Part shown: piece after piece, positions 1 to 64,000 of the stretch
Numbering within the stretch: position 1 is the first letter of the stretch
Layout of the letters: every line of letters begins with the position of its first letter
NCBI RefSeq assembly: GCF_002379365.1
Contig: NZ_JQIU01000007.1
Location: 223,679 to 287,678, forward strand
Reading direction: 5' to 3'
DNA from: Brachyspira sp. G79
Lineage (GTDB): Bacteria; Spirochaetota; Brachyspiria; Brachyspirales; Brachyspiraceae
DNA: 64,000 nt
Program-made: the position numbers and the translations under genes
The notes under the pieces: model-generated
What the model saw: only the letters and a program-made list of their open reading frames with translations
Told to the model about the DNA's origin: nothing
The model's database searches: none

Positions 1-290
1 CATAATAATAAACTTAAAAAAGCTATAATAAAAATATCAACAATACCTGAAAATAGATATAGTCTATATTTATTAATTGTTTTTGCATCCTTTGATAATT
101 CTTCAAGAAGAGTATCAATATCACCAAAAGATTTAATGGCATTGTTAAAAGCTTCTTTTTCATCTTTTCCATTATTAATATATTCTTCAGTTTTCATATA
201 TAAATAATTTCTAAGCTCTTCAATCTGATCACTAACTTTTTGGGTATTAGGATATTTATTTTTTAATTCATTACAAAAATCATCTATCAT
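1..290 (-). CDS. HAAS-like (DUF1700-type) membrane protein, partial
   Basis: The 5' part of a gene that runs off the left edge of the window. The ATG at 290 opens a frame with no stop through position 1 (96 codons). The first 75 or so residues are charged and helical, with a pattern of the kind NAIKSFGDIDTLLEEL that resembles the HAAS/DUF1700 domain found next to PadR regulators. A hydrophobic stretch (LYLFSGIVDIFIIAFF) then begins a membrane segment. It lies 33 nt downstream of the padR-like gene in the same direction, the usual PadR-target arrangement. The family call is from pattern recognition; the function is unknown. Confidence 0.6.
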   Translation of the reverse strand, partial: MIDDFCNELKNKYPNTQKVSDQIEELRNYLYMKTEEYINNGKDEKEAFNNAIKSFGDIDTLLEELSKDAKTINKYRLYLFSGIVDIFIIAFLSLLL

Positions 291-323
291 AATATTTTCT
301 CTTTTATACAAGATATACGATAT

Positions 324-654
324 CTATTCAATATCAAGAAGTTTATCTATTATCTTTTTGGTAAAAAGCCATATATCTCTTTCTTCTTTCAAAAACTTTT
401 TACCTTCTTCTGTAATCTTGTAATATTTTCTTCTTCCGCCCTGACTTTCATCTCCCCAGTAGCCTTCTATCATCTTTTTACTTTCAAGCCTTCTTATAGC
501 ACTGTACAAAGTCTGACCATTAATCTCATATTCTCCATTAGTTTTATCAGTTATCAATTTAGAAAGCTCATAACCGTAAGAATCATTATCTTTTAAAAAA
601 ATGCAAAACTACAGCATCTATATGACCTCGTATAATATCGCTTTCTATATACAT
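324..654 (-). pseudogene. PadR-family transcriptional regulator, frameshifted
   Basis: The 77-residue open part (324-557) is the C-terminal two thirds of a PadR winged helix, with the wing [17 protein letters not shown] and the recognition-helix region [18 protein letters not shown]. The missing N-terminus is encoded just upstream in another frame: an ATG at 654 with a GAGGA ribosome binding site gives [19 protein letters not shown], then hits a stop after a run of seven A (plus strand 595-601). Removing one base from that run restores [13 protein letters not shown] and a continuous protein of about 109 residues of normal PadR length. It is a recent inactivation, a slippage-switchable gene or a sequencing error. 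It probably controls the HAAS gene downstream. Confidence 0.85.
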
Positions 655-692
655 TATATTCTAAATCCTCATCAAATTAATAATTATAAATA

Positions 693-721
693 AAAGTAAA
701 GTAAATGTATAAATTTGTCAA
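693..721 (-). promoter_or_regulatory. Candidate sigma-70 promoter of the padR-HAAS pair
   Basis: On the minus strand a perfect TTGACA (716-721) is followed 17 nt later by TACTTT (693-698), a weak -10. It lies about 40 nt upstream of the padR start. Confidence 0.4.
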
Positions 722-763
722 TAGCTATATTTTATAGGCTATATAACAATTTTTATTAATACA

Positions 764-803
764 AAAAATAGGCCTGAAATTTATAACAACTTCAAGCCTA
801 TTT
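764..803 (-). terminator. Intrinsic terminator after the ankyrin gene
   Basis: An inverted repeat (arms 764-777 and 791-803, core AATAGGC/GCCTATT with TGAA/TTCA) followed on the minus strand by a run of T. It lies 27 nt past the stop codon of the 830-2851 gene. Confidence 0.75.
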
Positions 804-829
804 AGTACACAATTATAATATAATGATAA

Positions 830-2851
830 TTACCACCATTTTTTATTTAAATCTGGTTTTCTTATATATTCTGGAAGAACTAATTCTTTTTTATCATCAT
901 TAGTAGTAGTATTGTTATTATTTTCAGGTATATACCTAGAATCACCTCTCAAATAAGAAGCTATATTTTCATATCCATTATCATAAGCCAAATCAGCAGC
1001 TGTATAACCGTCTGTGTCTTTTATATTTTTATCAGCATTACATTTTTCTACCAATGCCATAACACTGTCCATATTACCATAGGCAGCTGAATAATGCAAA
1101 GCAGTATCCCCAGTAGAATCTTTTATATTAACATCAGCTCCTCCATCCTGAACCAAAGACACTAAAGCATCAGAATTATCTTCCAAAGCAGCATAATGTA
1201 TAGGGTACATACTTTCATTGTTAGCTATATTAACGCTTGATTTATCAGAAGAAACTATATTTTTTATAACATCAGAAGAAGCATACATTGCAGCATAATG
1301 AAGTGCAGTATTTCCGTCAGAGTTTTGTATTTTTGTATCAGCACCATATTTTAAAAGTACAGTAACTGTAGAAGGATTATCTTTCATAGAAGCCCAATGC
1401 AAAGGAGTATCATTTCCATTATTATCTGTTTCATTAACTAATGTTTTATCTTTTTCTAATAATAATATAACCGCATCATCATTTCCATTAGCTGAAGCTA
1501 CATGTATAGGCATAGCTCCGTCTACATCATCTCTTGCTCTTATATTACATCCAGCCTCTATAAGAGTATATATTATATCAGCATTTCCTATATATGAAGC
1601 AGTTATTAAAGGAGTAGCTCCTCCCAAATACCAATTATCAAAAGTAGCCTCATAAGGAAGTTTTACTTCTTTATTAATATCTTTATAAGAAAGCAAAGCC
1701 TCTACAGAATCTAGGCTATTATTAATAACAGCTAAATGCAAAGGAGAATATCCGTTTTCATCTACGAAGTTAGGATTAACACCCTCTTTTATTAAAGTAT
1801 TTATAGCTATTATATCATTATTTTTTACAGCAACTAAAAGTTCAAGCTGTTTAACATCAAGAGGCTTTTGTTCATTATTTTGTGTATCATATCCAGCAGT
1901 AGCGGGCTGTTCTGGAACAGATTCTTCAGCTATTTCACCTTGCATATTTTCATCTATAGCTTCTCTCTCCTCTGCCTGAGCAATTGTATCTCCTTCTAAA
2001 GTTTCTTCTTCCACATTTTCTTCTGTATTATTATCAGCAACAGATGTTTCATCATCAGTTACTTCTTCAGCGTCCTCTCTTGCTATATTTCCAGTTAAAT
2101 AATTTCTAACATCATCACGTCTTGCATAATATACAGGATTATTTCCATCTTTAGTTAAACTCTCTTTATCAGCACCCAAATCAACAAGAGCCTGAACGGT
2201 CTGAAGTGAAGAGAAAGCAGCAGCATAATGAAGAGCAGTCCAGCCATCTGCATCTTTTGCTTCTATATCTGCACCATTTTCCATTAATAATTTAACTGTA
2301 TCTGGCTTATCTTTCATAGCAGCCCAATGCAAAGGAGTATTTCCTCTATTATCTGTATCATTTATTGTAGTAGGGTCTTTCTCTAAAAGTATTGATACTA
2401 CTTCATTGTTTCCGTTAGCTGATGCCATATGTATAGCCATACTTCCGTCAACATCATCTCTGGCTTTAATATCGGCGTTATTATCAAGCAAAGCTTTAAC
2501 TATATTTGCATCGCCTATATATGAAGCTAAAATCAAAGGACTTGCTCCGCCTAAATACCAGCCGTCTATACTTACCTTCATATCTAGTTTGGAATTAATA
2601 TTTATATTTTCATCTTTAAGCAAAGTATTTACAGTGTTTAAGTCTTTATTATAAATTGCTCTATGTAAAGGAGTATACCCTTCTCCGTCCAATACATTTA
2701 TATCTATATCTGGAGAGCTAGATAATATATTTGATACATTATCTGCGTTTTTTTCATTAATAGCATTAAACAAGCTAGTTTCATTGGTTGTTAATGCGAA
2801 TATAGAATAACTAAAAGTTAAGAATATAGCTAAGAATTTAATACGTTTCAC
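830..2851 (-). CDS. Exported ankyrin-repeat protein with two homologous halves
   Basis: About 673 residues. The GTG at 2851 is chosen as start because GGAG (2860-2863) lies 8 nt upstream and a clean signal peptide follows (VKRIKFLAIFLTFSYSIFA); an upstream ATG at 2920 would place a second hydrophobic stretch before it. Ankyrin repeats fill residues 27-260 and again about 350-650, joined by a very acidic linker of about 85 residues rich in E, D and N. The two halves align with each other (both contain WYLGGA, RARDDVDG or KARDDVDG, and IH.ASANGN), which shows an internal duplication. It is probably periplasmic or outer-membrane associated and binds proteins; the ligand is unknown. It ends with an Asn/Thr tail and a conserved-looking LNKKWW. 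Confidence 0.9.
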   Translation of the reverse strand: MKRIKFLAIFLTFSYSIFALTTNETSLFNAINEKNADNVSNILSSSPDIDINVLDGEGYTPLHRAIYNKDLNTVNTLLKDENININSKLDMKVSIDGWYLGGASPLILASYIGDANIVKALLDNNADIKARDDVDGSMAIHMASANGNNEVVSILLEKDPTTINDTDNRGNTPLHWAAMKDKPDTVKLLMENGADIEAKDADGWTALHYAAAFSSLQTVQALVDLGADKESLTKDGNNPVYYARRDDVRNYLTGNIAREDAEEVTDDETSVADNNTEENVEEETLEGDTIAQAEEREAIDENMQGEIAEESVPEQPATAGYDTQNNEQKPLDVKQLELLVAVKNNDIIAINTLIKEGVNPNFVDENGYSPLHLAVINNSLDSVEALLSYKDINKEVKLPYEATFDNWYLGGATPLITASYIGNADIIYTLIEAGCNIRARDDVDGAMPIHVASANGNDDAVILLLEKDKTLVNETDNNGNDTPLHWASMKDNPSTVTVLLKYGADTKIQNSDGNTALHYAAMYASSDVIKNIVSSDKSSVNIANNESMYPIHYAALEDNSDALVSLVQDGGADVNIKDSTGDTALHYSAAYGNMDSVMALVEKCNADKNIKDTDGYTAADLAYDNGYENIASYLRGDSRYIPENNNNTTTNDDKKELVLPEYIRKPDLNKKWW

Positions 2852-3002
2852 TTCTGATACTCCAATTTTATAAATTATCAATAATAAGTATATTAGATAA
2901 TAAATAAATATCAAGTACAATAAAAAATTTATACATAAAATTTTACTTTAATTAATTTTTTTATAATAATTAATTTTTTATAAAAACAATAATTATAAAA
3001 AC

Positions 3003-3030
3003 TTGAAATAAAAAGTAATTATGATAAAAT
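3003..3030 (+). promoter_or_regulatory. Candidate promoter of the riboswitch-antiporter transcript
   Basis: TTGAAA (3003-3008) and TAAAAT (3025-3030) separated by 16 nt. Transcription would begin a few bases before the fluoride aptamer and give a leader of about 200 nt. Confidence 0.55.
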
Positions 3031-3043
3031 ATTTCATAAAAAT

Positions 3044-3137
3044 AAGGAATGAGGTCTCCTTAGATTATTTACATTATCAAATAATCAAACCGCTTAATAT
3101 TTATTTCCAGATAAAATATAAAAGCTGATGACTTCTG
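3044..3137 (+). promoter_or_regulatory. Fluoride riboswitch (crcB motif) aptamer
   Basis: The leader carries the conserved fluoride-aptamer pattern in order. P1 is AAGGA (3044-3048) with TCCTT (3057-3061) enclosing ATGAGGTC. Next come AAACCGCTT (3087-3095) and AAGCTGATGACTTCTGC (3122-3138). GCTT (3092-3095) pairs with AAGC (3122-3125), and the signature pseudoknot forms between GAGGTC (3051-3056) and GACTTC (3130-3135), with one G-U pair. The joining loop holds an extra AT hairpin (GATTATTT/AAATAATC), and the stem closed by GCTT/AAGC is enlarged. This recognition is by motif and covariation, not by a computed score. Confidence 0.88.
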
Positions 3138-3185
3138 CAAATTTATGATTTTTTTATGTATTTGCAGACAGCAGTTTTATATTTT
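3113..3185 (+). terminator. Riboswitch expression platform: terminator hairpin
   Basis: TCTGCAAAT (3134-3142) pairs with ATTTGCAGA (3160-3168), extended by GCTG/CAGC (3124-3127 with 3169-3172) and AAAATATAAAA/TTTTATATTTT (3113-3123 with 3175-3185). The 5' arm uses the 3' strand of the aptamer (GCTGATGACTTCTGC), so aptamer and hairpin exclude each other. Fluoride binding would favour read-through into the antiporter gene. Confidence 0.7.
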
Positions 3186-3241
3186 CTAAAATCTTAAATT
3201 CATAATAAAAAATCAAATACTATTAAAAAGGATTTAATCTT

Positions 3242-4432
3242 ATGCTTCTTAGTTTGGCATTAATATTTTTATGCGGAATGCTTTTAGGAAAAATATTTTC
3301 TCTATTAAAACTTCCTTCTCTTTTAGGGCTTATTATAACTGGAATTATATTAGGTCCATATTGTTTGAATTTATTAGACAGTTCAATACTTTCAATATCA
3401 GCAGATTTAAGAGAATTGGCTCTTATTATAATTCTTACGCGTGCGGGTCTTAATCTTGATATAGATGACTTAAAAAAAGTAGGACGTCCTGCAATACTAA
3501 TGTGTTTTCTCCCTGCAAGTTTTGAGATAATAGGAATGGTTTTAATAGCTCCAAAATTTTTTAATATTACTTTATTTGAAGCAGCTTTAATGGGTTCGGT
3601 TGTAGCTGCTGTTTCTCCTGCTGTACTTGTTCCTAAAATGCTCAAACTTATTGATGAAAGATATGGTACTAATAAAAGTATACCTCAATTACTTATGGCA
3701 GGTGCTTCTGTTGATGATATATTTGTAATAGTGTTATTTGCTTCTTTTACTTCCTTAGTTAAAGGCGGAAGTATTTCAGCACTTGATTTTTTGAAAATAC
3801 CTACTTCTATAATATTTGGGCTTTTAATAGGTGTTATAATAGCATTAATACTCACAAAATTTTTCTCACGCTTTCATATAAGAGACAGTGCCAAAGTTGT
3901 TATAATATTAAGTATATCATTTATACTTGTAACAATAGAGAACTCAATCTCAAAATTTTTTAATGGTATTATAGGATTTTCTGGTCTTCTTGCTGTTATG
4001 AGTGTAGGAGCATCTTTAAAAGCTAAAAGATCAGAATTATCAAAAAGGCTTTCTTTAAAATATTCCAAACTTTGGGTAGCTGCTGAAATTATGCTTTTTG
4101 TACTTGTTGGTGCTGCTGTAAATATAAAATATGCTCTCAATACTGGCTTTACTGGTATTTTACTCATATTCGCTGTATTAATTTTTAGAATGCTTGGGGT
4201 TTTGATTTCTCTAATAAAAACTAATTTAAATAAAAAAGAGAGAATATTCAGCATGATTGCCTACTGTCCGAAAGCAACTGTACAGGCTGCAATAGGCTCA
4301 ATTCCTTTATCTTTAGGTTTTGCTTCAGGAGAAATCATACTCACTATAGCAGTACTTGCAATACTTATAACTGCCCCTTTAGGATCTTTTGCAATAGAGT
4401 TTTTTTATAAAAGATTATTAGAGCATGAATAA
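3242..4432 (+). CDS. Monovalent cation:proton antiporter (CPA family), fluoride-controlled
   Basis: 396 residues, almost entirely membrane-embedded (about 11-12 segments), with no cytoplasmic regulatory domain. The sequence has the Na+/H+ exchanger pattern: LLGKIFSLLKLPSLLGLIITG near the start and GASVDDIFVIVLF (about residues 158-170), whose paired Asp is the expected ion-binding site. It should exchange Na+ or K+ for protons across the inner membrane. An AAGGA lies about 9 nt before the ATG. Its only neighbour in the transcript is the fluoride riboswitch, so it is likely induced by fluoride; antiporters are a known minor gene class under this riboswitch. Whether it moves fluoride or corrects ion imbalance during fluoride stress cannot be seen from the sequence. 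Confidence 0.85.
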   Translation: MLLSLALIFLCGMLLGKIFSLLKLPSLLGLIITGIILGPYCLNLLDSSILSISADLRELALIIILTRAGLNLDIDDLKKVGRPAILMCFLPASFEIIGMVLIAPKFFNITLFEAALMGSVVAAVSPAVLVPKMLKLIDERYGTNKSIPQLLMAGASVDDIFVIVLFASFTSLVKGGSISALDFLKIPTSIIFGLLIGVIIALILTKFFSRFHIRDSAKVVIILSISFILVTIENSISKFFNGIIGFSGLLAVMSVGASLKAKRSELSKRLSLKYSKLWVAAEIMLFVLVGAAVNIKYALNTGFTGILLIFAVLIFRMLGVLISLIKTNLNKKERIFSMIAYCPKATVQAAIGSIPLSLGFASGEIILTIAVLAILITAPLGSFAIEFFYKRLLEHE

Positions 4433-4821
4433 TTATTATAAAGACTTCTTAAAAAGAATTTTTATATACCTAGATAACTATAATTTGGCAAATTTTAGTT
4501 ATCTATGAATGTAATTACCATATTATATATTTTTATTAATAAACAAAATATGTTTTAAATATATAATAGTTATCTTATTTCGTATAATAATAGTTAATCA
4601 GCCGCATATCACTTCAGATACTTCCTCACTTCGTTCGGTAGCGTTGACATTTTATAAGAATAAACAGTGCTGTGAGAAAAGCTGCCTGCAAAGCGTCACG
4701 AATGAAGATGAAGGAAAGCTCGCTTTTGACAAACTTAAAAATTTTAAGAATATCCTTTTTTAGGAAAATACTAAAAAAGAATATTCTGACTTATTTAATT
4801 ATTAACTTTAAATAGTAAAAA
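4433..4821. other. Intergenic region with hairpin and decayed repeats
   Basis: 389 nt without a credible gene. It holds a 9-bp hairpin (AGATAACTA/TAGTTATCT, 4472-4504) just after the antiporter, a GC-richer core around 4600-4720, and the motif TTTTGACAAACTTAAAAATT at about 4733, which recurs near 6113 and inverted near 5846. Confidence 0.5.
4463..4494 (+). repeat. Dispersed repeat, copy 1
   Basis: TATATACCTAGATAACTATA followed by ATTTGGCAAA; the same block with four changes recurs at 40714-40745. Both lie just downstream of a plus-strand gene. Confidence 0.5.
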
Positions 4822-5586
4822 TTATTCTTCTGCACCCAATTCTTTAAGTTTTTCTATTGCCTCATCTTCATCAGCATAATATAAAACTCCGTCTCCGTCC
4901 TCATCTGTACTATTTATATCAAAACCTAAATCTCTAACTAAATATTCAAATACTTCTGTATTATTATTCAAAGCAGCCATATGAAGACCGTTTGCATCAT
5001 ACATGTTTTTAGAGTTTACAACATCAGGATCAGCCTGCACAAGCATTTTTATTACATCAACATTTCCAGTACCGCAAGCCCATAAAAAGGCATTCCAGCC
5101 GTCATCATCTTTTACGTAAGGGTCTGCTCCATTGTCAAGCAAATATTTCATTATACCTAAATCTCTGTAGAATACGGCAAATATCAAAGGCGTAGCACCA
5201 TTAGCAGCATAACTATCATTCATAAAATCGCTGTATATACTATCATCGCCATAATAAGACTCATCAATATCTTCACCTTCTTCTATCAATTCCATTACTC
5301 TCTTTAAACTATGATTTTCTATAGCCTCAAATATATCATAGTCTTCGCTGTATTCCCCTTCCTCTCTGTTGGCATAGGATAAGGCAGAGTTCATATTAAC
5401 AAATTTGCCCTGTATCTTTACAACATTAGTATAAGTTTTATGATAAATATTATCTGGATTACTTACATACACAGAATTATTGCTTATACTTACACTAACC
5501 TCTTCTTTTTTCTTGCATGATATAATAAAAATAATTGATAATAAAGAAATTAACAATATATTTTTTAAAACTTTTATTCTTTTCAT
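4822..5586 (-). CDS. Ankyrin-repeat lipoprotein, paralogue 1
   Basis: 254 residues from the ATG at 5586, the start that leaves a proper lipoprotein signal (MKRIKVLKNILLISLLSI then IFIISC, Cys about residue 24). A linker is followed by about four ankyrin repeats in the C-terminal two thirds, including NGATPLIFAVFYRDLGIMKY and GLHMAALNNNTEVFEYLV. It is very similar along its whole length to the protein at 6157-6918, with the same signal peptide and the same last repeat. It should sit lipid-anchored in the cell envelope. The ligand is unknown. Its upstream gap is occupied by palindromic repeats. Confidence 0.85.
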   Translation of the reverse strand: MKRIKVLKNILLISLLSIIFIISCKKKEEVSVSISNNSVYVSNPDNIYHKTYTNVVKIQGKFVNMNSALSYANREEGEYSEDYDIFEAIENHSLKRVMELIEEGEDIDESYYGDDSIYSDFMNDSYAANGATPLIFAVFYRDLGIMKYLLDNGADPYVKDDDGWNAFLWACGTGNVDVIKMLVQADPDVVNSKNMYDANGLHMAALNNNTEVFEYLVRDLGFDINSTDEDGDGVLYYADEDEAIEKLKELGAEE

Positions 5587-5657
5587 AAACACCGCCGTAT
5601 AGTAATTAATAATTTGTGAAGTATTATACAATAAAAACAAATTATTTTCTATAAAAA

Positions 5658-5718
5658 ATTAAAAAATCTCGCTTCAAGGCTCTAGCAATAGACATTGCTA
5701 GACGCTTGATTTTTTAAT
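5658..5718. repeat. Palindromic 60-bp repeat, copy 1
   Basis: Begins ATTAAAAAATCTCGC and ends GATTTTTTAAT, with CTAGCAAT/ATTGCTAG at the centre, so each copy can fold on itself. Copy 2 starts 124 bp later. Confidence 0.8.
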
Positions 5719-5781
5719 ATATTTATCTTGAAACGCGAACTATTTTTTATTAATTATTAATAAAAATTGCCTAATTAAAAA

Positions 5782-5841
5782 ATTAAAAAATCTCGCTTCA
5801 AGGCTCTAGCAATAGACATTGCTAGACGCTCGATTTTTTTA
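5782..5841. repeat. Palindromic 60-bp repeat, copy 2
   Basis: Differs from copy 1 at only a few positions (GCTCGATT for GCTTGATT near the 3' end). The two direct copies lie between the ankyrin lipoprotein paralogues, upstream of the first and downstream of the second. Confidence 0.8.
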
Positions 5842-6156
5842 TATACTAAAAATTTTTAACTTTGTCAACTGATGCTCTTTATATAGAATTATCAACTTTT
5901 TTGACGCACAAAAAAGTTGCTGCCACAGGCACGCTTCGCGAAAACGCAAATACTACAACCTTATATTATTACAATACGTATTAAATGTATAGTAATACCT
6001 GAAATTTAGGTTAAAAATGCAGTCTTTTTGGTTCTTTTGGTCACAAAAAGAACTAGGGGTGTGGGGGCAAAGCCACCACAAACAATAAAATTAAAAATCT
6101 AAATTTTGACAAACTTAAAAATTTTCAGTATATATTAATGTATTACACAATTTATA

Positions 6157-6918
6157 TTATTTGGCACCAAGTTCTTTTAATTTTTTTATTGCCTCGTCTT
6201 TTTCAGCATAATCTAAAACTCCGTCTCCATCCTCATCTGTACTGTTTATATCAAAACCTAAATCCCTAACTAAATATTCAAATACCTCTGTATTATTATT
6301 TAAAGCAGCCATATGAAGTCCGTTTTCATCATAGACATGTTTAGAATTAACTAAATCAGGATAAAACTTTACAATCATTTTTATTACATCAACATTTCCA
6401 ACAGCGCAAGCCCATAAAAAGGCTTTCCAATTGTAAGGGTAATCATCTTTAGTATAAGGATCAGCACCTTTATCAAGCAAATATTTCATTATACCCAAAT
6501 CTCTATAAAATATAGCAAACATTAAAGGAGTAGCTCCGTCAAGATAATAATAATCATTGAAAAAATCGCTATATTTTCTCTCACCGCTATAAGTTTGATT
6601 TATATCTTCACCTTCTCCTATTAATTCCATTACTCTTTTTAAGCTATGATTTTCTATAGCTTCAAATATATCATAGACTTCGCTGTATTCTCCTTCCTCC
6701 CTGTTGGCATAATAGAAAGCAGAGTTAATATTAATAAATTTACCTTGAATCTTTACAACATTAGTGTAAGTTTTATGATAAATATTATCTGGACTGCTTA
6801 CATACACAGAATTATTGCTTATACTAGCCTCTTCTTTTTTCTCGCATGATGTAATAAAAATAATTGATAATAATAAAGAAATCAATAATATAGTTTTTAA
6901 CACTTTTATTCTTTTCAT
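6157..6918 (-). CDS. Ankyrin-repeat lipoprotein, paralogue 2
   Basis: 253 residues from the ATG at 6918 (MKRIKVLKTILLISLLLSI, lipobox FITSC). The architecture matches its neighbour at 4822-5586: lipoprotein signal, a conserved NSVYVSSPDNIYHKTYTNVV segment, then ankyrin repeats with LDGATPLMFAIFYRDLGIMK. The pair clearly arose by tandem duplication. Differences cluster in the middle of the ankyrin region (residues about 115-175), which fits ligand-surface divergence. The ribosome binding site is weak (GCGGTG). Envelope location is inferred from the lipobox. Confidence 0.85.
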   Translation of the reverse strand: MKRIKVLKTILLISLLLSIIFITSCEKKEEASISNNSVYVSSPDNIYHKTYTNVVKIQGKFININSAFYYANREEGEYSEVYDIFEAIENHSLKRVMELIGEGEDINQTYSGERKYSDFFNDYYYLDGATPLMFAIFYRDLGIMKYLLDKGADPYTKDDYPYNWKAFLWACAVGNVDVIKMIVKFYPDLVNSKHVYDENGLHMAALNNNTEVFEYLVRDLGFDINSTDEDGDGVLDYAEKDEAIKKLKELGAK

Positions 6919-7040
6919 AAACACCGCAATATAGTAATTAATATAATTTGAGATATTATAGCATAATGATTAAAGAATTAAAAATAAAAAAATACCACTC
7001 ATAAAATGAATGGCATTAATTTTCTATTATCAAAAATAAA

Positions 7041-7919
7041 TTATATAGCCTCAGAACCGCCTATAATATCAAGAAGCTCATTAGTAATATGTTCCTGTCT
7101 TGCTCTGTTCGCTTTATTTTTCAAATCAGTAATTAATCTTTCAGCATTATCAGTAGCATTTCTCATAGCAATAGAGCGTTCAGCATTCTCTGATAAAAAT
7201 GAACTTGTAAGCATAAAATAGAAATATGTTTTTATAGCCATAGGCACAATCTCTTTTAATACATCTTCTATATTAGGCTCTATCACATAATCAAGTTTTT
7301 TCTTAATTTTATGACCTTCTATATCCTCTTCATCAGGTATCATAGGTATTAAACTTTTTATTTTAGGTATATGAACCACCCTTGTATAATACCTAGTATA
7401 TATTACTTCAACTCTCGAAGCATTATCCACAGCATATTCATGCATGAAACGCTGAACTACTGTAGCACAGTCATCAAAAGTAGATTCTTCATCTATACGG
7501 GGATATTTTCTAGCTATTGGTATACCTTGCTTTTCAAAATATGCCTCCCCCTTTTTACCAAGCACATGAAGCTGAACCTCTCTTCCATGTCTGTGATGAT
7601 GTCTTATCCTCTCCATAGCCTCATCAAAAATTTTAGTATTATAAGAACCGCACAAACCTCTACTTGAAGTTACAACAAAAAGTATAATATTTTTTATTTT
7701 CTTTTTCGGAGCAAGAAGCGGATGCACATGATCCATATCAGAATGCGAAAGGTCTTCTACTATTCTGTTGAGTTTTTGAGTAAAAGGACGCATACCCTGC
7801 TCTACTGTAAGTATTTTAGCAGTTCTTGAACGTGCTATCATATCCATAGTCTTTGTGATTTTATGTGTGCTTGTTACAGCTTTAATTCTTGCTTTTAATA
7901 CATTAAGTTTCTCTGCCAT
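7041..7919 (-). CDS. atpG: F-type ATP synthase gamma subunit
   Basis: 292 residues from the ATG at 7919 (GGAG 8 nt upstream, 7928-7931). Gamma is the central rotor stalk of F1. The N-terminus (KARIKAVTSTHKITKTMDMI) and the C-terminus (NAERLITDLKNKANRARQEH, ITNELLDIIGG) match the family's two long coiled-coil ends; VTSSRGLCGSYN is the usual Rossmann-like core motif. It follows a glycosyltransferase gene instead of atpA, and no beta or epsilon gene comes after it: the next genes are ankyrin lipoproteins. Confidence 0.97.
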   Translation of the reverse strand: MAEKLNVLKARIKAVTSTHKITKTMDMIARSRTAKILTVEQGMRPFTQKLNRIVEDLSHSDMDHVHPLLAPKKKIKNIILFVVTSSRGLCGSYNTKIFDEAMERIRHHHRHGREVQLHVLGKKGEAYFEKQGIPIARKYPRIDEESTFDDCATVVQRFMHEYAVDNASRVEVIYTRYYTRVVHIPKIKSLIPMIPDEEDIEGHKIKKKLDYVIEPNIEDVLKEIVPMAIKTYFYFMLTSSFLSENAERSIAMRNATDNAERLITDLKNKANRARQEHITNELLDIIGGSEAI

Positions 7920-7934
7920 AATCAAAACTCCAAA

Positions 7935-8801
7935 TTAATTAGAATTTTCTAAATCTTTATATAGTTTATCTATTATATCATTATCAATATTTTCATCAAA
8001 CTTGCGTGCAAATAAATTATCATTAATATTATTCTTTAATTCTTCATAATCTTCTATAGTAAAAGTTCTTGGTGAAAACCCGCCTGTATTTGGACGAGAC
8101 CAGTTTATATATCTAAGTTTATCACTTATTATTTTATTTTGAAAATCAGTATTAAGAAGCAAACTCTGGAAAAAACTTTCATCAGCAAAAATTGTAAAAT
8201 AAAATCTTCTTACAAACTTTGGATTTAATTTAATATAATTTATTATATATTCGGCAGCATTTTTAGTTAAATTCCACCACTGAGAACCATAATATATACC
8301 ATTAGCAAATTTATATCTAAATATATTTTTTGTTAAAAGTGCAAAAATATCCAATATTCTTTTATTTATCAATTTTCTTACAATATCACTAAAATAATAA
8401 TTTTCAACTCTATCTACAAAAAACTGATGTGAATATATATTTCCATCATTATCTTTTATTTTTGCATAATCCAAATATTCGTTATTATTACCATCAAAAA
8501 ACTTTATGATATCATAGTTACTTTTAAGAGGCACATCCTGACCACTTATAAAAATATATCTGTCATAATCATTTTTTAGAGCTTCTTTCATCAAAAATAA
8601 AGTCACTTTTATTGATGAAAAATCAGCATAATATAATTTATATTTTTTATATATTTTTACATTATCAAAACTTTTTATATTTAATTTTGACTTTTTATCA
8701 ATATGCACATAAATATCAAAATCTTTTTTAAGATGATTAATTAATCTTAATAATTGACTTTGATTTTTATGTGCCGATATTAAAATACAAATTTTACTCA
8801 T
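7935..8801 (-). CDS. Core-2/I-branching type glycosyltransferase (GT14-like)
   Basis: 288 residues. The protein starts KICILISAHKNQSQLLRLIN, then has DIYVHIDKKS, ADFSSIKVTLFLMKEAL, YIFISGQDVPL and GSQWWNLTKNAAEYI, with FADESFFQSLLLN further on. This is the pattern of the Core-2/I-branching N-acetylglucosaminyltransferase-like family, a cytoplasmic sugar transferase with no membrane segment. It lies inside the ATP synthase operon, 3 nt after the atpA stop and 15 nt before atpG, and has no convincing ribosome binding site, so translation may depend on atpA. Acceptor and donor sugars are unknown. It is more AT- and Asn/Lys-rich than the atp genes, which suggests later insertion. Confidence 0.8.
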   Translation of the reverse strand: MSKICILISAHKNQSQLLRLINHLKKDFDIYVHIDKKSKLNIKSFDNVKIYKKYKLYYADFSSIKVTLFLMKEALKNDYDRYIFISGQDVPLKSNYDIIKFFDGNNNEYLDYAKIKDNDGNIYSHQFFVDRVENYYFSDIVRKLINKRILDIFALLTKNIFRYKFANGIYYGSQWWNLTKNAAEYIINYIKLNPKFVRRFYFTIFADESFFQSLLLNTDFQNKIISDKLRYINWSRPNTGGFSPRTFTIEDYEELKNNINDNLFARKFDENIDNDIIDKLYKDLENSN

Positions 8802-8804
8802 AAA

Positions 8805-10304
8805 TTAAAACTTAGATTTAAACTCTTCTATAACCTTATAAAGGCCGTCCATATCTTCTATATCTTTTTTCTCTCTAATATTATCAAGTACACTAGGCTT
8901 ATCAGCTTTAATGTATTGTAATAATCTCCATTCAAACTCATGAACTCTGTCAACTTCAATATTATCCAAGAAACCTTTAGTAGCTGCAAATATAACAACA
9001 ACCTGTTCTTCAAAAGGTATAGGACTGTATTGTTTCTGTTTTAATAATTCAACCATTTTAGCACCTCTGTCTAATTGTGCCAAAGTAGCCTTATCAAGCC
9101 CAATACCAAGCTGAGAGAAAGCCTCCAAAGATCTGTAAGAAGCAAGGTCAAGCCTTAAAGTACCAGCAACCTTTTTCATAGCTTTAGTCTGAGCATTACC
9201 GCCTACACGAGAAACGGATATACCAACATCTATGGCAGGACGCACACCGCTCATAAACAAACTGGTAAGCAAATATATTTGTCCGTCAGTAATAGAAATA
9301 ACGTTAGTAGGAATATAAGCTGATACCTCATTATCCTGAGTTTCTATGATAGGAAGTGCTGTTAAAGAACCTCCTCCTAATTCATCACTAAGTTTAGCTG
9401 CTCTTTCAAGAAGTCTTGAATGCAAATAGAAAACGTCTCCGGGAAAAGCCTCTCTTCCGGGAGGTCTCCTAAGAAGTAATGATATCTGCCTATAAGCATT
9501 AGCTTGTTTAGTTAAGTCATCATATATTATTAAAGTATCTTTTTTCTGCTCATACATAAAATATTCAGCCATAGCACATCCTGCATACGGAGCTATATAA
9601 AGAAGCGGAGCAGAATCAGCTGCAGTAGCTGCAACTACTATAGTATAATCCAATGCCCCATGCTGTCTTAATGTATCAACAACACCTGCAACAGTGGAAG
9701 CCTTTTGTCCGATAGCTACATATACACATATTACCCCAGTACCTTTTTGATTAATTATCGCATCAAGAGCAATGGAAGTTTTACCAGTACCTCTGTCACC
9801 AATAATAAGCTGTCTTTGACCTCTTCCTACAGGAGTCATAGAGTCAATAGCTTTAATACCTGTCTGAAGCGGCTGTTTTACCGCCTGCCTATCAGCAATA
9901 CCAGGAGCTGGAAACTCTATCACTCTTCTTTTATCGGTAGTAACTTCACCATGTCCGTCTATAGGTACCCCCAAAGGATTAACAACTCTTCCTAAAAGAG
10001 CTTCCCCTACTGGAACTTCTAATATTCTTTTAAGTCTGCTAACTTTACTTCCCTCTTTAATGCCGTAATAATCGCCCAAAACTATAGCACCGATAGTTTC
10101 TTCTTCCAAGTTAAAAGCAAGTCCTACCGCACCGCTTTCAAAAAGTATCATCTCATTAGCCATAACATGCGGAAGTCCAATTACTCTTGCAATACCGTCT
10201 CCTACTTCTACAACTACCCCTACTTCATTCGGAGTAAAATCAGCTTTATAATTCTTAATCTCTTCTTTAAGAACTGCTGCAATTTCACTAGCTTTTATAT
10301 TCAT
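8805..10304 (-). CDS. atpA: F-type ATP synthase alpha subunit
   Basis: 499 residues from the ATG at 10304 (GGGGAA just upstream). Alpha forms the non-catalytic nucleotide sites of the F1 hexamer. The Walker A is [15 protein letters not shown], followed by [20 protein letters not shown] and [20 protein letters not shown], all standard. The N-terminal beta-barrel ([18 protein letters not shown]) and C-terminal helical domain are complete. It sits after the second delta-like gene with a gap of about 28 nt. Confidence 0.98.
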
Positions 10305-10331
10305 AATCAATTCCCCAAATGTAAAATATAA

Positions 10332-10973
10332 TCAATTATCATTAGAAATAGAAGTTTTTAATTCTCTAAGTACTCTTCTTATACTGTAATCATAAACAAT
10401 ATCTTCTATCTCTATTACAATACCGCCTATAATATTTTCATCTGTATGAAATATAAAATGAACATCTCTGTCCTTAATCATATTTCTAATACATTCTTTT
10501 AATTTTTCTATATCATCTATATTATTTATATCAGATGCCATTGTAATTCTAGCCACTGCTATATTATAGTATTCATTGCATAAGTTTTCATACTCTACTA
10601 TTACAGCAAATAAAGTATGAATTAAATCTCTTTCTATTAATATAGCAATAAGATTAAAAGTCTCTTCTGATATTTTATCTGCATATACCTTTTTTAAAAT
10701 ACGCATTCTCAAATTGCCGTCTATAAAACTAGATTTAAAAAAATCATATACATCTTTATCAACAAGCAAAGAAGAATAAACAATATCCAAATCGCTTTTA
10801 ATTACTTCTATTTTTCCAGCATCAGAAGCTACATCAAACATTGCCTTAGCATAATTTTTAGCACTGGATTCATTTTTTGTTATACGTGTGAATCTGCTAA
10901 CCTTTTCTTTGGTGCTCTCTTTCATCACCTCTTTTTTTAAATCTTTTAGAATGCTATCAGCAATGGACTCCAT
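10332..10973 (-). CDS. Second ATP synthase delta/OSCP-like subunit
   Basis: 213 residues from the second of two close ATGs (10973), which sits 9 nt from GGAG; the ATG at 10979 would be only 3 nt away. After a charged leader of about 38 residues, AKNYAKAMFDVASDAGKIEV matches the start of the delta subunit, and ENIIGGIVIEIEDIVYDYSI matches its C-terminal signature. It lies between atpH and atpA and shares the C-terminal signature with the atpH product. Two delta-like genes in tandem are unusual: F1 normally carries one delta. It may be the working delta, a second peripheral-stalk protein or a regulatory variant. Confidence 0.85.
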   Translation of the reverse strand: MESIADSILKDLKKEVMKESTKEKVSRFTRITKNESSAKNYAKAMFDVASDAGKIEVIKSDLDIVYSSLLVDKDVYDFFKSSFIDGNLRMRILKKVYADKISEETFNLIAILIERDLIHTLFAVIVEYENLCNEYYNIAVARITMASDINNIDDIEKLKECIRNMIKDRDVHFIFHTDENIIGGIVIEIEDIVYDYSIRRVLRELKTSISNDN

Positions 10974-11004
10974 AAGCATAATCTCCTACAATATTTAAGA
11001 TTAA

Positions 11005-11553
11005 TTAATTACCGCGTGTAAATTTACTTTGCAATAAATCTATCTGATTTTTTATACTATAATCATAAACTGTAGAACCAATATATACTATTATGCCGCC
11101 TATAATACTCTCATCAATCTCTGTTTCATAAGATATTTCATTACTGGAAAAACATTTCACTGTATTAATAATATCTTCTATTGTTTTATCATCAATAGAA
11201 TAAGCTGTAATAATACGTACTCTCACTATATTATTATAATCGTCTACTATATCTTTGTATAAATTAACTATATCAGGCAGTACATCTATGCTGTCATGTT
11301 CTGCCAATATAGAAACAAAAGCATAAGTTTCTTTAGAAAGCAAAGGTTTTAATCTTTTATCTATTAATTCTTTTTTATCTTTCTTAGAAATAAATTTATC
11401 AAAAAAATAATTCCTTATATCAATATCCTGAAATAATTTAGAGCATTCACTAAGTTCATTATATATTTCTCTTATCATTCCAAGCTCTCTGGCTATGTCA
11501 AATATGGCATTAGCTGTGGGCTTTAGTATTTCTAATTTTTCACTTTCTCTCAT
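11005..11553 (-). CDS. atpH: ATP synthase delta (OSCP) subunit
   Basis: 182 residues from the ATG at 11553, chosen because AGGAA lies 7 nt upstream. The family pattern is present: [20 protein letters not shown] at the N-terminus and [20 protein letters not shown] at the C-terminus, a length normal for delta. Delta links the b-subunit stalk to the top of F1. It lies directly after atpF, the standard position. The gene that follows codes for a second protein of the same family. Confidence 0.9.
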
Positions 11554-11591
11554 GATACACTTCCTAAACACTTATGCTTTTTATAAGTTTA

Positions 11592-12092
11592 TTATTTATT
11601 GTTATCTTTTCCTGCATTATTAATAAACTCATTAATTATAGCCTGATTATCTTCCTTATTGATATTTCTTTTAAGAATAGTCTCCGCCATAACAACAGCA
11701 ATATCAAGTGCCTGTTTTTTAACACTATTCATAGCCTCTTCTTTAGACCTGTCTATTTCAGACATAATTTTGTTTTTATTAACTTCTGCTTCTTCTCTAG
11801 CATTATTAATAATTTTATCTCTAATTCTATTAGCCTCCACTCTTGCATTTTCTATAATAGCACTGGCTTCAGCTTTAGCATTATCAATCTGCTCTCTGTA
11901 TGCTGCCAAAGATTTTTTAGCATTTTCTCTAGTTTTTTCTGCTTCTTCCAAATCTTCCTGTATTTTATCAGCACGGGCATTCAAGCCTTTCAAAATTATT
12001 TTCCAAGTAGAAGCACCTAATATAGCAAGAACTAGTAAAAATGTGATCCAAGTCCAAATAATAATACCGGGATCTATTTTTAAAAGTGCCAT
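11592..12092 (-). CDS. atpF: ATP synthase b subunit
   Basis: 166 residues, preceded by a strong GGAGGT. One N-terminal membrane helix (IIIWTWITFLLVLAILGAST) is followed by a long charged coiled coil of about 120 residues. It forms the peripheral stalk that holds F1 still. Length and position after atpE are typical. Confidence 0.96.
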   Translation of the reverse strand: MALLKIDPGIIIWTWITFLLVLAILGASTWKIILKGLNARADKIQEDLEEAEKTRENAKKSLAAYREQIDNAKAEASAIIENARVEANRIRDKIINNAREEAEVNKNKIMSEIDRSKEEAMNSVKKQALDIAVVMAETILKRNINKEDNQAIINEFINNAGKDNNK

Positions 12093-12120
12093 ACATATAC
12101 CTCCAAATATTTTTATTTAA

Positions 12121-12369
<249 letters not shown>

Positions 12370-12400
12370 TTATAATTATTTAAATTAAAATTATTTATTA

Positions 12401-13312
12401 TTAATGCTCATCACTAATAGCAATTCCAATATAAACTGCTGATAATAATGAGAATATATAAGCTTGTAAAACCGCTACAAACATCTCAAGTACATATATA
12501 AATGCCAAAAATAATACGGCAAAAGGTGAAACAAGTAAAGTTCCAGACATAATAATCAAGTATGGTATTACTATCATCATTATGTGTCCGCCTGTAATGT
12601 TTGCAAAAAGACGTATAGCAAGAGCAAAAGCCCTGTTAAATAATGTAATAACCTCTAATACCCATATTATAGGTATAAGCGGTATAGGAAGCCCTTTAGG
12701 TACTAACGAAGTCCAATATCTTATTATACCTTTCTTTCTAATACCTGCAAAAATATAAACTATAAATACAATTACTGCTATAGAAGCCGTAAACCCTATA
12801 TTTGCACCAAGACCGCCTGCTATATATGAATGACCTCCATTTTCTGTAGGAAACTTTACAGATGCTGGTATAAGCCCCAATATATTTGAAAATAATACAA
12901 ATAAAAACACTGTCAGACAAAAAGGCACATATTTTTTGCCCTCTTCTCCCAGTGTAGCCCCTATTACATCTTTATTCATATAGTCTATTAAACCTTCTAA
13001 TATACTTTGTAAATAGGTAGGTCTTCTGAAAGGTCTTTTTAACTTATGAGCTAAATATTTCATACTTAAAACAGATAAAATACCTGCTAAAGTTATTAAT
13101 ATAATATGCTTTGTTATCTTGAAATCAAAATTAATATAATGACCTAATCTTATAGGAATAGTATAAAACGGATCAGATGTATTATCTGTTATCTCTTCCA
13201 TTATATAATCATTAATACTTTCAGCCCCATATACTATATCAGATGTAAATATAGCCGCAACAATAAATGTTAATACAAAAATTTTCCTTAAAAAAATTAC
13301 TTCTTTAATCAT
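12401..13312 (-). CDS. atpB: ATP synthase a subunit
   Basis: 303 residues from the ATG at 13312. A signal-like N-terminus (FLRKIFVLTFIVAAIFTSDI) and an exported segment of about 50 residues precede the membrane domain. The essential Arg of the proton half-channels is in FALAIRLFANITGGH, and RPTYLQSILEGLIDYM is also conserved. It is the first gene of the atp operon; no atpI homologue is seen before it. A candidate promoter lies at 13386-13413. Confidence 0.96.
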   Translation of the reverse strand: MIKEVIFLRKIFVLTFIVAAIFTSDIVYGAESINDYIMEEITDNTSDPFYTIPIRLGHYINFDFKITKHIILITLAGILSVLSMKYLAHKLKRPFRRPTYLQSILEGLIDYMNKDVIGATLGEEGKKYVPFCLTVFLFVLFSNILGLIPASVKFPTENGGHSYIAGGLGANIGFTASIAVIVFIVYIFAGIRKKGIIRYWTSLVPKGLPIPLIPIIWVLEVITLFNRAFALAIRLFANITGGHIMMIVIPYLIIMSGTLLVSPFAVLFLAFIYVLEMFVAVLQAYIFSLLSAVYIGIAISDEH

Positions 13313-13385
13313 AATAAACAATTACTACCCTTAAACTTAAGAAAATTTCTTTGATTCAATTAAAAAATAAAAATAATTTCAAATA

Positions 13386-13413
13386 ATTGTATAACTATTA
13401 AATAAAAAATCAA
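13386..13413 (-). promoter_or_regulatory. Candidate promoter of the atp operon
   Basis: Minus-strand TTGATT (13408-13413), 16-nt spacer, TACAAT (13386-13391), about 75 nt upstream of atpB. The region is AT-rich, so chance matches are possible. Confidence 0.4.
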
Positions 13414-13454
13414 CTATTATTACCTATTTTTATTTTTTAATCAAAATAAAAAAA

Positions 13455-13790
13455 TCAAAATTTATCCATAGCTTCAGTTTCACTTGTAAATATTGGGAAA
13501 AAACTTGTTATTTTTGTAAGCTCAAACACCTTTTTTACAGGTTCTGTAACTTTTACAAAACATATTTTACCATTTACCTTCTTAAAAGTACCAAGTGCCG
13601 AAATAAATACTCCTATTCCGCTGCTGTCTATATAATAAACATCTTCCATATCTATTATTATTTTCTTGGCACCAAGCTCTATTTGGGAAAAAATAACATC
13701 TTTTAAATCTGATGAAGTATATACATCTATATCTCCATCTAATTTTAGTATAGCAGTGTTATTTTCAAGTTCTTTAACAGAAACTTCCAT
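13455..13790 (-). CDS. STAS-domain anti-sigma factor antagonist
   Basis: 111 residues from the ATG at 13790 with GGAG just upstream. A single STAS domain: LDGDIDVYTSSDLKDVI and the phosphorylation-site motif YIDSSGIGVFISALG, whose Ser is the usual target of an RsbW/SpoIIAB-type kinase. Such proteins bind and sequester an anti-sigma kinase when unphosphorylated. It is monocistronic or lies just ahead of the atp operon in the same direction. An RsbW-like kinase is encoded at 32808-33248, but a functional link is only inferred. Confidence 0.9.
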   Translation of the reverse strand: MEVSVKELENNTAILKLDGDIDVYTSSDLKDVIFSQIELGAKKIIIDMEDVYYIDSSGIGVFISALGTFKKVNGKICFVKVTEPVKKVFELTKITSFFPIFTSETEAMDKF

Positions 13791-13970
13791 AAAAAACTCC
13801 ATTTAATTCTCTTAAACTTCTTATATGTTAATATTAACCTAAATAATATTTTTTACAATAGTTAATTCAAAATATTTTTAATATGTATAAAATGTATAAT
13901 TATTCGTACGTATAAATAGTATGATATCAATTTATACAAAAATTTTGTAAAATTTATCATACAATATCTA

Positions 13971-13999
13971 TTGACAATAAAAACTAATTGTAATAATAT
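13971..13999 (+). promoter_or_regulatory. Promoter of the tetR-tolC-RND cluster
   Basis: A consensus TTGACA (13971-13976), 17-nt spacer and TAATAT (13994-13999), placing the transcription start at the edge of the palindrome at 14007-14040. Confidence 0.75.
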
Positions 14000-14006
14000 T
14001 GATTCT

Positions 14007-14040
14007 AAAATAAAAATGACACTAGTATCATTTTTATTTT
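14007..14040. promoter_or_regulatory. Palindromic operator, probably of the TetR protein
   Basis: A 34-bp palindrome centred on ACTAGT (14021-14026) with arms AAAATAAAAATGA/TCATTTTTATTTT. Only one of 17 base pairs mismatches (14020/14027). It begins about 7 bp after the -10 box, the right place for a repressor to block transcription. A second, smaller palindrome TACAAAAATTTTGTA is at 13935-13949. Confidence 0.75.
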
Positions 14041-14084
14041 TCATATTAAATTTAAAATTAAGAGGTGAACGCCAAAATAATACA

Positions 14085-14801
14085 ATGCCTAAAGTAAATC
14101 AAGAGTATTTTGAAAACAAAAGAAAGATAATATTAGAAGCAGCTATGAAAGTTTTTCTAAAAAAACCTGCTTATAGTGTTACAATGAAGGATATTATTAA
14201 AGAAGCAGAGTTAAGTCAAGGAGGGGTTTATAAATATTATTCAAATATAGATGATATTGTTGTTTCACTTTTAAATAGCAAAAAAACTAATATAAATCCT
14301 AAAGATATCATAGAAAAATATAATAATGAACCTGAAAAAGTTATATTTGAATTATTTGAATACTTTAAGAAGTTTTTTTTCATTACGGCAAGCGAATTTG
14401 GTAAAATAATGTTTGAACTTCAGCCAATCTTTTTTAATGATAAAAAAAGATTTGAAAAACTTAAAAAAAGCATAAATAAAGATGTTAATTTATATTTTTG
14501 GCTTACTGAATTATTTTTATTTATAGATAAAAAGATAGAAGAGAAATATTTTGTGCCAATAGCTGAACATAATGATATTTATATGCAGATTATAGTAACT
14601 ATAGCAGGTATAGGAACTGAATTAATATTAACTAAATATTATGATTTTGATAGAAAACTCTATTATTATAGAGATAACATGGAACAAAATAGAAATTTAG
14701 AGATTAATTTGAACAATTTAATTGATAATTTGTGTAAAACTGTATTATATTTACTTGGAAGCAAATACAGTTTTGAGAATTTAAAAAAAACAGAAGAGTA
14801 A
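14085..14801 (+). CDS. TetR-family transcriptional repressor
   Basis: 238 residues from the ATG at 14085; AGAGGTG lies 17 nt upstream, which is rather far. The N-terminal helix-turn-helix is complete (IILEAAMKVFLKK.AYSVTMKDIIKEAELSQGGVYKYYSNID in the family pattern). The C-terminal ligand domain is divergent and rich in aromatic residues (FFKKFFF-type stretches, YYYRDNMEQN). It is the first gene of a cluster with tolC and an RND pump, so it probably senses a pump substrate and represses all three genes through the 14007-14040 palindrome. Confidence 0.9.
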   Translation: MPKVNQEYFENKRKIILEAAMKVFLKKPAYSVTMKDIIKEAELSQGGVYKYYSNIDDIVVSLLNSKKTNINPKDIIEKYNNEPEKVIFELFEYFKKFFFITASEFGKIMFELQPIFFNDKKRFEKLKKSINKDVNLYFWLTELFLFIDKKIEEKYFVPIAEHNDIYMQIIVTIAGIGTELILTKYYDFDRKLYYYRDNMEQNRNLEINLNNLIDNLCKTVLYLLGSKYSFENLKKTEE

Positions 14802-14829
14802 CTTACGTATATTTAGATAAGGAGTGCTA

Positions 14830-16293
14830 ATGAAAATTAAGATAGAACTTACAATATTTTTATTAATGTTTTTTACTGTGAATATTTTATATTCTCAGAC
14901 CAATACATTAACTTATGCTGCATATATGGAAACTATAAGGGATCAGATTCCAGAATTAAAAATAAATGCTGTTACTGAAACTAATGCTGAAATGAATCTT
15001 CTTAGTGCTAAAAGTTCAGGAGATGTTAATTTATCTGCTCAGCTTGGTGCTGTAGGAAAATACGGAAGTTTATCAAGCGGAAGTACTGCTTCAACAACAG
15101 CAGGTCCTACTGTAGAAGCGGCTGGAATACAGGCTGGAATCGGTGTAGGATCATTAATACCATATAGCGGAACTACTTGGTCTGTTAATTTAACTCATAG
15201 CTCTTTTTTGGGTGGGAAATTATACCCAGACGGTGTTAATTCTGTAGATTTTAATAATTATCTGCCTTCTCTAACAATAGAAGTTACCCAGCCTCTTTTG
15301 AGAAATTTTTTCGGTAAATTAGATAGATATCCAATTAAAGATGCAGAATATGCTCTTGCCATAGCAAAACTTCAAAGAAAATTAGATGATGCAAGTGTTA
15401 TAGTATCATATCAGAAAATTTATTATCAATGGATAATGTATGAAAAACTACTCGCATACTACAGAAGTATGTATATCACTGCAAAAAGATTTGAAAATCA
15501 GATGAGAGACAGATATAACAACGGACTTATAGATAATGACTCATATCAGAATGCAAGAACTCAAACTATGGTATACAGTGATTATTATGCTCAGAATCAG
15601 GTTTATTTAGAAAGTCTTTTAGCAACTGTGAGTTTCTTTATGCCAGTAACTAATATAAAACCAGATCATACCACTTGGGATGCTTATTTAGATTTGGGAA
15701 GCAATATGCAGATGGAAAGCGTACCTTTTGCAGACAGTGTAAACGGACAAATTGCATATCAGTCAAAAATAAGAGCAGAATATACACTTGAGGCTATGAA
15801 AAATGGAACTTTACCTAATTTAGACTTAGTAGGAAGTGTTAGTTTAAATGGACTTAGCCCAAACAGCGACGGATATTTTCAGTCTTTTGGAAGTATGACA
15901 AATGTTGACTTCTTTGCAGGAGTTCAGTTCTCATACCCTATAGGAAACAGAGCAAATAAAGCTCAGTATCAAATGGCTGAAAACTCTTTATACGGAATTA
16001 TAGCTCAGTATGATCAATTAGAAAAAGATTTTAATACTCAATTACAAACATATATTTCAAGATTTAATGCCTACAAAAATTTAATAGCAAGCAAGCAAAT
16101 GCAAATAAGGGCTATTAATTCTAGAATAGCAACTCAGCTTCAAAAATTAGATCAGGGACGTTTGGAAATTGATGATTTGCTTACATCAAGATTAGACTTA
16201 GTTGCTACGCAAACAGAACTTTTAAATCTTCAGTACGAGTTTATAACAACTATATTTGATTATAGGGCTCTGCTTGCAATTGATTATGAATAA
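14830..16293 (+). CDS. TolC-family outer membrane efflux protein
   Basis: 487 residues from the ATG at 14830 (AAGGAG 5 nt upstream). A signal peptide (IFLLMFFTVNILYSQ) is followed by the two-fold TolC pattern of long helices: ITVEV-type strand TIEVTQPLLRNFFGKLDRYP and a C-terminal helix pair ending QTELLNLQYEFITTIFDYR. It forms the trimeric outer-membrane exit duct. It lies 28 nt after tetR and 147 nt before the RND gene. Confidence 0.9.
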   Translation: MKIKIELTIFLLMFFTVNILYSQTNTLTYAAYMETIRDQIPELKINAVTETNAEMNLLSAKSSGDVNLSAQLGAVGKYGSLSSGSTASTTAGPTVEAAGIQAGIGVGSLIPYSGTTWSVNLTHSSFLGGKLYPDGVNSVDFNNYLPSLTIEVTQPLLRNFFGKLDRYPIKDAEYALAIAKLQRKLDDASVIVSYQKIYYQWIMYEKLLAYYRSMYITAKRFENQMRDRYNNGLIDNDSYQNARTQTMVYSDYYAQNQVYLESLLATVSFFMPVTNIKPDHTTWDAYLDLGSNMQMESVPFADSVNGQIAYQSKIRAEYTLEAMKNGTLPNLDLVGSVSLNGLSPNSDGYFQSFGSMTNVDFFAGVQFSYPIGNRANKAQYQMAENSLYGIIAQYDQLEKDFNTQLQTYISRFNAYKNLIASKQMQIRAINSRIATQLQKLDQGRLEIDDLLTSRLDLVATQTELLNLQYEFITTIFDYRALLAIDYE

Positions 16294-16343
16294 AAAAACT
16301 TTTTAGCAATTTTCATAAGGATTTAGAGGAATAAAATAAAAAA

Positions 16344-16381
16344 TCATCTGGAGGTTAATTAAATCATTAGCCTCCAGATGA
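16344..16381. terminator. Strong hairpin between tolC and the RND gene
   Basis: Arms TCATCTGGAGGTTAA (16344-16358) and TTAGCCTCCAGATGA (16367-16381), 15 pairs with one G-U. On the minus strand it is followed by TTTTTTATTTTATT, so as an intrinsic terminator it faces backwards; on the plus strand the T-run is poor. In the plus direction it may instead act as an mRNA processing or partial attenuation site. Confidence 0.6.
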
Positions 16382-16440
16382 CAAAATCTTTTAAATTTTT
16401 AATTTAATAAATAAAATAAAAAATAGGAGTGCAGTAATAT

Positions 16441-19400
16441 ATGGAAAAAATTATAGTATTTTTTGCCAAAAAAACTATGCTTGTAAATATAATAGTATTA
16501 GCTATATTATTCGTTGGAGGTTATTACTATTTTAACTTACAAAAAGAATCAATACCTTCAACTGATTTAGACAAAATGCTTGTGGCTGTAACATACCCCG
16601 GAGCTACTCCTCTTGATGTAGAGCAGAACGCTGTTATACCTATAGAAGAAGAACTTCAGGCTATAGCTGGTATAGATGAATATGAAACTACAATTATTGA
16701 AAATGTTGCTATAATATTAGTAACATTAGATGAAACTCTTCCAGACAGACAGCCTGTTAAAGATGAAATATTCAGACAAATGCAGAACGTTCCAGACTTG
16801 TCAGAAGATGTTGAAGAGGTTACAACTTATGACTTAAACCCTAATAAAATGTCTATATATACATTAGCTGTACACTTTAAAGAGGGTATGGAAGGTGATG
16901 AGAGAGAATTATTTGATGTAAGCCAGTGGCTTGAAAATGAGCTTGTAAGGCTTGAAGGTGTAGGCGAAATAAGAATAGACGGAAGAACTGACCCTGAAAT
17001 TAAAGTTTATGTAGACCCAATAAAAATGAGGCAGAACTATATAGCTTTAAGTGATGTTGTAAATGCTCTTAGTGTAAGAAATGTAAGAGCTACAGGCGGT
17101 GATATGGAATCTGGAGGAAAAGAACAAACTGTTGTAACTTACGGAGAGTTCCAAAATCCATTAGAAGCAAGCAATGCTGTTATACGTTCTACTTTTAATG
17201 GTCAAAGAGTAAGAGTTAGTGATATAGGACATGTTGAAGAAGGATTTGAAGATAAAACCGTTTATATGAGAGTAAACAAATCTCCTGGTTATTCTTTATC
17301 AGTAGTAAAAAATGAAAATGCGGACATTCTTAAAACTATTAATGTGGTAAACCAATACTTAAAAGATAATGCTGACTTAATACCAGATAATATTCAGGTA
17401 TCTGTTATGGGAGATAATTCAAGAACTATAAAATCTCTTTTAAGTATTGTAACTTCAAACCTTATTCAAGGATTTATAATCATATTTATAACATTAATAA
17501 TATTCTTAGACTTTAAAAGTGCTATGTTTACAAGTTTGGGTATGATTATTACTATGTTTTCTTGTTTTATATATATGCAAATAGCAGGAATAACATTTAA
17601 TACTATGTCATTAGCAGCTATTATTACCGTACTTGGTATGATAGTAGATAACTCAATAGTAGTATCAGAAAATATATTCAACTTCAAACAGGCTGGATAT
17701 AAAGGACTTGAAGCAACAAGGCTTGCTGTAAGCGATGTTGTTATGCCTATGGTAGCTTCTACTCTTACAACAGTTGCAGCATTCTTCCCTATGCTTACAA
17801 TAAGCGGTATGATGGGTAAAATATTAAATCTTTTCCCTAAAATAGTTATATTTACTCTTGTTGTAAGTATGCTTCAGGCTACTTTGCTTTTGCCTAATCA
17901 ATTGCAGGACAAAGAAGATAAATATAAATCATATAAGCCTAAAAAGAAAAGTAAATTTAAAAACCCTCTCGATTTTGACAAAGATGCACTATTTGATAAA
18001 ATGAAAATACCTTTTGGTGTAGCATTAGAAAAATTAATTCATATAAGATATATTGTAATAGGTTTCTTTGTTGCCCTTCTTATAGCTTCAATATTTTTGG
18101 CACAAAGTAGTTTCAAAAATTTTGTACTTATATACGACACAAGTGCTGATACTATAGTTATCAATATAGAAATGCCTACTGGTACTACTAAAGAAGTTAC
18201 AACAAAAGAGATTGCAAAAATAGAAGATGCTGTTTTAAATGTAGTAAAACCAGAAGAGCTTGTTGCTTTATATTCACTTGTAGGAAAACAGGTTGACCAA
18301 GAGGTTGTTTCCGAAGAAAAAGGAAGTTTGGCTGGTATTATGGTTTATTTAGTACCTGCTGCTGAAAGAAACAGAACTGCTGATGAGCTTGTTGCTTTAA
18401 TTAACGATGAAATAGATAAAACTGATATAAGACAGACTGTCCCTATATTTAGTATGAATACAAAAGGAAGTATTGACCCAGGAGATCCTGTAGATATAAA
18501 AATAGTAGGAAACGATACTGAGCTTGCTAAAAAAGCTAAAGAAGATATAAAAGCATTTTTAGCTACTGTTCCTGGAGTTATTAACATTGATGATGATGAC
18601 AAAGTCGGTAAAGAAGAATTAAGAATTATGCTTGATTATGATAAAATAGCAGAACTTGGCGTTAATGTAGCTACTGTAGCTAATGAAGCTAGAACTGCCT
18701 ATTATGGTACCGAAGCTACTTACATACAGGAGCTTGAAAATAAATTAAACTTCAGAGTAGTATTTGATGACAAATATACTTATGATACACAATATCTTAC
18801 TAATCTTCTAATACCTAACACAAGCGGAAGACTTCTTTATCTTCATAATTTAGCAACTATAGAACCCGCAGACGGTCTTGCAACATTAATGCACTATAAT
18901 GGACAGAGAACAATAACTATTACAGCTGATATTGAATATGGACAAAATACATCTCAGCAGGTTATGAATGCTGTTAGAGAAAAATATAAAGACTTCTCAA
19001 AACAATACAGAGGATTAAAGCTAGAGTTCGGTGGTGAAGCTAAAGAAACTGTTAAAGCGTTAAAACAGTTAGCTTTCAGTTTTGCTATGGCATTTATATT
19101 CGTATATATTGTATTGCTTTTACAGTTAAACAGGTTTATACAGCCTATTATGATAATGATAATTATTCCATTTGGTTTAATTGGGGTATTATTAGGTTTT
19201 GCTATACACAGAATGCCTTTATCATTTATGGGCGTAGTAGGTATTATTGGTTTGGCGGGTGTTGTAGTAAACAATGGTATTATACTTGTTGACCTCATTA
19301 ACAAAATCATAGATGAAGGGGTAGAAGGAGGTAAAAAAGGGGTTGCCAAAGCTATTGTTGATGGTACTAAACAGCGTCTTCGTCCTGTATTTTTAACTAC

Positions 19401-19635
19401 AGTTACTACTGTTGTAGGGCTTTTACCTACTGTATATGGTATAGGCGGCAGAGCCGACATTATTATTCCTATAGTTATGGCATTAGCTTATGGGCTTTTA
19501 TTTGCTTCACTTCTTACACTCATATTCTTACCTTGTATGTTTATGATTATGTTCGACTTGAAATTAATAAAAATTCCTCCTACTAAAAATCCTTCAGATG
19601 AGATTACCACTACTATAACAACTACGGCAAATTAA
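16441..19635 (+). CDS. RND-family efflux transporter (inner membrane pump)
   Basis: 1064 residues, full family length, with the two-fold RND repeat: a first membrane helix (VNIIVLAILFVGGYYYF), a large periplasmic loop, a helix bundle, a second loop and a second bundle. The proton-relay Asp is in GMIVDNSIVVSENI (helix 4), where one of the two Asp seen in AcrB is Asn, as in many RND proteins. Helix 10 has GLAGVVVNNGIILVDLIN. AGGAG lies 12 nt upstream. It is co-directional with tetR and tolC, but no membrane fusion (adaptor) gene is present in the cluster. The substrate is unknown. Confidence 0.93.
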   Translation: MEKIIVFFAKKTMLVNIIVLAILFVGGYYYFNLQKESIPSTDLDKMLVAVTYPGATPLDVEQNAVIPIEEELQAIAGIDEYETTIIENVAIILVTLDETLPDRQPVKDEIFRQMQNVPDLSEDVEEVTTYDLNPNKMSIYTLAVHFKEGMEGDERELFDVSQWLENELVRLEGVGEIRIDGRTDPEIKVYVDPIKMRQNYIALSDVVNALSVRNVRATGGDMESGGKEQTVVTYGEFQNPLEASNAVIRSTFNGQRVRVSDIGHVEEGFEDKTVYMRVNKSPGYSLSVVKNENADILKTINVVNQYLKDNADLIPDNIQVSVMGDNSRTIKSLLSIVTSNLIQGFIIIFITLIIFLDFKSAMFTSLGMIITMFSCFIYMQIAGITFNTMSLAAIITVLGMIVDNSIVVSENIFNFKQAGYKGLEATRLAVSDVVMPMVASTLTTVAAFFPMLTISGMMGKILNLFPKIVIFTLVVSMLQATLLLPNQLQDKEDKYKSYKPKKKSKFKNPLDFDKDALFDKMKIPFGVALEKLIHIRYIVIGFFVALLIASIFLAQSSFKNFVLIYDTSADTIVINIEMPTGTTKEVTTKEIAKIEDAVLNVVKPEELVALYSLVGKQVDQEVVSEEKGSLAGIMVYLVPAAERNRTADELVALINDEIDKTDIRQTVPIFSMNTKGSIDPGDPVDIKIVGNDTELAKKAKEDIKAFLATVPGVINIDDDDKVGKEELRIMLDYDKIAELGVNVATVANEARTAYYGTEATYIQELENKLNFRVVFDDKYTYDTQYLTNLLIPNTSGRLLYLHNLATIEPADGLATLMHYNGQRTITITADIEYGQNTSQQVMNAVREKYKDFSKQYRGLKLEFGGEAKETVKALKQLAFSFAMAFIFVYIVLLLQLNRFIQPIMIMIIIPFGLIGVLLGFAIHRMPLSFMGVVGIIGLAGVVVNNGIILVDLINKIIDEGVEGGKKGVAKAIVDGTKQRLRPVFLTTVTTVVGLLPTVYGIGGRADIIIPIVMALAYGLLFASLLTLIFLPCMFMIMFDLKLIKIPPTKNPSDEITTTITTTAN

Positions 19636-19664
19636 TTTAATTCTTATAAAAAATAATTATTAAT

Positions 19665-19698
19665 TAATCCCTGATATTTTAATAAATATCAGGGATTA
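19665..19698 (+). terminator. Terminator after the RND gene
   Basis: TAATCCCTGATATTT (19665-19679) pairs with AAATATCAGGGATTA (19684-19698), 15 bp and a 4-nt loop, 30 nt after the stop; followed by TAATTTTC. Confidence 0.75.
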
Positions 19699-19826
19699 TA
19701 ATTTTCATATAAAGTTTAATTATTATTTATTTATGATAGTTGACAATTTTTCTATTTATAAATATTATTATTAACAAAAAATTAATATACTTTGAAGCTG
19801 ATTAAATGAAGGAGCTCAATAAAATT

Positions 19827-20288
19827 ATGGCTAAGACTATTAAATGCAAATCTTGTAAAACTGTAAATGATAAATATGCAAAACAATGCCGTTCATGCGG
19901 TACATTACTTTATCCTGAAATATCATATAAAAATGCAGCAATAGTTACAATTGTGTTAGACATTTTTTTTACTTTTGTATATCTTTTTGGAATATATCTT
20001 TTTATTGTTAATGCCAATAATAATGAAATACCTAAATATATTACTATACTTCCAGCCCCAAATACACTGCCTTATTTTTTAATAATAGTTCTATTTTTAG
20101 TATTTGCTGTTACTAAGATACTTTATATATTAAATGTATTTGTATTAAAAAAAGATATCATATTTACTATAAGACGATTTAGTATGTTTATTGAAGCGGT
20201 TATAATGTTTCCTATTCAAACGATACTGGCATTATATTTTTATGAGCCTGCTACAAATCAGGATAAAATAGTAAAAAAAATGGATTAA
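19827..20288 (+). CDS. Zinc-ribbon membrane protein, unknown function
   Basis: 153 residues from the ATG at 19827, chosen because AAGGAG sits just upstream and because the upstream in-frame ATG at 19806 has none. Residues 5-25 form a zinc ribbon, CKSC then CRSC 11 residues apart; about three membrane helices follow. Zinc-ribbon plus membrane proteins of this kind are common in bacteria and uncharacterised. The stop is 4 nt before panC, so the two are probably cotranscribed, though a functional link is not evident. Confidence 0.7.
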   Translation: MAKTIKCKSCKTVNDKYAKQCRSCGTLLYPEISYKNAAIVTIVLDIFFTFVYLFGIYLFIVNANNNEIPKYITILPAPNTLPYFLIIVLFLVFAVTKILYILNVFVLKKDIIFTIRRFSMFIEAVIMFPIQTILALYFYEPATNQDKIVKKMD

Positions 20289-20292
20289 ACTT

Positions 20293-21135
20293 ATGCCTTT
20301 AAATATATTAAAAAGCATAAAAAGTGCTTATAAATTTATCAATGAAAATAAAAACTCTTCTTCCATTTCTTCAATTGCATTAATACCGACTATGGGAGCT
20401 TTGCATGAAGGGCATGTTTCATTAATAAAAAAAGCGAAAAAAGAATGTGATGTAGTAATAGTAAGTATATTTATTAATCCGCTTCAGTTTACAAAAGTAG
20501 AAGATATAGAAAAATATCCAGAAGATATAAATAAAGATAAGCAAACTTTAGAAGAATTAGAAGTTAATGCACTATTTTTGCCGTCAGTAGAAGAAATGAT
20601 ACCTGATAATTATAGCACATATATAAATATGGATAATATATCTTCAATAAAAAGACCGCTATATTATAAAGGAGCAGTTACAATAACAGCCAAACTTTTT
20701 AATATATTCTATCCCACACATGCTTATTTTATAGAGCATGATTATCAAAAAATATTTTTAATAAAAAAAATGATAAAAGATTTTGGATATAATATATCAG
20801 TAAAAACTATACCTATAGTAAGAAATGAAAACATGCTCGCTTTAAGCAGTTTAAATAGCCTATTAAGTGAAAGAGAAAAAGAAGAAGCATCAGTAATATA
20901 CAAATTATTAAAAGAAGCAAGAGAAGAGTTTAAAAAAGCAAGTACAAAATCATCTTACTTAATGGATATAATAAAAAATAATCTACGTTCTCATAAAATG
21001 TTAAAATTAGAATATATTGATATTGTTGATAAAGATACTTTAACTAGCGTAGAAACTGCCGCAAAAAACTCTATTATATTAATATCCTGCTACTGCGGAT
21101 CTACTAGATTATTAGATAATATGCCTTTGAAATAA
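20293..21135 (+). CDS. panC: PanC-like (pantothenate synthetase homologue), active site altered
   Basis: 280 residues with the PanC fold: TMGALHEGHVSLI at the ATP-binding HIGH-like site and VVIVSIFINPLQF after it are intact. Further on, conserved catalytic positions differ: the FGEKDYQQ motif reads FIEHDYQK (Lys to His and the second Gln to Lys), the SSRN motif reads SSLN (Arg to Leu), and the pantoate region RPGHFxGV reads RPLYYKGAV. The family enzyme condenses pantoate with beta-alanine using ATP to make pantothenate. With these changes the protein could be inactive, weakly active or act on another substrate. No panB or panD is nearby. Confidence 0.8.
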   Translation: MPLNILKSIKSAYKFINENKNSSSISSIALIPTMGALHEGHVSLIKKAKKECDVVIVSIFINPLQFTKVEDIEKYPEDINKDKQTLEELEVNALFLPSVEEMIPDNYSTYINMDNISSIKRPLYYKGAVTITAKLFNIFYPTHAYFIEHDYQKIFLIKKMIKDFGYNISVKTIPIVRNENMLALSSLNSLLSEREKEEASVIYKLLKEAREEFKKASTKSSYLMDIIKNNLRSHKMLKLEYIDIVDKDTLTSVETAAKNSIILISCYCGSTRLLDNMPLK

Positions 21136-21303
21136 TATTATATAGTTTCATATTTTACATCTATAATAATTATAGTAAAATAAAAAGTAGAAAATAAATA
21201 CAAAATACCAACTGACAATTCAAAAAAATATTATATTATATTTTTTTACTTCCGAATACTAAAAAAGATTATTACTACAAAATAATTATGAGGTGTATTA
21301 TTT

Positions 21304-21798
21304 ATGTTTAAAATTATTATTCAGAGAGAAAAAGAATATCAAAATGTTTCTAAACCTAAGTCCGATAAAAAACCTGAAGGTTCTACCGTTGGAATTTTGT
21401 ATATATTAGATGAAAAATGCAACAATATTTTCAACTGTTTTACTTTAGAAAATATAGGTCCTTCCACCGATGAAAAAGAAAAAGATAGAAGAATTATTGC
21501 TAGAAATTATAAATTAGAATGGACTGTTACATCGCTTAATGGTGTTGTACCAAAAGAATATAATAATAAAGCACTTCTTATCACATGCGATGATGTACTT
21601 CCTTCTTTTAGGAATAGAAGAATATTAATACATGTAGGAAATTATCCTCAAGATACTTTAGGGTGTATACTTCTCGGGGCTGTAAATAATGATAATGGAA
21701 CAATAGAACAGAGTGTCAAGGCAGTAACAGAATTTTATAATATAATAAATAAATATGGAGCAGAAAATTTTGTTATTGCTATAAATGAGATAAAATAA
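21304..21798 (+). CDS. DUF5675-like protein
   Basis: 164 residues, no signal peptide or membrane segment; GAGGTG 8 nt before the ATG. The central FTLENIGPS, ARNYKLEWTVTSLNG, ILIHVGNYPQDTLGCILLG and the following Asn/Gly segment match the DUF5675 pattern, in which His and Cys of HVGNYP..TLGC are invariant. The His/Cys arrangement recalls L,D-transpeptidase-like catalytic sites, but the role is not known. The gene stands alone between panC and a bidirectional terminator. Confidence 0.6.
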   Translation: MFKIIIQREKEYQNVSKPKSDKKPEGSTVGILYILDEKCNNIFNCFTLENIGPSTDEKEKDRRIIARNYKLEWTVTSLNGVVPKEYNNKALLITCDDVLPSFRNRRILIHVGNYPQDTLGCILLGAVNNDNGTIEQSVKAVTEFYNIINKYGAENFVIAINEIK

Positions 21799-21936
21799 TA
21801 ACTTGCTGAAAAACAAATAAATATTTATACTATAGTATTTTTATAAAGAGTGAGCTATTTTTTTAATTAGTAAAAAATAATACATACTTATATTTTAATT
21901 AAAAGAATATAAGTAGTTTAAAAACAAGTATATTAT

Positions 21937-21962
21937 AAAAGCTGGGATTCCCAGCTTTTTAT
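21937..21962. terminator. Bidirectional terminator
   Basis: AAAAGCTGGGATTCCCAGCTTTTT, a perfect inverted repeat with A and T tails, between the convergent DUF5675-like gene and the nucleoside operon. Confidence 0.85.
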
Positions 21963-21990
21963 TAAATCTTTTACACATTATTAAATATTC

Positions 21991-22944
21991 TTACCTAGCC
22001 CCTTTATCATAAGGAACTCCTGATGCTTTTGGTGCCTGTGAATTTTTAGAAGTAAATGCAAGCACTATTATAGTTGTTATATAAGGTATCATTTTATATA
22101 TATTATTCGATATAGGAAGATTTGCAAGTATAGGTATTCCAGAATAAGCAGAAGCTAAAGTTTTCATAAGTCCAAAGAAAAATGCAGCATATAATATCTT
22201 CATAGGTTTCCATTGTCCAAATATTAATACTGCCAAAGCCAAGAAACCATATCCTGCTACAGTGGCATTAAAGTTTGTAGAAGTAGGTATAACAAATACT
22301 AATCCTCCTAAACCACCCAAAGCTCCTGATATGGCAACACCTATATAACGCATTTTATAAACATTAATACCTACAGAATCTGCTGCCTGAGGATGCTCTC
22401 CGCAGCTTCTTAGTCTAAGACCAAATCTAGTTTTATAAAGCAAAAACCAAGATAATGCCAATATTATAAAACCTATATATGTTGTTATATATGTATTTTT
22501 AAAAAATAATCCACCTATTATAGGAATGCTTCCAAGTATAGGTACAGACTCTATTCTAAAATTATTAACAAAACTTATCTGCTGAACTGTTTGAATAGCT
22601 CTTGTTACATATATAGCAAAAGCAGGAGCAAATATATTTAAAGCAGTACCGCTTATAACTTGGTCGGCACTCATACTAATAGCAGCATATGCATGAAGAA
22701 GAGAAAATATTATACCAGCTAAAGCAGATATAATCATAGCAAGAAATAATGTAATAGCAGGAGGAAAATTAGCCCCTAATCTGCTTATAAAAAATATACC
22801 CGCAAAAGCTCCTATTATCATTATTCCTTCAAGAGCAATATTAACAACACCGCTTCTCTCAGAAAACATCCCCCCCAAAGCTACAAGTAAAAGCGGAATA
22901 GAAAAAAACATTGTCTGCTGAACTAAAAAATAAATTGTATCCAT
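21991..22944 (-). CDS. Nucleoside ABC transporter, permease 2
   Basis: 317 residues, about eight membrane helices, with the BPD_transp_2 pattern MFSERSGVVNIALEGIMIIG at the N-terminus. This is the inner-membrane half-channel of the BMP-type (NupQ/YufQ-like) nucleoside importer. GGAG lies 8 nt upstream. It is the last gene of the operon, with permease 1 ending 36 nt before it. Confidence 0.92.
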   Translation of the reverse strand: MDTIYFLVQQTMFFSIPLLLVALGGMFSERSGVVNIALEGIMIIGAFAGIFFISRLGANFPPAITLFLAMIISALAGIIFSLLHAYAAISMSADQVISGTALNIFAPAFAIYVTRAIQTVQQISFVNNFRIESVPILGSIPIIGGLFFKNTYITTYIGFIILALSWFLLYKTRFGLRLRSCGEHPQAADSVGINVYKMRYIGVAISGALGGLGGLVFVIPTSTNFNATVAGYGFLALAVLIFGQWKPMKILYAAFFFGLMKTLASAYSGIPILANLPISNNIYKMIPYITTIIVLAFTSKNSQAPKASGVPYDKGAR

Positions 22945-22980
22945 TGAAAATCTCCTTTTATCTAAAGTAGCTTTAAATAT

Positions 22981-24093
22981 TTACTCATTAGCATTTTTCT
23001 CTTTTTTATTTAGCTTTTTAGATATAAACCCAACAATGGATTTAAAAAGCAAAGCAAAAGCACTAAAATATATAATAGAAGCAATAATCATCTCTATAAT
23101 CTCTGGGGTAAAATTATATATCTGCATATAAAATCCTCCCACAGTAATATGAGCAATAAAAATCCCCGCTATTAATATACCTATAGGGTGAGAAAGTCCA
23201 AGCAAAGCAATAGGTATACCCATAAATCCTTCTTCAGCAAGTACATCAATAACCTCTATATGCTTACCTACACCAGAAAGATATAAAAGTCCTCCTCCTA
23301 ATCCTGCCAAAGCACCAGCTATAACCATAGAAAGAATTATATTTCTTTTTTCGTTAATACCAGCATATTTACTGGCATCTTTATTAAATCCGCATGCTTT
23401 AAGCTCAAAACCAAATGTAGTTTTTGAAAGTATTATATATACTATTATTACAACTATCACAGCAATGAAAAAACCACCATTAGCACTTGAACCTTTAAAT
23501 ATCACATTAAGTCCCATAGTAGGCATTGTTGCAGAAGGCGGAATATTCTGAGACTGATTTTTAAGCATATCATAAACTGTAAGTGTAACAAGGTAATTAA
23601 CCAAATACATACCAATATAATTCATCATAATGCTTGAAATAACTTCATTAACATTGAAATGAGCTTTCAAAAAACCGGGTAAATAAGCCCAAAGCCCTCC
23701 AGCTATAAAAGAAACAAGCAAAGCAATAACCCAATGTAAAGCAGGAGGAATAAATGTACATTTAATAGCAACAAGTACCGCAGCATAAGCACCAACTATA
23801 AATTGACCAGGAGCTCCTATATTAAAAAGACCATTTTTAAAAGCAAATCCTACAGAAAGTCCTGTGAGTATTAAAGGTGTAGCAGTATATATAACTTGCC
23901 CCATTCCTCTGCTTCCTCCAGAAAAACCACCCGAAAGTATTGTCATAAAGGCTGGAAAAGCATCATAAACATTACTTACTAAAAGTATTATAAGCCCCAG
24001 AAGCAACCCTATAATAATAGCAAGAAAAGAAGAGAATATATTAATAAATCCTTCTTTCTCCAAAATACTAGCCAATTTGTTTTTGAAATCCAT
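22981..24093 (-). CDS. Nucleoside ABC transporter, permease 1
   Basis: 370 residues of BPD_transp_2 type, with the signature FAFKNGLFNIGAPGQFIVGA and a C-terminal glycine-rich helix (AGALAGLGGGLLYLSGVG). It is the NupP/YufP-like partner of the next permease. AAAAGGAG precedes the ATG. In this operon it is separated from its ATPase gene by an Rpn-type gene. Confidence 0.92.
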   Translation of the reverse strand: MDFKNKLASILEKEGFINIFSSFLAIIIGLLLGLIILLVSNVYDAFPAFMTILSGGFSGGSRGMGQVIYTATPLILTGLSVGFAFKNGLFNIGAPGQFIVGAYAAVLVAIKCTFIPPALHWVIALLVSFIAGGLWAYLPGFLKAHFNVNEVISSIMMNYIGMYLVNYLVTLTVYDMLKNQSQNIPPSATMPTMGLNVIFKGSSANGGFFIAVIVVIIVYIILSKTTFGFELKACGFNKDASKYAGINEKRNIILSMVIAGALAGLGGGLLYLSGVGKHIEVIDVLAEEGFMGIPIALLGLSHPIGILIAGIFIAHITVGGFYMQIYNFTPEIIEMIIASIIYFSAFALLFKSIVGFISKKLNKKEKNANE

Positions 24094-24133
24094 TAAGTAC
24101 TCCTTTTATAACAATACATTATTAATATTTATG

Positions 24134-24191
24134 AAACTTGTTCGTTAATAAGCTTATGGCATTCTAACGAATGTCAGGAACTCACAAGTTT
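24134..24191. repeat. Nested inverted repeat at the end of the Rpn gene
   Basis: AAACTTGT (24134-24141) pairs with ACAAGTTT (24184-24191) and TTCGTTA (24141-24147) with TAACGAA (24165-24171). It spans the Rpn stop codon and may be a terminator-like fold or an insertion scar. Confidence 0.4.
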
Positions 24192-25042
24192 TTTACTTCT
24201 TCTATACTCAAGCCTGTTAATTCGCTAATAAGATTAATATCCATATTTTTATTTTTCATATTGATAGCCAATGAATATTTTTCCTTTTCTATACCCTCTT
24301 TTATACCTTCCTCTCTTTCTCTTTTAAGCATTATAGTCTGTCCGTATAAAAAAGCATCTCTGGCATTATAAACTTCCATCTCTTCTTTACTTGATATAAA
24401 TCTCTCATATTTATCTATTACTTTAGGCATAATACTATTAACCTCCTTCAATTTATCTTTTACTTCTTCCAAATCTTTTACAGTAAAAAACTCTATCCAA
24501 GATAATATTTTATTTTTCTTAATATCATCTGTATTTGAATTATATAATATTTTTATAAATCTTGGTATTTCTATAATATGCATTTGAATAATATCCAATG
24601 ACACATTATGATTTTGAGTATCTATAAACTTAAAACATCTATGAGCTTTACCTTCATCATAAAAATCCATATTAAAATTTACAAAATTAATGCTTATAAC
24701 CTGACTAATAATATCATAAGATTCATTCTCATTAAGTTCGCTTACTATATTTTTTGCTATATAATAATATATTCTCTTTACAAAATCTATATTTCCAGAA
24801 AGCTGTATCTCTATAATAATTTTTTTATTATCTTTAGTAATTGCTTTGACATCTAAAACAGACTCTTTAAGATTAATATTTTCAGGCAGATTATGAGGAT
24901 TGATTATTTCTAAATTATAAACTTCTTCAAACCCTGAATCTCTAAGTACACAATTAACTATATTTTCAAGTATGTCTTCATTACCAACAGAACCTAAAAG
25001 ATAACGTACGAAATAATCATTCATTCTATTTATGCTTCTCAT
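24182..25042 (-). CDS. Rpn/PD-(D/E)XK nuclease family protein (transposase-like)
   Basis: 286 residues. The core NLKESVLDVKAITKDNKKII followed by IEIQLS gives the Asp...Glu-x-Gln motif of the PD-(D/E)XK superfamily used by Rpn recombination-promoting nucleases (PF12784-type). The tail has the usual REREEGIKEGIEKEKY helix and ends LTGLSIEEVKNL. Rpn proteins cut DNA and are often found in multi-copy, mobile-looking families. It sits between the ATPase and permease genes of a nucleoside transporter and has no role there that I can see. No clear ribosome binding site. It looks like a late arrival in the operon. Confidence 0.82.
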   Translation of the reverse strand: MRSINRMNDYFVRYLLGSVGNEDILENIVNCVLRDSGFEEVYNLEIINPHNLPENINLKESVLDVKAITKDNKKIIIEIQLSGNIDFVKRIYYYIAKNIVSELNENESYDIISQVISINFVNFNMDFYDEGKAHRCFKFIDTQNHNVSLDIIQMHIIEIPRFIKILYNSNTDDIKKNKILSWIEFFTVKDLEEVKDKLKEVNSIMPKVIDKYERFISSKEEMEVYNARDAFLYGQTIMLKREREEGIKEGIEKEKYSLAINMKNKNMDINLISELTGLSIEEVKNL

Positions 25043-25076
25043 AAAAAATAAACCAAAAATAATATAAAATTAAATA

Positions 25077-26612
25077 TTATGCACTCCTCTTAGAGCCTGC
25101 CATATAAAGACCAAGTTCATTAATAGTTAAATCCTTATTAAGAACATTAGCTACTATCTCGCCCTCATATATAACTAATATCCTATCGCTTAAATTCATT
25201 ACCTCATCAAGCTCTAATGAAACAAGTAAAATAGCCTTTCCATTATCTCTTTGAAAAATTAATTCTTTATGTATATACTCTATAGCACCAACATCAAGGC
25301 CCCTTGTAGGCTGAACTGCTATAAGTAAGTCTGGATTTCTGTCTATCTCTCTTGCTATAATTATTTTCTGCTGATTTCCTCCAGACATGCTCCTTGCTAT
25401 AGTTTTAGAGCCTTCCGCACTTCTTATATCAAACCTTTTTATTAGTTCATCAGCATAATTATTTATTTCTTTAAACTTTAAAAATCCGTTTTTTTGAAAA
25501 CTATCTGTAAAATATGTTTGAAGTATAGTATTTTCTGCAAGAGTATAATCAAGAACAAGTCCATGTTTATGCCTGTCCTCTGGAATATGCCCTATACCGC
25601 TTAATGTTTTTTTTCTTATAGATAAATTAGTAATATCTTTACCATTTAATGTAACAGTTCCGCTTGACATCTCCATAAGACCAGTAAGAGCATATATAAG
25701 CTCGCTTTGCCCATTTCCGTCAATACCAGCAATGCATACTATCTCTCCAGAATGTACATCAAAAGAAACATTTTTTACTAGATTTTTTTCGCTTTTATTA
25801 TTAAGAGATTTAACATTTAAATTTTTTACAGAAAGTATTATATCTTTAGGCTTAGCTTCAGTTTTTTCCACTACTAAAGATACCTTTCGTCCTACCATCA
25901 TTTCTGACATCTCTTCTTTAGTAGTGCTTTTTACATCAATAGTTCCTATATATTTACCCTTACGAAGAACAGAACATCTATCAGCAACCTCTTTAATTTC
26001 GTTTAATTTATGAGTAATAAATAGTATAGATTTACCTTCTTTTACCAATGACTTCATTATTTTCATAAGCTCTTCAATTTCATTTGGAGTAAGTACAGCA
26101 GTAGGCTCATCAAAAATAAGTATATTATTATTTCTGTATAGCATTTTTAATATTTCTACCCTCTGCTGCATACCTACAGTTAAATCGCTTATAAGAGAGT
26201 CTGGATAAATTTCAAGCCCATAAGTTTTGCTTAATTCCATTACTTTTTTTCTAGCATCATCAACCTGAAGTATTCCATGCTTCACGGTTTCAACTCCAAG
26301 CATAATATTTTCCAAAGCAGTAAAATTATGTACTAATTTGAAATGCTGATGTACCATACCAATACCTAATTCATTTGCCGTATTAGGATTATAAATATTT
26401 ACCTCTTTTCCATTAACTTTAATAATGCCCTCTTCCTGCTTATAAAGTCCAAATAATACGCTCATTAAAGTGGATTTTCCAGCTCCATTTTCTCCAAGCA
26501 AAGCATGTATTTCACCTCGTTTTAACTGTATAGTAATATTATCATTAGCCACTATTCCCTTAAAACGTTTTGTAATATTAAGCATTTCAACTACATATTC
26601 TGAATTTTCCAT
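25077..26612 (-). CDS. Nucleoside ABC transporter, duplicated ATP-binding protein
   Basis: 511 residues with two ABC domains. Domain 1 has Walker A GENGAGKSTLMSVLFGL, signature LTVGMQQRVEI and Walker B LIFDEPTAVLTPNE. Domain 2 has GIDGNGQSELIYALTGL in place of Walker A (no Lys-Ser/Thr, as is usual for the second domain of this family), signature MSGGNQQKIII and RGLDVGA. This is the NupO/YufO-like motor of a sugar/nucleoside importer. Its partners are the lipoproteins upstream and the permeases downstream. Confidence 0.94.
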   Translation of the reverse strand: MENSEYVVEMLNITKRFKGIVANDNITIQLKRGEIHALLGENGAGKSTLMSVLFGLYKQEEGIIKVNGKEVNIYNPNTANELGIGMVHQHFKLVHNFTALENIMLGVETVKHGILQVDDARKKVMELSKTYGLEIYPDSLISDLTVGMQQRVEILKMLYRNNNILIFDEPTAVLTPNEIEELMKIMKSLVKEGKSILFITHKLNEIKEVADRCSVLRKGKYIGTIDVKSTTKEEMSEMMVGRKVSLVVEKTEAKPKDIILSVKNLNVKSLNNKSEKNLVKNVSFDVHSGEIVCIAGIDGNGQSELIYALTGLMEMSSGTVTLNGKDITNLSIRKKTLSGIGHIPEDRHKHGLVLDYTLAENTILQTYFTDSFQKNGFLKFKEINNYADELIKRFDIRSAEGSKTIARSMSGGNQQKIIIAREIDRNPDLLIAVQPTRGLDVGAIEYIHKELIFQRDNGKAILLVSLELDEVMNLSDRILVIYEGEIVANVLNKDLTINELGLYMAGSKRSA

Positions 26613-26659
26613 ATCTTTTATACCTATCTTACTATTAACTATTAAAAAAAATCATAAAA

Positions 26660-26691
26660 GAGATACCAACAATATAAAATGTCAGTATCTC
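26660..26691 (-). terminator. Attenuator hairpin between lipoprotein and ATPase genes
   Basis: Minus-strand GAGATACTGACA pairs with TGTTGGTATCTC (12 bp with two G-U pairs), followed by TTTTATGATTTTTTTT. It lies between the two genes and would let the lipoprotein be made in excess over the membrane complex. Confidence 0.7.
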
Positions 26692-26711
26692 CTAAAATTA
26701 ACTAATCTCAA

Positions 26712-27782
26712 TTATTGTATAAAATTAACTTTTACTGTATCTAAAGGCAATTGATTAATGTCTTTAGCATCTTTGTCCGTAAGAACTTTTATTTCTCCCA
26801 CTACCATTCTTTGATATATAGCATCATAATCAGCTTGTGTAAATTTTTTAAATCTTGAAGTTTTCATAGGAAGCCCTATACCATTAACTTTAGCGTCAAG
26901 TACAACAGATTTTCCGCCCGGGAATTTACCATTATAAAAATCATCTATAGCATTATACACAGATTCACCTAGCATTTTCATAGCAGAAGTAATAACTGTA
27001 TCAGATTCAGCACTTTGATCTATATCAACACCTATAACCAAAGCATTATTTTGTTCAGCAGCACTCATAACAGAGTTTCCAGCTCCTCCTGCAGGTGCAA
27101 ATATTACCTGCACTCCGCTTTGATACCAAGAAGTAGCAAGAGTCTGATTTTCAGGAGTAGCATTAAAGTTTCCTATATATGTATAATTAATTTTCACACT
27201 TCCAGAAGACATTTCTTTAGCTGCATAATTAGCACCTTGTACAAATCCGTATCCAAATCTTATAACAGCAGGCACAGCCATACCAGCCATAACTCCCAAA
27301 TTAGTATATCCTTCCTTTACTATAGCATATCCAGCTAAAAATCCAGCCTGCTCTTCAGCATAAAGCACAGAATAAACATTAGTTTCTATTCTAAAATCAG
27401 TATATGTTCCGTCCTGAGGAGTACCATCTAAAAGTACAAAAGCAACATTAGGGTGAGTATCCTGAGCTCTGTATACTGCAGGTTCAAATAAAAATCCGGG
27501 TGTTACAACTAGTTTTGCACCTGCTGCTACTGCCAAATCTATAGCATCAACATATGCGTCAGTTGTTTTTTGAGTAGGCTGATAATATTTATGAGATATT
27601 CCTTTTTCCTGAGCATACTGTGTCAAACCTTCCCAAGCACCTTGGTTAAAGGATCTGTCATCTATAGTACCAACATCTGTTATCAATGCTAGTTCATATC
27701 CTCCAGATTTTTTTCCGCCTCCGCATGAAACAGTTACTATAAAAGCTGTAACTATAATTATTGAAGTGAGAAACTTTTTCAT
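26712..27782 (-). CDS. BMP/PnrA-family nucleoside-binding lipoprotein 1
   Basis: 356 residues. A lipoprotein signal (MKKFLTSIIIVTAFIVTVSC) is followed by the BMP fold: LITDVGTIDDRSFNQGAWEG, VVTPGFLFEPAVY, FAPAGGAGNSVMSAA and VIGVDIDQ. Treponemal PnrA (TmpC) of this family binds purine nucleosides. GGAG 8 nt upstream. It is close to the lipoprotein encoded just before it; the two probably arose by duplication and may prefer different nucleosides. Confidence 0.93.
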   Translation of the reverse strand: MKKFLTSIIIVTAFIVTVSCGGGKKSGGYELALITDVGTIDDRSFNQGAWEGLTQYAQEKGISHKYYQPTQKTTDAYVDAIDLAVAAGAKLVVTPGFLFEPAVYRAQDTHPNVAFVLLDGTPQDGTYTDFRIETNVYSVLYAEEQAGFLAGYAIVKEGYTNLGVMAGMAVPAVIRFGYGFVQGANYAAKEMSSGSVKINYTYIGNFNATPENQTLATSWYQSGVQVIFAPAGGAGNSVMSAAEQNNALVIGVDIDQSAESDTVITSAMKMLGESVYNAIDDFYNGKFPGGKSVVLDAKVNGIGLPMKTSRFKKFTQADYDAIYQRMVVGEIKVLTDKDAKDINQLPLDTVKVNFIQ

Positions 27783-27843
27783 ATTTCTGTCTCCTATTTT
27801 TTATTATTTATTGCTCAATTTTTATTAAAGCCTAAATTAATAT

Positions 27844-28920
27844 TTACTTTATATAATCTACGTTTACTATATTTAAAGGTAAATCCTTAACACTTTTTGC
27901 ATCTGTATCTTTTAATACTTTAATATTTTTATTTACAAGAAGTTTATATATATAATCATAATTATCCTTAGTAAATACATTAAACTTTGAAGTTGTCATA
28001 GGAAGTCCTATTCCATTAACTCTTGCATCTAATATTACAGTCTTTCCGCCGTCAAATGTTTTATTATAGTATGAAGCAACAGCATTATAAACTGACTCTC
28101 TTATCATTTTCATAGCTGAAGTTATAACAGTAGGCGATTCAAAACTCTGATCTACATCAACTCCTATTACCAAGCCATTATTATTTTCAGCTGCACTCAT
28201 AACAGAATAAGCAGCTCCTCCTGCAGGGGCAAATATTACCTGTGTACCGCTTTGATACCAAGAAGCCGCAAGAGTCTGATTTTCAGGAGTAGTATCATAA
28301 TTACCTACATAAGTATATTTTATATTAATATCACCTTTTTTAAGTTCTAATTCATTTGCAGCATAATCAGCACCCTGTAGAAAACCATAGCCAAATCTTA
28401 CAACTGCAGGGTGAGCAACTCCTCCTATAACACCTAAATTGGTATATCCTTCTTTAACTATAGCATATCCTGCTAAAAAACCAGCCTCTTCTTCAGCATA
28501 AAGTATAGCTATTGTATTATCTTCTGTTCTATAATCAGTATAAGTACCGTCCTGAGGCTCTCCATCTATTAATATAAAGTTTACATTTGTATAAATATCC
28601 TGAGCTTTATATATAGCAGGTTCAAACTGATACCCCGGAGTTACTATTAATTTAGCACCTCCTTTTACAGCAAGCTCTATAGTATTTAAATATGAATCTA
28701 TATCTTTATCTGGAACTTTATAATATTTATGAGTTATACTATAAGTCTGAGCATAATCCTTTACCCCCTCCCAAGAGCCTTGATTAAACGATTTATCATC
28801 AACACTGCCCAAATCTATTAAAACAGCTATTTCAAAACTATTTGTGGTATTATTTTTTTCTTCTTTGCCGCATGAAAATAAAAACAAAGATACTGCTAAT
28901 AATAATATTTTTTTATACAT
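27844..28920 (-). CDS. BMP/PnrA-family nucleoside-binding lipoprotein 2
   Basis: 358 residues with lipobox LFLFSC near residue 17. The pocket motifs LIDLGSVDDKSFNQGSWEGV and FAPAGGAAYSVMSAAENNNG match those of lipoprotein 1. The mid-region (residues 180-195) carries a two-residue insertion relative to the first. It captures nucleosides for the ABC complex. The ribosome binding site (AGGA) is very close to the ATG. Confidence 0.92.
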   Translation of the reverse strand: MYKKILLLAVSLFLFSCGKEEKNNTTNSFEIAVLIDLGSVDDKSFNQGSWEGVKDYAQTYSITHKYYKVPDKDIDSYLNTIELAVKGGAKLIVTPGYQFEPAIYKAQDIYTNVNFILIDGEPQDGTYTDYRTEDNTIAILYAEEEAGFLAGYAIVKEGYTNLGVIGGVAHPAVVRFGYGFLQGADYAANELELKKGDINIKYTYVGNYDTTPENQTLAASWYQSGTQVIFAPAGGAAYSVMSAAENNNGLVIGVDVDQSFESPTVITSAMKMIRESVYNAVASYYNKTFDGGKTVILDARVNGIGLPMTTSKFNVFTKDNYDYIYKLLVNKNIKVLKDTDAKSVKDLPLNIVNVDYIK

Positions 28921-28974
28921 AATCCTATCCTAAACTATTATTTGTTTTTTATTTCTTATCTTTTGTTCTATTTC

Positions 28975-29763
28975 TTATCTTTTCTTATCTTTTTCTATTA
29001 AAATTTTAATAGATTCTATAATCAAATCTATTGCTTCTTCTCCTGTATAATCTTTTGAATCATTAATATTATTTTTCACCCTCTCCTGATTGTGAAGAAC
29101 AAGCATAGCAGCACCAGTACGTACATTTTTGGAAGCTCCAACAGCAAAAAGCGTAGCAGATTCCATTTCAGAAGCCAAACAGCCTGCTTTAATATAACTA
29201 TCCCATTTATATAAAAGCTCTTTATCAACAGCCATACTCTCTGGAGCATGCTGAGCATAAAAAGCATCTTTACATTGTACAACACCTACATGACTTTTTG
29301 TTTTTATTTTTTTAGAACCTTCAATCATAGCTTCAAGCACATCAATATTAGGCACACAAGGAAACTCTTTAGGTATATAATTATCCATAGTTCCGCCGCC
29401 TTTAACAGCACCATTAACTATTACGACATCCCCAGGTAAAACTCCAATATTCATACCGCCGCAAGTACCTACACGTAAAAAAGTATCAGCTCCAATCTTT
29501 ATAAGCTCCTCTAATGCTATTGCAGTAGAAGGTCCTCCTATACCATGAGACACTGCAGAAACTTTAACTCCGTTTATATATCCTGTATAAGTGGCATATT
29601 CTCTATAATCAGCTATTAATTTTGCATTATCAAATCTTTTAGCTATTTTGGCACATCTTTTAGGGTCTCCAGGCATTATAATATATCTGCCTACATCCCC
29701 CTTTTTTAATTTTAAATGATGAACTAGATTTTCATTTTCTTCATAATAGGCTTTAGGAAACAT
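28975..29763 (-). CDS. Uridine phosphorylase-type nucleoside phosphorylase
   Basis: 262 residues, cytoplasmic. Family motifs: MPGDPKRCAKIAKRF (phosphate site), VSHGIGGPSTAIALEELI, RVGTCGG and LASEMESATLF (ribose-binding Glu-Met-Glu). It splits nucleosides with phosphate to base and (deoxy)ribose 1-phosphate. The ribosome binding site (AGAGGT) lies in the end of the preceding gene, 2 nt away. Three copies of AAAGATAAGAAA span its stop codon on the minus strand. Confidence 0.9.
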   Translation of the reverse strand: MFPKAYYEENENLVHHLKLKKGDVGRYIIMPGDPKRCAKIAKRFDNAKLIADYREYATYTGYINGVKVSAVSHGIGGPSTAIALEELIKIGADTFLRVGTCGGMNIGVLPGDVVIVNGAVKGGGTMDNYIPKEFPCVPNIDVLEAMIEGSKKIKTKSHVGVVQCKDAFYAQHAPESMAVDKELLYKWDSYIKAGCLASEMESATLFAVGASKNVRTGAAMLVLHNQERVKNNINDSKDYTGEEAIDLIIESIKILIEKDKKR

Positions 29764-29765
29764 AT

Positions 29766-30581
29766 TTAATTACCTCTTTTATCTTTCTCATCTAATAAAA
29801 CTATAGCTTCTAATGCAGTTAATATCATATTTTCTATATTATCGCTATATTCAAGATGAGTACCCATTCTCTCTATCATGGTATTTTCTACTATATGCAT
29901 TATTCCTCCTGCACGCACTTTTCTTAAAGAAGCACATGCAAAAAGGGCAGCACATTCCATCTCTGAAGCTATTGCCCCGCATAATGTATAGTATTTAAGA
30001 TTATTTTCAAATTTCTCTCTGAAAAAAGAATTCTCAGGCTCCAATTCTCCGTAAAAGCAATCCTTACTATGAACAACACCTATATGATAATTAGCATTTA
30101 TTTTTTTAGCAGCGTCTCTTAAAGCAAACATAACATCAGTATCAGCAATAGCAGGATATTCAAAAGGTATATATTCTCTTGTAGTGCCTTCATCTTTGAT
30201 TGCAGCCTGAGCTATAGCTAAATCATTAGGCTTTACCTTAAGACTAAGTCCTCCAGCTGTACCTACTCTTATAAAAGTATCCGCACCTATATTTATAAGC
30301 TCTTCCATAGCTATTGACGCAGAAGGTCCTCCAATCCCTGTAGAAGTTACAGAAACGCCTATACCTTTATATTTGCCTGTTACAGTAACGTATTCTCTGT
30401 TATCAGCTTTAAGAACTGCATCATCTAAAAACTTAGCAATATAGCCTACTCTTTTAGGGTCGCCTGGAAGAAGTACATATTTAGCAGCATCACCTTTTTT
30501 TAATTTTATATGATACTGAAGAAGTCCCTGTTTATTGGCCTCTTCATCATAAAAAGCCTTTATTTCTTTTGCTGATTCCAT
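29766..30581 (-). CDS. Nucleoside phosphorylase, second copy
   Basis: 271 residues, same family as its downstream neighbour: LPGDPKRVGYIAKFLDD, TSTGIGGPSASIAMEELI, RVGTAGG and IASEMECAALFACASL. The Cys in EMECA and other pocket differences suggest another base preference. GGAG 9 nt upstream. With the other copy it should cover a range of imported nucleosides. Confidence 0.88.
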   Translation of the reverse strand: MESAKEIKAFYDEEANKQGLLQYHIKLKKGDAAKYVLLPGDPKRVGYIAKFLDDAVLKADNREYVTVTGKYKGIGVSVTSTGIGGPSASIAMEELINIGADTFIRVGTAGGLSLKVKPNDLAIAQAAIKDEGTTREYIPFEYPAIADTDVMFALRDAAKKINANYHIGVVHSKDCFYGELEPENSFFREKFENNLKYYTLCGAIASEMECAALFACASLRKVRAGGIMHIVENTMIERMGTHLEYSDNIENMILTALEAIVLLDEKDKRGN

Positions 30582-30613
30582 AATTTATACTCCATTTTTA
30601 TTAGAGAAATATT

Positions 30614-31267
30614 TTATTTTTTTTCTGCATTTACTATAGCAATACCGCTGCTTGTACCAAGTCTGTTTGCTCCAGCATTTATCATTTTTATAGCATCTTC
30701 ATATGTTTTTATTCCGCCTGACGCCTTTACACCCATTTCATTTCCTACAGCCTCACGCATAAGTTTTACATCATGCTCAGTAGCTCCTGCTGAAGAAAAT
30801 CCTGTAGAAGTCTTTACAAAATCAGCCCCGCATTCTTTAGCTATTTTGCATGCCAAAACCTTCTCTTCATCTGTTAAAAGACAAGTTTCTATAATAACTT
30901 TTAATACGCTTGCAGAACAAGCATCACGCACCTTTTTTATATCACGTTCAAAAAGGTCTATTTTTCTGCTTTTTAGAAAACCGATATTTATAACCATATC
31001 TATTTCATCTGCACCACTGTCAATAGCAAATTTAGCCTCATAAGCCTTAGCCTCTTTCATCATAGCTCCCAATGGGAAACCTACAACTGAACAAACTTTT
31101 ACATCAGAATGCAGAAGAAAATTATAAGCAACATTTACATAAGCGGAGTTAACGCATACAGAATAAAATCCATATTCTTTTGCTTCTATACATAACTTCC
31201 TTATATCATCTAGTGTTGCCTCTGGTTTAAGAATGGTATGATCGATTAATTTACTTATACTGTTCAT
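30614..31267 (-). CDS. deoC: Deoxyribose-phosphate aldolase
   Basis: 217 residues from the ATG at 31267, which has AGAGGTG 6 nt upstream. Motifs: [31 protein letters not shown] and [13 protein letters not shown], whose Lys forms the Schiff base; the second active-site Lys is in [13 protein letters not shown]. It splits 2-deoxyribose 5-phosphate into acetaldehyde and glyceraldehyde 3-phosphate, the last step of the pathway encoded by this operon. It is the first gene, after a consensus promoter. Confidence 0.96.
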
Positions 31268-31287
31268 TTTTTTCACCTCTGTTTCAT

Positions 31288-31316
31288 ATCATATAAAATA
31301 TCACTCTATTTGTCAA
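31288..31316 (-). promoter_or_regulatory. Promoter of the nucleoside operon
   Basis: Minus-strand TTGACA (31311-31316), 17-nt spacer, TATGAT (31288-31293), about 10 nt before the deoC ribosome binding site. A consensus promoter with a very short leader. Confidence 0.75.
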
Positions 31317-31429
31317 ATTTATTATGTATAAAAGACGAATTTATATATCTTATACACTTATAGTATAATAAATTAATTTGTTTAAATCATGTAAAATATA
31401 GAAATAATTTATTGATTTTTGGTTATGAT

Positions 31430-31472
31430 AAAATACAAAATGAAAGCATCAAACACTTTCATTTTGTATTTT
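31430..31472 (-). terminator. Terminator after the DegT aminotransferase gene
   Basis: A perfect 17-bp stem, AAAATACAAAATGAAAG (31430-31446) with CTTTCATTTTGTATTTT (31456-31472), 9-nt loop, 10 nt past the stop. Confidence 0.8.
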
Positions 31473-31481
31473 ATGTAAACA

Positions 31482-32600
31482 TTATCCTTTTACAACTTTT
31501 TTTATTGCTTCTATAACAATATCCTGCTCTTCTTTAAGAATATCATTATCTATAGGCAAAGCTATATTATGTTTTGAAGCATACTCAGATACTGGCATAT
31601 CTCCTTCTTTGTAGCCCAATTTTTTTACTAAAATAGGAGCTAAATGTATAGGATGAGGATAATAAAGTGCTGTAGGAACTCCTAATTCAGCTAATTTTGC
31701 CCTTATTTCATCTCTATTATTTTCTACCTGTATAACATATTGTGCATGAACACTTTGAGTATATTCTGCTATTTCTGGTACTTTCACAATGCCTTTTAAC
31801 TGTTCATTATAATATTTAGCGGCATTTCTTCTATATGCCATATCCTCTTCAAAACCTTTAAACTTCTCAAGCAAAATACCAGCCTGCATATTATCTAGTC
31901 TTCCAGTAGTACCCAATTTTACATGATTCATACCGCCTTCATCACCATGATGACGTAATTGTTTGAGATTTTTATAGAACTCTTCATTATCTGTAAATAC
32001 CATTCCACCGTCTCCGAAACAGCCCAAAGGTTTTGCTGGAAAAAATGATGTAACAGCAATATCTCCCAATTTTCCAGAGCATGATTTTATATTTTTGTAG
32101 CTTGCCCCAAATGATTGGCAGGCATCTTCTATTACAAAAATATTGTTTTTTCTAGCGATATCAAGTATAACATCAAAATTAGCACATTGACCGAATAAAT
32201 TTACAGGTATAATAGCTGCTGTATTTTTGTTTATTAAACTTTCAAGTTTTTTTACGTCCATATTGAAATATTCATCAATATCGCATACTCTCACTTTCAT
32301 ACCTAAAAATGAAGGAGCTTCAGCAGTAGAAAAAAATGTCATAGCTGGTACTATAACCTCTTTATTAGAATGATCCTCACCAGCATTAAAGCCTAATGCC
32401 AAAAGTGCAAGAACCAAACCAACATGTCCAGATGAAACACCTACCGCATATTTTGCCCCTGTATAATTTGCCAATTCTTTTTCTAATGTTTCTAATTCTT
32501 CACCAAATACAAACTGACTTCTCTCTATAATAGAAAATATTTTTTTATCGATTGCTTCTTTTCTTTTTTCATATCCCCTGTAAAGATTCATATATTTCAT
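31482..32600 (-). CDS. DegT/DnrJ/EryC1-family aminotransferase
   Basis: 372 residues. PLP-dependent sugar aminotransferase pattern: GVSSGHVGLVLALLALGF, EVIVPAMTFFSTAEA, VIEDACQSFGASY and FFPAKPLGCFGDGG, whose Lys would carry PLP. Such enzymes add an amino group to a keto sugar nucleotide for LPS, glycan or flagellin sugars. No other sugar-biosynthesis genes flank it, so the product is unknown. AAGGA 7 nt upstream; its own terminator follows, so it is monocistronic. Confidence 0.92.
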   Translation of the reverse strand: MKYMNLYRGYEKRKEAIDKKIFSIIERSQFVFGEELETLEKELANYTGAKYAVGVSSGHVGLVLALLALGFNAGEDHSNKEVIVPAMTFFSTAEAPSFLGMKVRVCDIDEYFNMDVKKLESLINKNTAAIIPVNLFGQCANFDVILDIARKNNIFVIEDACQSFGASYKNIKSCSGKLGDIAVTSFFPAKPLGCFGDGGMVFTDNEEFYKNLKQLRHHGDEGGMNHVKLGTTGRLDNMQAGILLEKFKGFEEDMAYRRNAAKYYNEQLKGIVKVPEIAEYTQSVHAQYVIQVENNRDEIRAKLAELGVPTALYYPHPIHLAPILVKKLGYKEGDMPVSEYASKHNIALPIDNDILKEEQDIVIEAIKKVVKG

Positions 32601-32736
32601 AAAAAATCCTTTATTTATATAAATAAATTGAAATTAAAATTTATATAAATTGTATTCAAATTATAATTATTGTCAATAGATTTATTAAAAAAAATATTAT
32701 TAATAGTAATATTTTAAAAATACAGAGTAATAATTC

Positions 32737-32765
32737 TTGAAATACACGTTTTATTTTACTATACT
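32737..32765 (+). promoter_or_regulatory. Promoter of the RsbW-like gene
   Basis: TTGAAA (32737-32742), 17-nt spacer, TATACT (32760-32765); TATAAT overlaps it at 32764-32769. Confidence 0.6.
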
Positions 32766-32807
32766 ATAATGTACTGATAATTTAATAAGAACAAGCGGAA
32801 ATTGATT

Positions 32808-33248
32808 ATGAATATGTATGTTAAGGATTGTCCCAAGCGAACAGAAAAAATATTATTTATGAAAAAAATACCCAGTGATAAATTATTAATACCAAAAATT
32901 TCTAAAGACTTTTTGGATATGCTCCATTCAAACGGTATAGAACAATGTGATGCTCTGCAAATAGCATTTGAAGAAGCACTTACCAATGCCATAATACATG
33001 GAAACAAAAACAATTATAATAAAAATGTATATTTCAATATCAATATAGATAATGAAAAAATAGAAATTATAATAGAAGATGAGGGTGAAGGATTTGATTA
33101 TTTTACGGCTATGATAAACCTTACAGAATCACAGGAAAATATTTATAAAGACAGCGGAAGAGGTATATTCTTAATTTCTCTATATACAGATGATTTTTAC
33201 TTTGAAGATAATGGAAGAAAAATAGTAATGATTAAGTATAGAAATTAA
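32808..33248 (+). CDS. RsbW-like anti-sigma factor/serine kinase
   Basis: 146 residues from the ATG at 32808. A complete Bergerat ATP-binding fold: N box FEEALTNAIIHGNKNN, G1 box EDEGEGFD and G2 box GRGIFLISLY. Proteins of this family bind a sigma factor or phosphorylate a STAS antagonist; a candidate STAS partner is encoded at 13455-13790. Its last 17 nt overlap the 3' end of the convergent MATE gene. Confidence 0.85.
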   Translation: MNMYVKDCPKRTEKILFMKKIPSDKLLIPKISKDFLDMLHSNGIEQCDALQIAFEEALTNAIIHGNKNNYNKNVYFNINIDNEKIEIIIEDEGEGFDYFTAMINLTESQENIYKDSGRGIFLISLYTDDFYFEDNGRKIVMIKYRN

Positions 33249-34548
33249 GAGGCAAATCTTTTTTATTATTTTTTATAAAATAGAGTAAAGAAAATAAACT
33301 GCTTAAAATCTCTGACATAGGAAAAGAAAGCCATACCCCAGTCATATCAAAAATATATGATAAAATAAATATTAATGGCATTATAAATATAAATCCTCTT
33401 AAAATTGATATTATAAATGAAGGCTTGGCATTATCCATAGCACTGAAATATACACAAGTTATAATATTATATCCTGCAAATATAAAAGCTGTAAAATACA
33501 TACGAAGTCCATTAACTGATATATTCTGAAGAGTTACATTGTTATCTTTGTTAAAAATAGAAGTTATACTGTCTGCAAATATGAAAGTAAAAATATACAC
33601 TATAATAGAAACTAAAGATGATAAAATCAAAGCGTATTTATATATTTTGTTTATATTATTGATATTGCCGTAATTAATGCTTATTATAGGCTGTATACCC
33701 TGACCTATACCCGTAAATATTGCTATAATCACCAATGCTATATTAGCTATTATTCCATATGCTGCTACCCCAACATTTCCAGCTATATTAAGTATTACTA
33801 TATTAAAGGCTATCATAACAAAACCTGATGACACTTCTGTAATTAAAAAAGAAATACCTAATAAAGATATTTCAAAAATATTTTTTAAGTTTATATTAGG
33901 TTTTACTATAAAAAAAGTATTTTGCTTTTTAAAAAATATACTTGATAATATAATAATACTTACAATAGGAGAAAAACCTGTGGCAAGAACAGCCCCGAAT
34001 ATACCCATTTTTAGAGGAAATATAAATATATAATCAAAAATAATATTAAATAAACTCCCCATCACCATAGCAAGCATTGCAAGTTTTGGGTGATTGTCAT
34101 TTCTTACAAAGCCTAATAAAACATTATTAAGCATAAACATAGCTGAAAATATAAATATCACTTTTATATATATGTCTGTCATGGCAAGTATTTCATCTCT
34201 AGCCCCAAGAATATATGCAATATCTTTTGTAAAAAATAAAGCTATAATAATAAAAAATAAATAAGCTGCAAATACATATATCAAAGCATTGGTAAAAACA
34301 GTATTTGCTTCATTATCTTTACTTTGAGTTTTTAATATAGCATACTTTGTAGCAGAACCCATACCAATCATCAAACCCAATCCGTTTATAAAGTTAAAAA
34401 TAGGTATAGCTATATTTAAAGCAGTAAGCCCATCGGCACCGATTCCCCTAGCTACAAAAAAAGTATCCGCAAGTATATAACATGAAAGCCATATCATTCC
34501 AAGTATATTTAAAGATACATATTTTATAAATAAATTAAATATATTCAT
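33232..34548 (-). CDS. MATE-family efflux transporter
   Basis: 438 residues from the ATG at 34548, chosen because GGAG (34557-34560) lies 8 nt upstream; the longer frame starts in AT-rich leader. About twelve membrane helices in two halves, with LADTFFVARGIGADGLTALN typical of MATE helix 1-2. It should expel cationic compounds using a Na+ or H+ gradient; the substrate is unknown. A terminator-like hairpin lies in its leader. Confidence 0.9.
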   Translation of the reverse strand: MNIFNLFIKYVSLNILGMIWLSCYILADTFFVARGIGADGLTALNIAIPIFNFINGLGLMIGMGSATKYAILKTQSKDNEANTVFTNALIYVFAAYLFFIIIALFFTKDIAYILGARDEILAMTDIYIKVIFIFSAMFMLNNVLLGFVRNDNHPKLAMLAMVMGSLFNIIFDYIFIFPLKMGIFGAVLATGFSPIVSIIILSSIFFKKQNTFFIVKPNINLKNIFEISLLGISFLITEVSSGFVMIAFNIVILNIAGNVGVAAYGIIANIALVIIAIFTGIGQGIQPIISINYGNINNINKIYKYALILSSLVSIIVYIFTFIFADSITSIFNKDNNVTLQNISVNGLRMYFTAFIFAGYNIITCVYFSAMDNAKPSFIISILRGFIFIMPLIFILSYIFDMTGVWLSFPMSEILSSLFSLLYFIKNNKKDLPLNFYT

Positions 34549-34588
34549 AAGTAATACTCCGTAAAATGCATAAGTATTCAATAATAAA

Positions 34589-34639
34589 AAAACGTTTGCT
34601 TTCATGCTCTCAAAATATACAGCATGAAACAAACGTTTT
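34589..34639 (-). terminator. Terminator or attenuator hairpin before the MATE gene
   Basis: AAAACGTTTG/CAAACGTTTT (34589-34598 with 34630-34639) and TTTCATGCT/AGCATGAAA (34600-34608 with 34621-34629), a 19-bp stem with one bulge. On the minus strand it is followed by TTTTTTTATT, 40 nt upstream of the MATE ATG and about 230 nt past the ABC ATPase stop. It either ends the ABC operon or attenuates the MATE gene. Confidence 0.7.
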
Positions 34640-34867
34640 AAAAAATTTATCTTGTGACAAATTATTTTAATATTTATAGCAATAAATAAGAATCAAAATT
34701 ACAAGCTATTTTTTATAATTATAAATAAAAAAAATTATAAGTCAAGAATTATGATTAATAATAGAGTTGTTTTTTAAATACTTGACAAGATTAACTATAA
34801 AATCGTATAAATTACATATTAGACATCAAAATATTGTTATTTTAAAATATTTTTATAGTAATTACAA
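34640..34867. other. AT-rich gap, possible plus-strand promoter
   Basis: No gene. TTGACA (34782-34787) and TATAAA (34806-34811), 18 nt apart, would read antisense into the ABC ATPase gene. The block ACTTGACAAGATTA here recurs at about 42707, so this may be part of a dispersed repeat. Confidence 0.35.
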
Positions 34868-35596
34868 TTATTTATGTAATACTTTATACAAGAAGTCTTT
34901 AACTCTTTCATGCTTAGGATTAGAGAACAACTCATTAGGCTCTTCATCTTCAAGTATTTTTCCGTCATTCATAAAAAGTATTCTAGTAGCAACATTTTTT
35001 GCAAATCCCATTTCATGAGTAACTATAAGCATAGTCATACCTTCTCTTGCAAGCTCAACCATAACGTCCAAAACTTCTTTAATCATTTCAGGGTCCAATG
35101 CTGAAGTAGGTTCATCAAAAAGCATAATGTCTGGTTCCATTGCCAATGCCCTTGCTATGGCTATTCTCTGTTTTTGACCGCCTGAAAGTTTATTAGGGTA
35201 TACATCTTTTTTATCTACTAGTCCTACTTTTTCTAACAATTCAATAGATTTTTTTTCTGCATTCTCTTTTGAAATCTTTTTTACTTTCATAGGAGCTAAA
35301 GTAATATTTTTCATAACTGTTTTATGAGGAAACAAATTAAAATGCTGAAATACCATTCCAAGTTCCTGACGCATAAGGTTAATATCAGTATCTTTGTCCA
35401 TAATATTTTTGCCGTTTATGATAATGTCTCCTTCCGAAGGCTCTTCAAGACGATTAATGCATCTTAAGAATGTTGATTTACCGCTTCCAGAAGGTCCTAT
35501 TATAGCAATGATTTCACCTTTTTTTACATCAACATCTATACCTTTAAGAACTTCCAGTTTACCGAATTTTTTATGTAAATTTCTTATCTTAATCAC
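34868..35596 (-). CDS. Polar amino-acid ABC transporter, ATP-binding protein
   Basis: 242 residues from a GTG at 35596, overlapping the permease end by 8 nt, so translation is probably coupled. Walker [19 protein letters not shown], signature [20 protein letters not shown], Walker [16 protein letters not shown]. GlnQ-like; the [16 protein letters not shown] segment is typical of amino-acid importers. The substrate cannot be told. Confidence 0.95.
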
Positions 35597-36302
35597 TTTC
35601 TCTCAAACCCTCCTCAACTTTTCTCATAAACATAGCAAATATTGAAGTTAGTATAAAATATATTATCCCTACAGCAATTAAAGGTTCAACTCCTCTGTAG
35701 GTTTGGCTTGTAATGATATTAGCAGATCTAAGAAGGTCAACTCCTCCTATAAACCCTACAACAGAAGTTTCTTTAAGAAGTGCTATAAACTCACTTACAA
35801 GCGGAGGAAGTATCTTTTTTATTGCCTGCGGTATTATAATTTCCTTCATAGAAAGAGAGTAATTCATACCCAAAGCTCTGGCTGCTTCCATCTGTCCTTT
35901 ATCCAAACTCTGTATACCAGCCCTTATAATTTCAGCAACATAAGCTCCAGAGTTAATACCGAAAGCAATGGCTGCTATAATAAGTATAGGTGTGTCTCTT
36001 AAACTATCAACAAATACCACATTAGCCCATATCATAAGCTGTACAACAACTGGAGTTCCTCTTAAAATATTGACATATAAAAATGCTATTTTTGAAAGAG
36101 GATTAAAATTACTAAATTTTTTCGAGTTTTTGAATGGATAAAATTCTGAAAGCTGAAGCAAAGCTATAAAAATACCTAGTATAATACCTATAATAGTAGC
36201 AAGGGCAGTTGTTCCTACAGAAAATATCAATCCTTTTATAATATAGATGTATCTACCATTGGATATGAATATTACTTTAAGAAGTTCCAAATATTCAAGC
36301 AT
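35589..36302 (-). CDS. Polar amino-acid ABC transporter, permease
   Basis: 237 residues, about five membrane helices. The N-terminal [19 protein letters not shown] and the EAA loop [20 protein letters not shown] are those of His/Glu/Gln/polar amino-acid permeases. It works with the lipoprotein encoded upstream and the ATPase encoded downstream. Confidence 0.94.
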
Positions 36303-36328
36303 ATAAACAAACCTTTATAGAAATATAT

Positions 36329-36400
36329 CTTCTCTTTAAGTTTTTTATATATAAATATTTTAATTTATATTATCAAAATTAATTAAAAAATAAAGAGAAG
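36329..36400 (-). other. Intergenic hairpin in the amino-acid transporter operon
   Basis: CTTCTCTTTA (36329-36338) and TAAAGAGAAG (36391-36400), extended by T/A runs, with a long AT loop. It lies between the lipoprotein and permease genes, where such folds often protect the lipoprotein mRNA or reduce downstream expression. Confidence 0.5.
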
Positions 36401-36423
36401 ACATATATATATTTTAATTATAA

Positions 36424-37167
36424 TTAATTTGCAAAATATTTATTGAGTAAAGTTTCATAAGTTCCGTTTTCATTAATAGTTTTTAGAGCATCATTTACTT
36501 TAGTGAGAAGTTCGGTATCATCTTTTCTCATGGCTATAGAATACTCTTCAGTAGCAGAATCAGTTTCTATTAATTTTAATTCTTTATTTTGAGCAACATA
36601 ATTTTTAGCAGGTTCATAGTCTAAAACCACAGCATCAACTTTTTGTGATTTTAATGCTAATATAGTTTCAGAAGTAGCATTGAATTTTTGAACTTCTACA
36701 TTAGTCATTTCACTAACCAAAATATCTCCAGTATATCCTAATACAACCCCAACTTTTTTGCCTGCAAAATTATCAAAAGATGATATATCAGTATTATTTG
36801 AAAGTACGACTATAGACTGTTTAGAATTATAATAAGGTTCAGAGAAATTAACAAACTGTTTTCTTTCTTCTGTTGCAGTCATACCTGCTACTATAAGGTC
36901 TATTTTTTTAGCTTCTAAAGCTGGAAGAAGTCCGTCAAACTGCATGTCTACAACTTCAATTTCAGCTCCTATTAATTTTGCAATTTCATTTATCAAATCT
37001 ATATCAAAACCAACAATATTATCACCTTCTCTATATTCGAAAGGTTCAAATTCAGCATTTGTTCCTACATAGAGTTTATTTTTATCCTCTTTTTTCTGAC
37101 AGCCTATAAATACGGTTAAAATAATAGATATGGCTATAATTATTCTAAAAAGATTATTTTTAAACAT
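36424..37167 (-). CDS. Polar amino-acid ABC transporter, substrate-binding lipoprotein
   Basis: 247 residues with lipoprotein signal (IIIAISIILTVFIGC, Cys about residue 23). SBP_bac_3 fold: NAEFEPFEYREGDNIVGFDI, AGMTATEERKQFVNFSEPYY and VDAVVLDYEPAKNYV. First gene of the three-gene uptake operon; GGAG 8 nt upstream. Ligand unknown. Confidence 0.95.
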   Translation of the reverse strand: MFKNNLFRIIIAISIILTVFIGCQKKEDKNKLYVGTNAEFEPFEYREGDNIVGFDIDLINEIAKLIGAEIEVVDMQFDGLLPALEAKKIDLIVAGMTATEERKQFVNFSEPYYNSKQSIVVLSNNTDISSFDNFAGKKVGVVLGYTGDILVSEMTNVEVQKFNATSETILALKSQKVDAVVLDYEPAKNYVAQNKELKLIETDSATEEYSIAMRKDDTELLTKVNDALKTINENGTYETLLNKYFAN

Positions 37168-37402
37168 GGCGGGCTCTCCTAAATTATTATAGTGTGAATT
37201 AATTAAAAAATACTATATGTAAAAATTTTTTATTTCAAATAATTTTATATAATAATATAAAAAAGTCAAGGTAAAAATAAAAATACTAATCATATAACAA
37301 AATATATTATTAACTGTTTAAAATATAAAGAAAATAAATAAATTTGTATAAAAAAACTATATAATATATAATTCTAACAATTTATAAAAAACAGGAGTAT
37401 TA

Positions 37403-38010
37403 ATGCGGGGTTCTGCTGTAGCAATAATATTTATAGTAGTAAACATAATAGCAGTAAGTATATTTTTAATAGTATCTACAACATCTATTAAAACTTCTAT
37501 ATTAACAGAGGAAAAATTATCAAGAGAATCTTTAAACACTATTATAGATATATATTATAAAAAAATATAGCATCTCAAAATTATTATAATGCAGTATCTG
37601 TTATACCAAGAATAGATATATATACGCTTCATTCATTAAGTAATTATATACAGAGGGTAAAAACTATAGAAGCCGATGCTACACTTATAGAAAAACCATT
37701 AACATTTCAGGAATATCAGTATCTTCAGGCTAGAATAACAGAAAATATTGATAAAATTAATTATACAGCAAGAAACTATCCAGTTCTTAGAACCAATCAG
37801 AATTATATAACAGCATTAAGCGAAATGCGTCCTATAATAGAAGATGAGAAAAAATCTATTTCACTTTATAACAATTATGTTGCTGAATATAACAAATTAA
37901 CTACAACTCCTCCTTCAAGTATAGTGGCTGGAATAATGGGAAAATTTCCTTTTTTAAGATTTGAAACGGGTACTAATATTATAGCACAAACCGCACATAT
38001 GTTTCAATAA
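37403..38010 (+). pseudogene. LemA-like protein gene, frameshifted
   Basis: An ATG at 37403 with AGGAG opens 55 codons (one N-terminal membrane helix) and stops at 37570 just after a run of seven A (37559-37565). If the run had eight A, the frame would continue to 38010 and give about 202 residues. The restored C-terminus reads YPVLRTNQNYITAL, then YNNYVAEYNKL, then SSIVAGIMGKF, the LemA pattern (YP.L.AN, YN..V..YN, P..I.A...GF). LemA proteins are membrane-anchored helical proteins of unclear role. The N-terminal half is less conserved. It is the second gene here broken in an A7 tract. Confidence 0.72.
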
Positions 38011-38127
38011 TTATTAATAAAATATAAAAAATAATATTTATTGTATGTTATTGTATTTGCAAAAAATGTAAGTTTTACTATAATATAAACATGATGCAGA
38101 GCAAATATATGGAAACATACAAACTTT

Positions 38128-39162
38128 ATGAATAATATAGAAGATTTAAAAAATCTAAAAAGAGTAACTCAGAAAGAAATAGCAAAAAGACTTGGAATAA
38201 GCAGAACTACTGTTGCAAGGGCTATAAACGGCAGTGAGTTTATTAAAGAAGAAACAAAATCAAAAATACTTGAATTAGCCTCAAAGCTCAATTATGAAAA
38301 AAATTATATAGGAAGTTCTTTAGCAAATCAAAAAGAAAAGATTGTTCATTGTTTAGTAGCATATTCTTTCAATGAGTTTTATACCAGCGAAATTATACGC
38401 GGATTAAATACTGTATCGAAAGAGTATTCAATATACAATTATAATCTAAAAATAACAGCTACAGAAATACATTCCCCAGATAAACAAATAGAACTACTTA
38501 AAAAAATATTAAAAGAAGATGATATAGACGGACTTATAATAACACCATTAAATAGAGATGTTATTTATGATATTTTAGAGCCTTATTTTAATAAGATAAA
38601 AATAATATCTATAGGAACAAGACTTTCTGAAAAGATTGCCCATGTTGGTCCTAATCATATAAAACAAGGTGCTATGGCAGCTGGTATAGTTTCTAATATG
38701 CTTAGAGATGATGAAGGACTTCTTATAATAGATAATGGTGATGATAAAATATCTTCTGGAATGTATTTAGAAGGTTTTTTAGAGAGAATAAAACATACAA
38801 ATATAAGTATATTAGGTCCCATATTATGCGGTAATATAGAAGACAGTATTTACACAATCAAAGAAATGTGTGTTAAATATGATATTAAAGGTATTTATAT
38901 AAATAGATACGCTCAGGAAATATACGATATAATAGACAAAAATATATTAAATGGTAAAAAAATAGTTACACATGGTATGGCAGGAAGTATAAAATCATTA
39001 ATAAAATCTGGTATAATATCATTTACTATTATGGAAGAAGTATTTATGGAAGGATATGATGCGGGTAAAATGATGTTTGAAATGATATATAAAAATCATA
39101 TAACTAATAATTGGAAAGTATCTGATTCTAAAGTGATATTTTTTGAGAACTTAAGTATTTAA
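38128..39162 (+). CDS. LacI-family transcriptional regulator
   Basis: 344 residues. The helix-turn-helix is VTQKEIAKRLGISRTTVARA (residues 13-32) followed by the hinge INGSEFIKEETKSKILELA. The rest is a periplasmic-binding-protein-like sensor domain (DGLIITPLN, GAMAAGIVSNML, GIISFTIMEEVFMEGYDAG). It should respond to a sugar or related metabolite. No sugar-use genes are adjacent, so its targets lie elsewhere. Confidence 0.9.
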   Translation: MNNIEDLKNLKRVTQKEIAKRLGISRTTVARAINGSEFIKEETKSKILELASKLNYEKNYIGSSLANQKEKIVHCLVAYSFNEFYTSEIIRGLNTVSKEYSIYNYNLKITATEIHSPDKQIELLKKILKEDDIDGLIITPLNRDVIYDILEPYFNKIKIISIGTRLSEKIAHVGPNHIKQGAMAAGIVSNMLRDDEGLLIIDNGDDKISSGMYLEGFLERIKHTNISILGPILCGNIEDSIYTIKEMCVKYDIKGIYINRYAQEIYDIIDKNILNGKKIVTHGMAGSIKSLIKSGIISFTIMEEVFMEGYDAGKMMFEMIYKNHITNNWKVSDSKVIFFENLSI

Positions 39163-39233
39163 TTTTATTAGACAACTATATATTCATACATTACACTTAC
39201 TGCTTGCATAAAAAATTTATTTGATAATTTCAC

Positions 39234-39262
39234 TTGATAAAATTAACATATTGTGATAATAT
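39234..39262 (+). promoter_or_regulatory. Promoter of rplS
   Basis: TTGATA (39234-39239), 17-nt spacer, TAATAT (39257-39262), about 90 nt before the rplS start. Confidence 0.6.
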
Positions 39263-39351
39263 ATTTAAGATATATTATATGATGTTATATCTGTTTACTT
39301 TTTCAAAATTAGAAATTAAATAATATTAATAAATTTATTAGGAGATATAAA

Positions 39352-39783
39352 ATGGAGCAAAAGATAAGATTAGTAGAAGCAAAATATAAAAAAGAAGCTA
39401 TTTTGCCTTTTGAAATAGGTGATACAGTAAAAGTATGGGTTAAAATTATAGAAGGCGACAGAGAAAGATTACAAGCCTATGAGGGTACTGTTATTTCTAT
39501 ACGCGGTAAAGGAATTAATAAAAGTTTTATAGTAAGAAAAATCTCTTATGGTGTAGGTGTTGAGAGAATATTCCTTCTTAATTCTCCTAGAATAGATCAT
39601 GTTGATATTATACGTAAAGCTAAAGTAAGAAGAGCTAAACTCTACTATTTAAGAAAGAAAGTTGGTAAAAAAGCACGCTTAGTAGAAAGATTAGGCGTGA
39701 AAATTCCTAAACATTCAGATTTGATTAAAAATACTGCAGAAGAAAATAAAGCTGAAGAAAGCGATTCTTCAAAAGCAGAATAA
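39352..39783 (+). CDS. rplS: Ribosomal protein L19
   Basis: 143 residues with a good AGGAG. The L19 core ([36 protein letters not shown]) is complete; a Glu/Ala/Ser-rich tail of about 25 residues is an extension. It sits at the 30S-50S interface. The usual partners rpsP, rimM and trmD are not next to it; an NfnA-like gene follows after 37 nt. Confidence 0.97.
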
Positions 39784-39820
39784 TGTTTTTTAATTTTGTT
39801 ATTTTTTAAGGAGAATTTTT

Positions 39821-40648
39821 ATGGGTTATAAAATAGTTGCCAAAGAACAATGGTCAGAAAAAGTATTTATGATGAAAGTTGTAGCTCCTGATATAGCTAA
39901 GCATCGTAAAGCAGGTAACTTCATCATTTTCAGATTAGATGAAAAAGGCGAAAGAATACCGCTTACTATAGCTGATGCTGATACAGAAGCTGGAACTATT
40001 ACTATAGTAACTCAAAGTATAGGATATTCTACTTCTAAACTTATGCAGCTTAAAGTAGGTGATGAAATATTAGACGTTATAGGACCTTTAGGTCAGCCTA
40101 CTCATATCGAGAAAAAAGACGGTATAGTTTTAGGTGTAGGAGGCGGTGTTGGTATTGCACCTTTACATCCTATAATGGAAGCTCATCATAAAGCTGGAAA
40201 TAAAGTTATCTCTATATTAGGTGCTAGAGATAAATCACTTATCATTATGGAAGATATGATGAGAAAAATATCTGATGAAGTACTTATTTGTACTGACAAT
40301 GGAAGCTATGGAGAAAAAGGGGTTGTTACAAATATGATAGAAAGAATCTATGACAGAGGAGATAAAATATCTGAAGTTATAGCTATCGGACCTGCTATTA
40401 TGATGAAATTTGTAACTATACTTACTAAAAAATATAATCTTCCTACAGTTGTTAGTTTGAACCCTATTATGATAGATGGTACTGGTATGTGTGGATGCTG
40501 CAGAGTAAAAGTTGGCGATCAAACTAAATTTGCATGTGTTGAAGGTCCTGAATTTGACGGACATTTGATTGATTTTGATCTTCTTATGAAAAGACAGGCT
40601 ATGTACAAAAAAGAAGAGCATGAATGTAATTTAAAATTGGCTAATTAA
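39821..40648 (+). CDS. NfnA/SudB-like ferredoxin-NADP reductase subunit alpha
   Basis: 275 residues. An FAD-binding beta-barrel (RIPLTIADADTEAGTITIVT) and NAD-binding domain (VGGGVGIAPLHPIMEAHH) are followed by a 2Fe-2S site in the C-terminal DGTGMCGCCRVKVG and FACVEGPEFDGHLIDFD. This matches the small subunit of NfnAB/SudAB, which couples NADH, NADPH and ferredoxin by electron bifurcation. The motif reads CGCC where CGGC is usual. The large subunit (NfnB/GltA-like) normally follows but is absent here; comM comes next after a 500-nt gap. Confidence 0.85.
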   Translation: MGYKIVAKEQWSEKVFMMKVVAPDIAKHRKAGNFIIFRLDEKGERIPLTIADADTEAGTITIVTQSIGYSTSKLMQLKVGDEILDVIGPLGQPTHIEKKDGIVLGVGGGVGIAPLHPIMEAHHKAGNKVISILGARDKSLIIMEDMMRKISDEVLICTDNGSYGEKGVVTNMIERIYDRGDKISEVIAIGPAIMMKFVTILTKKYNLPTVVSLNPIMIDGTGMCGCCRVKVGDQTKFACVEGPEFDGHLIDFDLLMKRQAMYKKEEHECNLKLAN

Positions 40649-40668
40649 TTTTTATTAAATTTGTATTT

Positions 40669-40703
40669 AAAAGTTATAGTCCAAATTGGGCTATAACTTT
40701 TTT
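40669..40703 (+). terminator. Terminator after the rplS-nfnA pair
   Basis: AAAAGTTATAGTCC pairs with GGGCTATAACTTTT with a 5-nt loop, followed by TTTT, 20 nt past the stop. Confidence 0.85.
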
Positions 40704-41144
40704 ATTTATGCGGTATATACCTAAACAACTATAATTTGTCAAAAATTAATTTTTTAATTTTAAATATTTGCAAGGTTTCACAGTCATAATACAGTTCTTT
40801 TATGACGTCTATACACCACACTCTGCGTGCCACAACTGCAAACGAAGGAAATACTATTAAGTATAGGTGTATGCGGCAAAAAAGCTGATAATTCTATATA
40901 ATATGCACCAATTGACAAAATAAAATCATTCCAATATAAAATATAATCTTTCGCTACTACGCAGAACGAACCACAACTATAATTTAAAAATAATAAATTA
41001 AAAACTTATAAATATTAATAAAACAAGTCTAATAAAAAATATTAATTTTTTACAATTTTATGTAAATTCTAGGCTTAAAATGATAAAAAACTTTGTTTAA
41101 CTATAAGCATATAAATAATAATGATTAAATAACGGAGTTTTTAT
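40704..41144. other. Intergenic region with decayed repeats
   Basis: No gene. It holds the dispersed repeat at 40714-40745, a GC-richer core at about 40770-40880 (CACAGTCATAATACAGTTCT) and AAACAAGTCTAATA at about 41024, also found at 43001. Confidence 0.5.
40714..40745 (+). repeat. Dispersed repeat, copy 2
   Basis: TATATACCTAAACAACTATA followed by ATTTGTCAAA, matching the block at 4463-4494. Confidence 0.5.
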
Positions 41145-42668
41145 ATGCATACAAAAATATATTCAGAAGCTCTTTACGGAATAGAAGGAATACCTATTGT
41201 AATAGAAGTTAATATATCAGAAGGATTGCCTAAATTTGATGTTGTAGGACTTCCAGACCAAGCAGTTAATGAGGCTAAAGAAAGAGTAATAGCAGCAATA
41301 AATAACAGTGACAGATTTTTTCCGCCAAAAAGAATAACTATCAATTTAGCACCTGCCGATATAAAAAAGACTGGGAGTATGTATGATTTGGCATTTGCTT
41401 TGGGAATACTATCATCAAGTGCTCAGGTATTTTTTTCAGATTCTATGGAAGATACTATTATACTTGGAGAGCTTGCTTTAGATGGAAGTGTGAGAGAAGT
41501 AAAAGGAATATTTTCAATGCTACTAAATGCCAAAGAACTAGGGATAAAAAATGCTATTATACCATTTAACAATATGGAAGAAGCTAATATAATAGAAGGG
41601 CTTAATCTTTATCCAGTAAAAACACTTAAAGAGGCAATAGATGCTGCAGAAGGAAAAAAGGCTTATATAGTTTCAGAAGGAAGATTTAATTTTGATATTT
41701 CTGATGATGATAAAATAGATTTTTCAGATGTTAAAGGTCAGGAATATGCCAAAAGAGCCGCAATGATTGCAGCTGCTGGCGGGCATAATTTTATAATGAT
41801 AGGAGCTCCAGGATGCGGAAAAACTTTAATAGCAAAAAGAATACCTACAATACTTCCGCCTCTCACTTTTGAAGAAGCATTAGAGATAACAAAAATATAT
41901 TCTTCTTACGGGCTATTGTCAAAAAATATGCCTATAGTAAAAAAACGCCCATTTAGAATACCACATCATACTTCATCTTATGTAAGCCTTGTAGGAGGGG
42001 GAAGAAATATAAAGGCTGGAGAAATTACATTAGCACATAATGGTGTTTTATTTCTTGATGAGTTTGTAGAGTTTCAAAGTTCAGCATTACAAACTTTAAG
42101 AGAGCCTATGGAAGAGAAAACTATAACTATAAGCAGAGCAAATGGCAGTATTTCTTTTCCTGCTAACTTTACATTGATTGCAGCTATGAATCCATGTCCC
42201 TGCGGTTATTACGGAGATGAAAAACATACTTGCAGATGCTCTGACATAGCTAGAAAAAAATACATTGCAAAACTTTCAGGACCTATACTAGACAGGATAG
42301 ATATATCAATAGAGGTGCGTGCTGTTGATTATAATAAAATGACTTCAAAAGCTGATGGAGAAAGCTCTAAATCTATGCGAAAAATAGTTACAAAAGCAAG
42401 AAAAATACAGGAAAAACGATTTAAAGAAAACTCACTTAAAATATTTTCAAACTCTTCTATGGGTATAAAAGACACTGAAAAGTTCTGCATATTAGACGAT
42501 AAAGCAAGAAATTTACTTAATCTAGCTATGGAAAGATTTTCAATGAGTGCAAGAAGCTATAATAAAATATTAAAAGTATCAAGGACTATAGCCGATTTGG
42601 AAGAAAAAGAGATTATAGGAGTTGATCATGTTACAGAGGCACTTCAGTACAGATTTAATTTGAATTGA
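41145..42668 (+). CDS. comM: ComM/YifB-family Mg-chelatase-like AAA ATPase
   Basis: 507 residues, full length. An N-terminal Lon-protease-like domain (GLPKFDVVGLPDQAVNEAKE) is followed by the AAA core: Walker A IGAPGCGKTLIAKRI, Walker B LAHNGVLFLDEF and a four-Cys zinc site in NPCPCGYYGDEKHTCRC. In other bacteria ComM is a hexameric helicase that helps branch migration during natural transformation. GGAG before the ATG. The gene stands alone. Confidence 0.93.
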   Translation: MHTKIYSEALYGIEGIPIVIEVNISEGLPKFDVVGLPDQAVNEAKERVIAAINNSDRFFPPKRITINLAPADIKKTGSMYDLAFALGILSSSAQVFFSDSMEDTIILGELALDGSVREVKGIFSMLLNAKELGIKNAIIPFNNMEEANIIEGLNLYPVKTLKEAIDAAEGKKAYIVSEGRFNFDISDDDKIDFSDVKGQEYAKRAAMIAAAGGHNFIMIGAPGCGKTLIAKRIPTILPPLTFEEALEITKIYSSYGLLSKNMPIVKKRPFRIPHHTSSYVSLVGGGRNIKAGEITLAHNGVLFLDEFVEFQSSALQTLREPMEEKTITISRANGSISFPANFTLIAAMNPCPCGYYGDEKHTCRCSDIARKKYIAKLSGPILDRIDISIEVRAVDYNKMTSKADGESSKSMRKIVTKARKIQEKRFKENSLKIFSNSSMGIKDTEKFCILDDKARNLLNLAMERFSMSARSYNKILKVSRTIADLEEKEIIGVDHVTEALQYRFNLN

Positions 42669-43262
42669 TTATTATTAAAAGTATAAAATATACTTGTTTC
42701 AAAACTACTTGACAAGATTATATATAAAAATTTAATAATTTATCAATTATATAAATAATGTTTTATATGTTGTACAAATTATTATTTTAGTATATAAATA
42801 TCCAGTCTTTCATGTCTGCGGACAGTACCCACTTATTTGTGCAACCTATACCTGACGGTACTTATATGACCGAAAAAGAAGTGGGCTTTAAGAAGTACTC
42901 AGAACGGCGGACTGTGTACTTTGTAAGGACAAATCAACTCTTATAAAATAAAAAACACTAAAAATTAAAACAGTATAATTATCTATTGGTTTAATTTTTA
43001 AACAAGTCTAATATATAAAAATAACTATAAAGAAAAAATAGTAGTGTATATTTTTATATTAGCTGTATAAAAACAAAAGATTACAACACATCTAATATTT
43101 AAATATTTTTATATACTTTTTACAAAAAATATATTTTTTTAAATAATACTTTAATAATATACCGTATATATGTAATTTTAACCATTTTTAATATATTGAG
43201 GTTGATATATATTAAATATATGTTATCATAACATGTATATAGGACTTTTATATGGATATGGT
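42669..43262. other. Intergenic region occupied by a MITE-like element
   Basis: About 590 nt without a gene, mostly filled by the element at 42692-43008; the remainder is featureless AT-rich DNA before the receptor gene. Confidence 0.5.
42692..43008. repeat. MITE-like element, copy A
   Basis: About 317 bp bounded by ACTTGTTT (42692-42699) and AAACAAGT (43001-43008). AT-rich flanks surround a GC-richer core with internal pairs CCCACTT/AAGTGGG (42828-42834 with 42879-42885) and AGTAC/GTACT (42824 and 42895). The left flank reappears inverted at the right end of the 50241-50566 region, including the exact block ATGTTTTATATGTTGT. Confidence 0.5.
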
Positions 43263-44741
43263 ATGAAGATTGTATCTGGCAGATTCTTCTCTAAATCTGA
43301 GTTAAGAAATAGAATATTAAGAGATGTGATTATATTAGTATTGTTCTTATTTATAGCTTTTTTGGTGTATATACAGATGAGAAGCCCTATACCTATTAAA
43401 TTTATTTTTAAATCTCTATTTCAGGACGTAAAAACTTCTATAGTAGAAGAATATTCCAAAATATTTTACCCTACATACTACTTCTCTATGCAGATGACGC
43501 CCATATTTGATATAGTAAATCAAGCACCTGAAGCATATAAAATACTTATAACAAATTTCTTTCCAAAGCATACATTTATAGAAAAAGCTGCCATGAAAGT
43601 CGGAAATAATTATATGTCTATTACCAAAGAAGGAAACGGATACAAGGTTGTAGGGCATATTGTAACCAATAGCAATGAAAGCAATCAGTATGCTTCTGTA
43701 CCTTTTGAACAATTAAGTATAGATTCTTTCTATGTAAAAGACGGAAAACCTTATATACATTTAATATACATAGCAAATGAAAATATAGCATTTGAATATA
43801 TATCTCAGTTTAATGTTAATTTTAATGATGTTGAGCTTAAAAATATAGAAAATATTTACGCTTATTTAGTTACTGGAAACAGCAAAATTACTTTTCCAGT
43901 ATCATACAATAGTACAAACAGCAATACAAACAATAATATAACAGCACTTGATTATAATGCTATAGCCGATATTATGACTAAAGAATTTAACGGTACTAAT
44001 GAAGACATGATAAAAGTATATTATAAAGATAATGTATATTGGGGATATAAGGGTTCATTCTCTGTAGCGGACAATAATATAGAAATAGGCATCATCATAC
44101 CAGAAAAAGCACTTATAAATAAAATACAGGTTCCTATTATACTATTCTTAATAGTATTTATTGCTGTTAGTGTAATACTTGTTGTCATATTAGCAATACA
44201 TTATATTAGAATTATAGAAGACCTTAAAAGAAATCACATGAATATAAAGAAAATCATTGAAGAAGGCGAAAACACTAATGTAGAGTTCAAATCTACATTA
44301 AGATACGACAGCAATACAGAAAAAATCAATAAAGCATTAGAAGAAGTAATCATGAAATCAATCGCCGCATTCAGTAATACAGAGGGCGGAAGATTATTTA
44401 TAGGTATATCGAATGACGGCGAAATATTAGGTCTTGAGCATGATTATAGCACATTAAAACATGCCAACAGAGATTTTTTTGAGCTTCATTTAAGAACACT
44501 CATTGAAACCTATTATGGAAATGCTTTCTCTGCTGAGGGAATAAGAATCGATTTTGTTACCGAAGATGAAAAAGATATATGTATAGTTTATATTAGTAAG
44601 GGAAAAGAGCCTGTATATACTAAAATTACAAATAAACAAGGGGCAAAAGAAGAGAAATTCTATATACGTGTAGGAAACTCTTCAAGAGAAATAGCTAATG
44701 CCAGCGAAATAATAGCTTATGTTAAAAAGCATTTTAAATAA
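43263..44741 (+). CDS. Membrane receptor-like protein with cytoplasmic AlbA_2 domain
   Basis: 492 residues from the ATG at 43263; an upstream in-frame ATG at 43233 has no ribosome binding site. Layout: N-terminal membrane helix (VIILVLFLFIAFLVYI), an exported domain of about 240 residues with many Asn and Tyr, a second helix (FLIVFIAVSVILVVILAI), then a cytoplasmic domain starting EEGENTNVEFKSTLRYD and continuing IAAFSNTEGGRLFIGISNDG. That last part is the AlbA_2 (Schlafen-like) pattern, associated with nucleic-acid or nucleotide binding. The exported region matches no family I know. The plan is that of a one-component transmembrane sensor; the signal and output are unknown. Confidence 0.82.
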   Translation: MKIVSGRFFSKSELRNRILRDVIILVLFLFIAFLVYIQMRSPIPIKFIFKSLFQDVKTSIVEEYSKIFYPTYYFSMQMTPIFDIVNQAPEAYKILITNFFPKHTFIEKAAMKVGNNYMSITKEGNGYKVVGHIVTNSNESNQYASVPFEQLSIDSFYVKDGKPYIHLIYIANENIAFEYISQFNVNFNDVELKNIENIYAYLVTGNSKITFPVSYNSTNSNTNNNITALDYNAIADIMTKEFNGTNEDMIKVYYKDNVYWGYKGSFSVADNNIEIGIIIPEKALINKIQVPIILFLIVFIAVSVILVVILAIHYIRIIEDLKRNHMNIKKIIEEGENTNVEFKSTLRYDSNTEKINKALEEVIMKSIAAFSNTEGGRLFIGISNDGEILGLEHDYSTLKHANRDFFELHLRTLIETYYGNAFSAEGIRIDFVTEDEKDICIVYISKGKEPVYTKITNKQGAKEEKFYIRVGNSSREIANASEIIAYVKKHFK

Positions 44742-44824
44742 TTAAATGTTTTATATATCTAACTTGACTATTTATAATTAATACCATATAATAATTATTA
44801 TTAATAATAAAGGAGTGTTTATAT

Positions 44825-45757
44825 ATGTCTGTATATGATAGTATTATAATAGGCGGAGGTCCTGCTGGGCTTTCTGCTATGCTGTATTTGGGCAGAGCTT
44901 TAACAAACTCTCTTCTGATAGAGAAAAAAGGAGCTGGCGGTCAGATGATGAGTACTGATACAGTTGAAAATTACCTAGGCTTTCCAGAAGAGATAAGCTC
45001 TTTTGAACTTGTTGCCAAAATGCAGCAGCATGCCGAGAAGTTTTCAAAAAATGAAATAGTTTATGATGAAGTTATAAAGATAGAAAATATAAAAGAAAAG
45101 GTAAAAAAGGTTATCACAGCTGACGGAAAAACTTATGAAACAAAAACTATAATACTTGCTATGGGAGGCTTTGCCAAAAAATTAGGAACTAAAGGAGAGG
45201 ATACTTTTTCAGCAAAAGGTGTTTCATACTGTGCTACATGTGATGGGGCTTTCTACAGAAATAAAACTGTTGCTGTAGTAGGAGGAGGAAACAGTGCTTT
45301 TGATGAGGCTTATTTCCTTACAAGATTTGTTAATAAAATATATTTAGTTCATAGAAGAAAAGAGTTTAGAGCTGAACCTATAAACGTAAAACATTTAACA
45401 GATACTGGAAAGGTAGAATATGTACTTGATTCTGTTATAGATGAAATTTGCGGAGACAGTAAAGTTACAAGCATAAAAATAAAAAATGTACTAGACGGAA
45501 ATATTCATGAACAAGCCGTAGACGGGGTATTTGTATTTGTAGGACAAGAACCTGCAACTCATTTCTTAAAAGATACTGGAATAGAATTGAAAGAAACTGG
45601 TCATATAGTTACAAATATGTCTACAATGGAAACTAATATTGAAGGCGTATTTGCATGCGGAGATTCTGTATTTAAACCTATACGTCAGGTTGCTAATGCT
45701 GTAGGAGAAGGTGCTGTTGCTGCTGTAAGTGCCACAAATTATATAAACAAAGCATAA
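44825..45757 (+). CDS. trxB: Thioredoxin reductase
   Basis: 310 residues, FAD/NADPH enzyme. IIIGGGPAGLSAMLYLGRA binds FAD, the redox pair is in SYCATCDGAF, GGGNSAFDEAYFLT and VHRRKEFRA bind NADPH, and FACGDSVFKPIRQVANAVG closes the FAD site. It reduces thioredoxin with NADPH. GGAG upstream. The HRRxxFRA motif supports NADPH over a ferredoxin-dependent type. Confidence 0.95.
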   Translation: MSVYDSIIIGGGPAGLSAMLYLGRALTNSLLIEKKGAGGQMMSTDTVENYLGFPEEISSFELVAKMQQHAEKFSKNEIVYDEVIKIENIKEKVKKVITADGKTYETKTIILAMGGFAKKLGTKGEDTFSAKGVSYCATCDGAFYRNKTVAVVGGGNSAFDEAYFLTRFVNKIYLVHRRKEFRAEPINVKHLTDTGKVEYVLDSVIDEICGDSKVTSIKIKNVLDGNIHEQAVDGVFVFVGQEPATHFLKDTGIELKETGHIVTNMSTMETNIEGVFACGDSVFKPIRQVANAVGEGAVAAVSATNYINKA

Positions 45758-45771
45758 TAAAAATAAATTAT

Positions 45772-45818
45772 AAAAAATAAATGAGCATAACTTAAAACAT
45801 TATGTTCATTTATTTTTT
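45772..45818. terminator. Bidirectional terminator between trxB and mcsB
   Basis: AAAAAATAAATGAGCATAA (45772-45790) and TTATGTTCATTTATTTTTT (45800-45818), one mismatch. It overlaps the last codons of mcsB. Confidence 0.75.
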
Positions 45819-46819
45819 AAAATATCTCTTATAACATTAGCTCTAATTTCATCTATATTTTTGTAATAGCTGCTTTTCTGATATAACTGCTTTAAATGTC
45901 CGCTTTTTCCAGCTGCTATAATATAATATAAAGTATCAAGCTCCAAATCCTCAAGTATCCCGTAATCAATACCTACTCTAAGCCATAAACTATACTTTAT
46001 AAGCTCTCTATATTTTAGAGTTCTTGCTGATAATAATATTGCTCTACTTCTGTATATTCTATCTTCAATTTCTATTCTATCCAATTTTTTTATTCTGCTT
46101 CTGATTCTTTTCTCTTTTTCTGATATTTCTTTAACTTTTTCGATAATACTGTCAAGTATAAACCTCTCAGTAACTCCTATCATAATATTATTTTTTATAT
46201 ACATAAGCCCATTTTTTATACTAGCTTCAAATCCCATTTTAGCACATTCATTAACAAAATAATCTATATTATCAGGAGTTTTCCAAATAAGACAAGGTAT
46301 AGCCAAACATACATTTACACTCATAGCAGTACCTATTACTTCAGGGGAGCTAGTTAAAAATCCGAACTTTTTATCATAGGCAAAATCTATTTTTTTGTCT
46401 AATTCATTTTCTATCTTGTATGCCCTATTAAAACAGTCCTCAAGTTCTAATCCCCTTGCTATAGTCTGTATTTCCAAATGTTCATTAGAGTTTATAAGTA
46501 AAGATGAAGATTCATTTATATCGGTATATAATGAAGCATTAACTAAATTTTTATTTTTTGATATTGTAAGATTTTCTATTAGTATGCGTATATTCAAATT
46601 AGGTTCATTAAAAAGTTTTATATATTCAAACTCATGATTTAAATCTTCTATATTTGTTCTTAAAATAGTTTCAGTTTTATCAAAATCATCTTTATCCATA
46701 TGATAAAAAAATCTGACATTATCCAAATTTCTATAAATTGAAACTTTTGAATATAATACTATATTATCATCATTTCCTTTCTGATATATCCAATTTGCTA
46801 TGCTGTTATTAACGGACAT
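45806..46819 (-). CDS. mcsB: McsB-like protein, probable pseudo-arginine-kinase
   Basis: 337 residues that align along their whole length with McsB, the protein-arginine kinase (N-terminal NWIYQKGNDDNIVLYSK, LDKKIDFAYDKKFGFLTSSP, EIEDRIYRSRAILLSAR, RVGIDYGILED). The active site is gone: SSRIRLARN reads YSKVSIYRN, NEEDHIRIQ reads NSNEHLEIQ, the LTSCP Cys is Ser, GTGLRAS reads GTAMSVN, and the RGxYGEGSE loop is deleted. The C-terminal phospho-arginine-binding region is better kept. It overlaps mcsA by 11 nt. It is more likely a scaffold or adaptor than a kinase. Confidence 0.85.
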   Translation of the reverse strand: MSVNNSIANWIYQKGNDDNIVLYSKVSIYRNLDNVRFFYHMDKDDFDKTETILRTNIEDLNHEFEYIKLFNEPNLNIRILIENLTISKNKNLVNASLYTDINESSSLLINSNEHLEIQTIARGLELEDCFNRAYKIENELDKKIDFAYDKKFGFLTSSPEVIGTAMSVNVCLAIPCLIWKTPDNIDYFVNECAKMGFEASIKNGLMYIKNNIMIGVTERFILDSIIEKVKEISEKEKRIRSRIKKLDRIEIEDRIYRSRAILLSARTLKYRELIKYSLWLRVGIDYGILEDLELDTLYYIIAAGKSGHLKQLYQKSSYYKNIDEIRANVIRDILKNK

Positions 46820-47357
46820 CTTTTTTTTCGCTCTTAGTTTTTTTAGATATTAAATCATGCTGCAGAGTTTCAAGTTTGTCTCTTATTAAGGCAGCCTCTT
46901 CAAAATTTTCTATTTTTATTAACAGTTCTATTTTTTCTTTATACTCTTCTATTTTTGATTCTATATCTCTGAAACTTAAATTTTTATTAGATATTTTCCC
47001 TATATGCTTATTCTCTCTATGCATCTTTTTAACTGCTTTAGATAAATCTGATTTTAAATATTCATAACATTTAGGACAGCATACTGCTCCTGTCTTTAAA
47101 AAGTCTTCCAAAGAATATCCGCAAACTTTGCATACTTTATTAGAATTAGAAACTTTCTTCTTTTTCTTTTTTGAAGGTAGAGATCTGTAATTAGGAAATA
47201 CTGTATCAATATTATCGAATTCCAACTCAAGACATTTCTCCATAATATTGCCGTTAATCTCGCATTCTTTACATATATTTATCTGATGACGCTCATTACC
47301 TATAATTTCCTGAATATATAATACAGCCTTCTCTTTACCACATATATCGCATTTCAA
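46809..47357 (-). CDS. mcsA: McsA-like zinc-finger protein (UVR domain)
   Basis: 182 residues. Four CxxC pairs (CDIC, CKEC, CKVC, CPKC) form two zinc sites, and the C-terminal UVR helix pair reads EEYKEKIELLIKIENFEEAA followed by LIRDKLE. In Firmicutes McsA activates McsB and belongs to the ctsR-mcsA-mcsB-clpC operon. Here ctsR and clpC are absent and the partner McsB lacks its catalytic motifs. A KKKKKK stretch lies between the zinc sites. Confidence 0.88.
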   Translation of the reverse strand: MKCDICGKEKAVLYIQEIIGNERHQINICKECEINGNIMEKCLELEFDNIDTVFPNYRSLPSKKKKKKVSNSNKVCKVCGYSLEDFLKTGAVCCPKCYEYLKSDLSKAVKKMHRENKHIGKISNKNLSFRDIESKIEEYKEKIELLIKIENFEEAALIRDKLETLQHDLISKKTKSEKKDVR

Positions 47358-47434
47358 AATATATAAACCCCTAAATAACTTAGTTACAAAATTTTATCAT
47401 TTAATAAGAAAAAAAGCAAATAATTTATATACTT

Positions 47435-48133
47435 TTACCTCAATTTAATAAAAATATTCAAGTCTTCCTTGTTGGTAATCTTTATATTATTAGATGAACA
47501 TAACACTATTTTTACATTTCCAAAATATTTGCTATATATTTCAGCATCATCTGTAGCTAAATTGGAATTTTTATCGTTAATATATTTTTCAATGGCTGTA
47601 ATATAATTATCAAATTTAAATCCTTGAGGAGTAGCTGCCCTATAAAGATATGTTCTGTCTATAGTCTCTATTATATTATTATTATCATCAGCTTTTTTTA
47701 TAGTATCAACCACTTTTGAAGCCAGTATTGCAGCATCATGCTCCAATACAGTCTCATATAAAGATTTTATTTCATTTCTGCTTACAAGAGGTCTAACCCC
47801 ATCATGAATAAATACATAATCAGTCTTTATATTATCTTTTATAAAAACAACAGCATTATATACAGAATATACCCTCTCACTTCCGCCTTCTATGTAATGC
47901 ATATTCTTTTTTGATTTTTCTTTTATGCTGTCTTCTTTTTCTATATATTTTTTTATATTTTTTATATCGTCTTTGGAGCTTACTAAGACAATATTATCAA
48001 AATTAAATTTAAGCATATTTATTAAAGTATGTACAAATATTGGCTTTTTATCTACTTTTATAAACTGCTTTTTTACTTTACCGCCGAAACGTTTAGAACT
48101 TCCAGCTATTAATACTACTAAAGTTGTATTCAT
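47435..48133 (-). CDS. ispD: 2-C-methyl-D-erythritol 4-phosphate cytidylyltransferase
   Basis: 232 residues. IAGSSKRFGGKVKKQF is the CTP-binding loop, HDGVRPLV, RAATPQGFKFDNY, ATDDAEIY and NIKITNKEDL are the remaining family motifs. It makes CDP-methylerythritol in the non-mevalonate isoprenoid pathway. The first-loop reading IAGSS for the usual AAG.G is slightly divergent. It lies 14 nt after a MATE gene in the same direction. Confidence 0.92.
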   Translation of the reverse strand: MNTTLVVLIAGSSKRFGGKVKKQFIKVDKKPIFVHTLINMLKFNFDNIVLVSSKDDIKNIKKYIEKEDSIKEKSKKNMHYIEGGSERVYSVYNAVVFIKDNIKTDYVFIHDGVRPLVSRNEIKSLYETVLEHDAAILASKVVDTIKKADDNNNIIETIDRTYLYRAATPQGFKFDNYITAIEKYINDKNSNLATDDAEIYSKYFGNVKIVLCSSNNIKITNKEDLNIFIKLR

Positions 48134-48147
48134 AAATATTATATCTC

Positions 48148-50004
48148 TTAATTATTTTCTGTATTGTCTTTTTTATTATTTTTATCTCTAAGCATTCTTC
48201 TCTCTTCTCTTCGTTTTTCTTTTTCTATATTTCTTTCATCTCTAAGTTTATGTCTTGCATCTCTTCTAGCCTGAACTTCCTGTTTCATCTTCAATTTTTT
48301 CTCTTCTTTCTCTCTTTTTCTATTTTCATTATACTCTTTTCTTTCTGCATTCATCTTTTCTCTTTTTTCTTTTATCTCTTCAAGCTGCATCTTCCATTCA
48401 GCTCTTTCAAGTCTTTTCATCTCTTCACGTTTTTTAGCCTTTTCCTCTCTTTCCTGCATTTTTTCTATTTTTTCTATTTCTTTTTCTCTAAAGAGTACAA
48501 GTTTCACTGGGTCTTTTATTTTGCTTAATTTATTTCTCATCTTCTGAATATAATCTTTTCTTTTACCAATATTTTTAGGAAAAAGTTTAGCCCCCAAAGC
48601 ATCTATAAAAAGTCTTGTTCTTAAAACAACACTATTTTGAGTTTTCAAATTAATAACAGATATCCAAGGAACTTTTGATATAATAATAAGTGCTATAACT
48701 CCAGACATAGTATTAGAAAATAAATTACCCCAGAATACTGACCAATAAGATAAATACTTTGTAGTTACAATGATAAATATAAATCTTAAAAACCATATTC
48801 TAAGTATACTAATTATAAGAGGAACCCTAGTCCTTCCAAGCCCTATTAAAGCACCCTGTACAACCATAGTAATACCGAAACCTAATACCCCTAATGCAAA
48901 TATGGGCAAAGCACCATTAGCAACATATAAATCTTCGGCCTCCCTAGTAAATAGTATAGTTATATGAGGAGTAAGAGGTATAACAATAGCTATAAGTATA
49001 ATAGCTGTAATAGCACTTAATACCATACCTGTATAGCATGACTTTTTAGCTTTATCAGCATATTTAGCTCCTATATTCATACTAACCATAGTTGTAACAG
49101 CAGAACCAAATGCCGCTGGAAGATTAAAACATACAGTAGTTATATTATTGGCTATACCCTGACCATTTAATATAGTAGCTCCGTATTTTTCTACTTCAGT
49201 ATTAATTAAAAAGAAGCCTAAATTGCTTAAAAAAGTAGTAAGCATTGAAGGAACACCTATTATCATAAGTTCTTTTAAAATGGATCTGTCAAATTTAAAA
49301 TCTTTTAAAGATAATTTATCATCGCTCTTTTTTATAAATAAATCATAATACATCCAAGCTGTAACTATAAGGTATGTAGAAAATGATGCTAATACGCTTC
49401 CTAGTATCTTTAAATGCATAAAATAAACATATATAAAATTAAATACTATTTTTAAAAGAAGAAGTATAACACTTCTTATAAAAGTAGCTTCTGGCTTACC
49501 ATTGGCATTTTTTATACCATTATATAAAGCAGCCAAAAATGTCATAGGCATAACAAAACTATATAATGATAAATACTGATATACATTTTCTTTAATGCCT
49601 GGCTGTAAATTCATAGAGACTAATATACTTACAATATAAAGTGTAGGCCCCATAGCAATACCAAATAAAACACCTGTAACTACTATTTGAGTTGATATCT
49701 TTTTAGCATTTGTAAAATCCCCAAGTCCATTATACTGCCCAACTATTGCCATAGCAGCAACCCCCAAACCTTGAGATAATGCTGTCATCATATTAATAAT
49801 AGGTTCAGCAAAGTTTACACTGCTTGCTATAATAGTACCTGTAACATTATTAAGAAAAAGTCCGTCCATTAATGGTATTAACGACTGAACTAAACTCATC
49901 ATAAGTGTTGGTATAGAAAGCATTATTAATGTATTAGTAATAGAGCCATGAAGTATTAAATCACGCCTTGCTTCTGTTGACTGACTTTTAAAAAAATTGA
50001 CCAT
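48148..50004 (-). CDS. MATE-family transporter with long charged C-terminal helix
   Basis: 618 residues, about 150 more than a usual MATE. Residues 1-470 are a standard two-half MATE transporter (HGSITNTLIMLSIPTLMMSL; AIVGQYNGLGDFTNAKKIST). From about residue 490 the protein becomes almost wholly Lys, Arg and Glu (KIEKMQEREEKAKKREEM and similar), predicted to be a single long alpha helix or coiled coil reaching into the cytoplasm. I know no characterised MATE with such a tail; it may bind a partner, membrane surface or RNA. AAAGGAAA before the ATG. Confidence 0.88.
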   Translation of the reverse strand: MVNFFKSQSTEARRDLILHGSITNTLIMLSIPTLMMSLVQSLIPLMDGLFLNNVTGTIIASSVNFAEPIINMMTALSQGLGVAAMAIVGQYNGLGDFTNAKKISTQIVVTGVLFGIAMGPTLYIVSILVSMNLQPGIKENVYQYLSLYSFVMPMTFLAALYNGIKNANGKPEATFIRSVILLLLKIVFNFIYVYFMHLKILGSVLASFSTYLIVTAWMYYDLFIKKSDDKLSLKDFKFDRSILKELMIIGVPSMLTTFLSNLGFFLINTEVEKYGATILNGQGIANNITTVCFNLPAAFGSAVTTMVSMNIGAKYADKAKKSCYTGMVLSAITAIILIAIVIPLTPHITILFTREAEDLYVANGALPIFALGVLGFGITMVVQGALIGLGRTRVPLIISILRIWFLRFIFIIVTTKYLSYWSVFWGNLFSNTMSGVIALIIISKVPWISVINLKTQNSVVLRTRLFIDALGAKLFPKNIGKRKDYIQKMRNKLSKIKDPVKLVLFREKEIEKIEKMQEREEKAKKREEMKRLERAEWKMQLEEIKEKREKMNAERKEYNENRKREKEEKKLKMKQEVQARRDARHKLRDERNIEKEKRREERRMLRDKNNKKDNTENN

Positions 50005-50577
50005 AAATAATTTCCTTTTACTTATAAAAAAGCACTATAAATATTATATACTTAATAAAACAATAAATACATATAATACAAAAAATTATATTGATAAAAA
50101 ATTGATATAATATTTTACCCGCATATAAAGGCTATATTATACCAATAATAATAAAACTTTTAAAGATTATTTTGATAATATTTAAAAAATTATAATAATT
50201 TCATTCATAACTTAATATAAAAATACTGAATATATATTGTACTTGTTTCAAAACCTATTTTAATAATTATTTATAATGATTTAAAATATAATGTTTTTAA
50301 ATTATAGCGGTACTTTACCATTACGAAGCAGACATCGTGACTGCTCTGCATGCTTAGCAAAAAACCAATTCTTTTATGACGAATGCCTACTGCAACCAAA
50401 GAAAGTACCGTTAGGTTGGTATGATAAAAAGAACCATACACTTCGAAAGAACTGCATTTTTCTAGTTTAAATATATAATTTACACAACATATAAAACATT
50501 TATTTATAAATAATTAATATTATGTAATTAAAAATAATAAACTGGTAATTTTTTATCAAGTACTTTTGAAAAAACTC
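50005..50577. other. Intergenic region occupied by a MITE-like element
   Basis: 573 nt without a gene; mainly the repeat at 50241-50566. The first 230 nt are featureless AT-rich DNA with likely promoters of the MATE-ispD direction. Confidence 0.5.
50241..50566. repeat. MITE-like element, copy B (inverted relative to copy A)
   Basis: Begins ACTTGTTTCAAAAC like copy A at 42692. Its right end, read on the minus strand, matches the left flank of copy A (TTTCAAAA.TACTTGA, later ATGTTTTATATGTTGT). A GC-richer core lies at about 50310-50460 with GCAGTTCTTTC. Confidence 0.45.
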
Positions 50578-51168
50578 TTATATATCCAAATAAATTATCT
50601 TAGCACCACTTCCACCCAAATGAAGAGGAGCATCTGAATAATACTTTATATGATTTTTCCCGTCTGTTTGTAAATAATATTCCACCATATTTTTTAACAC
50701 AGGTATTTTATTTTCGCTTCCAAAACCTTTACCATGTATTATAAGAATAGGACTTATTTTATTTTTCTTACATTCATAAATAAAATGCTTAACTTCTATC
50801 AAGGCTCTATCGCTAGTAAGTCCATGCAAATCCAACCTGTCTTTAGGGGTGGCATTTTTTATATTAGGCTTAAATTTAGTATTAATCTTTCTATCATGAA
50901 TAGATTTTTTAGAATGATTAGTGCAATCGAGATTCTCAATTGCACTTAAAAACATTTCTTCATCTTCTTTTGTATAAGGCTTATTTTCTTTTGAAAAATT
51001 AATTTTTTCTAATTCTTTATTATTGTAAATTTCAATATTTTTTTTATTTATATTTTCTTTTTTTGTGTATTCAATATTTTTTTTATAATCAAAATCGTCA
51101 GGAAAATATCCATGTTTTAAATAAAATAAAAACAGTTTTCTATCTTCTTCTTCAGATTTTTTTGACAT
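50578..51168 (-). CDS. Smr-domain protein
   Basis: 196 residues. A Lys/Glu/Asn-rich N-terminal half is followed by a C-terminal Smr domain: RLDLHGLTSDRALIEVKHF, ILIIHGKGFGSE and APLHLGGSGAKIIYLDI. The LDxHG and HGxG motifs are those of Smr nucleases. Related proteins cut branched DNA or collided mRNA; here the target is unknown. It is encoded 26 nt after rho's neighbour position, upstream of nothing in this direction, so it may share the rho transcript. Confidence 0.85.
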   Translation of the reverse strand: MSKKSEEEDRKLFLFYLKHGYFPDDFDYKKNIEYTKKENINKKNIEIYNNKELEKINFSKENKPYTKEDEEMFLSAIENLDCTNHSKKSIHDRKINTKFKPNIKNATPKDRLDLHGLTSDRALIEVKHFIYECKKNKISPILIIHGKGFGSENKIPVLKNMVEYYLQTDGKNHIKYYSDAPLHLGGSGAKIIYLDI

Positions 51169-51193
51169 ATAATGAATCCTAAAATAATAATAT

Positions 51194-52690
51194 TTATGAA
51201 TTTAATAATTTCAAAAACTCAGCATTATCTTTAGTAGAATTCATTTTATCAATAACAGTTTCTATTAATTGATCCTCATCTATACCCTGAGACTGCATAT
51301 ATTTTCTTAAAGCCCACATCTTATTTTTTTCCTCTTCAGTAAGAAGTAAATCCTCTCTTCTAGTAGAAGAAGAATCAATATCAATAGCAGGGAAAAGTCT
51401 TCTATTTGCAAGTTTTCTATCCAAATGAAGCTCCATATTACCAGTACCTTTGAACTCTTCGTATATATAATCGTCCATTTTACTTCCAGTATCAACCAAA
51501 GCAGAAGCTATTATAGTAAGAGAGCCGCCTTCTTCTATATTTCTGGCAGCACCGAAGAATCTTTTTGGTTTATGAAGAGCATTAGAATCTACACCCCCTG
51601 TTAACACCTTACCACTTGCAGGAACAACCAAGTTATAAGCTCTTGAAAGTCTTGTAATAGAATCAAGTATTATAACAACATCATGTTTATTTTCTACTAA
51701 ACGTTTAGCTTTTTCTAATACCATTTCAGAAACCTGACAATGTTTATCTGGAGTTTCATCAAATGTAGATGCAATAACCTCAGCTTCTGGAACTTGTCTT
51801 TTCATATCGGTAACTTCTTCAGGACGCTCATCTATAAGAAGTATAAAAAGTTTAATATCTGGATAGTTTTTACATATAGCATTAGCAATCTCCTGAAGCA
51901 TCATAGTTTTACCAGCTTTTGGAGGAGCTACGATTAAACCTCTTTGACCTTTACCTATAGGGGAAACAAGATTAATAATACGTGTAGATATTTTATTAGG
52001 AGCAAACTCCAAGTCTATACGTTCATTAGGGAAAATAGGGGTTAATTTATCAAATTGAGGTCTTTTATAAAGATTATTAGGCTCTTCTCCATTAACTGTT
52101 AAAATTTTAAGCAAAGCAAAAAATTTTTCTCCAGCATTATCTTTAGGAGGTCTTACTTCACCAGTAATTATATCCCCCGTTCTAAGACCAAAAAGTCTAA
52201 TTTGAGCAGGTGAAATATATATATCATCAGGACCAACCAAATAATTACTATTTTGAGACCTTAAAAAACCAAAACCGTCTTGCAAAGTCTCTAAAGTACC
52301 CTCAGCAATAATTTTACCTTCCATAGCATGCTGTGCTCTCACTATAGCCTGCATAAGTTCTTGGCGTCTGATATTATTAGAAGTGTCTTTTTTTATACCA
52401 TAACCTTCAGCAAATTCCAAAAGTTCCTCAAAAGTTAAACAACTTAATTTACTAATATGAATATCCTCAACAGGTTTATTCAGTTTTTCACCATTTAGAT
52501 CATTATCATAATTTTCATTAATATTAACATCTTGTTCATCTTTTGAAACTATATCATTATTATTATTATCTTGCAAAGTCTCAATCTGTTTCACAACTTT
52601 TTTTCTGACAACTTTTTTAGGCTGAGAAACAGGAGTTTCAATTTCTTCATTTTCATTAGATACTTTTACACGTTTTTTTTGGAAAGGCAT
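51194..52690 (-). CDS. rho: Transcription termination factor Rho
   Basis: 498 residues with a strong GGAGG. After an Asn/Asp-rich N-terminal extension of about 75 residues comes the Rho helix-turn domain, the RNA-binding cold-shock-like domain ([20 protein letters not shown]) and the hexameric ATPase: [30 protein letters not shown] and [15 protein letters not shown]. It unwinds nascent RNA to stop transcription. A stem-loop lies in the 130-nt gap before it. Confidence 0.97.
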
Positions 52691-52722
52691 AATAATTCCT
52701 CCATAAACAACATCTATGTAAA

Positions 52723-52746
52723 GTTATAGCGAACATTCGCTATAAC
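52723..52746 (-). terminator. Hairpin between rplQ and rho
   Basis: GTTATAGCGAA (52723-52733) and TTCGCTATAAC (52736-52746), a perfect 11-bp stem with a 2-nt loop, with only three T after it on the minus strand. It could end the ribosomal operon in part, or take part in rho leader control. Confidence 0.6.
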
Positions 52747-52825
52747 AAAACTATAGATATTATTTATATAAAATTTGCTTATATTAAGATTTATAAACCG
52801 ATTTGTCTATTTTTATTTAATTAAT

Positions 52826-53212
52826 TTATTTATTTTCAGTTTTAACAGAAGAGCTATCAGATTCACAAAGCATAACTACACACATATCTGCAGCATCACC
52901 GAATCTTTTATATGACAAAATTTTTCTTACATAACCGCCATTTTTATCAGCATATCTAGGAGCTATATCTTTAAAAAGTTTAGTAAGTATAGTCCTATCT
53001 TTAACATACTTAGCAGCCATTCTTCTATTGTGAACATTGTCAACTTTAGCTTTATATATAATTTTATCAGCTAATTGCTTTATAGCTCTGCCTTTTTCTT
53101 TAGTAGTTTCTATTTTTTCATATTTCAAAAGAGAAGTAAGCATGTTAGAAAGCATAGCTTTTTTATGTGCACTTGTTCTATTAAATTTTTTTACTGTAAC
53201 TCTATGTCTCAT
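52826..53212 (-). CDS. rplQ: Ribosomal protein L17
   Basis: 128 residues. MRHRVTVKKFNRTSAHKKAM and YADKNGGYVRKILSYKRFGDAA are the L17 signatures. It lines the peptide exit tunnel of the 50S subunit. Last gene of the alpha operon, after rpoA. Confidence 0.97.
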   Translation of the reverse strand: MRHRVTVKKFNRTSAHKKAMLSNMLTSLLKYEKIETTKEKGRAIKQLADKIIYKAKVDNVHNRRMAAKYVKDRTILTKLFKDIAPRYADKNGGYVRKILSYKRFGDAADMCVVMLCESDSSSVKTENK

Positions 53213-53245
53213 TTTACTATCCTTAAAAGTTTATTACCTTTTATA

Positions 53246-54220
53246 TTAACCTCTCATACCAAGATGAGCACCATACTCTGCAAGTTTTTCTTTAATTTCT
53301 TCAATAATCATTTCATTAGCACCCATAAGTCTTAACAAATCAGATTCAGTTTTTACAGCAACCTTATCCAAAGTTTTAAGATCAGAAGCCATCAAGAAAT
53401 TAGCAGTTCTAACAGAGAATTCCACTTCTTCAATATGTTTTCCCTTAAGAGAATCAAGAACAGAATCTTTAGGGGTTTCTTCTATTTTTTCATCATCGCC
53501 ATTAGCCTCTTCAGGATCCATAAAATGTTTTAAATTATCTCTTAAGATTTTAGCAGCTTGTGAAAGAGCTTTTTCTGGAGCTATATTACCTTTAGTTTCT
53601 ATTTCAAGAGTAAGTTTTCCGTAATCTATACGCTGTCCTACTCTTATAGGGTCAACATTATATTTAACACTTACAATAGGTGAATATATAGCATCTATAG
53701 CTATAGCATTAACATCTTCTACCAATTCAATATTCATTTCTGCAGGCACATAACTATATCCGCCTTCTATTTGAATATCCATTTCAAAGGTATAGCCTTC
53801 CGCAATAGTAGCAATATAGTAATCAGGGTTATGAACCTGAGCCTCATTATCATTAGCCACCAAATCGCCGGCAGTAATAGTGCAAGGACCTTCTTTTTTC
53901 ATATGAATAGTTTTTGTTTCCAAACGATCTGGAAGCGAAACTACAACATTTTTAAGATGCATAATCATCACTATAGTGTCTTCTTTCATGCCGGGTACAT
54001 TTTCAAATTCGTTGCTGACACCATCTATTTTAATAGCAGTGATAGCATAACCAGGTATAGAAGATAATAATACTCTTCTTAAAGCATTACCAACAGTAAC
54101 CGCATATCCTCTTTCAAAAGGCTGAGCAATAAATTTGCCGTAAGTAGGAGTCAAGTCTTTCTTCTCAAAAGTAACCCTATGAGGATGTTTAATAGATTCT
54201 AATATTTCTTTTAATGCCAT
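53246..54220 (-). CDS. rpoA: RNA polymerase alpha subunit
   Basis: 324 residues. N-terminal dimerisation domain (FERGYAVTVGNALRRVLLSS) and C-terminal helix-hairpin domain (RTANFLMASDLKTLDKVAVK) are both complete, joined by an acidic linker. It starts polymerase assembly and contacts promoters. Standard place between rpsD and rplQ. Confidence 0.98.
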   Translation of the reverse strand: MALKEILESIKHPHRVTFEKKDLTPTYGKFIAQPFERGYAVTVGNALRRVLLSSIPGYAITAIKIDGVSNEFENVPGMKEDTIVMIMHLKNVVVSLPDRLETKTIHMKKEGPCTITAGDLVANDNEAQVHNPDYYIATIAEGYTFEMDIQIEGGYSYVPAEMNIELVEDVNAIAIDAIYSPIVSVKYNVDPIRVGQRIDYGKLTLEIETKGNIAPEKALSQAAKILRDNLKHFMDPEEANGDDEKIEETPKDSVLDSLKGKHIEEVEFSVRTANFLMASDLKTLDKVAVKTESDLLRLMGANEMIIEEIKEKLAEYGAHLGMRG

Positions 54221-54250
54221 TCTTATAATACCCCTTATAAAAGAGTTCCA

Positions 54251-54877
54251 TTACTTAGAATAGTACTCAATGATGAGCTGTTCATTGATAGGATACTCTA
54301 TATGATCTCTTATAGGCAAAGTAACTATTTCTCCTGTTTTAGAAGAAAGATCCAAACTTAACCATGCTGGAACATATTCACTTTTTAAACCTTCTGCTAT
54401 AGTTTTAACTTCACCTACAGCATTGCCATTTTCAGTAAAAGAGATTTTATCTCCAACTTTTGTACTGTATGAAGGAATTGACATTTTTTTACCATTAACT
54501 GATATAAAACCATGAGCTACAAATTGTCTAGCCTGATTTCTACTTTTAGCAAAACCAAGTCTATAAACAACATTGTCCAAACGTAATTCTAATAATCTAA
54601 GTAAGTTTTCACCAGATACACCAGCTACACGTATAGCCTCATGATAATAATTTCTAAATTGTTTTTCTAAAACACCGTAAATACGTTTAACTTTTTGTTT
54701 TTCTCTCATCTGAATACCATATTCTGACAACTGTTTCATTTTACGGTTAACAGGACCTGGTACTTCTCTCTTTTTTGTTATAGCACATTTAGCAGTAAGA
54801 CATCTTTCGCCTTTCAACATAAGTTTCATTTTTTCACGGCGGCATAATCTACAACTAGCATCTCTATATCTTGCCAT
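54251..54877 (-). CDS. rpsD: Ribosomal protein S4
   Basis: 208 residues. The N-terminus has a CRLC pair and a second C-x4-C pair (CLTAKC), the zinc-binding C+ form of S4. An S4 RNA-binding domain follows (LELRLDNVVYRLGFAKSRNQ). It starts 30S assembly on 16S rRNA. Confidence 0.97.
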   Translation of the reverse strand: MARYRDASCRLCRREKMKLMLKGERCLTAKCAITKKREVPGPVNRKMKQLSEYGIQMREKQKVKRIYGVLEKQFRNYYHEAIRVAGVSGENLLRLLELRLDNVVYRLGFAKSRNQARQFVAHGFISVNGKKMSIPSYSTKVGDKISFTENGNAVGEVKTIAEGLKSEYVPAWLSLDLSSKTGEIVTLPIRDHIEYPINEQLIIEYYSK

Positions 54878-54915
54878 ATTATTTATCTCCTATTAATACA
54901 ACTTAAATACAAATA

Positions 54916-55326
54916 TTATATTCTTCTTCTTTTTCTAGGACGGCAGCCGTTATGAGGCATTGGAGTAACGTCCTTAATAAGTTTAACTTTAAGACCTGAA
55001 GCTTCAACTGCTCTGATAGAGCTTTCTCTTCCCATTCCAGGACCTTTTACATAAACTTCTACTTCTCTAACACCCATTTCATAAGCCTTTTTCGATGCTT
55101 TCTCACTAGCAACCTGTGCAGCGAAAGGAGTAGATTTTTTACTGCTTTTATAATCTCCATCTAAACCTGCACTAGCCCAAGATAGAGTGTCTCCATTTCT
55201 ATCTGTTATAGTAACTATTGTATTATTAAAGCTAGCTTTTATATGTACTATACCAAAAGCTTCAACTTTTCTATCTTTTTTAATTTTTTTATCTTTTAGA
55301 GTTTTTTTACCTTTTTGAGTAGCCAC
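54916..55326 (-). CDS. rpsK: Ribosomal protein S11
   Basis: 136 residues. [20 protein letters not shown] and the C-terminal [18 protein letters not shown] are diagnostic. It sits on the 30S platform next to the mRNA. N-terminal Lys-rich extension of about 20 residues. Confidence 0.97.
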
Positions 55327-55342
55327 TATTCTCCCCCATTAA

Positions 55343-55732
55343 TTATTTTTTACCTGGTGCTTTTTTCTTACCAGCAATAGCTTTTCTAGCTCCGCCGCCT
55401 CTAGCATTACGCGAATTAGTGCGTGTACGCTGACCATGCACTGGAAGCCTTTTAATATGACGCATTCCACGATATGAGTGAATATCTTTTAAACGCTTTA
55501 TATTATTGTAAAGCTCTGTACGTAAATCACCTTCTACTTTAGTAGTGGCTTCTATAGCATCTCTTAAAGCTGTAATTTGTGCATCTGTTAAATCTTTAGC
55601 TTTAATAGAATAATCTATATTAGCTTTATCACAAATAACATGAGCAAGAGTGCGACCTATACCGTATATATCAGTAAGGGCTATTTCTATTCTTTTATTG
55701 TTTCTAATTTCAACACCCATTAAGCGTGCCAT
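55343..55732 (-). CDS. rpsM: Ribosomal protein S13
   Basis: 129 residues. IALTDIYGIGRTLAHVICDK and YRGMRHIKRLPVHGQRTRTN are diagnostic. It contacts P-site tRNA and the 50S subunit from the head of 30S. 17 nt separate it from rpsK. Confidence 0.97.
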   Translation of the reverse strand: MARLMGVEIRNNKRIEIALTDIYGIGRTLAHVICDKANIDYSIKAKDLTDAQITALRDAIEATTKVEGDLRTELYNNIKRLKDIHSYRGMRHIKRLPVHGQRTRTNSRNARGGGARKAIAGKKKAPGKK

Positions 55733-55754
55733 ATTAATTATCTCCTTAAATTAA

Positions 55755-55871
55755 TTACTTCTGTTTTTGTTTATGTCTTGGGTTTTTCTTACATATAACT
55801 CTAACTACGCCTTTTCTTTTAACTATCTGACAGTCATTACAGCGTTTTTTTATAGAACTTTTTACTTTCAT
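55755..55871 (-). CDS. rpmJ: Ribosomal protein L36
   Basis: 38 residues, too short for most gene tracks. [20 protein letters not shown] and [14 protein letters not shown] match L36 exactly in layout; Cys, Cys, Cys and His form the zinc site (C+ form). It lies between infA and rpsM, its usual place. The initiation ATG is at 55871. Confidence 0.95.
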
Positions 55872-55895
55872 TGTAACTAATCTCCAATTAATTTA

Positions 55896-56114
55896 TTACT
55901 TATAACGATAAATTATTCTGCCCTTTGTTAAATCATAGGGAGACATTTCTATAGTTACTTTATCACCGGGAAGTATGCGAATAAAATTCATACGCATCTT
56001 ACCTGATATATGAGCCAATATCTTATGACCATTTTCTAGCTCTACTCTAAAAGTAGCATTCGGAAGAGGCTCTACAACTGTACCCTCTACTTCTATAGTT
56101 TCTCTATCAGCCAT
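55896..56114 (-). CDS. infA: Translation initiation factor IF-1
   Basis: 72 residues, one S1-like OB fold: [20 protein letters not shown] and [19 protein letters not shown]. It blocks the A site during initiation. It follows secY by 5 nt; adk and map, often found between them, are absent. Confidence 0.97.
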
Positions 56115-56119
56115 ATTGT

Positions 56120-57460
56120 TTACCTTCTAACCTTAGATTTCTTCAATATACCATCATAGTTATGCATTTGTAAATAGGATTCTATTTGCTTTAATAACTC
56201 AACGGCAACACTTACACTAATCATTACTGATGTTCCGCCCATCAAATAAACAAGAGAATTATTTGTACCTCTGAAAGGTGCAAATATAGGTATCTTAGAC
56301 ATTAAATCTGGGAATACTGCTATAGCCGCCAAGAATATTGAACCGCCTATAGTTATTCTGCTTAATACTGTCTTAAGATATTCTGCTGTTTGAGTACCAG
56401 GTCTATAACCGGGTATAAAACCGCCAGATTTTTTAAGATTCTCTGCTATATCGTCTGGATTAAATTGTACTGATGTATAAACATAGGCAAACATTATAAC
56501 TAAAAGACAATAGAGAATAATGTATGCCCAGCTTCCATAAGAGAAAAATCTAAGCAATGCATCAAGCCATCTCCATTGAACACCTCTAGTTAAACTAGCT
56601 ATCTGAGCTGGAATTGCCATTAAAGCAGAAGCGAATATTATAGGTATAACTCCAGATGGATTGATTTTGAAAGGTATATGAGTTGATTGAGCTCCGAATA
56701 CTTTTCTTCCAACCACACGTTTAGCATATTGAACAGGTATTCTTCTCTGTCCGCTTTCTTCATAAACTACACAGAATATAACTATTGCGAAAATTATGAA
56801 GAAAAGAACTATAACTAAAGAGTTTAAATATTCACTTTCTCTTTTCTGTATAACATCGTAAACACCAGCAGGAATACGAGCAACAATACCAGCAAAAATT
56901 ATAACAGATATACCGTTACCAAGGCCGCGTTCTGTAATTTGGTCACCTAGCCACATTAAGAACATGGTACCAGCAGTAGCTGTTACAACTACTAATAATA
57001 TAAATCCTATACCAGGATTCATAAATATCATAGCACCTTCATTTATGCTCTGTATCCAACTAGCCATAGCTGCAGATTGTACTATACAAAGAACAAGTGT
57101 TAAATATCTAACATACTGATTTATCTTTTTACGACCGCTTTCACCTTCTTTTTGCATTCTTTCGAGTGCAGGTATTACTACCCCAAGAAGCTGCATTATG
57201 ATAGAAGCAGAAATATAAGGCATTATACCAAGTGCCAATATAGAAAATCTAAATAAAGCACCGCCTGAAAATAAATCCATTATAGTTAAAAGTCCTGCAC
57301 CGCCTTGCGATGAGGATAAAAAGCCCAAAAGAGCTGTAGGATCTATACCAGGTGTAGGAATATGACTTCCTATTCTATAAACTAAAATAGCTATAACAGT
57401 AAATAATATTCTGCTTCTTAATTCCTGTACCTTAAATATATTAGCTAATGATTTCAACAT
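56120..57460 (-). CDS. secY: Protein translocase subunit SecY
   Basis: 446 residues, ten membrane helices. N-terminal [20 protein letters not shown], plug-region [20 protein letters not shown] and C-terminal [20 protein letters not shown] are typical. It is the channel for exported and membrane proteins. Placed after rplO as in most bacteria. Confidence 0.97.
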
Positions 57461-57471
57461 TATTATTTACC

Positions 57472-57960
57472 TTAAGATTTTTTATCTTCTTTTTTTCTAA
57501 TATATTTTTTACGTTCATGTATTATAACTTTACCGCCAGATTTCTCGATTTTTTCTATAGCTTTTTTACTAGCCATATCAACTGTAATAGTAACAGCATT
57601 TTTAACTTCACCCATAGAAAGAAGTTTAATATAATCTCTTTTAGATGAAAGGAAACCTAATTTTAGTAAAATTTCTCTGCTTATTTCATTACCAATAGAA
57701 TCTAAATCACCAACATTGATAACATTTACACATTTTTTGAAAGCTGCATTAGTAAATCCGCTTTTAGGGATTCTTCTATGCAAAGGCATCTGTCCACCTT
57801 CAAAACCAGCTCTTCTGCTGTATCCAGAACGAGACTGTGCACCTTTATCACCTCTGCCTGCAGTACAGCCCCAACCAGAACCTTGACCGCGTCCTACTCT
57901 ATGACGTTTTTTGCTTGAACCTTTAGGAGCTCTTAATATTTTTGTATTTTCTTGTGCCAT
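57472..57960 (-). CDS. rplO: Ribosomal protein L15
   Basis: 162 residues from the ATG at 57960; GAGG 9 nt upstream lies in the end of rpmD. GRGQGSGWGCTAGRGDKGAQ and the central RAGFEGGQMPLHRRIPKSGF are L15 signatures. A late 50S assembly protein. Confidence 0.96.
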   Translation of the reverse strand: MAQENTKILRAPKGSSKKRHRVGRGQGSGWGCTAGRGDKGAQSRSGYSRRAGFEGGQMPLHRRIPKSGFTNAAFKKCVNVINVGDLDSIGNEISREILLKLGFLSSKRDYIKLLSMGEVKNAVTITVDMASKKAIEKIEKSGGKVIIHERKKYIRKKEDKKS

Positions 57961-57971
57961 TGTTAAGAACC

Positions 57972-58151
57972 TCACTTATACTCTACTTTAAGAAGATGTG
58001 ATATTTTATTTATCATTCCATTTATTTGAGGAGTTGCTTCATGTTCTACAACTCTTTTACTCTTTTTAAAACCTAAAGCTACAACAGTATCTCTTTGAGA
58101 CTTCTCATAGCCTATAGGAGATTTAACTAATGTTATTACAACTTTAGCCAT
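57972..58151 (-). CDS. rpmD: Ribosomal protein L30
   Basis: 59 residues, short. [37 protein letters not shown] and the C-terminal helix match L30. Its ATG overlaps the rpsE stop by one base (TAATG), so translation is coupled. Stop TGA at 57972-57974. Confidence 0.94.
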
Positions 58152-58669
58152 TATTCTGCCCTCCCATAAATCTGGTCTATACTAATTCCTCTTTTATTAG
58201 CCATATGCTCTACTGTTTTCAAAGATTTCAAACCTTCAAAAGTAGCTTTAGCTAGGTTCATTGAATTGTTATTACCTAAAGACTTAGAAAGAATATTTTT
58301 TACACCAGCCAATTCTAACACAGCACGTGCAGGACCACCTGAAATTACTCCAGTACCTTTAGAAGCTGGTTTCATAATAATTCTGCTGCTTCTAAATACA
58401 CCAACTGTATTATGAGGTATAGTTTCACCTTTTAAGTTAACTTCTATCATGTTTTTCTTAGCTTGCTCTATAGCTTTTCTAATAGCATCTGGTACTTCAT
58501 TTGCTTTACCATAACCTAAACCAACATGACCATTCTTATCACCTAAAACCATTAAAGCGGCAAATCTAAAACGTCTTCCGCCTTTCATAACTTTAGCAAC
58601 TCTGTTTAAAGTTATAAGACGTTCTTCGTACATACTTTTTTCTTCGTTGTTGTTTATATCGTGTGCCAA
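58151..58669 (-). CDS. rpsE: Ribosomal protein S5
   Basis: 172 residues. Start chosen as TTG at 58669, 7 nt from AAGGAG; the ATG at 58675 is only one base from that site. [20 protein letters not shown] and [20 protein letters not shown] are S5 signatures. It helps translational accuracy on 30S. Confidence 0.93.
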
Positions 58670-58680
58670 GGTCATACTCC

Positions 58681-59037
58681 TTAAAATTTCAATCCTGCTT
58701 CACGAGCACCGTCAGCCAAGGATTTTATTTTTCCATGATATATATAGCCGTTTCTGTCGAATACAACTTCACTTATATTTTTTTCTTTTGCTCTAGCGGC
58801 TAAAATTTTTCCTATTTCTTTAGCTATATCAGCATTTTTACCGCTTTTTAAATCTTTTTCCTGAGAAGATGCTGATACTAAAGTAACACCTTTACTATCA
58901 TCTATTATTTGAGCAGATACATATTTAAGACTTTTATAAACTGTAAGTCTAGGACGCTCAGAGCTTCCTTCTATTTTTATACGTATACTTCTTTTTCTTC
59001 TTTCACGTTGAGCTTTAATTTTTTCTCTTAAACCCAT
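58681..59037 (-). CDS. rplR: Ribosomal protein L18
   Basis: 118 residues. [20 protein letters not shown] and [20 protein letters not shown] are diagnostic. It binds 5S rRNA. Confidence 0.97.
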
Positions 59038-59047
59038 AGCTTACCCC

Positions 59048-59620
59048 TTACTTAGCAGCTTTTTTACTTTCTTTCATTTTTACATGCTCGCCTTCAAATC
59101 TAACACCTTTACCTTTATAAGGTTCAACAGGTCTTCTCTTTTTAATATTCATAGCGAGCTCACCTACTTGTTCTTTATCATTACCTTCGATAACTATCTT
59201 TGTGTCTTTTTCTACTGTTACTTTTACACCTTCAGGTATTTTCATTTTTACATCACTAGAAAAACCTAATTGTAAAGTTATAATGTCTCCTTGTACATTA
59301 GAACGGTAACCTGTACCTTCTAGCTGAAGCACTTTTTTATATCCAGTATTTACACCTTCTATCATATTAGAAATAAGTTTCCACACCAAACCTAATTGTG
59401 CAGAATATTTAGCTTTATTTTCTTTAATAGCTTTTTCGTCAGTACTTTCAATCTTAGGAGGTTTAACCCAAAGAGAATTATTTTCAAGTTCAAGTATTAT
59501 ATAATCAAAAAACTCTCTTGTCAACTCCCCTCTTTTACCTTTTACGATTACTTTATGTCCGTCTACTTTAACTTCAACGCCCTGAGGTATCGCTATAGGT
59601 TTGTTTGCTAATCTACTCAT
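59048..59620 (-). CDS. rplF: Ribosomal protein L6
   Basis: 190 residues, two L6 repeats. PKIESTDEKAIKENKAKYSA is longer than usual in the middle, and the C-terminus RRPVEPYKGKGVRFEGEHV is standard. Located at the base of the L7/L12 stalk. Confidence 0.97.
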   Translation of the reverse strand: MSRLANKPIAIPQGVEVKVDGHKVIVKGKRGELTREFFDYIILELENNSLWVKPPKIESTDEKAIKENKAKYSAQLGLVWKLISNMIEGVNTGYKKVLQLEGTGYRSNVQGDIITLQLGFSSDVKMKIPEGVKVTVEKDTKIVIEGNDKEQVGELAMNIKKRRPVEPYKGKGVRFEGEHVKMKESKKAAK

Positions 59621-59641
59621 TATTAATACCCTCTTAATTTA

Positions 59642-60043
59642 TTACCAAACGTAGCATAAAACTTCGCCGCCAACATTTTCTTTTCTAGCTTGTTTATCTG
59701 TCATAACGCCTTTGCTTGTAGATATTACAGATATACCAAAACCATTTTTTACTTGAGGTATAGTGTCTACTGAGGTATAAACTCTCAAACCAGGAGTTGA
59801 TACTCTTTGAATGCCCTCTATTACTGAACTTCCCTCATAATATTTCAAGTCTATTTCTATGCGGAAGAAATTTTTATCTTTTACTTCTACTTTTTTGAAG
59901 TCATTAATATATCCTTCTTTCTTTAAAATTGCAAGTATATTTTCCATTTTTGTAGAAAAAGGTATAGTAACAGCTTCTTTTTTTGCTCTACATCCGTTTC
60001 TAATTATAGTTAAAGCATCTGCTATTGGATCATGTACGCTCAT
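59642..60043 (-). CDS. rpsH: Ribosomal protein S8
   Basis: 133 residues. HDPIADALTIIRNGCRAKKE and the C-terminal GVMTDKQARKENVGGEVLCY are diagnostic. S8 also represses the spc operon in E. coli; whether that holds here is unknown. Confidence 0.97.
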   Translation of the reverse strand: MSVHDPIADALTIIRNGCRAKKEAVTIPFSTKMENILAILKKEGYINDFKKVEVKDKNFFRIEIDLKYYEGSSVIEGIQRVSTPGLRVYTSVDTIPQVKNGFGISVISTSKGVMTDKQARKENVGGEVLCYVW

Positions 60044-60060
60044 TTATATAACTCCTTAAA

Positions 60061-60246
60061 TTACCAACTAGACTTAGTTACGCCCGGTATTAAACCTTTA
60101 TTAGCTAAATCTCTGAAACATATTCTGCACATCTTGTACTGTCTTATGTAAGCACGAGGTCTACCACATATTGGGCATCTGTTATATTGTCTTGTTTTAT
60201 ATTTTTGTTTTTTTGTAGCTTTAACTTTAAGTGCCAATCTAGCCAT
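60061..60246 (-). CDS. rpsN: Ribosomal protein S14, zinc-binding type
   Basis: 61 residues, the short type Z form, with CPIC and CRIC zinc pairs. Its ATG overlaps the rplE stop by one base (TAATG). Confidence 0.97.
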
Positions 60247-60809
60247 TATTTATTCTCCTGACTTTTAGGTGCAGCACGGAATGGCAAACCTACTCTTTCT
60301 AATAAAGTGCGTGCCATATCGTCATTATCTGCAGTAGTTACTATTGTTATATTTAAGCCTTTTACAGCATCTGTTTTATCAAAACTTATTTCTGGAAATA
60401 TAGTATGTTCTTTTATTCCTAAATTGTAATTACCTTTACCGTCAAATCCTCTTCTAGGAATACCTTGGAAGTCTCTTACCCTTGGTAATGCTATGAATAT
60501 TAATCTCTCTAAGAAGTCATACATTCTCTCACCTCTTAAAGTTACACGGCATCCTATAGGCATACCTTGTCTCAATTTGAAGTTAGCTATAGATTTTTTA
60601 GCTCTTGTTACAACAGCTCTTTGTCCTGCTATTTGAGTCAATTCTTCTACAGCAGAATCAACATATTTTTTGTCTGTTACAGCCTGAGTTACTCCCATAT
60701 TAATTATTATTTTTTCAATTTTAGGGATAGCCATTGTAGAGCTTAAATTCATATCTTTTAGCAGAGACTGTTTAATTTCGTTTTCATACCTATCTTTCAA
60801 TACTGACAT
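60246..60809 (-). CDS. rplE: Ribosomal protein L5
   Basis: 187 residues. [20 protein letters not shown] and [20 protein letters not shown] are diagnostic. It binds 5S rRNA and contacts P-site tRNA. Confidence 0.97.
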
Positions 60810-60824
60810 AATTTATTCTCCTAC

Positions 60825-61166
60825 TTACTTATCAAGAAAATCGCCCGATTTTTTAGAATATCTTTTTAATTTTCCGTCTGCTTCTTTTCTTCCAACTCTA
60901 GTAGCTTTACCGCCTTTATCCACTACCATTACATTGGATATATTTATTGAAGCCTCTTTTTCAACTATACCGCCTTTTTGATTCTCTTGAGTTTTAGGCA
61001 TAGTTTTTTTAACCATATTGATGTTTTTTACTACAACTCTGCCTTTTTTTCTGTCTATAGACAATACCTCGCCGCGTTCGCCGCTTTGCTCTCCAGCTAT
61101 TACCTCAACAGTATCGCCTTTTTTTACTTTATATTTTGTCTTACTTAAATCTTGTTTTTTTATCAT
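60825..61166 (-). CDS. rplX: Ribosomal protein L24
   Basis: 113 residues. KOW motif KGDTVEVIAGEQSGERGEVL and VKNINMVKKTMPKTQENQKG are diagnostic. An early 50S assembly protein. GAGGT precedes the ATG and overlaps the rplN stop region. Confidence 0.96.
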   Translation of the reverse strand: MIKKQDLSKTKYKVKKGDTVEVIAGEQSGERGEVLSIDRKKGRVVVKNINMVKKTMPKTQENQKGGIVEKEASINISNVMVVDKGGKATRVGRKEADGKLKRYSKKSGDFLDK

Positions 61167-61168
61167 AA

Positions 61169-61537
61169 TTATATTACCTCTGGTGCAAGTGATACTATCT
61201 TCATAAAGCCTCTGTCTCTAAGCTCGCGTGCTACTGGTCCGAATATACGTTTACCTCTTGGTTCTTTTTTATCATCTACTATAACAGCAGCATTCTCATC
61301 AAAACGTATGTATGAACCATCTGGACGTCTAACTTCTTTTTTAACTCTTACTATTACGGCTTTAACAACTTTACCTTTTTCTATAGAGCAAGTAGGTATT
61401 ATATCTGTTACAGAGCAAACAATTACATCACCTAAAGTAGCATATCTGCGTCTGCTTCCGCCTAATACCTTAATACATTTTAACTTTTTCACGCCAGTAT
61501 TGTCGGCTACATTAAGAGTACTTGGTACTTGTATCAT
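61169..61537 (-). CDS. rplN: Ribosomal protein L14
   Basis: 122 residues. [20 protein letters not shown] and [20 protein letters not shown] are diagnostic. It lies at the subunit interface. Confidence 0.98.
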
Positions 61538-61542
61538 AATTC

Positions 61543-61905
61543 TTACTCTCCTTCAACCTGTGAAGAAACTGCTGCTTCTGGAGCATGTTTTTCACGTTTT
61601 AATACGCTTTCTACATCGCTGTCTATAGAATCTTTCTCTAGACGTTCTGCTTTCTTAATTATTTTTGTCAATCTAAATTTTTTATCTTTACTAAGAGGTC
61701 TGCACTCTATTACTCTTACTAAATCGCCTTCATGGCATTCGTTTTTTTCGTCATGAGCTTTATAGCGTTTATTTTTACTAATAGTTTTACCATAGAGCGG
61801 GTGTTTCTGCTTGCTTTCTACTTTTACAACTATAGTTTTATCCATTTTATCAGAAACTACAATTCCCTCAAGTACTCTTTTATATTTTTTTGCTTTGCTT
61901 TCCAC
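61543..61905 (-). CDS. rpsQ: Ribosomal protein S17 with C-terminal extension
   Basis: 120 residues. The S17 core ([40 protein letters not shown]) fills the first 85; a further 30-odd acidic and Ala-rich residues form a tail not found in most S17 proteins. Confidence 0.95.
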
Positions 61906-61917
61906 AGTAATACCTCA

Positions 61918-62124
61918 CTATTTTTTTATGCCAAGTTTATATTGACGAATAAATGTCTTAACTTTAGCTATATCTTTACGAGCTTTTTTTAGCTGATGTG
62001 TTTGTCTTGCATCGCCTACTACTTTTTCAAATCTATGCTCTTGATATTCTTTTTCTAATTTTAGAAGTTCACTTTTAAGCTCTTCTAAAGGCAATGACTT
62101 ATAATCTTTTTTATTTTTAGCCAT
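61918..62124 (-). CDS. rpmC: Ribosomal protein L29
   Basis: 68 residues, two helices: [20 protein letters not shown] and [20 protein letters not shown]. It sits at the peptide exit. Its ATG overlaps the rplP stop by one base. Confidence 0.96.
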
Positions 62125-62537
62125 TATATAGCCTCCCTCTTAATGAACTTAGTTTTTATAGGAAGCTTGAAACCAGCTAATCTGAAAGCTGATTGTGCCA
62201 ACTCTTCTGGAACACCTGATATTTCAAATATTACTTTTCCAGGTTTAACTACAGCTACCCAATATTCAACGTTACCTTTACCTTTACCCATTCTAGTTTC
62301 AGCTGGTTTTTTAGTATAAGGTTTATCTGGAAATACTTTTATCCACATCTTACCTACACGTTTAACATGTCTTGATATAGCAATACGTGCAGCCTCAATT
62401 TGTCTATCTGTAAGCCATACAGGTTCTAATGCCATCAAACCATAATCTCCGAAAGTAAGATTACTTCCTCTTTTTGATTTGCCTTTCATTCTGCCTCTAT
62501 GATGTTTACGATATTTCATTCTTGATGGTTGTAACAT
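62124..62537 (-). CDS. rplP: Ribosomal protein L16
   Basis: 137 residues. [20 protein letters not shown] and the [20 protein letters not shown] segment are diagnostic. It helps place A-site tRNA. Overlaps rpsC by one base. Confidence 0.98.
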
Positions 62538-63274
62538 TATCTATCTCCTTTGGCACTGATAACTTTACCTGCATCATCTTGCTTATGTTCTTTTTTATCA
62601 AGAATTTCTCCCTTATAGATCCACACTTTTATTCCGATAATACCGAATGTAGTAAGTGCTTCTGCAGTGCCGTAATCTATATTAGCTCTTAATGTATGTA
62701 ATGGTACTGAACCATTTTTATATTGTTCTGTTCTAGCAATGTCAGCTCCTGCTAAACGTCCAGAACACATAACTTTTATTCCTTTAGCACCTTTCTTCAT
62801 AGCCTGAGTTATAACGCTTTTCATAGCTCTTCTAAAAGCAACACGCATTTCTAATTGACGTGCTACGCTTTGTGCTGCTAATGTTGCATCTAACTCTGCA
62901 TCTCTTATCTCTGTAATTGAGAAATGTACTGGTTTTTTAACCATTTTTTGAACTGCTGTTTTTACAGTTTCAACTCTCTGACCTTTAGGTCCTATTACAA
63001 CACCTGCTCTTGCAGTAGAGATGAAAATATTAATTCTATCTGGGAAACGTACTATTTGTATATCAGATATAGCAGGGTCAAAAGACTCTTTTTTTCCGCC
63101 GATTTTCTTTTGTTCTTCTTTTAATGTTTTATAATAATAATTCATTATATAGCGTCTGATAGATAAATCTTCATGCAAACTGTCTGCATAAGTTCTGCTA
63201 TCTTCAAACCATTTACTAGACCAAGTTTTGTTAATTCCGAGTCTTAAACCTATTGGACTAACCTTTTGACCCAT
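62537..63274 (-). CDS. rpsC: Ribosomal protein S3
   Basis: 245 residues. [20 protein letters not shown], the KH domain [20 protein letters not shown] and the C-terminal domain ([20 protein letters not shown]) are complete. It lies at the mRNA entry site. Confidence 0.98.
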
Positions 63275-63277
63275 AGT

Positions 63278-63685
63278 TTATACCTCCGCTGCTTTAGGTG
63301 CTTCTTCTACTTTAGCACTTTTTACTTTTAATTTTTTCTTTTCAGGTTTTTTATCATCACTTAATATTATAGTAATATGTGAAAGTCTTTTTAATATTGG
63401 GTCAGCACTGCCTCTGCTTGCTGCACGTATTCTTTTTAATGTTGGAGCTTTGTCAACATAAGCAGTTTTTACCCATAATGTATCTGGATTGATATTTCTT
63501 GATTGGAATATTGCATTAGCTATTCCGCTTTTAATAGCCTTTCTTAGAACTACTGATGACATCTGTGGCATTGTTGCAAGATTAGATATAGCATGATTCA
63601 CATACTCTCCTCTAACAAAAGGAAGTAATCTTGATACTTTCCTGCGGCCAATGCGTAAATAACGTACCTTTACTTTATAATCCAT
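63278..63685 (-). CDS. rplV: Ribosomal protein L22
   Basis: 135 residues. RIGRRKVSRLLPFVRGEYVN and the tunnel-loop region ending RGSADPILKRLSHITIIL are diagnostic; a Lys/Glu/Ala tail of about 25 residues is an extension. Confidence 0.96.
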   Translation of the reverse strand: MDYKVKVRYLRIGRRKVSRLLPFVRGEYVNHAISNLATMPQMSSVVLRKAIKSGIANAIFQSRNINPDTLWVKTAYVDKAPTLKRIRAASRGSADPILKRLSHITIILSDDKKPEKKKLKVKSAKVEEAPKAAEV

Positions 63686-63696
63686 AGTCTAAATCC

Positions 63697-63966
63697 TTAT
63701 TTCTTACCTACTTTAGCGGCACCTGCATGAGATATAAATTTTCTTGTTGGTGCAAATTCGCCTAATTTATGACCTATCATATTTTCTTGTATATAAACTG
63801 CTACAAATGTTTTACCATTATGTACATTTATAGTAAAGCCTATCATTTCTGGAATAATTGTTGAAGCACGGCTATAAGTTTTTATTTGGTGCTTATTATC
63901 TCCAGCTTGTATTTTCTTAAAAAGATTCTTATCTACAAAAGGTCCTTTTTTAATAGAGCGAGACAT
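63697..63966 (-). CDS. rpsS: Ribosomal protein S19
   Basis: 89 residues. [20 protein letters not shown] and [17 protein letters not shown] are diagnostic. AGGGGG precedes the ATG. Confidence 0.98.
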
Positions 63967-63972
63967 TATTTT

Positions 63973-64000
63973 TTACCCCCTCTTCTTTTGATTATTAATC
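63973..64000 (-). CDS. rplB: Ribosomal protein L2, 3' end (partial)
   Basis: Only the last eight codons (INNQKKRG) and TAA are in the window. The call rests on gene order: rplB precedes rpsS in nearly all S10 operons, and the basic C-terminus fits L2. Confidence 0.55.

Follow-up and report, generated by a model that had tools for sequence, protein, structure and literature searches.

Fluoride riboswitches of the crcB RNA type typically overlap transcription terminators, implying that their ligand induces the genes downstream (PMC2864571). Fluc/CrcB and CLC-F, transporters under their control, as a rule occur one type per genome, and their protein folds are unrelated to that of cation/proton antiporters. 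Bacteria with neither are usually classed as being without fluoride export, and the Spirochetes have been named among them; fluoride stress has also been linked to pH, and among the gene classes that fluoride riboswitches control, Na+/H+ antiporters rank second in frequency (PMC11139923). In C. difficile, for instance, CD0656-7 is an operon under a fluoride riboswitch that combines a CLC with an NhaP-type antiporter (PMC11477304).

Here we analyzed a 64-kb stretch of Brachyspira DNA (the window), in which a riboswitch-like leader precedes a cation/proton antiporter gene. An earlier note on this sequence had presented the antiporter as an unusual target for such an RNA, which was overstated: given the rank of antiporters among fluoride-riboswitch genes and the C. 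difficile example, the pairing is of a known kind and the target is not exotic. Both the RNA and the broad transporter superfamily are the same as in the described cases. However, whereas C. difficile combines a CLC and an antiporter in an operon, the Brachyspira locus is a single gene in a genome with no recognized exporter. The less expected part, and the one worth following up, is this exporter-free setting together with the mutual exclusion of the antiporter and CrcB described below. In a limited literature search, covering few subscription papers, neither a fluoride riboswitch from Brachyspira nor a fluoride exporter with the CPA fold turned up.

The leader RNA and its conservation in Brachyspira

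The Rfam gathering score of RF01734 (crcB RNA motif) is 34 bits, and at the gathering threshold Rfam gave no match over the whole 64-kb window. Running the RF01734 model on the leader, as the earlier note had proposed, did give a full-length match at 3036-3144 (+), covering all 64 model positions with E 3.2e-7 in a focused scan of 311 bases, but its 31.8 bits fell below the cut-off. Across the 3.29-Mb genome this was the top RF01734 match (E 7.9e-7) and is the sole convincing copy; the runner-up, on contig C8, reached 17.4 bits and was regarded as noise; a gathering-threshold scan of L002 was empty. Weak matches to other Rfam families (a CRISPR repeat and a miRNA), also in the leader, were dismissed at E > 0.4. 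Three congeners scored above the cut-off, at 45.0, 39.9, and 35.6 bits, and the low score of the window aptamer is probably caused by its two AT-rich inserts, one of 25 nt between P1 and AAACCGC and one that enlarges the P3 loop to about 24 nt. The window RNA is a divergent member of a known riboswitch class. The parts of the locus, all on the + strand, are as follows.

3003..3030 (+), likely promoter: TTGAAA, 16 nt, TGA-TAAAAT (extended -10); consensus scan 10/12, such sites occurring in this region at chance level
3044-3048/3057-3061 (+), aptamer P1 hairpin AAGGA/TCCTT; RF01734 alignment, near-invariant over 20 aligned species
within 3044..3061 (+), P1 loop ATGAGGTC, holding the 5' pseudoknot strand GAGGTC at 3051-3056; RF01734 alignment
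3062..3086 (+), 25-nt insert between P1 and AAACCGC, with an 8-bp AT hairpin at 3063-3070/3079-3086; comparison of 21 species
within 3087..3125 (+), joining segment AAACCGC at 3087-3093; RF01734 alignment
within 3087..3125 (+), P3, GCTT at 3092-3095 with AAGC at 3122-3125, enclosing an enlarged AT-rich loop of about 24 nt; RF01734 alignment
within 3124..3135 (+), conserved segment GCTGATGAC at 3124-3132; RF01734 and species alignments
within 3124..3135 (+), 3' pseudoknot strand GACTTC at 3130-3135; RF01734 alignment
3116..3188 (+), alternative terminator-like hairpin (3116-3182) with U-rich tail; predicted, MFE -20.2 kcal/mol
3225..3234 (+), Shine-Dalgarno-like AAAAAGGATT, about 40 nt past the alternative hairpin and outside it; from the sequence
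3242..4432 (+), NHA2/SLC9B2-like cation/proton antiporter of 396 aa; PF00999, 155.7 bits

The earlier note had described a fluoride riboswitch with all conserved segments, a GAGGTC/GACTTC pseudoknot, and AT-rich inserts, and each of these was recovered. P1, AAACCGC, GCTGATGAC, and P3 were all located, the RF01734 segments AACCGC and GCUGAUGAC were both found in the alignment, and the two pseudoknot strands can form six pairs, one of them G-U. Like other members of the class, the leader is also predicted to have an overlapping, mutually exclusive hairpin. It differs from them in the 25-nt hairpin insert, the long P3 loop, a weak, AT-rich P3 of only four pairs, and the sub-cut-off score.

A score under the Rfam cut-off could mean that the RF01734 match is a chance hit, or a decayed relic, in AT-rich leader DNA. 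Comparison with congeners makes this extremely improbable. The aptamer was found directly 5' of the antiporter gene in 21 of the 22 Brachyspira species whose leader could be read; in the exception (G019), the gene lies close behind another reading frame and has no aptamer. Over 20 aligned species the aptamer core is near-invariant and the inserts vary. The insert between P1 and AAACCGC is present in 21/21 species with lengths of 21-44 nt, and in 20 of them no more than one of the 8 pairs of its hairpin is lost, the closing pair being G-C, G-T, or A-T. This conservation in 21 species excludes a chance match; in addition, the next genome match reached just 17.4 bits, and clostridial homologs carry over-threshold copies in the same place. 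A few substitutions preserve pairing: L056 (G021) has P3 as GCCT/AGGC instead of GCTT/AAGC, a two-sided change at one pair, and in L051 (G018) the pseudoknot G-U becomes A-U. Being few, such changes support rather than prove the proposed aptamer pairs. Judged from these sequence features, the leader RNA is very probably a fluoride switch.

The mutually exclusive hairpin claimed in the earlier note was likewise predicted, at 3116-3182. Since it takes up the 3' strand of P3 and, at its end, that of the pseudoknot, its formation is predicted to exclude the aptamer. The window leader folded more stably than 200/200 shuffled sequences (z-score -3.2), and a hairpin of the same design, followed by a U-rich stretch, was predicted in 21/21 Brachyspira species at -20 to -32 kcal/mol. 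It is worth noting that the hairpin is AT-rich and its U-tract imperfect, part of it lying inside the stem. A strict terminator scan did not report it, because of its low GC content and long loop; termination is therefore a prediction. In the proposed mechanism, the nascent leader would refold into the 3116-3182 hairpin when fluoride is absent, and transcription would stop; Mg-bound fluoride would keep P1, P3, and the pseudoknot in place and so block the hairpin, and the antiporter would be made.

The same weaknesses of the hairpin, namely its AT-rich stem, imperfect U-tract, and absence from the strict scan, would also be compatible with an aptamer that controls translation instead of transcription. 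We consider this improbable, because the Shine-Dalgarno sequence forms no part of the hairpin, which ends about 40 nt before it, because the hairpin and the U-rich stretch after it are kept in all species, and because overlapping terminators are typical for crcB RNAs (PMC2864571). The leader, as a fluoride riboswitch, very probably acts as an ON-switch at the level of transcription, its response to fluoride and the termination step both being predicted. Outside the aptamer, the block TTGAAATAAAAA...TATGATA(A/G)AAT was maintained across Brachyspira leaders, and the Shine-Dalgarno sequence was kept as AAAAAGGAT in their alignment.

The antiporter and the known fluoride exporters in Brachyspira

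As the earlier note had stated, the ORF at 3242-4432 encodes a cation:proton antiporter. Its nearest solved structures are human NHA2 (SLC9B2, PDB 7b4l; E 7e-39) and bison NHA2 (E 3e-37), and the best Foldseek matches of an AlphaFold model (pLDDT 81.6) were also NHA2 (E 1.7e-16, TM 0.78). Residues D158, D159, R316, and E95 align with D278, D279, R432, and E215 of the 7b4l chain, and the ion-site residues E95, V124, S125, D158, D159, R316, and T346 are conserved across 94 bacterial homologs, apart from one D159N. Compared with NHA2/SLC9B2 (7b4l, 7p1i), the window protein is about 30% identical and has the same fold and ion site, including the R-E pair and the DD motif; it differs in having Y341 in place of W457 (Y in all 94 aligned bacterial homologs), in lacking the N-terminal extension, and in being encoded by a bacterial gene under probable fluoride control. 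The gene product is very likely an NHA-type antiporter. NHA2 performs electroneutral Na+/H+ exchange and has a specific R-E salt bridge (PMC8850199), so the natural prediction is electroneutral Na+(Li+)/H+ exchange of the NHA2 type, and the protein is probably such an exchanger.

The antiporter gene was present in 24 of 26 Brachyspira genomes, one copy being a fragment. Named Brachyspira records contain homologs with 87-97% identity, and that of B. innocens is the closest (97%), in agreement with the animal-associated spirochaete suggested in the earlier note. Two copies look broken or partial: G020:C147:480-1667 has an internal TAA, and G012:C52:33766-34185 is a C-terminal fragment. In the window the gene is flanked by ankyrin-repeat genes at 830-2920, 4822-5640, and 6157-6924 (all -), of which the last two are near-duplicates of each other.

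A profile search for CrcB/Fluc (PF02537), with controls positive in 10/14, detected none in the 26 Brachyspira genomes, that is, neither in the window's own genome nor in its 25 congeners. One CLC type was found in Brachyspira, present in 23/26 genomes. The signatures of CLC-F are GNNLI or GMGLI, GREGT/V, and GEVTP (PMC11139923), whereas the own-genome CLC (G000:C8:1264153-1265166) has GAGVP, GRAGP, and GGVFFP, and all CLCs read (this one and those of 10 congeners) carry GAGVP/GRAGP/GG(V/I)FFP. With the CLC-F signatures missing, the own-genome CLC was ruled out as a CLC-F, and the claim that no usual exporter gene is at hand held, for CrcB in the genome and its 25 congeners and for CLC-F in the genome and the 10 congeners read. 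In these Brachyspira CLCs the motif GRAGP has an Ala where the gating glutamate would be, so that they would be expected to behave as channels and not as proton-coupled transporters.

Clostridial homologs and their relation to CrcB

Clostridial homologs are about 47-68% identical to the Brachyspira antiporter. In four sets of them, the aptamer was found upstream of 14/18, 17/18 (plus one sub-threshold), 8/9, and 17/28 genes. None of the 18 genomes of the first set contained CrcB, 7 of the 18 clostridial genomes had neither CrcB nor any CLC, and the antiporter had no recurrent operon partner. One clostridial antiporter gene is preceded by two tandem fluoride aptamers (L180, 1276-1350 and 1411-1483).

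Co-occurrence was then counted in two clostridial families of 149 and 250 genomes, 399 in all. The antiporter was found in 102/399 genomes and CrcB in 65/399, and the two were never found together, against 16.7 joint occurrences expected. The exclusion appeared in both families: in the first (antiporter 37/149, CrcB 19/149) the overlap was 0 against 4.7 expected, and in the second (antiporter 65/250, CrcB 46/250) 0 against 12.0, with P values of 0.003 and 2e-7, respectively, which are nominal because the sampled genomes are related. No completeness values accompanied the genomes. Genes absent from incomplete assemblies would lower both counts and could not alone create exclusion. Many clostridial genomes carry neither gene. 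Three genomes with a canonical CLC-F (44-47% identical to 6d0j) had neither antiporter nor CrcB, and two of these CLC-F genes have an aptamer upstream, one just under the cut-off. In a control comparison, a GREGA-type CLC co-occurred with the antiporter or CrcB at the chance rate. This CLC clade (L103-L113), with GTNxV/GREGA/GGEIVP-type motifs, occurs widely within one clostridial family, and among solved structures its members matched only CLC-F. GREGA CLCs were also considered as candidate hidden fluoride exporters; their motifs differ from those of CLC-F, and their co-occurrence with CrcB and the antiporter is at chance.

In a FastTree phylogeny, the Brachyspira antiporters, including that of G019, grouped as a single clade (0.999) within the clostridial sequences (0.869); deeper branching was poorly resolved, and Brachyspira were the only spirochaetes sampled. 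This tree fits one transfer event in which the gene came from gut Clostridia together with its aptamer, which G019 would have lost afterwards.

Possible roles of the antiporter in fluoride tolerance

HF enters cells by diffusion, and F- is trapped inside in proportion to the pH difference. In the explanation that we favor, the antiporter would fill the role of Fluc/CLC-F in Brachyspira and in many Clostridia of the gut, as the principal transporter that fluoride induces, swapping H+ for a cation and moving no fluoride itself; such exchange would either dissipate the pH difference that traps F- or dispose of the acid that HF brings in. To this explanation as a whole, an ON-switch governing an exchanger that stands in for an exporter, we assign a probability of about 0.6; both transport and its direction are what we infer. 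The ion-exchange route to fluoride tolerance put forward in the earlier note remains a hypothesis, but one strengthened by the mutual exclusion with CrcB. That exclusion suggests that the antiporter substitutes for a fluoride exporter, which we consider rather probable, and is not a mere assistant. The intact NHA2 ion site, in turn, argues for cation/H+ exchange over F- transport, and exchange is in our judgment the likelier mode of action.

The literature interprets Na+/H+ antiporters linked to this riboswitch as accessories (PMC11139923): HF acidifies the cell, the antiporter only restores pH and cation homeostasis, and fluoride leaves through an unrecognized exporter or stays. The C. difficile operon, in which an antiporter is paired with a CLC (PMC11477304), fits such a role and indicates that antiporter and exporter are not always alternatives, provided that the C. 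difficile protein is of this subfamily. An accessory antiporter should, however, co-occur with exporters, yet no genome combined it with CrcB where 16.7 were expected, and this makes an accessory role alone doubtful.

Another reading is that these NHA2-like antiporters, linked to fluoride riboswitches in Brachyspira and gut Clostridia, export fluoride themselves, coupled as F-/H+ or F-/cation exchange. They would then form a third bacterial exporter class, built on the cation/proton antiporter fold, as an alternative to Fluc and CLC-F. Several findings point this way. Most antiporter homologs are riboswitch-linked, compared with about 15% of Flucs and about 30% of CLC-Fs, and the lack of any co-occurrence with CrcB in 399 genomes resembles the near-exclusive distribution of Fluc and CLC-F (PMC11139923). 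The absence of a recurrent operon partner and the 7/18 clostridial genomes without CrcB or any CLC are in line with this. Nevertheless, the NHA2 cation/proton site (D158, D159, R316, E95, T346) is intact, no anion-favoring residue was identified, and for Cl- transport, as proposed for Drosophila Nha1, residue changes in human NHA1 gave no support (PMC9174904). We therefore treat fluoride export by the antiporter as a tentative and rather unlikely alternative, and cation/H+ exchange in place of an exporter as the preferred explanation.

The antiporter is retained by almost every Brachyspira and was not seen with CrcB in any of the 399 clostridial genomes, which suggests another way of surviving fluoride. 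Whether it is an exporter or a regulator of the pH difference that traps F-, either answer would clarify why antiporters rank second among fluoride-riboswitch genes. Anion activity in the NHA2 family, if true, would be relevant beyond bacteria, NHA2 being a human transporter.

Elsewhere in the window, a Core-2/I-branching glycosyltransferase gene (PF02485; 7935-8801, -) lies inside the F1 ATP synthase cluster, between atpG (7041-7925) and atpA (8805-10310), the latter two being named from their translations.
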